A program made the position numbers and the translations under genes. Of a stretch of DNA of 32,026 nt, positions 1 to 32,026 are shown piece by piece (position 1 is the first letter of the stretch; every line of letters starts with the position of its first letter). Origin of the DNA: a virus; the IMG/VR virus record IMGVR_UViG_3300021964_000287, positions 1-32,026 of that record, one strand, 5' to 3'. The notes beneath the pieces were generated by a model. The model was not told the DNA's origin, ran no database searches, and was given only the letters and a program-made list of their open reading frames with translations.

Positions 1-424
1 CCATATCGCCATAATTTGCTTTGTAGTCTTTCATAAATTCAGATATTGCTTTAGCAACATCATCAATCATGCTTACACTAACTTTTAATAGTTTTTCTGG
101 GCTTGTATCAACATCTAATGCCTGTAGCCATTGCTCGTCCAATGCATTTTCAGAGTCAAATAATACTACCTGACATCCTTTATCTTGTGCATTTTTTACA
201 ATGTTTCCAGAACATATAAATGATTTACCAGAACCTGATTCACCTGCAAACACACTAACTTTACCTAGTGGGATACCTCCATTGAAGTCCCCACTTATTA
301 GGTAGTCTAATGTTTTGTTACCAGTGCTGACCCAATCCCTAGGGTCATGGAAGCCGGCACTAATACCTGATATGCTTTTAGTTAATCCAGTTCTGAACTT
401 TGTTAAGTCAAATGGTTTTTGCAT
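1..424 (-). CDS. uvsX: UvsX RecA-like recombinase (N-terminal part, cut by window edge)
   Basis: This encodes the N-terminal ~141 residues of a RecA/UvsX-type strand-exchange ATPase, which coats single-stranded DNA and drives recombination-dependent replication and repair. Translating the minus strand from ATG at 424 gives MQKPFDLTKFRTGL, then a Walker A loop GESGSGKS around residues 61-68 followed by a VVLFDSENALDEQWL strand-helix typical of UvsX. The start is supported by a strong AAGGAG Shine-Dalgarno 5 bases upstream. The frame is open to base 1, so the rest lies outside the window. It sits 9 bases after the gp32 stop and is probably co-transcribed with gp32, its partner on ssDNA in T4. 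Identification is from motifs and context. Confidence 0.9.
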   Translation of the reverse strand, partial: MQKPFDLTKFRTGLTKSISGISAGFHDPRDWVSTGNKTLDYLISGDFNGGIPLGKVSVFAGESGSGKSFICSGNIVKNAQDKGCQVVLFDSENALDEQWLQALDVDTSPEKLLKVSVSMIDDVAKAISEFMKDYKANYGDM

Positions 425-433
425 GATATCTCC

Positions 434-1468
434 TTAACTTGATTGTCTGTTTCTAATCATGTTAAGAATGTCATCTGCTGACTTCTTACCTGCGTCTCCA
501 CTTGCTTCTGCTGGAGCAGTTGCCACTGGCTCAGCCGCTTGTGCTGGTGCTGGTGTCTCTACTGCTGGAGCAGTTGTTTGTGCTACTGCTGGTTCTGATG
601 CTGTTACAGGAGCCACACTCTCTGTTGCAGTTGCTGATACAGTTTGAGCTGGAGCCACAGTTGCCTGTGTTTGTGTTCCAACATCAAGTCCATAGGGTTT
701 GTAAAACTGCCCCCATTTTGCTGGATCATACAGCTCTCCATTTACACTCGCTTCAAACATTTCTGCAATCGCTTGTACACCTTCTGGTGTTGGTTTTGCA
801 GGAAGATAGTCATTTAGGTTGTATAAACCATGTGTATCAATAGCCGCCAAGTTTTCTTCTGTTAGAGCAGTTTCTTTTCTTGCCCATTTAGAAGTACTAT
901 AGTCAGCATATTGTCCTTTAGTAGTCTTTGCTAGTCTAAAATCAGTACCTGCTACATAGTCTGTTGGAAGGTTTTCCATATCAGGATCCATGAGTGCTGA
1001 TTTTATAATGTTAAATATTTGTGGTCCAATCACAAAACGTCTAATTGGATTTTCAGGACTCTCTTCATTCAGTGGATTTTCATTAACAAATCCCTGGAAG
1101 ATGTAACTTCTTTTTTTCCAATATTTACGTCCCATATCCTCTAATGAAGGATCTTTAAACCAAGGTCTTACCTCAGTTAGTACCGGACATGTTTCACCAG
1201 AGAACATTTCCATACAAGGAACTTGTACTGTTGTTGGCTTTTGTTCGCCTCCAACAATTCCTGGGAATGTTAATCTGATCATTTGTCGTTCTACCCAAAA
1301 GAACGTGTTGTTTGGATCTGAGTCAGGTAAGAACCTTAAAACGGTACTTGTTCCTTCATCGATGTTCCAAAAAGGGTATATTGCTTTATCGCCTTGAGCT
1401 GGGGAACTACTGCCTGGTTTGGATTCCATTGATTGTAGTTTTGCTCTTATTTCTTGTAATGATGCCAT
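434..1468 (-). CDS. gp32: gp32-like single-stranded DNA-binding protein
   Basis: This 344-aa protein is a T4 gp32-type ssDNA-binding protein for replication, recombination and repair. The N-terminal basic segment (about 1-25), the aromatic-rich OB-fold core (about 30-260) and the neighbouring uvsX support the call. T4 gp32 holds zinc with one His and three Cys; here only C85 and C94 are visible in that region, so the zinc site looks incomplete. Residues about 265-325 form a long Ala/Pro/Thr/Val-rich linker that leads to a short amphipathic tail (DDILNMIRNR) where T4 has an acidic tail for partner binding. The start has AGGAG 6 bases upstream. The gene has a near-consensus sigma70-type promoter, a hairpin in its leader, and a possible late promoter further upstream. 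Confidence 0.88.
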   Translation of the reverse strand: MASLQEIRAKLQSMESKPGSSSPAQGDKAIYPFWNIDEGTSTVLRFLPDSDPNNTFFWVERQMIRLTFPGIVGGEQKPTTVQVPCMEMFSGETCPVLTEVRPWFKDPSLEDMGRKYWKKRSYIFQGFVNENPLNEESPENPIRRFVIGPQIFNIIKSALMDPDMENLPTDYVAGTDFRLAKTTKGQYADYSTSKWARKETALTEENLAAIDTHGLYNLNDYLPAKPTPEGVQAIAEMFEASVNGELYDPAKWGQFYKPYGLDVGTQTQATVAPAQTVSATATESVAPVTASEPAVAQTTAPAVETPAPAQAAEPVATAPAEASGDAGKKSADDILNMIRNRQSS

Positions 1469-1495
1469 GTTTTTCTCCTATATGCCATGTTTCGC

Positions 1496-1519
1496 TGTAC
1501 CTTCTGTGTTTAGGGTACA
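1496..1519 (-). promoter_or_regulatory. Hairpin in the gp32 mRNA leader, candidate autoregulatory site
   Basis: Perfect 6-bp inverted repeat (TGTACC / GGTACA) with a 12-base loop, lying between the gp32 early promoter and its ribosome-binding site and near the predicted 5' end of the transcript. T4 gp32 represses its own translation by binding a structured 5' element of its mRNA. The position here is comparable, but no pseudoknot partner for the loop was found by eye. Confidence 0.45.
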
Positions 1520-1530
1520 ACTGTTTTATT

Positions 1531-1559
1531 ATTATAATGCCTTGATGTAAAAAAGTCAA
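1531..1559 (-). promoter_or_regulatory. Sigma70-type (early) promoter for gp32-uvsX
   Basis: On the minus strand TTGACT (1559-1554) and TATAAT (1536-1531) are separated by exactly 17 bp, one mismatch from the bacterial consensus. Transcription should begin near 1524, giving a leader of about 55 bases before gp32. It is the strongest host-type promoter in the window and fits early or middle expression of replication genes. Confidence 0.85.
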
Positions 1560-1611
1560 GTACTTTCTTACAACTATTGGAAATTAAATTACTTTATGTT
1601 TCCAACAAATT

Positions 1612-1619
1612 TATTTATC
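1612..1619 (-). promoter_or_regulatory. Late-type octamer GATAAATA upstream of gp32
   Basis: Minus-strand GATAAATA immediately after the stop of the 573-aa gene, 143 bases before the gp32 ATG. It matches the octamer found in front of many late genes here and could give gp32-uvsX a second, late transcript. Unlike most copies it is far from a start codon, so it is less certain. Confidence 0.5.
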
Positions 1620-1633
1620 TGTAAACTAGTATT

Positions 1634-3355
1634 CTAGTCTACAAAACGGTCCATAAATGCTTCATATGACTCTTCTATGTTCATTGGAGCATTCTGTACA
1701 TTGTGCTGACCAGCACTTAGCAGACTACTTTTAATTGCGCCATACTCGAATTGGCTAAGTTGTCCACCAGCATTAAGTTTACTACTAATGCTATGTAAAT
1801 AGTTACCTAAAGTTTCATCTTTAGCAGAATATCCTAAACTACTAACTTTGTGACCCAGTTGTTGATTCATTGTTTCGAATTCTAGTAAGTCATCTTCTTT
1901 AAGTAAATCTTTTAATCCTTCAAAAGACTCTAACTCTATTGCTCTTGTAATCTTGTTTTCAAAACTATTTTTTCTACTAGCACTTGCTCTAAGTGTATCC
2001 ATTACATTAGCAACTTTGTCATCAAAATGTGTTTCTGTAAACTTACTCTCAAGATCTATATCATCTTGTAGTATTTCTACATTGTTATATGCTGTAACAC
2101 TTTCTACTGCGTTAGCATAAGTTTTTACACCACTTAGTCTTTTAAAGTTTGTTCTGATTGTGTCTATGTTTTCTAAAGCCATTGAGACAAACTCTTCGTT
2201 TGCTTCATTAACTAAATTTGCTTTTTTAACATAGCTCAAAAACTCTTTTAATTTTTTAAACTCTCTTGACATTTCAGTAATAGACTCGCCTATTTCGTCA
2301 AAAGTTTCGCCACCATTGTGCAAATGCCTTGCCATTGCTCTTGCGGCTGACAGATTGTTTTCTGCCATCTTAAATTTTTCTTCTCCACGTTGTATTAATA
2401 TACTGTGAATATTTCTACTTCTAGCACCACGGACTTCTTCGTTTACATCTTTATTGTGCCTCACAATAATTTTAACATTGTCTGCTAGTGGTTGATAACT
2501 GGATTTTCTGCTACCAGTCATTTTACCTAAACTAGCTTCTGTTACACTTTCTTTTTGTGATAAAAATATTGCTAGTTCCATTGCTTCGTCTAAATCACGT
2601 TCTAGGCTTTCTTTATTTACAACAGCTCGTCCATCTTCGTAATCACTAGGAACATTGGTAGTAAATGCAGGATCAATAGTATCTTGTTTCAGTTGTAACA
2701 TTCTTTCATTATTATATTCCTGGTTCATTTTGATAGCCGCCGCCGCTGGGCTTGGGCCTTCTGCAGGATTTGATGGTTTGGCTTGTTCTGCCGCCCATGC
2801 TTTTTTAAAACGATCTTGCCAGTCAGGTATATATTTACCAACTGTAACTCGTAAAATTTCCCGTATAGACCCTGTTCCGTCTAAATCTAACTCTTGCTGT
2901 ACTGGTTCTGATGCTGTTGCTGGTTCTGATGATGTTGCTGGCTCTGGATTTTCTGAAACCTGATCTGTTTCTAGACCTGCAAGTTTTTTTAAAATATTCA
3001 TATCTTCTGACATTTGAATTTCCTCTTTACTCTTTTTAGCAACATCTACTTTTTCACCTTTTGGTTTAATCTGCTTATCAAATACAGAATAGTCAAAATC
3101 TAACAAATAATCTTGTGCTAGTTCTTTTAACATGGGCCTAATTTTTTCTATAGCCTCTCCTGGTGTTCCTGTTTTCAAACTTAAATGTTTATCCAGTGGG
3201 TCTATTCTAACTAATATGTTAGGGGACTCAACTGCAAAACGTGTTGCCTCCATAGGGTCAATAACTAAATCACCTTCTTTGTTAAAACTACTGACTTCAT
3301 ATCCAAAACCTTTTAGCAAATTAAAAGTTTTTTCTGCTACTAATTTCATGTTCAT
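1634..3355 (-). CDS. Conserved phage protein of unknown function, 573 aa
   Basis: I do not recognise a function. The N-terminal ~100 residues look like a compact domain (segments such as VRIDPLDKHLSLKTGTPG). A polar linker (about 100-200) carries ILKKLAGL at 121-128, a short motif also seen in the 448-aa gene upstream of the terminase, followed by runs of SEPA/SEPV. Residues about 200-573 are mainly helical and charged. No catalytic motif or membrane segment is seen. It lies between the terminase/oxygenase pair and gp32. ATG at 3355 is chosen because a GATAAATA octamer ends exactly 5 bases before it; there is no Shine-Dalgarno. A second ATG two codons downstream is possible. A structural or internal head protein is plausible but inferred only from late expression and neighbours. 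Confidence 0.75.
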   Translation of the reverse strand: MNMKLVAEKTFNLLKGFGYEVSSFNKEGDLVIDPMEATRFAVESPNILVRIDPLDKHLSLKTGTPGEAIEKIRPMLKELAQDYLLDFDYSVFDKQIKPKGEKVDVAKKSKEEIQMSEDMNILKKLAGLETDQVSENPEPATSSEPATASEPVQQELDLDGTGSIREILRVTVGKYIPDWQDRFKKAWAAEQAKPSNPAEGPSPAAAAIKMNQEYNNERMLQLKQDTIDPAFTTNVPSDYEDGRAVVNKESLERDLDEAMELAIFLSQKESVTEASLGKMTGSRKSSYQPLADNVKIIVRHNKDVNEEVRGARSRNIHSILIQRGEEKFKMAENNLSAARAMARHLHNGGETFDEIGESITEMSREFKKLKEFLSYVKKANLVNEANEEFVSMALENIDTIRTNFKRLSGVKTYANAVESVTAYNNVEILQDDIDLESKFTETHFDDKVANVMDTLRASASRKNSFENKITRAIELESFEGLKDLLKEDDLLEFETMNQQLGHKVSSLGYSAKDETLGNYLHSISSKLNAGGQLSQFEYGAIKSSLLSAGQHNVQNAPMNIEESYEAFMDRFVD

Positions 3356-3360
3356 ATGTC

Positions 3361-3368
3361 TATTTATC
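3361..3368 (-). promoter_or_regulatory. Late promoter octamer GATAAATA, leaderless spacing (573-aa gene)
   Basis: GATAAATA followed by GACAT and then the ATG at 3355. T4-type late promoters place this box around -10, so transcription is predicted to start at or within about two bases of the start codon. Confidence 0.8.
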
Positions 3369-3373
3369 TGATC

Positions 3374-4038
3374 TTACACTCTTACAGACAAATTGCTTAA
3401 TACTTTTTGAACGTTTTCCACAGTGGTTTCAACATTAATTACAATCCAATAACTTTGCATATCACCAGCATTAAACAAATAATGGGATTTTGTTGTGTCT
3501 GTAAAGTAAACAAATCCTGTGTCCCAATGTGTGATATCACCGTCTATCACAAAATTAAAGTATGGTGGGTTTACATATTGTAAGGGTACAATAAGCCTAA
3601 AACTGTCAACGAAGGGCACATTATGATCTCTGTGAGGGGGAAAATACCCTCCTGGATCTAGTCTTAATATGTGTGTCCTAAAAATACTGTCACCAAAAAC
3701 ATCTAATATTTCTTTTAATGGAGGATATTCTGCCACAGGTGTTCTAACTTTAAAATCTTTTTCATCATAGTTTGTATTGTTTTCCTGATTGTATTCCCTT
3801 AAACTGTCTAAATCGGGTATACCATTTATATTTCCATCTAAACTGGTAATACTAAGCCCAAACCTTTGTACTTGCTTTCTGGGATTATATTGCACAAATT
3901 TAAATTTACTATATACCCAATCTAAGAAATCATCAGGGTCTATGTAGTAATTTGTTTTGCATTGTTTTCCATATAATGCCAAAGAGTTTATTGCTGTTGT
4001 ATCTAATAAAAGTTCGTTTACAGTTTTCTTATTAGCCA

Positions 4039-4039
<1 letters not shown>
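3374..4039 (-). CDS. 2OG-Fe(II) oxygenase-like protein (aspartyl/asparaginyl hydroxylase type)
   Basis: A 221-aa protein with the pattern of the aspartyl/asparaginyl beta-hydroxylase branch of 2-oxoglutarate/Fe(II) oxygenases. It has RLDPGGYFPPHRDHN, in which H136 and D138 form the HxD iron motif, strand FRLIVPLQY with R148, and a distal histidine in KSHYLFNAG (H186). These enzymes hydroxylate proteins or small molecules. The usual arginine about 10 residues after the distal histidine is not seen, so cosubstrate binding may rely on R148 or activity may be altered. The ATG overlaps the terminase stop by one base (TAATG), implying translational coupling. Its substrate is unknown; expression with the packaging ATPase is shown only by gene order. 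It is not closely similar to the two oxygenases near 20-21 kb beyond the shared fold. Confidence 0.65.
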
Positions 4040-5658
<1,619 letters not shown>

Positions 5659-7005
5659 TTAAGAAATGCTTTTTTTAAGTTTATCTTTGAGGTAGTTTAC
5701 TAAAACTTCTTTATCTGTAGAGTATGAAGCATCATTTGGTTTGATTATAGTGACTTCATTATCTTCAGGTTCTTCTGAACCACATGGTGTTTCTGGTTCG
5801 TCATGCATTTCTGGTTCGTCATGCATTTCTGGTTCGTCATGCATTTCTGGTTCGCTATCACTTTTAGGTAAAGTAATTCCAGCAAGTTTTAAAACCTTAT
5901 GAAGCTCTTCCATGCTGTCAGCATTTGCACTAACTGTTACAGTAGCATCACCATCTTTTTTAGTTTTGCTATAAGTAACTCTTTCTTCTGATTCTTCAGA
6001 AACTGTGCTACCATATACATCGCTCATTGCTTCACTCATTTCTACTTGATCTTTTTGCTTTAATGCATCTTTACAGTCTTTATATAATTCTTTTAACTTG
6101 TCTTGATCACAGTCTGGGAATTTGTTACAAATTTCTGAAACACTCATGCCATCTTTACAGAATTTCATTACCTGTGGTTTCGAAGGCATGTCATCTTCTG
6201 CTTCAGTTAGTCCTGCTAGTTTTTTAAGTAGTGACATTTCATTCTTCTTACTGGCGGCTAATTTTTGATTTTTTTCGGCATCCTGATCCGCTTTTTCTTT
6301 ATCGTATTGCATTTTATCTTTAACATTTTTCATCTGTTCTGGTGAAACAACGTCTAGATCGTTTTTAACACCATAATCTTTTATTTCACTGTCTGTAGGT
6401 TCAAATGGTTCAGCATCTTGTGGTTGTTGATCTTGTGCCATTGCAGGATCTACTTTTTGTTTATGTAATGAATCTATCTGTGCGTAAGCACTTTGACCAC
6501 CTGCACCTAATAATTCTGCATATTTCCTTAAAAACTTTTTCATTACAGGCATAAATGTTTTGTTTAAACCTTTTTCACTATCAACCATAGTTAATGCTCG
6601 TTTTAACTGAGTTACCTCAGCATCGTCGGCACTTTCTTCACTACCTAAAGTTTTTTTAAGAACATCGTGACTTATATCACTAATTACTTCTGAAAGTTCT
6701 CTCTCATCTAAATCTATAGTTTCCTCTACTCCGTCTTTCATAGAATTTAAGAATTTATTTTGATATGCTATAAGGTTATTTCCTGTTGCCAACATGCCAA
6801 AAGTTACTTTTGGATGATTGGTCATCATAAATTTATTAAATTCACCATGATTAAACTCACTTGTTCTAGTGCCTTGCGCCTTTGCAGAACGTTGTGCAAC
6901 TTGTGATTGCTTAGGTTCAATAACAGGTTTTTCAGCAGTCTGAGGATCATCATATGCCATTGGACTTGCTTCTTCTATACTGTTTAACATATCTCTTAGA
7001 TTCAT
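5659..7005 (-). CDS. Head-cluster protein of unknown function with acidic repeat, 448 aa
   Basis: No function recognised. The protein is hydrophilic and mostly helical, with a disordered N-terminus (about 1-50), a helical region (about 55-185), a linker, then LLKKLAGLTEAED at 259-271 and a cysteine-bearing segment (C283, C293, C299, C311). A second related motif LHKVLKLAGI (368-377) is followed by an acidic tandem repeat of the hexapeptide MHDEPE (about 385-405). LTE-A and, at the N-terminus, IEE-A resemble the L/I-x-E sites cut by T4-type prohead protease, so an internal or scaffold-like head protein is possible (inference). The start overlaps the upstream stop (TAATG) with a modest AAAGG about 11 bases before. 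It lies between gp16 and gp17. Confidence 0.75.
   Translation of the reverse strand: MNLRDMLNSIEEASPMAYDDPQTAEKPVIEPKQSQVAQRSAKAQGTRTSEFNHGEFNKFMMTNHPKVTFGMLATGNNLIAYQNKFLNSMKDGVEETIDLDERELSEVISDISHDVLKKTLGSEESADDAEVTQLKRALTMVDSEKGLNKTFMPVMKKFLRKYAELLGAGGQSAYAQIDSLHKQKVDPAMAQDQQPQDAEPFEPTDSEIKDYGVKNDLDVVSPEQMKNVKDKMQYDKEKADQDAEKNQKLAASKKNEMSLLKKLAGLTEAEDDMPSKPQVMKFCKDGMSVSEICNKFPDCDQDKLKELYKDCKDALKQKDQVEMSEAMSDVYGSTVSEESEERVTYSKTKKDGDATVTVSANADSMEELHKVLKLAGITLPKSDSEPEMHDEPEMHDEPEMHDEPETPCGSEEPEDNEVTIIKPNDASYSTDKEVLVNYLKDKLKKSIS
5793..5854 (-). repeat. 18-bp tandem repeat, about 3.4 copies, inside the 448-aa gene
   Basis: Three exact 18-bp units (plus strand ctggttcgtcatgcattt at 5793, 5811 and 5829) and a partial fourth (5847-5854). 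The unit is in frame and encodes a reiterated MHDEPE hexapeptide. Exact identity at DNA level points to recent slippage, so copy number may vary between relatives. Confidence 0.9.
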
Positions 7006-7703
7006 TATACTATACCTTTTAGGGACTGACTATGATTAGCAACTTGTTTCTGGCTCTCTGTACCACGGCCCATATTTGGCATGCCATGTATTTGAGCACC
7101 AAGTTCTTCTAAGTCTTTACCCATTAACTGATCTTTGCTTGGATAATTACGGAAATAATCTGCACCTTTTTCTGCTTTAATTTCTTCTAAAGCCTTTAAA
7201 AACTCTTTGTTATATTCTTCACCAAAATGAGACTTTGCAAAATCTATTTCTTCATTTTGTGCTTCATAATGTGCTTGATCTTCATCATTAAGTACTGCAT
7301 CTTCCTCTGAAACTTGTCTATCAGTATCTGCTTTAGCTCTTTCTTCAGCCATTTCTGACTCGATTCTTCTTGGGTCTTTAACATTATATGCTAATACCCT
7401 TTCATGATCTAAACCTAAATTAACCGCACACCATACTTCAAGTATTCTTTCGTTGACTGGGTATTTAAGTATAACATCTGTGCTACATACTTCTGATGTA
7501 CACTGAGTACCTTTTACTCTGTAAAACTCAATTGGGTTTTCTTCAATTGGTGTTCTTTTAAAAGGTGTTGCACTAACTAAATTGTATTTTGCTAGACATT
7601 TTTCCAGCATGTCCATATGTTCAGAACCACAGTCTGCGGCAAATTTAATTCTGTAGCCGTGTTCTTTATCTAATGATTCTGCTATGTAATTTTTAAGTTC
7701 CAT
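7005..7703 (-). CDS. Conserved phage protein of unknown function between gp16 and gp17, 232 aa
   Basis: Function not recognised, though the N-terminal domain (GYRIKFAADCGSEHMD through about residue 110) reminds me of a protein conserved near the terminase genes of marine T4-like phages. The C-terminal half is acidic and helical. The N-terminus MELKNYIAES resembles the T4 capsid-targeting peptide (MKTYQEFIAE), including an I-A-E that prohead protease could cut, so packaging inside the head is a reasonable inference. The start has CGGAG at a good distance, and a GATAAATA octamer lies 24 bases upstream, so this late gene has a normal leader. Its stop overlaps the next start (TAATG). Confidence 0.75.
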   Translation of the reverse strand: MELKNYIAESLDKEHGYRIKFAADCGSEHMDMLEKCLAKYNLVSATPFKRTPIEENPIEFYRVKGTQCTSEVCSTDVILKYPVNERILEVWCAVNLGLDHERVLAYNVKDPRRIESEMAEERAKADTDRQVSEEDAVLNDEDQAHYEAQNEEIDFAKSHFGEEYNKEFLKALEEIKAEKGADYFRNYPSKDQLMGKDLEELGAQIHGMPNMGRGTESQKQVANHSQSLKGIV

Positions 7704-7727
7704 AATTAATAACTCCGTTATAACACT

Positions 7728-7735
7728 TATTTATC
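7728..7735 (-). promoter_or_regulatory. Late promoter octamer GATAAATA (232-aa and 448-aa genes)
   Basis: Minus-strand GATAAATA 24 bases before ATG 7703. The predicted leader is about 19 bases and contains CGGAG. It stands back to back with a plus-strand octamer at 7753-7760. Confidence 0.75.
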
Positions 7736-7752
7736 ACTTTTTGATTTTTTCT

Positions 7753-7760
7753 GCTAAATA
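7753..7760 (+). promoter_or_regulatory. Late promoter octamer GCTAAATA, leaderless spacing (59-aa gene)
   Basis: GCTAAATA, then AAATT, then ATG at 7766: the same 5-base spacing as the leftward leaderless genes, but on the opposite strand. With 7728-7735 it makes a divergent late promoter pair. Confidence 0.65.
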
Positions 7761-7765
7761 AAATT

Positions 7766-7945
7766 ATGACTACATATACAAACACAAATAAAGAGCAAAA
7801 AATTTCAGTAAGAGAACCACAACACCCTACTGAAGGGGAGTATACGTTAGATAATTTTGGTAACTTAGTTGTTTTTAAAAATGGTAAATGGGTAGATATG
7901 ACTAAATTAAGTGTCAGTGCTTCCGCCTTTTATGATTTTGAGTAA
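7766..7945 (+). CDS. Small late protein of unknown function, 59 aa, convergent with gp16
   Basis: A 59-codon frame from ATG 7766 to TAA 7945, read against all its neighbours. It reads MTTYTNTNKEQKISVREPQH, then GEYTLDNFGNLVVFKNGKWV. The second part matches the short aromatic pattern (GDxWxD...ydGsxW) repeated in the sheath and neck proteins here, so a small virion or fibre-associated protein is plausible. Support comes from the octamer exactly 5 bases upstream and from the protein-like composition. Its last 39 bases overlap the 3' end of gp16 on the other strand. No enzyme motif is present. Confidence 0.65.
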   Translation: MTTYTNTNKEQKISVREPQHPTEGEYTLDNFGNLVVFKNGKWVDMTKLSVSASAFYDFE

Positions 7946-8392
7946 ATCATTTCTATCAAAAACTGTTGCCTGAACAGCCTCAGTTTCTGTACCTTTATTA
8001 TCAAACTTATCAATTCTTGCTTTTTTAAGCATCAAATCTATTTGCTGTAACTTGGCTTTTGTTTTGGCATCACTGGCATCTAAGGCTATCTTTAACATGT
8101 TACTTGCTTCTGCAAACACTTTGCCAGCCGCCATATCACTAACGTTCATACCCAAACTCATTAATTGTTCGTAACTGTTAATAGCCTTTTTGGCTATGTC
8201 GTTCATTTCAACTTCGTGATCTTCTAACCCTTTAATTTCTTTAAATGCTAGATTAATTTTTTCACTAACACTTAAAGCATCTTGTGTCTCTTCAATTACA
8301 TCATGAGTTTCTGCTACTGTAGGAACATTTTCCGTATTTGTAACTTCCTCTATAGGAGGTAAATTAAACTCTTCTTCTAGTTTCTTAGTCAT
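7907..8392 (-). CDS. gp16: Probable small terminase subunit gp16
   Basis: A 161-aa protein, close to the 164 aa of T4 gp16, which forms a ring that recognises DNA and stimulates the large terminase. It has an acidic disordered N-terminus (1-40), a long helical core (about 42-135, including YEQLMSLGMNVSDMAAGKVF and LQQIDLMLKKARID) and a short basic tail ending near LLKIIKGG. The call rests on length, helical layout and position in the gp4/packaging cluster. No catalytic motif is expected. ATG at 8392 follows an AATAAATA octamer by exactly 5 bases, without Shine-Dalgarno. Confidence 0.65.
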   Translation of the reverse strand: MTKKLEEEFNLPPIEEVTNTENVPTVAETHDVIEETQDALSVSEKINLAFKEIKGLEDHEVEMNDIAKKAINSYEQLMSLGMNVSDMAAGKVFAEASNMLKIALDASDAKTKAKLQQIDLMLKKARIDKFDNKGTETEAVQATVFDRNDLLKIIKGGSTDT

Positions 8393-8397
8393 AACAC

Positions 8398-8405
8398 TAT
8401 TTATT
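8398..8405 (-). promoter_or_regulatory. Late promoter octamer AATAAATA, leaderless spacing (gp16)
   Basis: AATAAATA, then GTGTT, then the gp16 ATG. The octamer shares two bases with the TAA stop of the upstream gene (8406-8404). Confidence 0.75.
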
Positions 8406-9069
8406 ATGTAAGTTTGGTTTCTTTACCGTATTTGGCAACATAATCTGCTAACAGTTTAAAGGTTGTGACTTTGCCTGTAAGAAGTTTGTCCTGTTCCTCT
8501 TCACCTATTTTTGGAACTTCTATTACAGATATAGGTTGTAATTTACCATAATGGACTAAATTTTTAGAATCTAATGTATTTAAAAGTGTATCTATTTTGT
8601 CTTTACTTAAATTTTGTAATGCAATTTTACCTGCCATAGCAATCCATTTAAAAGCCTCTGAATTCTCTGATTCATCATTTGCACCTTTTATAATTTCTGG
8701 TGTGATTTTACCTTGCAGTTCTGGATAATTATTTAAATTGTCTACAATGTATTTTCCTATTTCATCTTCATCATTGCTAATACTTTGTAGATGGCTTCCA
8801 GAAAATTTAAAAATATATCCTGTTTTATCTGGGAATTGGTTTCTATGCATCAATGTGTATCTATAAGCCTGGCCTAAATCCTTTGTTATATAAACTCCGT
8901 CTTTCATAGGAGCAAATTCGGGCTCGGTTTTATATTTCTGCTCTACCCATTTATCATCATATGCTAAACCATTTTTCATAATAAGTTCAGCACCTTTCTT
9001 AGATGGTGTTCCATGATACCATGTTTCTTCTTTTTGAGTAGTTGGTGCTACTATTTCAAATATCTTCAT
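8404..9069 (-). CDS. ADP-ribosyltransferase-like (H-Y type) protein, 221 aa
   Basis: The N-terminal half matches the general pattern of the diphtheria-toxin/PARP-like ADP-ribosyltransferase fold. It has WYHGTPSKKGAELIMKNGL (17-35), with H19 in the NAD-binding HGT motif, then DGVYITKDLGQAYRYTL (57-73), with GVYIT and the A-x-x-Y helix. A later strand LQPISVIEV (177-185) could complete the fold. No clear catalytic glutamate can be assigned, so activity is uncertain; a related RNA 2'-phosphotransferase-like or inactive member is the alternative. T4 packages the ADP-ribosyltransferase Alt and injects it to modify host RNA polymerase; late expression between gp4 and gp16 would suit a similar role (inference). 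The ATG overlaps the gp4 stop (ATGA), with little Shine-Dalgarno, so it is probably coupled. Confidence 0.55.
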   Translation of the reverse strand: MKIFEIVAPTTQKEETWYHGTPSKKGAELIMKNGLAYDDKWVEQKYKTEPEFAPMKDGVYITKDLGQAYRYTLMHRNQFPDKTGYIFKFSGSHLQSISNDEDEIGKYIVDNLNNYPELQGKITPEIIKGANDESENSEAFKWIAMAGKIALQNLSKDKIDTLLNTLDSKNLVHYGKLQPISVIEVPKIGEEEQDKLLTGKVTTFKLLADYVAKYGKETKLT

Positions 9070-9536
9070 TTGATTCTTTTCTTAGCAACACGTTGTTTTT
9101 TATTACGAGGTTTTTTGTTAGAGAAGATCTGATCCTCGTTGATGACTTTAAAACGTATGCCTTTTCTGCCACACCATTCTTGTGCCGCAGTCCATTTGGC
9201 GGCATTGATGGCTGTTTGTATTTTTTGTCCTGTAGTTCTAGCATTTTCTAATGTGGTTTGATTAGCAGGTTTTATTTCAATAAGCTCTACATGTTGAGCG
9301 CCATTTTTATCTGTATACTGTACCATAAAGTCAGGCACATAGTTATGATACTTTCCGTCCATAGGACTTCTGTAAGGTATTTTGATATTCTCACTTGCCC
9401 ACTTAGTAATGTTTGGATGATTGTCGCACATTCGCATAAATGCCAATTCCCAACTACTTCTGTATGTAGGACTTTTACCGCCAACAAATTTATTGGCATT
9501 TAAAATTTCGTATTTTCCTGATGCAAATTTGGCCAT
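9066..9536 (-). CDS. gp4: Head completion protein gp4
   Basis: 156 aa, the size of T4 gp4 (about 150). The N-terminus MAKFASGKYEILN followed by TYRSSWELAFMRMCDNHPNI and TKWASENIKIPY matches my memory of T4 gp4 closely. Family members have a restriction-endonuclease/TnsA-like core; the corresponding residues here are E30, D69 (VPDF), E87 and K89 (IEIKP). The protein acts on the filled head before tail joining. The lysine/arginine-rich tail (about 140-156) is probably DNA-binding. ATG at 9536 lies 5 bases after CATAAATA. Confidence 0.9.
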   Translation of the reverse strand: MAKFASGKYEILNANKFVGGKSPTYRSSWELAFMRMCDNHPNITKWASENIKIPYRSPMDGKYHNYVPDFMVQYTDKNGAQHVELIEIKPANQTTLENARTTGQKIQTAINAAKWTAAQEWCGRKGIRFKVINEDQIFSNKKPRNKKQRVAKKRIK

Positions 9537-9541
9537 ATCAG

Positions 9542-9549
9542 TATTTATG
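9542..9549 (-). promoter_or_regulatory. Late promoter octamer CATAAATA, leaderless spacing (gp4)
   Basis: CATAAATA, then CTGAT, then the gp4 ATG. The octamer contains the TAA stop codon (9547-9545) of the upstream 144-aa gene. Confidence 0.8.
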
Positions 9550-9979
9550 GCTGTATGATAGAACTAAGTTTACTGCGTGAATTTAATGTAGGTGTTTTTA
9601 AATCGATTCTGTTACCAGCAGGTCTAAAAGAATTTACTGCCGCATAAGCATCTACACTTAACTTTAATGAATTTTCGTTCATTTCAAAATATGTTGTAGG
9701 ATGTAGGTTTTGAACTTCTGCTACTTTTATAAGTACTCTGGCCATTGCTAGAGCATTAGACTTTTTAAATCCTATTGCTTGTAATTTGGTTTCTATTACA
9801 CTTAATGTACTAGGATCTATTGGGGTATCTTTGGGTGCGGCAATTTCTGCCAAAATTTCTGAACTTGCTTCAGGTAAAGGAAATTTAATACTTGCATTAT
9901 CAATATAAGCAACTAAAGTACCCTGGGTAATTTTGTATTGTACTTCACCACCAAATGTATTGTACATAGAAGTTGACAT
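9545..9979 (-). CDS. Unknown protein in the baseplate/head operon, 144 aa
   Basis: No family recognised. The N-terminal part (GEVQYKITQGTLVAYIDNAS) looks beta-rich; the middle (about 40-95) is helical (LSVIETKLQAIGFKKSNALAMA is part of it); the C-terminus is polar and probably extended. No signal, membrane or catalytic motif. The start overlaps the ACP stop (TAATG) with GAGG about 11 bases upstream, so it is translated with the ACP and the tube-like baseplate protein. A minor tail or baseplate component is plausible only from context. Confidence 0.7.
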   Translation of the reverse strand: MSTSMYNTFGGEVQYKITQGTLVAYIDNASIKFPLPEASSEILAEIAAPKDTPIDPSTLSVIETKLQAIGFKKSNALAMARVLIKVAEVQNLHPTTYFEMNENSLKLSVDAYAAVNSFRPAGNRIDLKTPTLNSRSKLSSIIQP

Positions 9980-10197
9980 TACGCATAGTCCTCAATATAT
10001 TGTTTAATTGCTTTTACAGTAATTAATACTTCAGTGTCTTCGTCTGGTATTTCAATGTCATATTCTGTTTCAAATGCCATTATAAGCTCAACTATATGCA
10101 ATGAGTCTGCTCCTAAGTCATCTATAAGGTGTGCATCATCCACAACTTTATCAATACTTATGTCTAAATGATCTGCTATAATTTTTTGTACTGACAT
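9979..10197 (-). CDS. acpP: Acyl carrier protein
   Basis: A complete 72-aa acyl carrier protein. The four-helix signature is intact: DDLGADSLHIVELIMAFE with S32 in DSL as the 4'-phosphopantetheine attachment site, then EYDIEIPDEDTE and a final helix. It is strongly acidic and closely resembles bacterial fatty-acid ACP, so host holo-ACP synthase could probably load it. ACPs carry acyl or aminoacyl groups for lipid, lipoyl or natural-product synthesis. Both ends overlap neighbours by one base (TAATG), locking it between a tube-like baseplate protein and the 144-aa unknown. No ketosynthase or acyltransferase is seen in the window. It may work with host enzymes, act as a decoy, or serve in assembly. 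Confidence 0.93.
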   Translation of the reverse strand: MSVQKIIADHLDISIDKVVDDAHLIDDLGADSLHIVELIMAFETEYDIEIPDEDTEVLITVKAIKQYIEDYA

Positions 10198-11417
10198 TAT
10201 TCTGAACCTCTGGTAGGAGCATCTGATACATTTTCTGTCTTTTTAAGTAATTCTCGTTCAACTACTGATAATGAATAATTCTTGACTGCATCTCCCACAT
10301 CATTACCTGTTAATTTTGCCATAATGGCTGTGGTTAATAATGATTTACCTGTAAACTCATTTGGATTTTGTGAGAATGGTAAATCTATAGCATCATAAGT
10401 TCCTTTAGTAGGTTTAGTCCCTTTGCTGGATTTTCCTTCGGAATCAGGTTGTTTTTTGCTATCTGTTTCTCCGCTATCTGTCGACACATCAGACTTATTT
10501 TTATCTGTTTCTGTGGGTTTATCTTCTTGCTTTGTCTGAGCTTGTGGTTGTGCTGTTCTAAGTCTGGTACCAGGTCCTGAGTTTTCATAATTACCCAAAA
10601 ACTCCATATCCATACCATCATCTATTATGCCTAATGGTTTTACTAATACTTCATCACTAGCAAAATTAAGTCCCACAACATTTTCAAATCTATCTAGATC
10701 TACACCTGATAAATCAAAATTAGCAACATCAAATGTTGTAAAGTTTTCATAATCTATACTCATATTGAACTCTACAAATTCGTTCGCACTATAATCCATG
10801 TCGCCAAAACTAAAGGAATTTATTAATGGCCCAGTTAAACTGTATTGTACACCTTTGCCACCATGATACATAATAATATCTATTCTTTCAAAAAACTGTT
10901 TATTGCGTTGTAAATTTAGTCCTGCCTCACCACTTTTAAATGATGTACCCCCAAACCCACTACCTTTTTGGTTTTCTATGGAAGCATTGGTATTCATTTT
11001 GATATCTCTATCACCTGATACATTTTTATTTCTTGGATTCATAAATAGATAAGAAAAATATCTCATCAATACCTGTAGCCATTCATTATTAAGTGTATCA
11101 AATACGCGGATTTCAATAGGCTGATATTCAACACCAGTTATTGCTATCTTTTTCTTGTTATATTGATTTTTGACAATATTTTTAAATTGTACTGTAGGTA
11201 ATGTAGCATTTCTTACTAAACTTGAAATGTTAGTCTTAAATGTATGGTTTTCCATATCTAGAAAAGACGCCAAGTCTCTGTTAAAAACAAAGTTCACGTA
11301 TCCTTCAAATTTAATACGTGGGGGATTGACGTCAGGTCTAAATCGGTAATTATTACGGAAGTCTCTGGCGTAGAAATTACTTTTAGTGTTTTTACCTAAA
11401 AATTTAAGAAAATTCAT
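10197..11417 (-). CDS. Tail-tube-like baseplate protein (gp54/gp48 type)
   Basis: A 406-aa probable baseplate protein that caps or initiates the tail tube. Residues about 30-245 have the layout of tube-fold proteins: VRNATLPTVQFKNIVKNQY, a long beta hairpin, and INSFSFGDMDYSANEFVEFN, which parallels the corresponding NVDYSDGDYATNEQV segment of gp19 encoded just upstream. T4 gp54 and gp48 share the tube fold and are 320-364 aa. The extra length here is a low-complexity polar linker (about 290-345, rich in Lys, Asp, Ser, Thr, Pro) and a helical C-terminus. The start has GAGAGG about 11 bases upstream, 33 bases after gp19. I cannot decide between gp48 and gp54. Confidence 0.6.
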   Translation of the reverse strand: MNFLKFLGKNTKSNFYARDFRNNYRFRPDVNPPRIKFEGYVNFVFNRDLASFLDMENHTFKTNISSLVRNATLPTVQFKNIVKNQYNKKKIAITGVEYQPIEIRVFDTLNNEWLQVLMRYFSYLFMNPRNKNVSGDRDIKMNTNASIENQKGSGFGGTSFKSGEAGLNLQRNKQFFERIDIIMYHGGKGVQYSLTGPLINSFSFGDMDYSANEFVEFNMSIDYENFTTFDVANFDLSGVDLDRFENVVGLNFASDEVLVKPLGIIDDGMDMEFLGNYENSGPGTRLRTAQPQAQTKQEDKPTETDKNKSDVSTDSGETDSKKQPDSEGKSSKGTKPTKGTYDAIDLPFSQNPNEFTGKSLLTTAIMAKLTGNDVGDAVKNYSLSVVERELLKKTENVSDAPTRGSE

Positions 11418-11450
11418 ACCAGAGTTACCTCTCTACCTAAACTATACGGA

Positions 11451-12089
11451 TTATACTCCGACTGTAGTTCCGGTGTCAACTGTATCTGGGAATGGGTTTC
11501 CTGCTACTGTTCTACCGTTGATATCGTTATCACCTTCATAATGTGTTGCGTTATCATAACGTATCTGCATAGTAACTGTTACTTGCTCGTTTGTAGCATA
11601 GTCACCGTCACTGTAGTCTACGTTAGTTAAGAAACATCCTTCCAAGAACCAAACTTCAGTTGCTCCAGCATTAACACCATCTAATACTTCAATTTGCAAA
11701 TCAAACTTATAGTCTGAACCTGCGGCTGGAGTAGTTTGTTGGAAATGGTTAACCTGTCTTTGGACTTGTGAACCTACAGATTTTGCTACCTGGTTGGTTA
11801 TGTCGTCCCTTACAACTACTGAAATTTGCTCCCAAGCATGTTTACCTTGTAGGTAACTTCTTGAGTTATAACTATCAATAATTATTTCTTCATAAGTAAT
11901 TTTAGGTCTAGTAACGTTTTGTACGTTTTGAGTCAATATTTTTGCCTCTGGTGAACCACCAAAGTTGTTTAAAAAACTAACCCTAAATCTATACTTCAGT
12001 TTCGGCATTAAAATACCGGAACCAGTTGCACCCGTTACCGGAACTCCAAACTTACTTTTGGTTTCGTTTGTTGCACTTGATACTGCCAT
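11451..12089 (-). CDS. gp19: Tail tube protein gp19
   Basis: 212 aa; T4 gp19 is about 163 aa. This is the subunit that stacks into the inner tail tube. Typical segments: LMPKLKYRFRVSFLNNFGG near the start, VQNVTRPKITYEEIIIDSYN, WEQISVVVRDDI, and the late EGCFLTNVDYSDGDYATNEQ strand pair. It follows gp18 in T4 order, except that a small cassette sits between them. The start has AGGAG, and a late octamer 32 bases upstream gives a leader of roughly 25 bases. The Shine-Dalgarno lies inside a short hairpin. Confidence 0.92.
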   Translation of the reverse strand: MAVSSATNETKSKFGVPVTGATGSGILMPKLKYRFRVSFLNNFGGSPEAKILTQNVQNVTRPKITYEEIIIDSYNSRSYLQGKHAWEQISVVVRDDITNQVAKSVGSQVQRQVNHFQQTTPAAGSDYKFDLQIEVLDGVNAGATEVWFLEGCFLTNVDYSDGDYATNEQVTVTMQIRYDNATHYEGDNDINGRTVAGNPFPDTVDTGTTVGV

Positions 12090-12092
12090 ATT

Positions 12093-12105
12093 GTTCTCCT
12101 AGAAC
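12093..12105 (-). promoter_or_regulatory. Hairpin enclosing the gp19 ribosome-binding site
   Basis: In the mRNA GTTCT-AGG-AGAAC forms a 5-bp stem with a 3-base loop that contains part of the AGGAG. It is short, and may only modestly slow initiation for a protein needed in many copies. Confidence 0.35.
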
Positions 12106-12120
12106 TAAATTATATGCAAA

Positions 12121-12128
12121 TATTTATC
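12121..12128 (-). promoter_or_regulatory. Late promoter octamer GATAAATA (gp19)
   Basis: GATAAATA 32 bases before the gp19 ATG. It gives gp19 and the downstream baseplate/ACP genes their own late start after the terminator at 12172-12198. Confidence 0.8.
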
Positions 12129-12171
12129 ATTTCTAGCAGAAAATTATTAACAAGTGTTTTAATAAAGTCAT

Positions 12172-12198
12172 AAAAAAAGGGCAATTAAATGCCCTTTT
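12172..12198 (-). terminator. Rho-independent terminator after the 195-aa cassette gene
   Basis: Minus-strand stem AAAAGGGCA / TGCCCTTTT (9 bp perfect, 6-base loop) ending in a run of seven T. It lies 15 bases past the stop of the cassette gene and before the gp19 promoter. Confidence 0.9.
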
Positions 12199-12213
12199 AA
12201 ATGCTTTTTCTCC

Positions 12214-12798
12214 CTATGCTGACTCTTTTATTCTGTTTACAGCAAGGTCACTTCCATCTATAATGTCTGTGATGTCTGTAAATCCGTATGACTCAACTAT
12301 GTAGTATCTTGTTTCAGGAATAATATCATCTAAATCCATTACTTCGTAACCAATTTGTGGTTGCTCAGCAATAATATCACCTACTGATAATGAGTGCATG
12401 TCTCTAAACGTTACTTGCTCGCCGTCTTTTCTAGTGATTGTTTTCATTACATAGTTTGATACATGTTTATCAAATACAATATCTTCACCTGTTTCTTCAT
12501 TTAGATAACACTGGTTAAGAATTGACATAACTTCGTTTTTACTTTTTACAGTATAATCTATATTATCACCCTGTGTGAGTCCACAAAATCTACCGTCTAC
12601 TTCACATACTTTTGTGTAGTGTGAGAAGAATTCGGATTTAAAGTTAATTTTTCTGTCATCGCCTCTGCCATGCATTGTTTCCATTTTTGCATGATATAGT
12701 GGATATTTTTTAGCGGCGCCTGTGTGTCCGCCTTCGTTTGAATTGACGTAATCGTGTATTTCGTCAGTAACTTTGATTTGATAAATGTTGTATTGCAT
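12214..12798 (-). CDS. Early-type cassette gene between gp18 and gp19, unknown function, 194 aa
   Basis: Not recognised. The protein is hydrophilic with mixed helix and strand, no membrane segment, and aromatic or charged stretches such as MQYNIYQIKVTDEIHDYVN at the start and EVMDLDDIIPETRYYIVESY near the end. I start it at 12798 because GGGAG lies 8 bases upstream; the upstream ATG at 12813 would put that site inside the coding region. It has its own sigma70-type promoter and terminator and lies between two late structural genes, so it is regulated separately from them, like a cargo gene. An early host-takeover role is possible but unsupported by motifs. Confidence 0.75.
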   Translation of the reverse strand: MQYNIYQIKVTDEIHDYVNSNEGGHTGAAKKYPLYHAKMETMHGRGDDRKINFKSEFFSHYTKVCEVDGRFCGLTQGDNIDYTVKSKNEVMSILNQCYLNEETGEDIVFDKHVSNYVMKTITRKDGEQVTFRDMHSLSVGDIIAEQPQIGYEVMDLDDIIPETRYYIVESYGFTDITDIIDGSDLAVNRIKESA

Positions 12799-12834
12799 AA
12801 ATTTGACTCCCATCTTTTTATTTAATATACAACT

Positions 12835-12862
12835 AGTATAGCAGATTTTGTGATATTGTCAA
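12835..12862 (-). promoter_or_regulatory. Sigma70-type (early) promoter for the cassette gene
   Basis: TTGACA (12862-12857), 16-bp spacer, TATACT (12840-12835). The same CTTGACA...GCTATACT arrangement precedes the 74-aa gene at 19194. Confidence 0.82.
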
Positions 12863-12875
12863 GCCTTTTAGTCAT

Positions 12876-12903
12876 AAAAAAAGGCGCCTAAAAGACGCCT
12901 TTT
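12876..12903 (-). terminator. Rho-independent terminator after gp18
   Basis: Minus-strand stem AAAAGGCGTC / GGCGCCTTTT (10 bp with one U-G pair, 5-base loop) followed by more T, 15 bases past the gp18 stop. It separates sheath transcription from the early cassette. Confidence 0.9.
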
Positions 12904-12918
12904 AATAAGTTTTTTAAC

Positions 12919-15675
12919 CTATGCTGTTGAGCCCAAAGTGTTTTGGATTCTGATCGGTATGTAAATAAACTCTACTGCTTTCACTGGTTGTACAGCGATA
13001 TCAATGTATAGTTCGTTTCTATCGATTCTAGCCGCGGTGTTATTTGTTGTGTCACAAACTGTAACAAAGTCAAACAATCCACGTTGTTGTACTAACTGAG
13101 CTAGTAATCTGTCTACAACTACCTTAGCATTTGCTCTTGTAACCTCATCATTTGGTTCAAACAAGAATGGTTTTACTGCATCATCAAGTTGTTCTCTGAT
13201 GTAAATAACCAATCTTGAAACATTAACTCTGTCCAATGCACTTGATACTGAGTTAAGTGTTTTCTGACCAAATACTGCAATTCCTCTGCCTGGGAAGTTT
13301 CCAATTGGGTTAATTTTGTTAAGGTAAAGACTGTCTCTTTGTCCTTCACTTAAACTAACTGTTTGGAATTCTCCAGTAGTTGCATCTAGGTAACCGGTAG
13401 AAGTAGCATTATTAACTGTACCTCTTTGGAAACCTGCTGGTGCAAACCATGGGAAAGCAACTGAGTCATTAAATGCAATAGTTCTCAAAGCCATATGTGA
13501 AGCAGGAACCATGATAGTTGTACCATCTAGGTTAGTTGATAATCCGTGTGGATAATAAACTGCCGCTTGTGATGATGCACTAACAAGTCCATCTTCACCA
13601 TTTTCACTTGCTACAGCATTATTGGTTGCCCAATTTTGAGTACTTGTTGCGTCTGCGGATAGTCTTAATGGAGCATCTGCAATACAAAAGACGGTGTCTT
13701 TTCTATTAACACTTAAAGCCAACATTTCGTCTAAACATTCAGTATATCCTGGAGTAGAACAAATATTAAATCTGTTTGTCTCATTAAGGATTTCTTGGTT
13801 AGCAGTTAATGTGGCCTGCATAGCAGTTACAATAACTTTACGTTGAGCTTTACGCATCATGTATGGTGAACCATCAGTTTTATTACCTGAGTAGTCTTTC
13901 CATAAACTATTTGTTGCATCGTACTGTTTAACGTTTCCAACTGAAGCCATTTTATTCCATGCTAACATACCACTTGGGTATAATGCCGCATTTGGAAGAC
14001 CGTTTGCTGTTGATATTAAACTACTTGTACTACTTGATCTAAAGTCTGCAAAAATGATGCCATCACTAGTAACTTGGTCTGCATTGTCTACCAATACCCA
14101 AGTACTTGATGCTGATCTTTTATAGATTTTAGGGAAGTTTTCTAAGTCACTGCTGTCGATCCATAAATCACCAGTTGATAGTCCTGTTGAGCCATCACTC
14201 TGTGTTGTAGGAGCCGAAGCGGAAAACTGTACATCATTTGAGTACGTTGCCCATGTACCTGCATTTTGATATAACATATCAATATTAGTATTAGCAACAT
14301 TATTATCGTACCATAATGTACCTTCCACAGCAGGTCCTGTAATTGCTGTATCTTTTGCTTCGTAACTTAATGCTTTAAAATTACTAGTTGTTCCAACTGT
14401 TAAGTTAAGGTCTGATGGGTCATATCCTGCAACGTTACCTGCTGTTAAGCCAATATCTTTACCATCTGAAGTAGTAATTGTAACTTTACCATCAACATTA
14501 CTTGCACTTGCTGTTGTTGAACTAATTCCTGTTGCACCATTAATACTTGCAACTATTTCATCTACTGATACTGAACTTACGTTTGCACCTGTAAATGTTA
14601 CTGGAATATCTGCCGCACCATTAATACTTAAATTAATAGATACTTTACTAGCATGTGTACTAAAGTCTTGGCCGTCAGCCAATGCAGTTGAACTTGCTAC
14701 TGAATTTGTAGCACTTCCGTTATGCCTTTTTAATGTTAGACTTGCTGTTGCTCCGCCGTCTGCCCATAAATCACCAATTACTGGAGATGTATATGTATTT
14801 GCATAAACAACACTTGAGTCTTCTTCCATAACAACACTATCAGTTGTAAAACTGCTTGTTGTAGTTGAGTACTCTTTTACAATAATATTTGAACCATTGT
14901 TAGATGCTGTTTCTTGTAAGAACACATCAGCAGTTGCTAATGCTCCACCACCACTTTTTAATGTAGGTATTGCTAAATGAGTTGCAAACTGGAAGTCACC
15001 TGCTGATCCTGGAACAGCACTTGCCCAGTTACTTGATCCCACGTTATACCAAACACCACTGATTTTTTCATAAAAATCAATTGTGGATTTAGTTGCACCG
15101 GCATTTGTAAAGTAAGTTACGGCAAAATCACCGTTTGTACCAAAAGCCGCTTTAGGGAAACCTGTACCTGAATCTGTTTCAGATGCAGAAGGTTTTTTAA
15201 CTGTTTGTAATACCCATGCAGAACCATCATAACGTTTTAGTCCCCATGTAGTTAAACTTGTGTCTAACCAGTAGGCTCCGTTTGCTGGTGATTTTGTTGG
15301 TATTGTTGAACTTGCATCAAGTTCATTTAAGTCAACGTCTGCTCTTAGTACATAGGCTCTGTTTGCGATGCCTAGGAAACTATAAGCGGCCAGTAGACCG
15401 TATTCATTCTGTTCTGCGCCATGTAAAGGTGTAGCACCACTTGTTTTAAAGACTGGATTACCAAAGTTCTGTAGTAATTCTCTTTGTGAAGTGATTTGAT
15501 ACAATTTACCGGCAGTTGCTGATGTTGTATATGCGGCTGTTGATGTTCCGTCTGGGGCCTTTTTGTCTTGTGCAGTTGCAATCACTATTAAAGGGACTGA
15601 ACCAGCACCAGCGGCCGCGTAAAACGATTCATCTGATACACTTATACTTACACCAGGGCTTATTAATGTTGCCAT
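12919..15675 (-). CDS. gp18: Tail sheath protein gp18 with surface insertions
   Basis: The 918-aa contractile sheath subunit; T4 gp18 is 659 aa. The N-terminus MATLISPGVSISVSDES and the C-terminal domain (about 600-918, with VVDRLLAQLVQQRGLFDFV and VEFIYIPIRIQNTLG) are the conserved sheath core. The middle (about 125-600) is a large insertion with several short aromatic units of the type GDLWxD...ydGsxW (near 131-155, 301-320, 451-477, 502-529) and one domain (about 345-412, LSINGAADIPVTF ... DGKVTITTSDGKDIGL) resembling the flagellin/hook IN motif. These probably face outwards. The start has AGGAG and the leader begins at a late octamer. A terminator follows. Confidence 0.93.
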   Translation of the reverse strand: MATLISPGVSISVSDESFYAAAGAGSVPLIVIATAQDKKAPDGTSTAAYTTSATAGKLYQITSQRELLQNFGNPVFKTSGATPLHGAEQNEYGLLAAYSFLGIANRAYVLRADVDLNELDASSTIPTKSPANGAYWLDTSLTTWGLKRYDGSAWVLQTVKKPSASETDSGTGFPKAAFGTNGDFAVTYFTNAGATKSTIDFYEKISGVWYNVGSSNWASAVPGSAGDFQFATHLAIPTLKSGGGALATADVFLQETASNNGSNIIVKEYSTTTSSFTTDSVVMEEDSSVVYANTYTSPVIGDLWADGGATASLTLKRHNGSATNSVASSTALADGQDFSTHASKVSINLSINGAADIPVTFTGANVSSVSVDEIVASINGATGISSTTASASNVDGKVTITTSDGKDIGLTAGNVAGYDPSDLNLTVGTTSNFKALSYEAKDTAITGPAVEGTLWYDNNVANTNIDMLYQNAGTWATYSNDVQFSASAPTTQSDGSTGLSTGDLWIDSSDLENFPKIYKRSASSTWVLVDNADQVTSDGIIFADFRSSSTSSLISTANGLPNAALYPSGMLAWNKMASVGNVKQYDATNSLWKDYSGNKTDGSPYMMRKAQRKVIVTAMQATLTANQEILNETNRFNICSTPGYTECLDEMLALSVNRKDTVFCIADAPLRLSADATSTQNWATNNAVASENGEDGLVSASSQAAVYYPHGLSTNLDGTTIMVPASHMALRTIAFNDSVAFPWFAPAGFQRGTVNNATSTGYLDATTGEFQTVSLSEGQRDSLYLNKINPIGNFPGRGIAVFGQKTLNSVSSALDRVNVSRLVIYIREQLDDAVKPFLFEPNDEVTRANAKVVVDRLLAQLVQQRGLFDFVTVCDTTNNTAARIDRNELYIDIAVQPVKAVEFIYIPIRIQNTLGSTA

Positions 15676-15722
15676 AATGTTTTCTCCTGTAATTTATATT
15701 AGTACTAATAATATAGTAATAG

Positions 15723-15730
15723 TATTTATC
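15723..15730 (-). promoter_or_regulatory. Late promoter octamer GATAAATA (gp18)
   Basis: GATAAATA 47 bases before the gp18 ATG. The predicted leader of about 42 bases carries a perfect 14-bp palindrome (TATTAGTACTAATA, 15710-15697) and then AGGAG. Confidence 0.8.
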
Positions 15731-15760
15731 AGAATCCTGTATTTTTGTGTATTTAAGAGT

Positions 15761-15780
15761 ATTAGGCTGTATTAGGCTGT
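15761..15780. repeat. 10-bp direct repeat, two copies
   Basis: attaggctgt occurs twice in tandem between the kinase stop and the gp18 promoter. No function is evident; it may be replication slippage. Confidence 0.7.
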
Positions 15781-15781
15781 A

Positions 15782-16078
15782 TTATACTAATTTAAGAGGC
15801 TCTTTAAATTCGCCTGTTCGCCAATCCCTAATTTGTTCTACTTGCTTGGCTAGGTCTTCGAGGGTGCCATTATTGTTAATAATGTAATCAACTGGGTAGC
15901 CTGCCCAATTCCATTCACTTTCGTGTACGTCTCTGTATTTTGTTGTCATAATTTTTCTATGTACAACGTTTTCATGTGCCGTTTTTGCTGTTTCAAACCA
16001 TTCAGGTAATTCCCCACGTTGCACCCAAATAAGCACACCGCCCATTTCTTTTATAAGATCTAACTCGTTTCTAAATCT
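15782..16078 (-). CDS. dNMP kinase, C-terminal fragment (frameshifted from 16060-16443)
   Basis: This frame continues the kinase of the adjoining feature. From 16078 it reads RFRNELDLIKEMGGVLIWVQ and runs to the TAA at 15782 (98 aa). VVSD-x-RF-NE followed by M/G-G-V-x-I-x-V-x-R is the usual run of dNMP kinases, so the two pieces are one gene split by a single missing base. If the fragment is translated on its own, the first ATG is at 16045 (87 aa), but it has no good Shine-Dalgarno and would lack the P-loop. Later parts include YPVDYIINNNGTLEDLAKQV, the family's typical end. Confidence 0.75.
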   Translation of the reverse strand, partial: RFRNELDLIKEMGGVLIWVQRGELPEWFETAKTAHENVVHRKIMTTKYRDVHESEWNWAGYPVDYIINNNGTLEDLAKQVEQIRDWRTGEFKEPLKLV

Positions 16079-16443
16079 TCATCACTAACAACTACACAAG
16101 AAGCAGTCTCACCCTGTTTTCTTATTCTATATTCTAAACTATTAAGCCAAATGTCTTGATCAAAATGATTTCTAAGTACTTCTGTACCTAATAGTTGTAA
16201 TGCTAATCTGGGAGTAAAATTTGGAACGCCTAACTTTCTAGTCCAAAACATATCAGGTGTTTCTCTGAAATCTCTGCTTTCCGCAGTATCGCCTTCCAGC
16301 ATAGATCTTTCCCAACCAAAAATACTGGAACATAAATCTTTTAAAGGGGCGGCAAAACTATCATGAGCACATCCACGTTCTACAAACATATTAGCAACTG
16401 TATCTTTGCCACTGCCTATAAAACCGCAAATGCCTATTATCAT
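16060..16443 (-). CDS. Deoxynucleoside monophosphate kinase, N-terminal fragment (T4 gp1-like)
   Basis: Phosphorylates dNMPs to dNDPs for phage DNA synthesis. MIIGICGFIGSGKDTVANMF carries the P-loop GFIGSGKDT (7-15). AAPLKDLCSSIFGW and LLGTEVLRNHFDQDIWLNSL match the substrate region of T4 gp1-type kinases. The frame ends early (127 aa) with an abnormal tail DLETS after VVVSDE. Adding one A at about 16078-16080 restores VVVSDERFRNELDL and a 220-aa enzyme; T4 gp1 is 241 aa. It may be a real mutation, a sequencing or assembly indel, or (less likely, no slippery site seen) programmed frameshifting. It starts right after the sulfotransferase stop with AGGA 6 bases upstream. Confidence 0.8.
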   Translation of the reverse strand: MIIGICGFIGSGKDTVANMFVERGCAHDSFAAPLKDLCSSIFGWERSMLEGDTAESRDFRETPDMFWTRKLGVPNFTPRLALQLLGTEVLRNHFDQDIWLNSLEYRIRKQGETASCVVVSDEDLETS

Positions 16444-17028
16444 TTAAAATCCTGTTTCTTTGTAAAATTTTATGTCTTCTGCATATTTAGTATTAAATTG
16501 TACTAATTGGTCTTCTGATAATTCTACATTTATATTAGCTCTACTGGTATTTATTTTGGGAAATTTAGTATAATCATAATCAGGTAATATTTTATGAAGT
16601 CCACCCACTAAATCTTTAAAATTAATTAAATGTTGTGCCTTTAAATTTTTGTCTTTATCAAATACGTTCATAAAAGGATGAAAAATACTTATAGAGTGAA
16701 ATGCCATATTTATTTCTGGGTCGATTTTCATATTATTTTTCTTTAAAACTTCTCCCATCTCTTTACTAGTATAATTGTTATTTAAACACATGTCAATCAT
16801 TTCATTTTTTGTAAACTCTTTAACACCCCTTGATAAAAAATAAGTGATGTTAGAAATAAATCTTTCCCTTGGCTCTCTTAAAATAGTAAAAGATATTGAA
16901 CCTGCAGGAATATCTGCATTAAGTGTGACTTGATTATTTTGGTGACCGTATCTGATACAGTTTTTGTAAAAATTCTTAGTGCTTGTAGAACCTGATTTAG
17001 GAATATGTTGATGTATAACCTGAGACAT
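16444..17028 (-). CDS. Sulfotransferase family protein
   Basis: 194 aa with the two PAPS-binding signatures of sulfotransferases: HIPKSGSTSTKNFY (8-21, the 5'-phosphosulfate loop with K11) and TILREPRERFISNITYFLSR (48-67, the 3'-phosphate site with R51 and S59). Such enzymes move sulfate from PAPS to hydroxyls or amines of glycans or small molecules. It is shorter than many carbohydrate sulfotransferases, but both sites and the C-terminal helices are present. It is packed between gp13 and the kinase with no gaps, with AGGA close to the ATG, and is transcribed from the gp13 late promoter. The substrate is unknown; a cell-surface or virion glycan fits the other sugar enzymes in the window. Confidence 0.78.
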   Translation of the reverse strand: MSQVIHQHIPKSGSTSTKNFYKNCIRYGHQNNQVTLNADIPAGSISFTILREPRERFISNITYFLSRGVKEFTKNEMIDMCLNNNYTSKEMGEVLKKNNMKIDPEINMAFHSISIFHPFMNVFDKDKNLKAQHLINFKDLVGGLHKILPDYDYTKFPKINTSRANINVELSEDQLVQFNTKYAEDIKFYKETGF

Positions 17029-17790
17029 TTATCCTATAACAAAACCAAGTGGAGTATTTCCTTCTTCAAAATTATGAAGCCTTTCTTTAAGACTTTCTAT
17101 TTCTGACTGTCCTTCCGCCTTAAGAGCATCACCATTGAGCGTCACAGTACCACCAGCACCAGGTAAACCTGAAGTATATTTACTTCTGGCTTCACCTAAC
17201 ATAAGTTTAGATTGTGCTAGGGCATAAGCGGCTAACCAAGGACTAGCACCTACATCTTTTAATAAAATACTTTCAGGAACAAAATTATATACACCCACAG
17301 CAATATCTTCTTCGTGTCTGATATTACGCATTATTTTTAAATTTTTAGTATTTCTATTCCAGATAAAATTATATTCGCTACCAAATACACGTCCAATAGT
17401 TTCTTTATATTGTGCAAATGCATCAAATACTGCAAGTCCACCAATTTGTCCTGCTTGTAGCATATACATATTGTTGAAAGCAACGTCGAACGGATCAAAG
17501 TTAGTACCGCCGCCACTATTGGTTCCAATACCTCTGCGGTATATACGCCTTACTTCCATTACTTCGTCTGGTAATGTATAGTCTGTTTGTCCGTCAATAG
17601 TCTCGATAAAAATTATACTCTCTTCTACACTTCCACTGCTTAACTGTCTATATATGCTTAGAGCTTTGTCTATTGCTACATCGTAGTGTTCTCTGTCTAA
17701 CTCAACATCTACTATGCCGTCAGCCAAACGAAGTTGTAATTCACGTATAACGTCTTCTCTACTACTAAATCCTATTGTATCTATTGCCAT
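17029..17790 (-). CDS. gp13: Neck (head-completion) protein gp13
   Basis: 253 aa; T4 gp13 is 309 aa. The segments VELDREHYDVAIDKALSIYRQ near residue 30-50, TDYTLPDEVMEVRRIYRRG (about 69-87), NNMYMLQAGQIGGL and a C-terminal region SPWLAAYALAQSKLMLGEARSKY are the layout of the gp13 neck family, which closes the filled head and links to gp14. In T4 gp13-gp14-gp15 are adjacent; here gp13 lies 8 kb from gp14 and on the opposite strand. ATG at 17790 is exactly 5 bases after GATAAATA, with no Shine-Dalgarno. Confidence 0.72.
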   Translation of the reverse strand: MAIDTIGFSSREDVIRELQLRLADGIVDVELDREHYDVAIDKALSIYRQLSSGSVEESIIFIETIDGQTDYTLPDEVMEVRRIYRRGIGTNSGGGTNFDPFDVAFNNMYMLQAGQIGGLAVFDAFAQYKETIGRVFGSEYNFIWNRNTKNLKIMRNIRHEEDIAVGVYNFVPESILLKDVGASPWLAAYALAQSKLMLGEARSKYTSGLPGAGGTVTLNGDALKAEGQSEIESLKERLHNFEEGNTPLGFVIG

Positions 17791-17795
17791 ATTAC

Positions 17796-17803
17796 TATTT
17801 ATC
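17796..17803 (-). promoter_or_regulatory. Late promoter octamer GATAAATA, leaderless spacing (gp13)
   Basis: GATAAATA, then GTAAT, then the gp13 ATG. It drives gp13, the sulfotransferase and the kinase. Confidence 0.8.
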
Positions 17804-17813
17804 GTTTTCTGTA

Positions 17814-18962
17814 TTAAAATGCCTTAAGAATGATTGTATTCTCATTAATTCTACCATTCATTTTAATACCTGTAGTAGTGAGCTCGTCAAATGATTTAGT
17901 AAATTTAGTTTTTGCTTTTCCTGTCCAGTTGCTTATTTGCTCTTTGGGTTTACGCAATGTTTTTTGTACACTAAGCTCTGAATCGAAGTCCTGTATTGTG
18001 GTGCCTTTTACTGTTAGTCCGTCTCTGCCAATGCCTTTAGGGTCTTTGCTTATGGCATGATATACACCTAATTTCCTAGTTTTAGTATTATACACCCATA
18101 ACTCATTAGCATGAACAACTTCTGTGGGATGAATACTGGCTATACCTAATTCACTATCATTAATCTGAAACTTTAATTTCTTAATTATTGCATCTTTGCT
18201 TCTTGCTTTTGGCTTACGAGCTTTTCTGGTACTTGCTTTTGTCTTGATAATTGTATCGCATGATGTATTAATCTTTTCAAAAAACTCCACAAACTCCTTT
18301 CTGAGTTTAGGTGTAAAGTGAGCATACCCTTCTTTAATATCAGGATCTTTCCATTCCTTAACTTCTAGAGCCTCTTTATAGGCTCCCTCAAAGTCTTCTT
18401 TAATAAGTTTGGCATGAGCGGCCTTTATCTCTGGACTATAAGACACCATTTCTTTATACGGCTCAAAACTCTTTATGTCAAAAGTTCCTTCAGTTAAACA
18501 ATCTATATAATATTCCCATTCTGCACAAAGCCTTTCAACTTGCATTTTCATCCTATCCTGAATGCTAATGACTATTTTATCTGCTGATTTTTCCTTCTTT
18601 TCCTGTACGACTTTAGAACCACGATTCAACCATTCCTCTTTTCTTTTTTGTAGATGGTTTAAAATATTTTCAGGCATATATCCTAATTTATATTCTATAT
18701 ATGTGGAAATGCCTGTAGCCGAAAAAGCCCAATCCGGATTTGCTAAGATAGTTTTTTGTTCTTCTTTAGACCAGCCTGATTTATCTTTAACCCATTTTCT
18801 AACTGAGCTTACTAATTTCTTTTTGGGGATTTCTGTTCTAACGAAGTACTCGCATTTGTGGAATGCCGCATCTTGTTCCTCGACTTCTGTTAATGCCCTA
18901 AATTTATTCCATTCAGGCTCTTTAGTTATGTAGATACTTCGTTCTTTTTTTCTTTTCGCCAT
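17814..18962 (-). CDS. Conserved phage protein of unknown function, 382 aa
   Basis: No function recognised, though its C-terminal part (IASIHPTEVVHANELWVYN, LTVKGTTIQDFD, NGRINENTIILKAF) reminds me of a protein shared by marine T4-like phages. It is lysine-rich throughout, with a helical N-terminal two thirds containing a Trp/Tyr-rich stretch (AEWEYYIDCLTEGTFD), a very basic linker near 250-275 (KASTRKARKPKARSK) and a beta-rich end, so nucleic-acid binding is possible. I start at 18962 (MAKRKKERS), with AAGGA 11 bases upstream; a longer frame to 19022 would overlap the upstream gene and lacks a site. It is probably read from the early promoter at 19220-19247. Confidence 0.75.
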   Translation of the reverse strand: MAKRKKERSIYITKEPEWNKFRALTEVEEQDAAFHKCEYFVRTEIPKKKLVSSVRKWVKDKSGWSKEEQKTILANPDWAFSATGISTYIEYKLGYMPENILNHLQKRKEEWLNRGSKVVQEKKEKSADKIVISIQDRMKMQVERLCAEWEYYIDCLTEGTFDIKSFEPYKEMVSYSPEIKAAHAKLIKEDFEGAYKEALEVKEWKDPDIKEGYAHFTPKLRKEFVEFFEKINTSCDTIIKTKASTRKARKPKARSKDAIIKKLKFQINDSELGIASIHPTEVVHANELWVYNTKTRKLGVYHAISKDPKGIGRDGLTVKGTTIQDFDSELSVQKTLRKPKEQISNWTGKAKTKFTKSFDELTTTGIKMNGRINENTIILKAF

Positions 18963-18969
18963 GTGTGTA

Positions 18970-19194
18970 TTAGTCCTTAAATGCTTCAGGGTCTGGATTT
19001 GCATATAACATCTGTATTGCAAGTGGCCATTTTTTAAACCCTATTATATCATTTTTATCTTTAAGTACATTTTTTTCCTTAAAGAACTGAACAATACTTA
19101 TCATTCCGACAAATTTTCCTGCTTTTTCGCCTGCTCTGAACATAAAATAAGAGTTTGCGGCTATAAAAAGCATTGATACTATATAAATTTCCAT
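18970..19194 (-). CDS. Small predicted membrane protein, 74 aa
   Basis: One N-terminal hydrophobic helix (about residues 3-19, IYIVSMLFIAANSYFMF) followed by a charged cytoplasmic part with a G-x-K-x-G-K segment and FFKEKNVLKDK. There is no signal-peptidase site, so it is probably a single-pass anchor. No family named. It is the first gene after a sigma70-type promoter, with GGAG before the ATG, and its stop is 8 bases from the next gene, so the pair is likely an early transcription unit. Confidence 0.7.
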   Translation of the reverse strand: MEIYIVSMLFIAANSYFMFRAGEKAGKFVGMISIVQFFKEKNVLKDKNDIIGFKKWPLAIQMLYANPDPEAFKD

Positions 19195-19219
19195 TCTTTA
19201 CTCCAGATTGAATATTCAG

Positions 19220-19247
19220 AGTATAGCACCAAAATTTAGTTTGTCAA
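19220..19247 (-). promoter_or_regulatory. Sigma70-type (early) promoter for the 74-aa and 382-aa genes
   Basis: TTGACA (19247-19242), 16-bp spacer, TATACT (19225-19220), about 25 bases before ATG 19194 and just past the epimerase stop. Confidence 0.82.
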
Positions 19248-19253
19248 GAAGTT

Positions 19254-20210
19254 TTATTTTCCTCGGCTGAAGTTTTTTCTTATATTGTGAGGTTTATCAT
19301 TTTCTATAATGTCCTTCCAGACTGCAATAGTTTTGTCTAAGCCTTCACTAATTTCTACCTTTGGGAACCAACCAAGTCTGGTTGTGATTTTATGATTTGT
19401 GCTGTTAAGTAAATAAATTTCTCCAGGACGTTTAGGTTTGGTATTCCAATTTACATGTCCGTTCCAATCTAACTTATCAGCAATAAGTTTTACATAATCT
19501 TTTATTTTAATTGCATTATCAGGTCCTATACAAAATATCTCACCCTGACATTTGTCAGGATTTTCGATTACTGCCTGCCAGGCATCTAATAAATCATCAA
19601 TGTATATAAAGTTTCTGTATGGCTCACCATATCCTAAATTTATCTCTTTAGGGTTTTTTAACATTTGTGTAATAATTTGTTCTGTCACAAAAAAGTCATT
19701 ATCTTTTCTGCCATAAGCATTAGTTTGTCTAATTGCAGTAAATGGTAATCCATAACTTCTGTGTGCATATTCTAAATACTTTTCACAGCCATATTTTGCA
19801 ACGGCGTAGGGGGCATTAGGATTAGGAGGTGTTGCTTCATTAAATGCAATAATACCTTCTTCTTTGCCGTCTCTGATAATGTCACTAATAGGTTGCCATC
19901 CGTATACTTCCATTGTACTTGCAAACACAAAGTTTTTTAAATTAGGCAGTTCTTTTGCAACTTCTATTAGGTTTACAGTACCAGTATAATTAATATCACT
20001 AAATGTAATTTGCTCATAAAAGCTCTGCTCTACTTCTGTTCTTGCCGCTAAATGTACAATAATTTCAGGATCAAATGTTGAAATTTGCATAGCAACTTTG
20101 GCATGGTCCCTTAAATCTTCTGTTAAAAATCCTAACTCATGATTACCTTTTAGTCTTTCAACCATGTGCTGGCCTATAAATCCGTCTGATCCTGTAATAA
20201 ATATTCTCAT
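19254..20210 (-). CDS. NAD-dependent sugar-nucleotide epimerase/dehydratase
   Basis: A 318-aa extended short-chain dehydrogenase. It has the NAD-binding TGSDGFIG (6-13) at the N-terminus, the VHLAARTEV segment after beta 4, active-site S98/T99 and Y135-xxx-K139 (PYAVAKYG), and the family segment NFIYIDDLLDAW (200-211). Length fits UDP- or GDP-sugar 4-epimerases, dehydratases or reductases; which sugar cannot be told. It works in the cytoplasm on nucleotide sugars. The ATG overlaps the oxygenase stop by 4 bases (ATGA), so it ends the amidinotransferase-oxygenase-oxygenase-epimerase operon that starts at the late octamer 22327-22334. Confidence 0.88.
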   Translation of the reverse strand: MRIFITGSDGFIGQHMVERLKGNHELGFLTEDLRDHAKVAMQISTFDPEIIVHLAARTEVEQSFYEQITFSDINYTGTVNLIEVAKELPNLKNFVFASTMEVYGWQPISDIIRDGKEEGIIAFNEATPPNPNAPYAVAKYGCEKYLEYAHRSYGLPFTAIRQTNAYGRKDNDFFVTEQIITQMLKNPKEINLGYGEPYRNFIYIDDLLDAWQAVIENPDKCQGEIFCIGPDNAIKIKDYVKLIADKLDWNGHVNWNTKPKRPGEIYLLNSTNHKITTRLGWFPKVEISEGLDKTIAVWKDIIENDKPHNIRKNFSRGK

Positions 20211-20752
20211 GTTAAATCCTTCTCCTTTGCATACCCTGTAAGTTGCATTGTAAATCTAGGTTCGTAACCTAAATTAGCCACCGAATGAATTAGGTTTGGT
20301 CTTATTATAGTAAAATCACCTTTCTTATAATCTAACCAACTATCATTCTCTATTTCTATATAATGCCCCATTAATCTATCTTGTAAAAATAAATTTACTC
20401 TAACAGGCACCATTCCCTTTGTGTCCATTTCTTCTCGTTCCGCCTTTTTACGCATCTTGTATAGTGTATCAACATGCGGAGCAATAAATCGTCCAGGCAT
20501 CAGTTTATTTACTGTAACTATGCCATAGTGCAACCAATCACTAAAATTATCGTATACGCCATGTACCCAACTTGGACAATCATCTTCAAATACTTGCCAT
20601 ACCCAAGGTGCTTCATATGGATAATCTGGTACTGCTACACCCCTATCTTTCCAAAAACCACCACTATAAACTGTATTTGTATGTTCTGTAAACTTTAATC
20701 TATATAACATTTCATCTGTTATATGACTTATATCAACATGTCCTTTATGCAT
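20207..20752 (-). CDS. 2OG-Fe(II) oxygenase-like protein A, 181 aa
   Basis: A small cupin-fold dioxygenase. H93-x-D95 (APHVDTLYK) and H156 (LIHSVANLG) form the iron triad, and R166 (YEPRFTMQL) is placed to bind 2-oxoglutarate. The strand GHYIEIEND and the DYKKGDF turn complete the fold. It is homologous to the next gene (164 aa) along its length, so the pair arose by duplication. It overlaps that gene by 8 bases and the epimerase by 4. Likely reaction: hydroxylation of a small molecule, amino acid or sugar; the adjacent amidinotransferase and aminotransferase suggest a guanidino or amino compound (inference). Confidence 0.72.
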   Translation of the reverse strand: MHKGHVDISHITDEMLYRLKFTEHTNTVYSGGFWKDRGVAVPDYPYEAPWVWQVFEDDCPSWVHGVYDNFSDWLHYGIVTVNKLMPGRFIAPHVDTLYKMRKKAEREEMDTKGMVPVRVNLFLQDRLMGHYIEIENDSWLDYKKGDFTIIRPNLIHSVANLGYEPRFTMQLTGYAKEKDLT

Positions 20753-21239
20753 TTTTAAGCACCGTAATCTGTGCAGAATAAAAAGGTTCCTCTCCCATGT
20801 TACCTGCTATATGCCAATCATCTACACCAAACTTAACCCAGTCACCTGCTTTCCATTTTACAAAAGGTTGATCGTGTACTTCATAATAGTGTCCACGTTT
20901 CCAATCTTCTAAAAATATCAAGTAACGATAACTTTCGCCTTCACCGTGTTCTTGTTTTAGTTTAAAATGTTTATCAACATGATGTGGAATTGTTTGTCCA
21001 GGTTCTATGTTAATAACACTAACAACATGATGGTCGTGTCCTTGAGGTATTTTTAATGCTAAGTCATGTACCCATTGCGGTGAAGTTTCAAACATCTGCC
21101 ATATACTGCTATTATGTTTTGTATAATATTTTTCTACAGCAGGTGTCTGTTGATAACATTGAAAGTAGTCGTCAAAGTTTAACTGGCTCATCTGTTCATG
21201 AGTTATTCCAAAGTTATCAATTTTTCCGTATTTAATCAC
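20745..21239 (-). CDS. 2OG-Fe(II) oxygenase-like protein B, 164 aa (GTG start)
   Basis: Paralogue of the 181-aa oxygenase. Iron ligands H87-x-D89 (PHHVDKHFK) and H143 (DDWHIAGNMG) are kept, and RGHYYEVHDQPF and WKAGDWVKFG align with the neighbour. The arginine expected to hold 2-oxoglutarate is replaced by Phe (EEPFYSAQ against YEPRFTMQ), so the cosubstrate or activity may differ. The start is GTG at 21239, overlapping the amidinotransferase stop by 8 bases with no clear Shine-Dalgarno, so translation is probably coupled. An internal Met at residue 17 is an alternative but would cut the conserved N-terminus. Confidence 0.68.
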   Translation of the reverse strand: MIKYGKIDNFGITHEQMSQLNFDDYFQCYQQTPAVEKYYTKHNSSIWQMFETSPQWVHDLALKIPQGHDHHVVSVINIEPGQTIPHHVDKHFKLKQEHGEGESYRYLIFLEDWKRGHYYEVHDQPFVKWKAGDWVKFGVDDWHIAGNMGEEPFYSAQITVLKNA

Positions 21240-22293
21240 AGTAACTTTCTAATGTGCCTTTACGCCTAAGGTCAAGTGTAGCACAATGTATACCACCAGA
21301 CAGCGTCATAGAATGTCTAAACTGTACAGGTACACTATCTATACCGTACTTGTCAAGTTCCCTCATTAGAGGCTCTTGTGCTGAGTCTAACACTACAGTA
21401 TTCTCATCTACACTAAGTAAGTTCATTCCAATGTAAGGCGAACATGGAGGCATATACCCTTGCTCAGCAAGTTTACTGCCTTGTACTACGCAATCGTCAA
21501 ACCAAATTTTATCCCATTTCTTAAACATTTCAGGACAATTTTCTGGCGTGACCCTGCTACTATTCATTAGTACTAGTCCTGGTCTAAGCGGAACAATAGT
21601 GCTGTCAAAATGTGCAAAACTATATAGTTCACTATAATGCATTTTGTAACCCATAGGCTCAACTAAACGTTTTAACCACTGGTAGCCTTTCATGTTTCCT
21701 GAGTTACTAACTTGATATAATAAGTCTCTACCAACTCTCACAATATTAGGTGCATCAAAACAAATCTCATGATTTAATAATGTTGGTTTGTCTTCAATGT
21801 CTTCAAATGTGTACATGTCATCATGTAAGTTTGGTTTAGGTGCTTGTAACCATAATGCACCATCTTCAAATGCTTCGTACATTATGTCTTCGTATAATTT
21901 TGTTTCAAAATATCTTGCTCTTACAGGAGTAGGAGTTTCAATAAGCATATCTCCTAATGGTAAAATTAAGTCTCTAGGACACCAACTGTACCAGCCTTTT
22001 GTGTTCCAACCTTGTCCAATGTCATAATTTACATTGTCCCAATCTATAATTTTGGGTCTGCGTACTTTTACACCCATTTTTGTAAGTGCATCTGCAAGTC
22101 CGTCCGCATCTTCATTTGCTTCGTCAATTACCCATTGCGGATAAGTGCCTTCTAATTTTTCTACATCTTCTTTTTTAAAATTTGCGTAACTGAAACTTCT
22201 TGCGGATATGTCAGTTGCAATTCTGCTGTGGTGGGCATGTCCAACGATGATCTCTTCTAAAGGATCCCAATCGTTGTGGGAATTTACTATCAT
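21232..22293 (-). CDS. Amidinotransferase (glycine/inosamine amidinotransferase family)
   Basis: A 353-aa enzyme of the family that moves the amidino group of arginine to an amine, as in glycine amidinotransferase and streptomycin-pathway inosamine-phosphate amidinotransferase. The catalytic triad is complete: D180 (EICFDAPNIVRVGRD), H228 (SFAHFDSTIVPLRPGLVL) and nucleophile C337 (SGGIHCATLDLRRKG). The N-terminus NSHNDWDPLEEIIVGHA and CPRDLILPLGDMLIETP are also typical. The acceptor is unknown; glycine or an amino-sugar are the main candidates. It is the first gene after a consensus TATAAATA late promoter, with AGGAG 6 bases from the ATG, and is coupled to the two oxygenases downstream. Confidence 0.92.
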   Translation of the reverse strand: MIVNSHNDWDPLEEIIVGHAHHSRIATDISARSFSYANFKKEDVEKLEGTYPQWVIDEANEDADGLADALTKMGVKVRRPKIIDWDNVNYDIGQGWNTKGWYSWCPRDLILPLGDMLIETPTPVRARYFETKLYEDIMYEAFEDGALWLQAPKPNLHDDMYTFEDIEDKPTLLNHEICFDAPNIVRVGRDLLYQVSNSGNMKGYQWLKRLVEPMGYKMHYSELYSFAHFDSTIVPLRPGLVLMNSSRVTPENCPEMFKKWDKIWFDDCVVQGSKLAEQGYMPPCSPYIGMNLLSVDENTVVLDSAQEPLMRELDKYGIDSVPVQFRHSMTLSGGIHCATLDLRRKGTLESYCD

Positions 22294-22311
22294 TATGTCT
22301 CCTGTGTGTAT

Positions 22312-22323
22312 AGTTATATAACT
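22312..22323 (-). promoter_or_regulatory. Perfect 12-bp palindrome at the predicted transcript start
   Basis: AGTTATATAACT begins 4 bases after the late octamer, at the expected start of the amidinotransferase mRNA. It could be an operator or a very short 5' hairpin; no known site is recognised. Confidence 0.35.
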
Positions 22324-22326
22324 TAC

Positions 22327-22334
22327 TATTTATA
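22327..22334 (-). promoter_or_regulatory. Late promoter octamer TATAAATA (amidinotransferase operon)
   Basis: Exact T4 late consensus TATAAATA, the only fully consensus copy seen here, 34 bases before ATG 22293. It places the amidinotransferase, two oxygenases and epimerase under late control. Confidence 0.85.
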
Positions 22335-22344
22335 AGTTTAAATA

Positions 22345-23220
22345 CTAATCTGCTAACCATTCAGAAACACAGACTCTGTAATTTCCAGATACTCCTCTGT
22401 TAAATTCTGAGTGCCTAATTTCATCTCCAAGTCCGAATATAATGGTGTCTGTATAAACTAAATTTTGATCATCGCAAATATCTTCATATGCAGATCTATA
22501 TTTTTCCCAATTATAATCAGGAGAGAAATTTCTCATGTACTCTACGCCCAATGCCATACTGTATTCATTCTGCATTTTAACTTCGTTAAGCATACTCACA
22601 CCGTCATCTACATAGTTTCGTGTAAATCTTATTCCTACTCTGTGGTTTTCTAGTGTGCAGAAAGGTTTACTTAAACTGCATGTCACTTCCTGTATTGCAG
22701 GAAAGTCGGATAAATTAATATGTACATTTTTTGATATACCCCAATATGCTAAATCTAAACAAACAGGAATATTATATGCATTACAAATACGCATTAAATT
22801 CTCAAAGTCAGGGTGCATACAGCCATAATCACTAAAAGGAGCACTTATAATTAATGCATGTAAATCTGGACCTCTTAATGTGCCTTCTAAATGATGCGGT
22901 GAAGGTATAGTAGTAAACTCTACATGTTTTCCTAAACAAGCATGATACTGAAAGTCTCCTGCTAAAACAATTATTTCCCTGTCTTTACTATGCCTTAAAA
23001 TAAACTGATCAAATGTTTGGCTGGTTCCCTGAGTATAATCTGCATGAGAAAAATTGTCTAGACCCTGCAAACTTTTGGTATTACTATAGTTTATCCATTC
23101 TCTCCATACAGATTGATACTGGTCTAGTGTAGGTATTTTTAATTCATTCTTATCAATATGGAAATGAAAGTCTGTTATTTCTTTATTCTTTATTGGTCTT
23201 GCACCTCTAATTGCAGGCAT
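22345..23220 (-). CDS. PLP-dependent aminotransferase-like protein (fold type I)
   Basis: 291 aa with the landmarks of class I/II aminotransferases in the right order: phosphate-binding TQGTSQ (63-68), aromatic FQYHAC, ISAPFSDYGCMHPD (125-138), D156 and Y159 (VCLDLAYWG) which contact the PLP ring, the Schiff-base lysine K185 (CSLSKPF), and R194 (NHRVGIRF). It is shorter than the usual ~400 aa, mainly at the C-terminus, so the small domain is reduced. Reaction and amino donor are not predictable. The start is certain: GAGGAGGTGG, the strongest Shine-Dalgarno in the window, ends 4 bases before ATG 23220, inside the last codons of the upstream gene (14-base overlap). Product supply to the adjacent amidinotransferase is plausible. 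Confidence 0.72.
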   Translation of the reverse strand: MPAIRGARPIKNKEITDFHFHIDKNELKIPTLDQYQSVWREWINYSNTKSLQGLDNFSHADYTQGTSQTFDQFILRHSKDREIIVLAGDFQYHACLGKHVEFTTIPSPHHLEGTLRGPDLHALIISAPFSDYGCMHPDFENLMRICNAYNIPVCLDLAYWGISKNVHINLSDFPAIQEVTCSLSKPFCTLENHRVGIRFTRNYVDDGVSMLNEVKMQNEYSMALGVEYMRNFSPDYNWEKYRSAYEDICDDQNLVYTDTIIFGLGDEIRHSEFNRGVSGNYRVCVSEWLAD

Positions 23221-24574
23221 CTACCACCTCCTCAAAAAAATTATTATTGCTTATACGTCTAAATTTTCCAGTTGTTACGTTTTTATAATTGTGAGCTACA
23301 TCATTTTTTAGTAATTTCATCATATTTAAAAAATTTGTATCCGACATACTTCTGATATTGCTAATAGTATTAAAAAATCCTTGCACTCTTAATTTTAATG
23401 TATTTTGTTTGTTAAAACTTATATCCCAAAATTTATCAAATGTTTTAAAATCTAGTTTATGTAACTCTTCATATAAGCCTTTACATCCTACAGTAATAAA
23501 AGGTTTTTTAAAATACATAGGAAACATCTGTTTTTCATCTATATACCCATATCCGTACGGCTCCCCTCCAGGTATTAACGCAATATGACCTGTTTCATAA
23601 AGCCAAGGACCTGGTACTCCTCTGTCGTTTAAAGTATCAAGGTCTATGATATGTGGCCTACTGTATAAGACTTGTGTAATGCCAGACATTTCCTTTTCAG
23701 TTAATTTTTCTTTTTTTAAAAGGTCATGCATAGCAGTTGCCATTAGATTTGTATGATACGGATATTCCTCTTTAGTATCAGGGTTACTATATACCCTTGC
23801 TAAAAAACTAGGATTCATAGAATAATTTCTAGAATAAGTTACATCCTCTAATCTATTTCCTTTTTGCTCAATGTAATATGAGATTAAAAGTCTATGACTC
23901 CTGCAATTTCTCATAGTTAGTAGAAATTTATTTTTTAAATTTTTATACTCGTCTAACCCTTCTGGAGGTTCTATTTGATTTAAGTTTACATGAGTGTTTT
24001 TACTCAATATACTGGTAATATAATGTACTCTGTCTAAATACCATAGTTTATGTATTTTATGTACATTTTTACAATATTTTAAATGTTTATCATAATTTCC
24101 AAAAAAATCTTCTGTTTCTCCTGACCCACTAATTATAAATTGTGCATGAGGGAATAAACTTGACAACTTTACAAAATACATATTCGCATCAAAGAAATAT
24201 GGTTCAGTGCTTGTATAAACTAAAAATACTGTGTTAGGCAAATTATGGCCCACACATTCTGCTATCTTATCATCTATCAACTTACCAAAATCTGACAAGG
24301 TAAATTTTTCACCTGCAGATTCATAGGATAAAGGGAAACTTTGAAAGTCTATAGGAAATAAATTAATTGAATCTTTAGGGACATTGCCATCTAAATTATG
24401 TATTACATTAAATTTAAATTTTTCATTATCAATATTTCTACTATCATTTAATTGGCACAAGACTTCTAAAGGAAGTGGCTCTCTTCCTAACCATCCTATT
24501 TCATTATGCTTTCTTACTACCTCGTCTTCAAACTGAAAGCCGTTATGTAGATATACAATATTAATATTTTTCAT
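23207..24574 (-). CDS. Glycosyltransferase-like protein, 455 aa
   Basis: The C-terminal part (about 310-450) has the pattern of a fucosyltransferase-like group common in large viruses. Residues GYGYIDEKQMFPMYFKKPFI are followed by a V-G-x-x-G-L-Y-E-E-L turn, LDFKTFDKFWDISF, and a helical end with KNDVAHNYKN. Upstream, FLLTMRNCRSHRLLISYYIE is the usual entry to the nucleotide-binding half. The N-terminal ~200 residues are unassigned. The probable role is sugar transfer to a glycan or virion component, but no catalytic residue can be confirmed. The ATG lies 10 bases past the tRNA 3' end and its AAGGA overlaps the encoded CCA. It is probably co-transcribed with the tRNA and the aminotransferase. 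Confidence 0.5.
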   Translation of the reverse strand: MKNINIVYLHNGFQFEDEVVRKHNEIGWLGREPLPLEVLCQLNDSRNIDNEKFKFNVIHNLDGNVPKDSINLFPIDFQSFPLSYESAGEKFTLSDFGKLIDDKIAECVGHNLPNTVFLVYTSTEPYFFDANMYFVKLSSLFPHAQFIISGSGETEDFFGNYDKHLKYCKNVHKIHKLWYLDRVHYITSILSKNTHVNLNQIEPPEGLDEYKNLKNKFLLTMRNCRSHRLLISYYIEQKGNRLEDVTYSRNYSMNPSFLARVYSNPDTKEEYPYHTNLMATAMHDLLKKEKLTEKEMSGITQVLYSRPHIIDLDTLNDRGVPGPWLYETGHIALIPGGEPYGYGYIDEKQMFPMYFKKPFITVGCKGLYEELHKLDFKTFDKFWDISFNKQNTLKLRVQGFFNTISNIRSMSDTNFLNMMKLLKNDVAHNYKNVTTGKFRRISNNNFFEEVVDACN

Positions 24575-24583
24575 TTTAGTCCT

Positions 24584-24673
24584 TGGCGGAAAGGGAGGGA
24601 TTCGAACCCTCGGTACAGTTACCCGTACTCCTCCTTAGCAGGGAGACGCTTTAAGCCGCTCAGCCACCTTTCC
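24584..24673 (-). tRNA. tRNA-Ser (anticodon GCT), CCA encoded
   Basis: Minus-strand 90-base class II tRNA. Acceptor GGAAAGG/CCTTTCC, D arm GCTGAGCGGCTTAAAGC, anticodon loop CTGCTAA with GCT at 24639-24637, variable arm stem GTAC/GTAC, T arm GAGGG-TTCGAAT-CCCTC, discriminator G and encoded CCA (24586-24584). It reads AGC/AGT serine codons, which are frequent in these AT-rich genes. The T27-G43 pair is a wobble; all other stems are regular. Confidence 0.96.
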
Positions 24674-24680
24674 TAACCAG

Positions 24681-24688
24681 TATTTATT
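24681..24688 (-). promoter_or_regulatory. Late promoter octamer AATAAATA upstream of the tRNA
   Basis: AATAAATA ends 7 bases before the tRNA 5' end, so a late transcript would begin within about two bases of the mature tRNA. A TATAAT lies further upstream (24697-24692) but has no convincing -35 box. Confidence 0.6.
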
Positions 24689-24717
24689 AATATTATATGC
24701 TATGTTAATTTATTACT

Positions 24718-24725
24718 GATAAATA
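24718..24725 (+). promoter_or_regulatory. Late promoter octamer GATAAATA, leaderless spacing (radical SAM gene)
   Basis: GATAAATA, then AACTG, then ATG 24731. It is divergent from the tRNA octamer 29 bases away. Confidence 0.8.
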
Positions 24726-24730
24726 AACTG

Positions 24731-25867
24731 ATGTACACAAAACACATAAACAATATCCATGTAGAAGTCACAGATAGATGTAATGCAGAGTGTCCTGTTT
24801 GTCCAAGATCGCAGAGCGGCGGTGAAACATTTCCTTATGTAAAGGACCATGAATTATCTGTAGATTATTTTAAATTAATTGGTCATGAGTTTTTATCTCA
24901 AATAGGATTTTGGAACTTTTGTGGGGTAAAAGGAGATCCTGCATCAGCACAAGATTTATTTGAAATATTTGACTATATACTAGAATGTAATCCTGACACA
25001 GAAATTGTTGTTAGGACTAACGGTGGCGCCAGAAATGAAAAGTTTTGGAGTCGCATAGGTCAACTTTTTAAAGATACAAATTGTAGAATTATTTGGAGTG
25101 TAGATGGTTGGGAGGACACGAATCACATATATAGAAAAAATGTAAAATGGTCCAAACTATATAATAATATGATGTCCTATATAGAAACAGGAGCACAGTC
25201 TTTATGGGAATTTAATATTTTTGCTCATAATGAAAAAGATATTCCTCTTATTAAAAGTTTTTGTCATCAATATAATATTGAGTTTAGGCAACGAGAACCG
25301 TTTGGTTTTAAAAGAGTTGATAGGAAGGCAAGATATGATAAAGAAGAAGATGCCGTAAGTAGATTAAACAATAATAACCTAGTTGATATTAAAACTATTC
25401 CTGTATATGATAAAACAGGAGATGGCCTTACATCTAAACTTGCATACACTATAAAACCTGCCGGAGTCCCACAAGAAAATATAATTGATAATCACCCTAA
25501 TACAACTTCTATTAAAAATTATTTACCTGGTGTGTACGACTTAGATGCTTATACACCATTAAAAGGTACTAAAAAAATAGTTGACTGCCAATCTTTAAGA
25601 GATAAAAGCCAAGAAATATATTTAGACTCTAATGGTATGATTTTCCCTTGTTGCTATACTGCTGGTAAATTTCATATGGGAGACGAACAATTAAATAGTA
25701 TGTATAGGCCTTATAAGAAAAATTTAAGAGTTACAGAATCTAATAACATATACGATATTTTAAACTTAGACCTATTTAAAAAAGTAATGCCAGACGGAAT
25801 GAATGGTAAGTTAGACGACGATATAGGCTACTGTGTTACTTGTGTACAACATTGTAAGGCATTTTAA
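24731..25867 (+). CDS. Radical SAM enzyme with cysteine-rich (SPASM-like) C-terminus
   Basis: 378 aa. The radical SAM cluster motif C17-xxx-C21-xx-C24 (DRCNAECPVCPR) follows an N-terminal HVEVT strand, and the barrel continues with IVVRTNGG and IIWSVDGWED. The C-terminal part has C286, IYLDSNGMIFPCCYTAG (C307, C308) and C368-xx-C371-xxx-C375, the arrangement of a SPASM or twitch auxiliary iron-sulfur domain. Such enzymes modify peptides, sugars or small molecules by radical chemistry; no peptide substrate gene is apparent nearby. The start is fixed by the octamer at 5 bases; there is no Shine-Dalgarno. It heads the rightward operon but is separated from gp14 by that gene's own late promoter. 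Confidence 0.88.
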   Translation: MYTKHINNIHVEVTDRCNAECPVCPRSQSGGETFPYVKDHELSVDYFKLIGHEFLSQIGFWNFCGVKGDPASAQDLFEIFDYILECNPDTEIVVRTNGGARNEKFWSRIGQLFKDTNCRIIWSVDGWEDTNHIYRKNVKWSKLYNNMMSYIETGAQSLWEFNIFAHNEKDIPLIKSFCHQYNIEFRQREPFGFKRVDRKARYDKEEDAVSRLNNNNLVDIKTIPVYDKTGDGLTSKLAYTIKPAGVPQENIIDNHPNTTSIKNYLPGVYDLDAYTPLKGTKKIVDCQSLRDKSQEIYLDSNGMIFPCCYTAGKFHMGDEQLNSMYRPYKKNLRVTESNNIYDILNLDLFKKVMPDGMNGKLDDDIGYCVTCVQHCKAF

Positions 25868-25880
25868 GTTTCTTAAAACC

Positions 25881-25888
25881 GATAAATA
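25881..25888 (+). promoter_or_regulatory. Late promoter octamer GATAAATA, leaderless spacing (gp14)
   Basis: GATAAATA, then GTAGC, then the gp14 ATG at 25894. It probably drives gp14, the 111-aa gene, gp15 and the Nudix gene. Confidence 0.82.
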
Positions 25889-25893
25889 GTAGC

Positions 25894-26964
25894 ATGCCAA
25901 GATTAAGTTTATGGAATCCGACTAAAACAAATGACTATAGTTTCATTGATAGAGTCGTGGGCGAACATATTTTCGCAGGTGGAACTGGAGTACATATACA
26001 CAAATATATGGGTATCCAGGACACACCTAACAGCAACGACCCTACCAGACCAAGTAGTGGCTCAGGAACTAACAATGAAGTATTCATACAGGATTTATTA
26101 TTTTTAGAAAATAGAGATAGAAAATACAGCGAAGACATTTATGAATTACGTGGTCAATATAACTTAGGAGATAATGATTCCTTTGATTTAACACAATTTG
26201 GAATGTTCTTAGCAAACGACACATTGTTTATGAACTTCCATACTGAAAGCATGGTAGATGCCGTAGGCAGACGTTTAATGCCAGGAGATGTTTTAGAACT
26301 TCCTCATTTACGTGATGATCTACTTTTAGGTAGTGATGAAGCAATAAACAGATTTTATGTTGTTACAGATGCTAGTAGGCCTGCAGAAGGATATGATCCA
26401 CGTTGGTGGTCACATCTTTGGAGAGTAAAACTAGGTCCTATAACAGATTCACAAGAATACAGAGACATACTGGGTACTGGCGAAGAAGAAGGCGATTTAA
26501 GAAACTTAATAAGCACCTATGCTAACGAAATAAAAATTAGTGATGCTATTTTAGAACAGGCAGAGCGTGATGTTCCGTTTGATTCACAATATAGAAAAAC
26601 TGGTCATCTTTACATGGATGATAGTGTACCAGATAAACCAGCACCTGGATTAGACTTTGGAGGTGCTGACGGAACTGTACCAAATGGTTCGAGCATAGTT
26701 GGTAGTGGTGCAACATTCCCAACAAGTGGTACTACTGACGGAGACTACTTTTTAAGAACTGACTTTTCACCTAATAGATTATTTAAAAAGTCAGGAACAC
26801 GTTGGCTAAATGTAGGTTCAGATATGACTGGTTCATGGAGTGCCGCAAATAGAATACTTAAAGGATTTATTAATAATGATTCAACATTTACAGATGACGA
26901 AGGAAATACTGTACAGGAAAAAGTAAATCTAAGCAAAATAGTGAAACCTAAAACGGACAATTAA
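25894..26964 (+). CDS. gp14: Neck protein gp14
   Basis: 356 aa; T4 gp14 is 256. MPRLSLWNPTKTNDYSFIDR, VVGEHIFAGGTGVHIHKYMG, then VFIQDLLFLENRDRKY and the tryptophan-rich DPRWWSHLWRVKLGPITDSQ are characteristic of the gp14 neck family that joins head and tail. Extra residues at the C-terminus (about 260-356) include GDYFLRTDFSPNRLFKKSG then TRWLNVG, the same short aromatic unit found in gp18 and gp15 here, probably a surface decoration. ATG follows the late octamer by 5 bases. The next gene starts one base past the stop. Confidence 0.9.
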   Translation: MPRLSLWNPTKTNDYSFIDRVVGEHIFAGGTGVHIHKYMGIQDTPNSNDPTRPSSGSGTNNEVFIQDLLFLENRDRKYSEDIYELRGQYNLGDNDSFDLTQFGMFLANDTLFMNFHTESMVDAVGRRLMPGDVLELPHLRDDLLLGSDEAINRFYVVTDASRPAEGYDPRWWSHLWRVKLGPITDSQEYRDILGTGEEEGDLRNLISTYANEIKISDAILEQAERDVPFDSQYRKTGHLYMDDSVPDKPAPGLDFGGADGTVPNGSSIVGSGATFPTSGTTDGDYFLRTDFSPNRLFKKSGTRWLNVGSDMTGSWSAANRILKGFINNDSTFTDDEGNTVQEKVNLSKIVKPKTDN

Positions 26965-26965
26965 G

Positions 26966-27301
26966 ATGAAATTTAAAGAAATTAAAATATTACATGAAAA
27001 CCAACAGGTAATAGATAAGTTAGAAGACAAAAAAACAAATTTAGAATTTGCATTGTCCTCTGCTAGAGATATTACCAAAACTATAAAATATGCAGATATG
27101 CATGTTGAAATTGTTTCTCAATTAGGTTCACTTGCTGAAGAGCATGGATTAGAATTAGATGAGTACCAGGAAAGACAAGTATATGAAGCAAAGAACAAAC
27201 TTGAAAGTGAAATATACGAATTAGAAGAAGTTTTTAAAGACGCAATTAGAGATGTAACAAACAAGATTGACGAACTTGAAACGGAGATGGAAGGCTACTA
27301 A
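26966..27301 (+). CDS. Coiled-coil protein of unknown function between gp14 and gp15, 111 aa
   Basis: Almost entirely helical and charged, with heptad-like runs (for example VIDKLEDKKTNLEFALSSAR and YEAKNKLESEIYELEEVFKD), ending in a further amphipathic helix. No known domain. It is tightly spaced with gp14 (1 base) and gp15 (1 base), so it is made with the neck and sheath-terminator proteins. An assembly factor or small structural protein is possible, without direct evidence. Confidence 0.75.
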   Translation: MKFKEIKILHENQQVIDKLEDKKTNLEFALSSARDITKTIKYADMHVEIVSQLGSLAEEHGLELDEYQERQVYEAKNKLESEIYELEEVFKDAIRDVTNKIDELETEMEGY

Positions 27302-27302
27302 A

Positions 27303-28655
27303 ATGGCAGGCAAGAACTTAGATTACTGGTATGATGAACAGATAAAACGATATCTTATTCAGATTATCAGATTATTCTCAAATTTTCAGACAAGAGAATA
27401 CACAAAAAAAGGTGTAAAATATAATCGTGTGCCTGCAAGATATGGCGATATGAATAGAATGGTTGCAAGTATCTTGCGTAATAACTCAGAAAACATTATT
27501 AATAGTGCACCTTTTATAAGTGTGACTGTTCAGAGTTTACAACCAGCAAGAGATAGAACACATGAACCATTTTTAGTTGATACAACACAGGTAGCAGAAA
27601 GAGAGTTTAATAAAGAAACTCAAATATACGAAAATAGGCAAGGCAATTTATACACCACACAGAGATATATGCCTGTTCCATATAACTTAACAATACAGAT
27701 GGATTTATGGTCCAATAATACCGATACTAAACTACAGGTATTAGAGCAGATCCTTGTATTATTTAATCCTAGTATACAGTTACAGTCTAACAGCAATCCT
27801 TTAGATTGGACTAGTGTTTTTGAAGTAGAACTAACTGATATTACTTGGAGTAACAGAAGTGTTCCAGTGGGAACAGACGAATCAATAGATATTTCAACAT
27901 TAACATTTAGTTCTCCTATATGGATCTCGCCTCCAGCAAAAGTTAAAAAACAATCCATCATACAACGAATCATAGCAAATATTCATAGTGTTAGTAGTAT
28001 TGCTGATTTAGGCTATGATGAAGACTATGCTGACTTTTTTGGAGACATTGAAGATACCGCAGAAGTTGTTGTAACACCTGGAATGTATAGTGTACGCATT
28101 AGCGGAGCATCAGCAGTATTATTAAATGAACAAGGTGTTGCTGTGCCCTGGACAGATATAACTGAAATGCAAGGTAGTATAAGATCGACCAGTTTATTAA
28201 AGTTAAATACCAGTGATGATACAAATAATTTTCTAGGAGAAGTTATTGGTACTATTATAACTGATACCACAACTCCGTCTAATTTAATTTTTAATTTAGA
28301 TACAGATACTCTGCCAACAGATACAATTAATGATGTAGACAAAATAATAGATCCCAGAGAAAACTATCCAGGAGATGGCACACTAGCGGCGGCAGTAAGT
28401 GGGCAAAGATATTTAATCACAGAACAAATCACAACCAGTGGCTATCCAAACTGGAACATAGATGCTAATGAAAATGACATTATCGAATATAACGGAAGTG
28501 CATGGGTAGTATCTTTCGATGGAGCATCACAATCAGGCAATACACACTATATGCACAATACATTTACATCCAAACAATATCAGTGGACAGGAACTCAATG
28601 GATAAGTAGTTATGAGGGAGAGTACAAACCAGGATATTGGAGACTTGTTTTATAA
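27303..28655 (+). CDS. gp15: Tail sheath stabiliser/terminator gp15
   Basis: 450 aa; T4 gp15 is 272. The N-terminal ~240 residues follow the gp15 layout: DEQIKRYLIQIIRLFSNFQT, YNRVPARYGDMNRMVASIL, MPVPYNLTIQMDLWSNNTD, VLEQILVLFNPSIQL and a tryptophan-containing close FSSPIWISPP. The protein caps the sheath and tube and meets the neck. The C-terminal extension ends in a module (about 365-450, GQRYLITEQITTSG, then IIEYNGSAWVVSF and QYQWTGTQWISSYEGEY) that looks like the DUF2793 type found on phage tails. I start at 27303, one base past the preceding stop with AAGG upstream; a longer frame from 27267 would overlap that gene. Confidence 0.85.
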   Translation: MAGKNLDYWYDEQIKRYLIQIIRLFSNFQTREYTKKGVKYNRVPARYGDMNRMVASILRNNSENIINSAPFISVTVQSLQPARDRTHEPFLVDTTQVAEREFNKETQIYENRQGNLYTTQRYMPVPYNLTIQMDLWSNNTDTKLQVLEQILVLFNPSIQLQSNSNPLDWTSVFEVELTDITWSNRSVPVGTDESIDISTLTFSSPIWISPPAKVKKQSIIQRIIANIHSVSSIADLGYDEDYADFFGDIEDTAEVVVTPGMYSVRISGASAVLLNEQGVAVPWTDITEMQGSIRSTSLLKLNTSDDTNNFLGEVIGTIITDTTTPSNLIFNLDTDTLPTDTINDVDKIIDPRENYPGDGTLAAAVSGQRYLITEQITTSGYPNWNIDANENDIIEYNGSAWVVSFDGASQSGNTHYMHNTFTSKQYQWTGTQWISSYEGEYKPGYWRLVL

Positions 28656-29084
28656 ATGACCACTACAGCGGCAGGAGTAGTTTTCCTTGCCAAAGACACA
28701 GGCAGATGTATGTTGCAACTCAGAGAAGGCAACAAACGATTTAATCATACTTGGGGTTTTTGGGGAGGCATGATTGAGAAGGGAGAAACACCTTATCAGT
28801 GTATTACTAGAGAATTAGACGAAGAGATTGGGTTCGTTCCAGAACTACAGAAACTAAATCCTATAGATGTTTACCAGAGTAAAGACCAAAACTTCTACTA
28901 TTATAGTTTTGTATATGTGGTCGACAATGAGTTTCAACCTCCCAAACTTAATGGTGAGAGTGCCGGTTATGCCTGGGTAGATATAGGACAATGGCCTAAG
29001 CCATTACACAATGGTGCTAAAATTACCTTAACTAAAAATCGTGGCACAGAAAAACTACATACTATACTTAAAATAAATTCCTGA
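28656..29084 (+). CDS. Nudix hydrolase
   Basis: 142 aa with a perfect Nudix box at 38-60: G-x5-E-x7-REL-D-EE-I-GF (starting GMIEKGE, ending RELDEEIGF), which binds the metal and hydrolyses nucleoside diphosphates linked to another group. Flanking strands GVVFLAK and the C-terminal AGYAWVDIGQWPKP complete the fold. The substrate (oxidised nucleotides, ADP-ribose, dinucleoside polyphosphates, NADH or capped RNA) cannot be told from the box. The ATG directly follows the gp15 stop; GGAG is about 13 bases upstream, so coupling is likely. Its stop TGA shares two bases with the next late promoter. Confidence 0.93.
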   Translation: MTTTAAGVVFLAKDTGRCMLQLREGNKRFNHTWGFWGGMIEKGETPYQCITRELDEEIGFVPELQKLNPIDVYQSKDQNFYYYSFVYVVDNEFQPPKLNGESAGYAWVDIGQWPKPLHNGAKITLTKNRGTEKLHTILKINS

Positions 29085-29090
29085 TAAATA
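29083..29090 (+). promoter_or_regulatory. Late promoter octamer GATAAATA, leaderless spacing (210-aa gene)
   Basis: GATAAATA, then TAAGT, then ATG 29096. The first two bases of the octamer are the last two of the Nudix stop codon TGA. Confidence 0.8.
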
Positions 29091-29095
29091 TAAGT

Positions 29096-29728
29096 ATGAG
29101 CAAAGGCGAAATAATCGATTTTGTACTTTTGCGGATAACCACCGAACTAGACAAGTTTCAAAGACATAAAACAATTCCACATACACTACTAGAAGGGGCA
29201 ATAGAAATAGATGAAATACAACACGTCTATTATGATCAGTTATCTCCAAAATATCAAAAAATATTTAAAAAACTTTTAAAACAGTATCATCAGAATATTG
29301 GCAAAAATGTCGAGTCTTTAAAAAAAGCAATGAAAAAAGATTATGCTAGAGTTGTAAGGAACATGGCAACTGAACACGATAGTTTTAGATTTAAACAAAT
29401 TATGAACTCCTATAGACCAGGCATCAATCCTGTAAGAGCTATGTACTACCAGACCAGAGATGTGGCCAGAAGATATAATATTGAACACCCATACCATTAT
29501 TGGTTAATGGATCTAGTGACAGATCTGGAATTTAATAATATAATTTTAGATGCTTTAAAAAAAGATGTAAATAAACTTGAACGTATAATTAAAAGATATT
29601 ATTTTCCACTTATAGAACACAATGACGGTATTCCATTAGAATTGTTCCATGCTAAACAGCAATTGAAAGATTTTAAACATTATTATTTGTTTTTTAGAGG
29701 ATTAAAGGATTGGCAGGAAGATGCTTAA
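29096..29728 (+). CDS. Unknown late protein, 210 aa
   Basis: Not recognised. It is basic, helical and rich in Lys, Tyr and His (segments such as YQKIFKKLLKQYHQNIGKNV and HPYHYWLMDLVTDLEFNNI), with no membrane helix or catalytic motif that I can name. Its late leaderless start and place after neck and tail genes suggest a structural or assembly role. It ends tail to tail with the 119-aa gene, with no gap between the two stop codons and no visible terminator. Confidence 0.72.
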   Translation: MSKGEIIDFVLLRITTELDKFQRHKTIPHTLLEGAIEIDEIQHVYYDQLSPKYQKIFKKLLKQYHQNIGKNVESLKKAMKKDYARVVRNMATEHDSFRFKQIMNSYRPGINPVRAMYYQTRDVARRYNIEHPYHYWLMDLVTDLEFNNIILDALKKDVNKLERIIKRYYFPLIEHNDGIPLELFHAKQQLKDFKHYYLFFRGLKDWQEDA

Positions 29729-30088
29729 TTAATATATTTTTCTTATCTGGTAGTCAAAAGGTTCCACAGTTCTAATCTCAAATGCTCTTCCATCCATATC
29801 TTTTCCTTTAATATGCTTTGGAGTTTTCTTAGAAATTTTCTTTAAAAGATACCTTTTATTTGATCTTGTAGTAGTTATATTTCCGTCTTTGTCTCTGACA
29901 GAATCTTTTAAGTACCATACAGTTAATTCATATTCTTCATATATTATTTTAAACCAAAGTCTTAGGATTGCTTTCCATACTTTAAACAATAATTCTGCTG
30001 TAAATTTTACTGCAACTTTAGTTTTTTGCCATAACCATACTGATGATGTTTTAATTTTTTGTGATATATTGTGTAAAAAGTTTTTCAT
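29729..30088 (-). CDS. Conserved small phage protein of unknown function, 119 aa
   Basis: The first ~50 residues form an amphipathic or membrane-associated helix rich in Lys, Trp and Phe (VKFTAELLFKVWKAILRLW is part of it). The rest is a small beta-rich domain (YELTVWYLKDSVRDKDGN ... RAFEIRTVEPFDYQIRKIY). The latter half looks familiar from marine T4-like phage genomes, but I know no function. ATG at 30088 lies 5 bases after an ACTAAATA octamer that is formed by the last codons of the cyclase gene. Confidence 0.72.
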   Translation of the reverse strand: MKNFLHNISQKIKTSSVWLWQKTKVAVKFTAELLFKVWKAILRLWFKIIYEEYELTVWYLKDSVRDKDGNITTTRSNKRYLLKKISKKTPKHIKGKDMDGRAFEIRTVEPFDYQIRKIY

Positions 30089-30092
30089 ACTA

Positions 30093-32026
30093 CTATTTAG
30101 TTGTTTTACGTTCTATACCGTCCCATTCGCCCTTAGGCATAGGTTGTTTAATTCTTTCTTTATATAAATCTGCTAAAACAGGATTCCAGTTATGCTGATC
30201 TATAATTTCTATTTGATGTGCAACTGTGCTCCATTCTCTGTTTTGATATGCATCAACCATTCTGTTTACTACTCTTGCATACTTGTGATCATTTAGTATA
30301 GTATAAATTGTTACAGGATCAGTTTGTCCTTTTACAGCAATTTTATCTAGCATTACTAAATTTTCTGGAGTGTTTATTTGTTTTAGTGTATGCTCAGTAA
30401 ACATAAAGAATACACCATACTCTTTTGTTTGTGCTTCTAGTCTTGCCGCTAAGTTTACACTATCACCTAATACAGTATAATCAAAACGTTGATTACTTCC
30501 CATATTACCTACAACTGCGTCACCTGTATTAATACCTATACCAACACCCAACTCCATAAGTCCATCTTCTTTAAGCTCTTTGTTAAGATTTTTAAGTTCT
30601 ACTTCCATTTCCTGTGCCGTCTCTATTGCCAACTGAGCATGATTATCAACATCCAGTGGAGCATTCCATATAGCCATTAAGGCATCACCTATATACTTGT
30701 CTATAGTTCCTTCTTTACGCATTACTAGATCAGTCATTGGCGTCATATATCTGTTTATAAGTTTACCTAAGCCTTGTGGGTCTGTTTTAAACTGTTCCGA
30801 TATAGGAGTAAATCCGCGAATGTCTGAGAACAAGTAGGTCATTGTTCTTGTGTCTCCACCTAAACGTAATAGGCTTGGATCTTTTTGTAACTTCTTAACC
30901 ATTGCTGGTGCTAGGTAATGCTCAAATTGTTTCTTAATTTGTTCTCGTAATTTAAATTGTTTGTAGAAGTTATTAAATGCCGCCTGTGTAAATATTAAGA
31001 AGCCGCCTATTACAGGGAATGTAGCATCTAATAATACTAATTGTGACGTATATAAATGTACACTATAATACCCTATTCCGCCCAAGATAAGCAACGATAC
31101 TGGCGCCGTTAGTAGTAAAGGGAGTCTATATACTGCTACTGCTACTAGAACCATTATCAGAAGGGCTATCACAAGCTCGTAGAACGCGGCTGTTTGGCTT
31201 CGTGTTATGTTACTGCCACTTATAAAGTTCTGTAGCATATGAGCTTGTATCTGCTGTGGATATAAGTTTCCTCTAGGCGTAGGTACCGGATTAGCAATAC
31301 CTTCTGCTGTGACACCCACTATAACCATTTTACCTGCTAGATCTGGTATGCTGTCTGCTCCGGTATATTCTATAGTTTCAAATTTGTTATTAAATCTTAT
31401 ATATGCTGTGCCATCAGGCTGAGTAACAATAGGTTCAAATCCTTTAACAGCAATTTCCTGTATACCTATTTCACTTGTTTTAACTATATAACTTTTATTG
31501 CCAGTTTTAACTCTCAACATTTCCACAGCAAAACTAGGATAAATTTTTTCACCTACTGTGATTGCTAGTGGATATGTTCTTGTTTGATTGTCTGGTTGTG
31601 GTGCAGAAGCATTTACTCCTTTTCCATTTGACATTACTTCCAGCATAGGTACATTAGTTACTAAGTTAGGCCACTTTAACAAATAGTCTTTTGCTGGTAC
31701 AGGACCAATAGTTCCTGTGCCTATATGAGGGCCTGATGTTTTTATACCTTTAACACTAGGTGTTTGGCTTAACACATTATAATTAATAGGGTTTCGTCTT
31801 GCTCCAGGAACATTTACTTTATTTTGTTCTAAAAAACTAGCAAAAGTTGGATCTCCACCAAAACGATCTTCTTCTGGAAACATTATGGTCCAACCCACCA
31901 CTCCACTATTTTTACTAGCAACATCTACAATTAGTTGAGCATAGTATTGTCTTGGAAAAGGATATTGTCCATAAGTTGCTAAAGTGTTTTCACCAAAGTT
32001 TAACAATACAACATCTTCACTTTGTA
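30093..32026 (-). CDS. CHASE2-domain membrane adenylate/guanylate cyclase, class III (partial at right edge)
   Basis: The frame is open to base 32026, so the N-terminus is missing; at least 643 residues are present (numbers below count from the TTG at 32006). Residues 1-270 match a CHASE2 extracytoplasmic sensor (SEDVVLLNFGENTLATYG, then YPFPRQYYAQL, later DLAGKMVIVGVTAEG). Three membrane helices follow (about 276-345), then a class III cyclase domain: metal ligands D395 (FSDIRGFT) and D441 (YIGDALMAIW), base-selecting K437 and T511, and transition-state N518 and R522 (SVNLAARLE). K plus T points to an ATP-using class IIIb enzyme making cAMP (inference). All catalytic residues are kept. The last codons overlap the next gene's late promoter, tying it to the phage genome. 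Confidence 0.92.
   Translation of the reverse strand, partial: QSEDVVLLNFGENTLATYGQYPFPRQYYAQLIVDVASKNSGVVGWTIMFPEEDRFGGDPTFASFLEQNKVNVPGARRNPINYNVLSQTPSVKGIKTSGPHIGTGTIGPVPAKDYLLKWPNLVTNVPMLEVMSNGKGVNASAPQPDNQTRTYPLAITVGEKIYPSFAVEMLRVKTGNKSYIVKTSEIGIQEIAVKGFEPIVTQPDGTAYIRFNNKFETIEYTGADSIPDLAGKMVIVGVTAEGIANPVPTPRGNLYPQQIQAHMLQNFISGSNITRSQTAAFYELVIALLIMVLVAVAVYRLPLLLTAPVSLLILGGIGYYSVHLYTSQLVLLDATFPVIGGFLIFTQAAFNNFYKQFKLREQIKKQFEHYLAPAMVKKLQKDPSLLRLGGDTRTMTYLFSDIRGFTPISEQFKTDPQGLGKLINRYMTPMTDLVMRKEGTIDKYIGDALMAIWNAPLDVDNHAQLAIETAQEMEVELKNLNKELKEDGLMELGVGIGINTGDAVVGNMGSNQRFDYTVLGDSVNLAARLEAQTKEYGVFFMFTEHTLKQINTPENLVMLDKIAVKGQTDPVTIYTILNDHKYARVVNRMVDAYQNREWSTVAHQIEIIDQHNWNPVLADLYKERIKQPMPKGEWDGIERKTTK
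30094..30101 (-). promoter_or_regulatory. Late promoter octamer ACTAAATA, leaderless spacing (119-aa gene)
   Basis: ACTAAATA, then GTAGT, then ATG 30088. The octamer spans the last sense codons and part of the TAG stop of the cyclase gene. One mismatch from NATAAATA. Confidence 0.68.

What the first reader, a model, noticed from the sequence alone, without database searches (positions are those of the whole stretch)
12172..12903. Self-contained early cassette inserted between sheath and tube genes
Reading leftwards from gp18: terminator, TTGACA-16-TATACT promoter, one 194-aa gene with GGGAG, then a second strong terminator, then the gp19 late promoter. Two terminators insulate a host-sigma transcribed gene inside a late structural block. 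The site behaves like a cargo slot, and the protein is unrecognised.
Basis: partly seen in the sequence, partly recalled or inferred. Interest (0 to 1): 0.62.

Follow-up and report, generated by a model that had tools for sequence, protein, structure and literature searches.

The report
Early YodL-like gene in tail operon
A T4-like marine phage carries, between its tail-sheath and tail-tube genes, a small gene with its own host-type promoter and its own terminator; the site is empty in sister phages and holds different versions of the gene in close relatives, and the protein is distantly related to YodL, a bacterial protein that disturbs cell shape.

Summary
Between gp18 (sheath) and gp19 (tube) the minus strand reads: terminator T1, TTGACA-16-TATACT promoter, GGGAG, a 194-aa gene, terminator T2, then gp19's late promoter. 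Relatives show the promoter is real: the early promoter plus leader is conserved upstream of nearly all homologues, in several unrelated genome contexts, and also serves other early genes. The 'cargo slot' reading is largely right. Near relatives (gp19 at least 94% identical) all carry the gene here; 22 sister-clade contigs have a 126-152 bp empty site with one terminator. Closely similar flanks hold two very different alleles (about 57% identical), some with extra antisense genes. Homologues also sit in early regions and in a baseplate operon. 'Unrecognised' is wrong: the family is a divergent YodL-like family (PF14191; profile-profile 96%; one distant member passes Pfam's cut-off). Best mechanism: a host-transcribed early effector, perhaps acting on MreB-driven cell elongation (inferred only), moved between phages by recombination at promoter-terminator seams. 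Such seams (PeSLs) are already described in T4-type phages. Novelty: new variant of a known kind. Nothing here measured expression or function.

The parts
12879..12903 (-). terminator T1 after gp18 (AAAAGGCGTCTTTTAGGCGCCTTTT + T-run); counterpart of the single terminator of the empty site
   Evidence: the same terminator sequence lies in the empty site of L054
12835..12862 (-). sigma70-type extended -10 early promoter TTGACA-N16-TATACT
12807..12811 (-). Shine-Dalgarno GGGAG, 8 nt before the ATG
   Evidence: leader conserved in relatives
12214..12798 (-). 194-aa YodL-like early gene (called CAS in the report)
12175..12198 (-). terminator T2, the cassette's own
12121..12128 (-). late promoter GATAAATA of gp19
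   Evidence: kept in empty and filled sites
11451..12089 (-). gp19 tail tube, flank downstream of the cassette
   Evidence: phrog_4542 E 1e-52
12919..15675 (-). gp18 tail sheath, flank upstream of the cassette
   Evidence: phrog_10581 E 2.7e-237

Best explanation
A movable early-gene module. Host RNA polymerase transcribes the 194-aa gene from its own strong promoter soon after infection, T2 stops that transcript before the gp19 late promoter, and T1 stops late gp18 transcripts before the gene. The protein is a divergent YodL-like protein and most likely acts on the host early in infection; the best specific guess is interference with MreB-dependent cell elongation or shape, as shown genetically for B. 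subtilis YodL. The module entered the gp18-gp19 junction in the ancestor of this clade, and its alleles have since been exchanged by homologous recombination in the closely similar flanks and the repeated terminator and promoter-leader sequences. Shown: anatomy, empty and filled sites, allele replacement, homologues at several loci, remote YodL homology, purifying selection. Inferred: early timing, insulation, recombination route, host target.
For: Empty sites: in 22 sister contigs gp18 and gp19 are 126-152 bp apart with one terminator and the late promoter. Filled sites: 821-829 bp with T1 + module + T2 in near relatives; in the gp19-only search all 6 loci with at least 95% identity carry it. 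Allele exchange: the window against L031 or L178 shows DNA identity of 77-98% in the last 600 bases of gp18, 48-75% in most of the gene, and 82-98% from T2 through gp19; proteins gp19 94-97%, CAS 57-58%. Extra antisense genes at the same junction in L031/L032, L178, L033, L139. Interleaving of junction and elsewhere copies on the CAS tree: 7 changes, at least 2 forced by well-supported branches. Promoter and leader conserved in unrelated contexts and shared with other early genes; a terminator directly before such promoters in 14 of 71, against 2 of 400 random stretches. YodL: 15 of 21 members weakly match PF14191; L180 scores 27.1 bits against a cut-off of 24; hhalign against five plasmid or phage YodL domains 96.1%, E 3.6e-9 over 99 columns, N- to C-terminus; a 35-aa C-terminal query finds YodL-annotated plasmid proteins. 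YodL genetically interacts with MreB (PMC5512222), and T7 Gp0.6, MbiA and YodL are listed as MreB-directed proteins (PMC6965359).
Against: No expression data. The window protein itself is below Pfam's YodL cut-off (13.4 against 24 bits), and with the near-family alignment the profile match covers only the C-terminal 33 columns at 82.7%. No solved fold matches. The MreB target is carried over from one distant relative; the polyvalent-protein paper proposes anchoring to the cytoskeleton rather than inhibition. The phage host is unknown. In the near clade the gene family is fixed at the site, so recent gain or loss is not shown.
Confidence: 0.6

Rival explanations
1. Early counter-defence (for example anti-restriction) protein: the YodL-like domain protects phage DNA or blocks a host defence, and the variable slot reflects changing host defences.
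For: YodL domains occur in conjugative-element polyvalent proteins beside counter-restriction domains; one of the YodL plasmid proteins found here is annotated antirestriction protein ArdA; allele replacement fits an arms race.
Against: The authors of the polyvalent survey argue that YodL, unlike ArdA, might not be counter-restriction; no trustworthy PADLOC match.
Confidence: 0.25
2. Clade-specific gene inherited vertically after one insertion; the apparent allele replacement is fast divergence in place, and expression is partly late by read-through.
For: All near-clade junctions seen carry it; synonymous divergence is high in general.
Against: Two CAS types 55-60% identical between gp19 copies 94-97% identical, with DNA identity rising sharply at T2; junction and elsewhere copies interleave on the tree; synonymous differences of CAS exceed those of gp19 in the same pairs (0.47-0.52 against 0.29-0.30).
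Confidence: 0.12
3. Late or virion-associated gene that merely sits in the tail operon (structural accessory).
For: Position between two structural genes; the AF2 model gave only marginal likeness (Z 2.2-2.7) to phage neck proteins.
Against: No late promoter; own early promoter; homologues beside replication-type genes (exonuclease, ligase); Z values are at noise level.
Confidence: 0.04

Closest known systems
PeSL (promoter-early stem-loop) modules of T4-type phages (Arbiol 2010; Comeau 2014, cited in PMC4503421)
   Same: early promoter joined to a terminator stem-loop in intergenic DNA, associated with shuffling of small genes between related T4-like phages
   Different: here the module lies inside the late tail operon rather than a hyperplastic early region, and carries one defined gene family; circle formation or recombination between PeSLs was not tested. 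The two original papers are not in the library, so details rest on PMC4503421 and memory
YodL-like domain, Pfam PF14191 (B. subtilis YodL; Firmicutes conjugative-element proteins)
   Same: N-terminal IYQ(I/L)K strand, LE(E/D)(V/I) helix before the FN/LN pair, HSLSV(S/G)D motif and V(D/E)SxGF C-terminus; 99-column profile match, 96%
   Different: two insertions (helical part at about residues 12-50 and a strand pair at about 113-132), MHSLSVGD instead of HSLSVSD, solo phage early gene; window protein below Pfam cut-off
Salicola phage SCTP-2 gene 303 (122 aa)
   Same: only homologue found in a named phage (E 2e-4); likely the 122-aa BFVD top hit (that record's identity was not verified)
   Different: shorter, lacks the insertions, jumbo phage, other neighbourhood
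T7 Gp0.6 and other MreB-directed small proteins
   Same: proposed analogy: a phage protein acting on cell-shape machinery (PMC6965359)
   Different: no sequence relation tested; analogy only

Membership tests
PeSL promoter-terminator module of T4-type phages | strong sigma70-like early promoter | tested here: met
   (sequence evidence; strength and timing not measured)
PeSL promoter-terminator module of T4-type phages | terminator stem-loop directly joined to the promoter | tested here: met
   T1 12879-12903 ends 16 nt before the -35; energies; the composite recurs before other early promoters, 14 of 71 against 2 of 400
PeSL promoter-terminator module of T4-type phages | gene gain, loss or replacement at the module | tested here: met
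   empty sites, allele replacement, extra genes
PeSL promoter-terminator module of T4-type phages | recombination between PeSL copies, mini-circles | not testable with these tools
   needs infected-cell DNA
YodL-like domain (PF14191) | score over the curated cut-off, window protein | tested here: not met
   13.4 against 24 bits; so the window protein is called YodL-like by family, not filed as a Pfam member
YodL-like domain (PF14191) | score over the curated cut-off, any family member | tested here: met
   L180, 27.1 bits, E 8.7e-6; L179 23.6 just below
YodL-like domain (PF14191) | profile-profile similarity over the whole domain | tested here: met
   hhalign 96.1%, E 3.6e-9, 99 columns; 82.7%, 33 columns with the near family alone
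YodL-like domain (PF14191) | same fold as a solved YodL | not testable with these tools
   no solved relative found by sequence or fold search
YodL-like domain (PF14191) | acts on MreB / cell shape | not testable with these tools
   literature only
T4-type late gene | GATAAATA/TATAAATA late promoter just upstream | tested here: not met

The most novel reading that the evidence does not exclude
A hitherto undescribed family of YodL-like early inhibitors of host cell-shape or elongation machinery, carried across marine T4-like phages as a promoter-gene-terminator plug-in module that can settle even inside late structural operons and is swapped there allele for allele.
Probability: 0.25. Interest if true: 0.7.

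Novelty: new variant of a known kind. Interest (0 to 1): 0.5.

Why it matters
It shows, with empty, filled and replaced alleles at one precise junction, how an early host-directed gene can live inside a conserved late operon, apparently without disturbing it, and it links a widespread but unnamed marine phage gene family to a domain with a testable host target. The gp18-gp19 junction gives a ready-made site for comparing allele effects.

Tried and rejected
DNA megablast of the junction against named phages: no match. Direct tblastn of the window protein against phages gave chance hits: the frames under H1 and H2 read as a recombinase-like and a glycoside-hydrolase-like protein, judged by eye. 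Genome-collection scans found MHSLSVGD stretches but none confirmed as relatives. PDB by sequence, Foldseek and VIA-align with two models (pLDDT 82 and 86): nothing above noise, which does not exclude a known fold. PHROGs, NCBIfam and PADLOC: no trustworthy family. Search for two CAS copies in one contig: none found, but contigs are fragments. The two PeSL papers and the YodL/YisK paper are not held.

Full report
What is there. On the minus strand, between gp18 (12919-15675, tail sheath) and gp19 (11451-12089, tail tube), lie terminator T1 (12879-12903), a sigma70-type promoter TTGACA-16-TATACT with extended -10 (12862-12835), GGGAG, a 194-aa gene (12798-12214; 'CAS' below), terminator T2 (12175-12198) and gp19's late promoter GATAAATA (12128). 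Both hairpins are clearly more stable than shuffles (z -3.25, -3.56). All nine GATAAATA in the window stand upstream of a gene start; none serves CAS.

Is the promoter real. A consensus scan alone would not prove it (9 sites found, 7.1 expected). The proof is comparative: homologues of CAS in many viral contigs (86 relatives) carry the same TTGAC(A/C/T) and TATAAT-type boxes and, in many, an almost fixed leader ending AAAAAGGTAGGAGTTTTTATG, while neighbouring genes differ. By script 45 of 51 distinct upstream regions match; four of the other six have -10 TATCAT by eye, and only L176 and L177 lack it (the script's register of the -10 is off in some rows because TATAATATAT repeats). Similar promoter-leaders precede other early genes such as the MoxR-like ATPase gene and its neighbour.

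Slot. The gp19-only search is unbiased for CAS: all 6 loci with at least 95% gp19 identity carry it, none of the others with the junction in view does. Junction length is 821-829 bp with CAS alone, 126-152 bp in 22 sister contigs, and 15-119 bp in 45 more distant ones; one distant contig (L083) has 1,722 bp with an unrelated glycine-rich ORF. The empty site reads gp18 stop, one terminator, an ATTAAAAC...GTTAAT stretch, GATAAATA, gp19; the filled site has that terminator (T1), then promoter, CAS and a second terminator (T2), then the same ATTAAAAC...GATAAATA. So T2 is best read as the cassette's terminator and T1 as the old one. T1 of the window has the sequence of the terminator in the empty site of L054.

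Replacement. At this same junction L031, L032, L033, L139 and L178 hold a short CAS type 57-60% identical to the window's, while gp19 stays 94-97% identical. DNA identity of L031 and L178 to the window is 77-98% in the last 600 bases of gp18, 48-75% in most of CAS, and 82-98% from T2 through gp19. These contigs also hold one or two antisense small genes between T1 and the CAS promoter (KSGFEIR type; MTKYEEAR type; an IYRG-repeat gene in L139), with late-promoter-like boxes by eye. The CAS tree needs 7 changes between junction and elsewhere, at least 2 forced. Synonymous differences of CAS exceed those of gp19 in the same pairs, and dN/dS is 0.09-0.18.

Other homes. CAS sits between a glycosyltransferase and an exonuclease (L009, L018, L022), near a DNA-ligase-like gene (L005, L025), near a MoxR-like ATPase gene (L147, L153), and, in L142, L145 and L026-L028, in a plus-strand island between baseplate wedge genes (gp25/gp6 type) and a baseplate hub lysozyme gene (gp5 type) on the other strand. 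That last case is a second late structural operon hosting it.

What the protein is. Close members match Pfam YodL weakly (15 of 21, best 0.0016); distant ones more strongly, one over the cut-off. Five YodL domains from plasmids or a phage record that pass Pfam align with the CAS family end to end, 96.1%, E 3.6e-9. The only named-phage homologue is SCTP-2 gene 303. The AF2 model is confident (pLDDT 85.6) but matches no solved fold.

How it likely works. Inferred: host polymerase makes the protein early; T1 and T2 separate it from the late genes. YodL of B. subtilis interacts genetically with MreB and is reviewed as an MreB-targeting protein with T7 Gp0.6 and MbiA, so early interference with cell elongation is the leading guess; counter-defence is the main rival. 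The movement fits PeSL modules, promoter-terminator units reported to mediate gene shuffling between T4-like phages (PMC4503421); terminator-plus-early-promoter composites recur here before other genes.

Limits. Contigs are fragments, the host is unknown, there are no expression or functional data, 'early' rests on promoter class, and the MreB link rests on one remote relative.

Noticed in passing
window 30093-32006 (-): CHASE2 sensor plus class III adenylate/guanylate cyclase gene (Pfam 1.8e-26 and 5.3e-20) at the contig end. 173 viral contigs encode relatives, many 84-94% identical, including contigs of the same phage group (L200, L258) and a 250 kb contig: a phage-borne sensor cyclase that looks widespread and deserves its own study.
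   Followed up: partly
L139, L178, L033, L031, L032 between gp18 and CAS: Small antisense genes (KSGFEIRA type, MTKYEEAR type, IYRG repeats) with late-promoter-like boxes; KSGFEIR genes also lie next to CAS in other contexts (L147, L153, L166, L168). No Pfam or PHROGs family for those tested.
   Followed up: partly
L141, L147, L149, L152, L153, L167, L172: CAS homologue followed by a 62-79 aa gene, a MoxR-like ATPase (phrog_1297) and a gene matched by phrog_1314: a recurrent early operon with several early-type promoters.
   Followed up: partly
window 19254-25867: Cargo block with an epimerase/GDP-mannose dehydratase, a radical SAM-like gene and several unrecognised genes near a tRNA-Ser; a sulfotransferase-like gene at 16444-17028.
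   Followed up: no
window 19247 (-): A second TTGACA...TATACT promoter-like site with the same TG extension, between the gene at 19254-20210 and the gene ending at 17814; its conservation was not tested.
   Followed up: no
L083:3690-5420: In a distant T4-like contig the same gp18-gp19 junction holds a 400-plus-residue glycine-rich ORF and a small ORF instead.
   Followed up: no

Follow-up and report, generated by a model that had tools for sequence, protein, structure and literature searches.

The DNA stretch analyzed here (the window; 32,026 nucleotides of IMG/VR virus record IMGVR_UViG_3300021964_000287) ends in a minus-strand gene (positions 30093 to 32024, 643 codons plus stop) that almost certainly encodes the phage class III cyclase of a curli cassette. 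The core of this finding, a phage CHASE2 cyclase within a curli-FecR-adenylate cyclase cassette, is already in the literature; new here are the member from a jumbo phage lineage, a bacterial FecR-CHASE2 unit, the exchange of catalytic domains, and a late-promoter grammar. With moderate confidence, we propose from the genomic data that the protein functions as a late, FecR-coupled adenylyl cyclase that reports on the surface of the infected cell or on its curli apparatus.

The frame is open from position 32024, at the window end, down to a stop codon at 30093 to 30095. Complete homologues have 689 residues, of which the first 46 would lie beyond the window end. The remaining protein comprises a CHASE2 periplasmic sensor domain (31140 to 32012, fragment residues 5 to 295; Pfam PF05226, E=1.4e-27), three hydrophobic helices and the start of a linker (30960 to 31190, about residues 279 to 355), a class III nucleotidyl cyclase catalytic domain (30297 to 30845, residues 394 to 576; Pfam PF00211 [Guanylate_cyc], E=5.4e-20; PDB relatives CyaC, Cya2, and CyaB), and a C-terminal helical extension ending in WDGIERKTTK (30096 to 30293), all encoded on the minus strand. 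Related motifs of the WDGVFVATSK type end the bacterial homologues. The sensor, the hydrophobic helices, and the helices of the extension were located with the AlphaFold model of a 91% homologue, L008 (mean pLDDT, 86), which has one N-terminal helix, an alpha/beta periplasmic domain, three long hydrophobic helices (325 to 346, 349 to 374, and 381 to 413 in L008 numbering), and a cyclase fold. Foldseek matched the catalytic part to CyaC, Cya2, and CyaB and the whole length to an uncultured phage protein. The predicted arrangement of CHASE2, three transmembrane helices, and a cytoplasmic output domain fits a CHASE2 receptor cyclase, the N-terminal transmembrane helix of which is visible in complete relatives only.

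The window protein has all six residues of a class III cyclase: metal-binding Asp401 (30822 to 30824), substrate-binding Lys443 and metal-binding Asp447 (30684 to 30698), and substrate-binding Asp521, transition-state Asn524, and Arg528 (30441 to 30464), again on the minus strand. Each is covered by phmmer alignments to Cya2 and CyaC. Asp401, Lys443, and Asp447 are invariant in 62 aligned phage sequences, 124 unique phage sequences, and 73 bacterial sequences; Asp521 and Arg528 are invariant as well, and the window protein has Asn at position 524. Together with the two Pfam matches, these residues bear out the initial annotation, which had read the gene as a phage-encoded CHASE2 receptor-type class III cyclase. 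The dN/dS values (about 0.11 for the sensor and 0.07 for the catalytic domain) point to purifying selection on both sensor and enzyme. The enzyme is thus predicted to be a class III cyclase with an intact adenylyl-type active site, and we consider cAMP its likely product. A different cyclic nucleotide, which had also been suggested, is not favored for the window protein because its Lys/Asp pair (K443 and D521) is of the ATP type; the same pair occurs in 124/124 unique phage sequences.

Relatives of the cyclase are encoded in 173 viral stretches. A contig of 250,519 bases (G001) matches 31 of the 36 window proteins, 28 of them collinear, and carries the cyclase in the same place with 83.7% identity. 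Since the gene sits at the very end of its contig, host contamination or a chimeric assembly was considered. Its probability is negligible: it is contradicted by the collinear contig, by the 44 full-length members of its clade found across many samples, by late-promoter boxes of the same grammar as those of virion genes, and by the distance to the nearest bacterial homologues found in our scan, alphaproteobacterial CHASE2 cyclases with only about 35% identity. The earlier judgment that the gene is not host contamination therefore stands, and the collinear contig, with the cyclase in the same place, argues against a contig join near the gene, which had been named as a possible refutation.

The window terminase is 59.6% identical to those of PA5oct-like Pseudomonas jumbo phages (family Arenbergviridae) and only 32% identical to that of Pelagibacter phage HTVC008M. 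Because the terminase is nearer to PA5oct, the window is best assigned to a jumbo T4-like lineage near Pseudomonas phage PA5oct, and a place among the pelagimyophages (HTVC008M-like Kyanoviridae) was rejected. Related cyclases lie on contigs of 340 kb (L274), 217 kb (L283), and 251 kb (L044), so that a jumbo phage lineage has the gene.

In L008, the cyclase gene is preceded by genes for CsgF, CsgG, a curlin-repeat protein (with a Pfam score just below the cutoff), a FecR-domain protein, and a second curlin-repeat protein. The same order is found in HTVC008M and Melnitz, and in the relatives as a whole small ORFs lie between the second curlin-repeat gene and the CHASE2 cyclase gene. Of the phage loci that extend 6 kb or more upstream, 12/12 had FecR and 11/12 had CsgG, the sole locus without CsgG ending shortly beyond FecR. 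The cassette genes were seen upstream of the cyclase in L008 and L044; the window's own upstream DNA lies beyond the window end, which is why the initial annotation could not see the cassette. Its view that receptor cyclases are not usual T4-like phage genes has to be revised, since two cultured T4-like phages have one and a pelagiphage cassette of T8SS (curli), FecR, and adenylate cyclase is described in Wittmers et al. 2022 (PMC9599517). The curli part was described in Zaragoza-Solas 2020 and Buchholz 2022 (PMC9004378).

Like the pelagiphage cassette (HTVC008M, AGE60353; Melnitz, QZI94833), that of the window lineage has the order CsgF-CsgG-curlin-FecR-curlin-cyclase, known here from the window's relatives; the cyclase has the same CHASE2-class III architecture and likewise lies beside T4-like structural genes. 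It differs in belonging to a PA5oct-like jumbo phage (terminase identity of 60% to PA5oct versus 32% to HTVC008M), in joining a type I sensor to a type A catalytic domain, in several additional small ORFs that separate FecR from the cyclase, and in the cyclase gene's own late box. Carriage of the cassette by a jumbo lineage was not found in the available portions of the published accounts, which is no proof that it is undescribed.

The CsgG gene of the cassette bears on a possible role in lysis, by which the cyclase would monitor the CsgG pore or the state of the envelope and time host lysis, in analogy to the CsgG pinholin idea for Melnitz (PMC9004378). The late boxes and the adjoining virion genes would suit such a role, and a lysis role for CsgGF is proposed by Buchholz et al. 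(PMC9004378). We nevertheless regard lysis control as distinctly unlikely, as no link from cAMP to phage lysis is known and the cassette holds curlin-repeat proteins, which suit fiber export.

In bacteria, 44 CHASE2-cyclase loci had 5 kb of flanking sequence on each side; a FecR-type gene lay within 10 kb in 24 of them and was immediately adjacent in 13. The background of 52 FecR domains in about 60.6 Mb (11 of these genomes) predicts about 0.02 per locus; the observed and expected counts used different profiles, so that the enrichment is approximate. Neither CsgG nor CsgF was found at 80 bacterial CHASE2-cyclase loci, and five alphaproteobacterial CsgG loci had no cyclase or FecR within about 10 kb. 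FecR and the CHASE2 cyclase are thus indicated to form a bacterial unit, without curli in the bacteria sampled. Because these bacterial FecR-cyclase loci lack curli and these CsgG loci lack FecR and cyclase, the phages appear to have joined two bacterial modules, curli and FecR-CHASE2-cyclase. Published loci are consistent with such a unit: in Campylobacterota, a FecR-domain outer-membrane protein is encoded in the same cluster as CHASE2 cyclases (PMC9239204), and in a Burkholderia biofilm operon a CHASE2 histidine kinase lies beside a LysM-FecR protein (PMC5192318). FecR is here more readily taken as partnering CHASE2 than as regulating iron, and it is reasonably likely to be the signaling partner of the phage cyclase.

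The alphaproteobacterial pairs (Bradyrhizobium, Thalassospira, and Rhizobium) share with the phages a CHASE2 domain joined to a class III cyclase, in several cases a WDGV-type C terminus, and a FecR gene near or immediately upstream. They differ in sequence (about 35% identity), in the absence of adjoining CsgG or CsgF genes, and in FecR, which in these bacteria is often part of a fusion with large surface repeats (cadherin or laminin-G). Giant FecR surface proteins with cadherin, laminin-G, and Ig-like repeats are encoded at L088 (4532 to 9877) and at similar Bradyrhizobium loci.

The two halves of the phage cyclase have different histories. In L059 and L062, the sensor is about 82% identical to that of the window, and the catalytic domain is 85% identical to that of Melnitz and about 40% identical to that of the window; in relatives of this kind the identity switches within the linker, near residue 361. 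Swapped catalytic domains were also seen in L065, L228, L242, L253, and others. In trees, the phage sensors formed one clade (SH-aLRT, 100) and the phage catalytic domains formed three types. Constraining the sensor-I set to a single group in the catalytic tree was rejected (p-AU, 1.5e-5), and so was the corresponding constraint on the catalytic-C set in the sensor tree (p-AU, 9e-49); these p values are optimistic because the groups were named after the trees had been seen. The main combinations among 124 unique full-length phage proteins were I-A (45), III-C (43), and I-C (26). FecR distances correlated with sensor distances (0.85; partial correlation, 0.84), and the partial correlation of FecR with the catalytic domain was 0.05. 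These patterns indicate that the sensor was inherited with FecR and that the catalytic half was swapped between sensors, although the covariation of FecR and sensor could come from the coinheritance of linked genes and not from contact.

Position 524 follows the catalytic types. It is Asn in 53 and Ser in 71 of the 124 unique phage sequences; Ser524 occurs in 71/71 type C proteins, in no other phage type, and in 0/73 bacterial sequences. The Ser-type domains may differ in rate, substrate, or product. More tentatively, the FecR-CHASE2 sensing pair may have been inherited as a unit while its catalytic module, including the Ser type, was exchanged by recombination, yielding a phage-built second-messenger circuit that senses the surface and would govern the infected cell. 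The swapped type C domains with Ser at the transition-state position could instead be taken to favor counterdefense, in which a different or excess cyclic nucleotide disturbs a cyclic-nucleotide defense such as Pycsar, and PADLOC PycC models do match the catalytic domain. These matches, however, reach only the shared class III fold, the ATP-type Lys/Asp pair is universal among the phage sequences, and the genomic partners are curli and FecR. We therefore regard counterdefense as very unlikely; membership in Pycsar PycC was rejected, as the PADLOC matches cover only the shared catalytic fold and the neighbors are curli, FecR, and virion genes.

Several observations suggest that the cyclase belongs to the late program of the phage. 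The last cyclase codons, ACT-AAA-TAG, form the box ACTAAATA (30094 to 30101, minus strand, including two bases of the stop codon), which has one mismatch to NATAAATA and lies exactly 5 nt before the ATG of the ORF at 29729 to 30088. The initial annotation had read the final cyclase codons as the late promoter of a phage gene, which is correct in substance. Of the 44 full-length relatives, 12 share this ACTAAATA-type arrangement at the cyclase 3' end; in 7 others, a perfect ATAAATA-N5-ATG overlaps the stop codon of the cyclase. G001 has 27 ATAAATA boxes exactly 5 nt before an ATG and none at 4 or 6 nt, with about 2 expected per spacing, and the HTVC008M stretch has 5 boxes exactly 5 nt before a start codon. 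NATAAATA was seen at this distance from the start codon of many genes in the window (1634 to 29728), G001, and L082; the window genes include 1634 to 3355, 4039 to 5634, 17029 to 17790, and 25894 to 26964. In T4 late promoters, the box is centered near −10, and with such a placement transcripts would start at or beside the ATG. From the 5-nt spacing, late mRNAs of these T4-like marine phages are thus expected to be leaderless. An exact late box also precedes the cyclase gene itself in 41 of the 44 full-length members of the window clade, for which reason the cyclase is probably expressed late in infection.

The box in 41 of 44 relatives also makes an early takeover of CRP-type metabolism, in line with the rewiring that the initial annotation had suggested, less likely. 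By that reading, the cyclase would raise host cAMP and switch CRP-type carbon or energy genes for replication, its position after curli being incidental. The ATP-type active site would agree with this, and with no phage-encoded receptor found in ten phage records, the target would have to be a host receptor. We consider the reading unlikely in view of the late-promoter box in place of early expression, the large conserved periplasmic sensor, and the regular presence of FecR (12/12) and CsgG (11/12) at the phage loci with enough upstream sequence.

For the favored FecR-coupled cyclase, the following sequence of events can be envisaged. Late in infection, the phage would build a CsgG/F pore and curlin-like fibers on the host, and the secreted FecR protein would link the outer-membrane apparatus to the CHASE2 periplasmic domain. 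A change there would reach the catalytic dimer by way of the transmembrane helices and the linker, and the dimer would convert ATP to cAMP. The cAMP would then act on a host receptor and so, during fiber production, tune either timing or host genes for the surface or metabolism. A host receptor is proposed because a cyclic-nucleotide-binding domain (PF00027) had no match in ten phage records, some of them fragments, on which basis a phage-encoded cAMP receptor was set aside; a literature search on SAR11 cAMP receptors yielded nothing useful. It is plausible but somewhat doubtful that what the cyclase signals is the condition of the curli apparatus or of the outer membrane. The cyclase's own promoter box and the 3 to 6 kb that separate it from FecR in the window clade count against FecR coupling.

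A functional parallel is known in Sinorhizobium meliloti, in which the CHASE2 cyclases CyaD1, CyaD2, and CyaK answer a protein signal via the outer-membrane beta-barrel NsrA (PMC13001267), so that cyclase activity follows an outer-membrane event, as proposed for the phage. CyaD1 without CHASE2 synthesizes cAMP constitutively (PMC5498481). On this analogy, a change in the state of the FecR/outer-membrane apparatus would most likely lead the phage enzyme to increase cAMP late in infection. The S. meliloti system differs in being bacterial, in its output, which is control of root infection by the Clr regulon, and in that no curli cassette is reported in the available portions of its description. 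A FecR-domain protein of S. meliloti, SMc02177, was a Clr/cAMP target and was not needed for signal perception (PMC5498481), so that in some systems FecR may lie on the output side. If the proposed circuit is correct, abundant marine phages install amyloid-fiber secretion together with a receptor that reports on the fibers via cAMP; some of their hosts lack curli (PMC9599517 and PMC9004378). For CHASE2, a sensor domain with few known signals, the FecR-CHASE2 pairing would supply a partner that can be tested, and the exchanged catalytic domains would serve as natural chimeras for studying how CHASE2 controls a cyclase.

The ORF downstream of the cyclase (29729 to 30088, minus strand) encodes 119 amino acids of unknown function with no Pfam or PHROG match; it is absent beside the cyclase in L008, and other relatives have different genes or none at this place. 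Elsewhere in the window, possible surface or metabolite genes lie amid neck and tail genes (19254 to 28655), among them an NAD-dependent epimerase/dehydratase (19254 to 20210) and a radical SAM protein (24731 to 25867). ORFs without a Pfam match (20207 to 24574) belong to the same group; one, of 353 amino acids (21232 to 22293, minus strand; PHROG 25854, function unknown), resembles glycine amidinotransferases by eye. An acyl-carrier-like protein (9979 to 10197, minus strand; PP-binding, E=7e-10) is encoded amid structural genes. The window has one tRNA gene, tRNA-Ser (gct) at 24584 to 24673 on the minus strand, and G001 has two.
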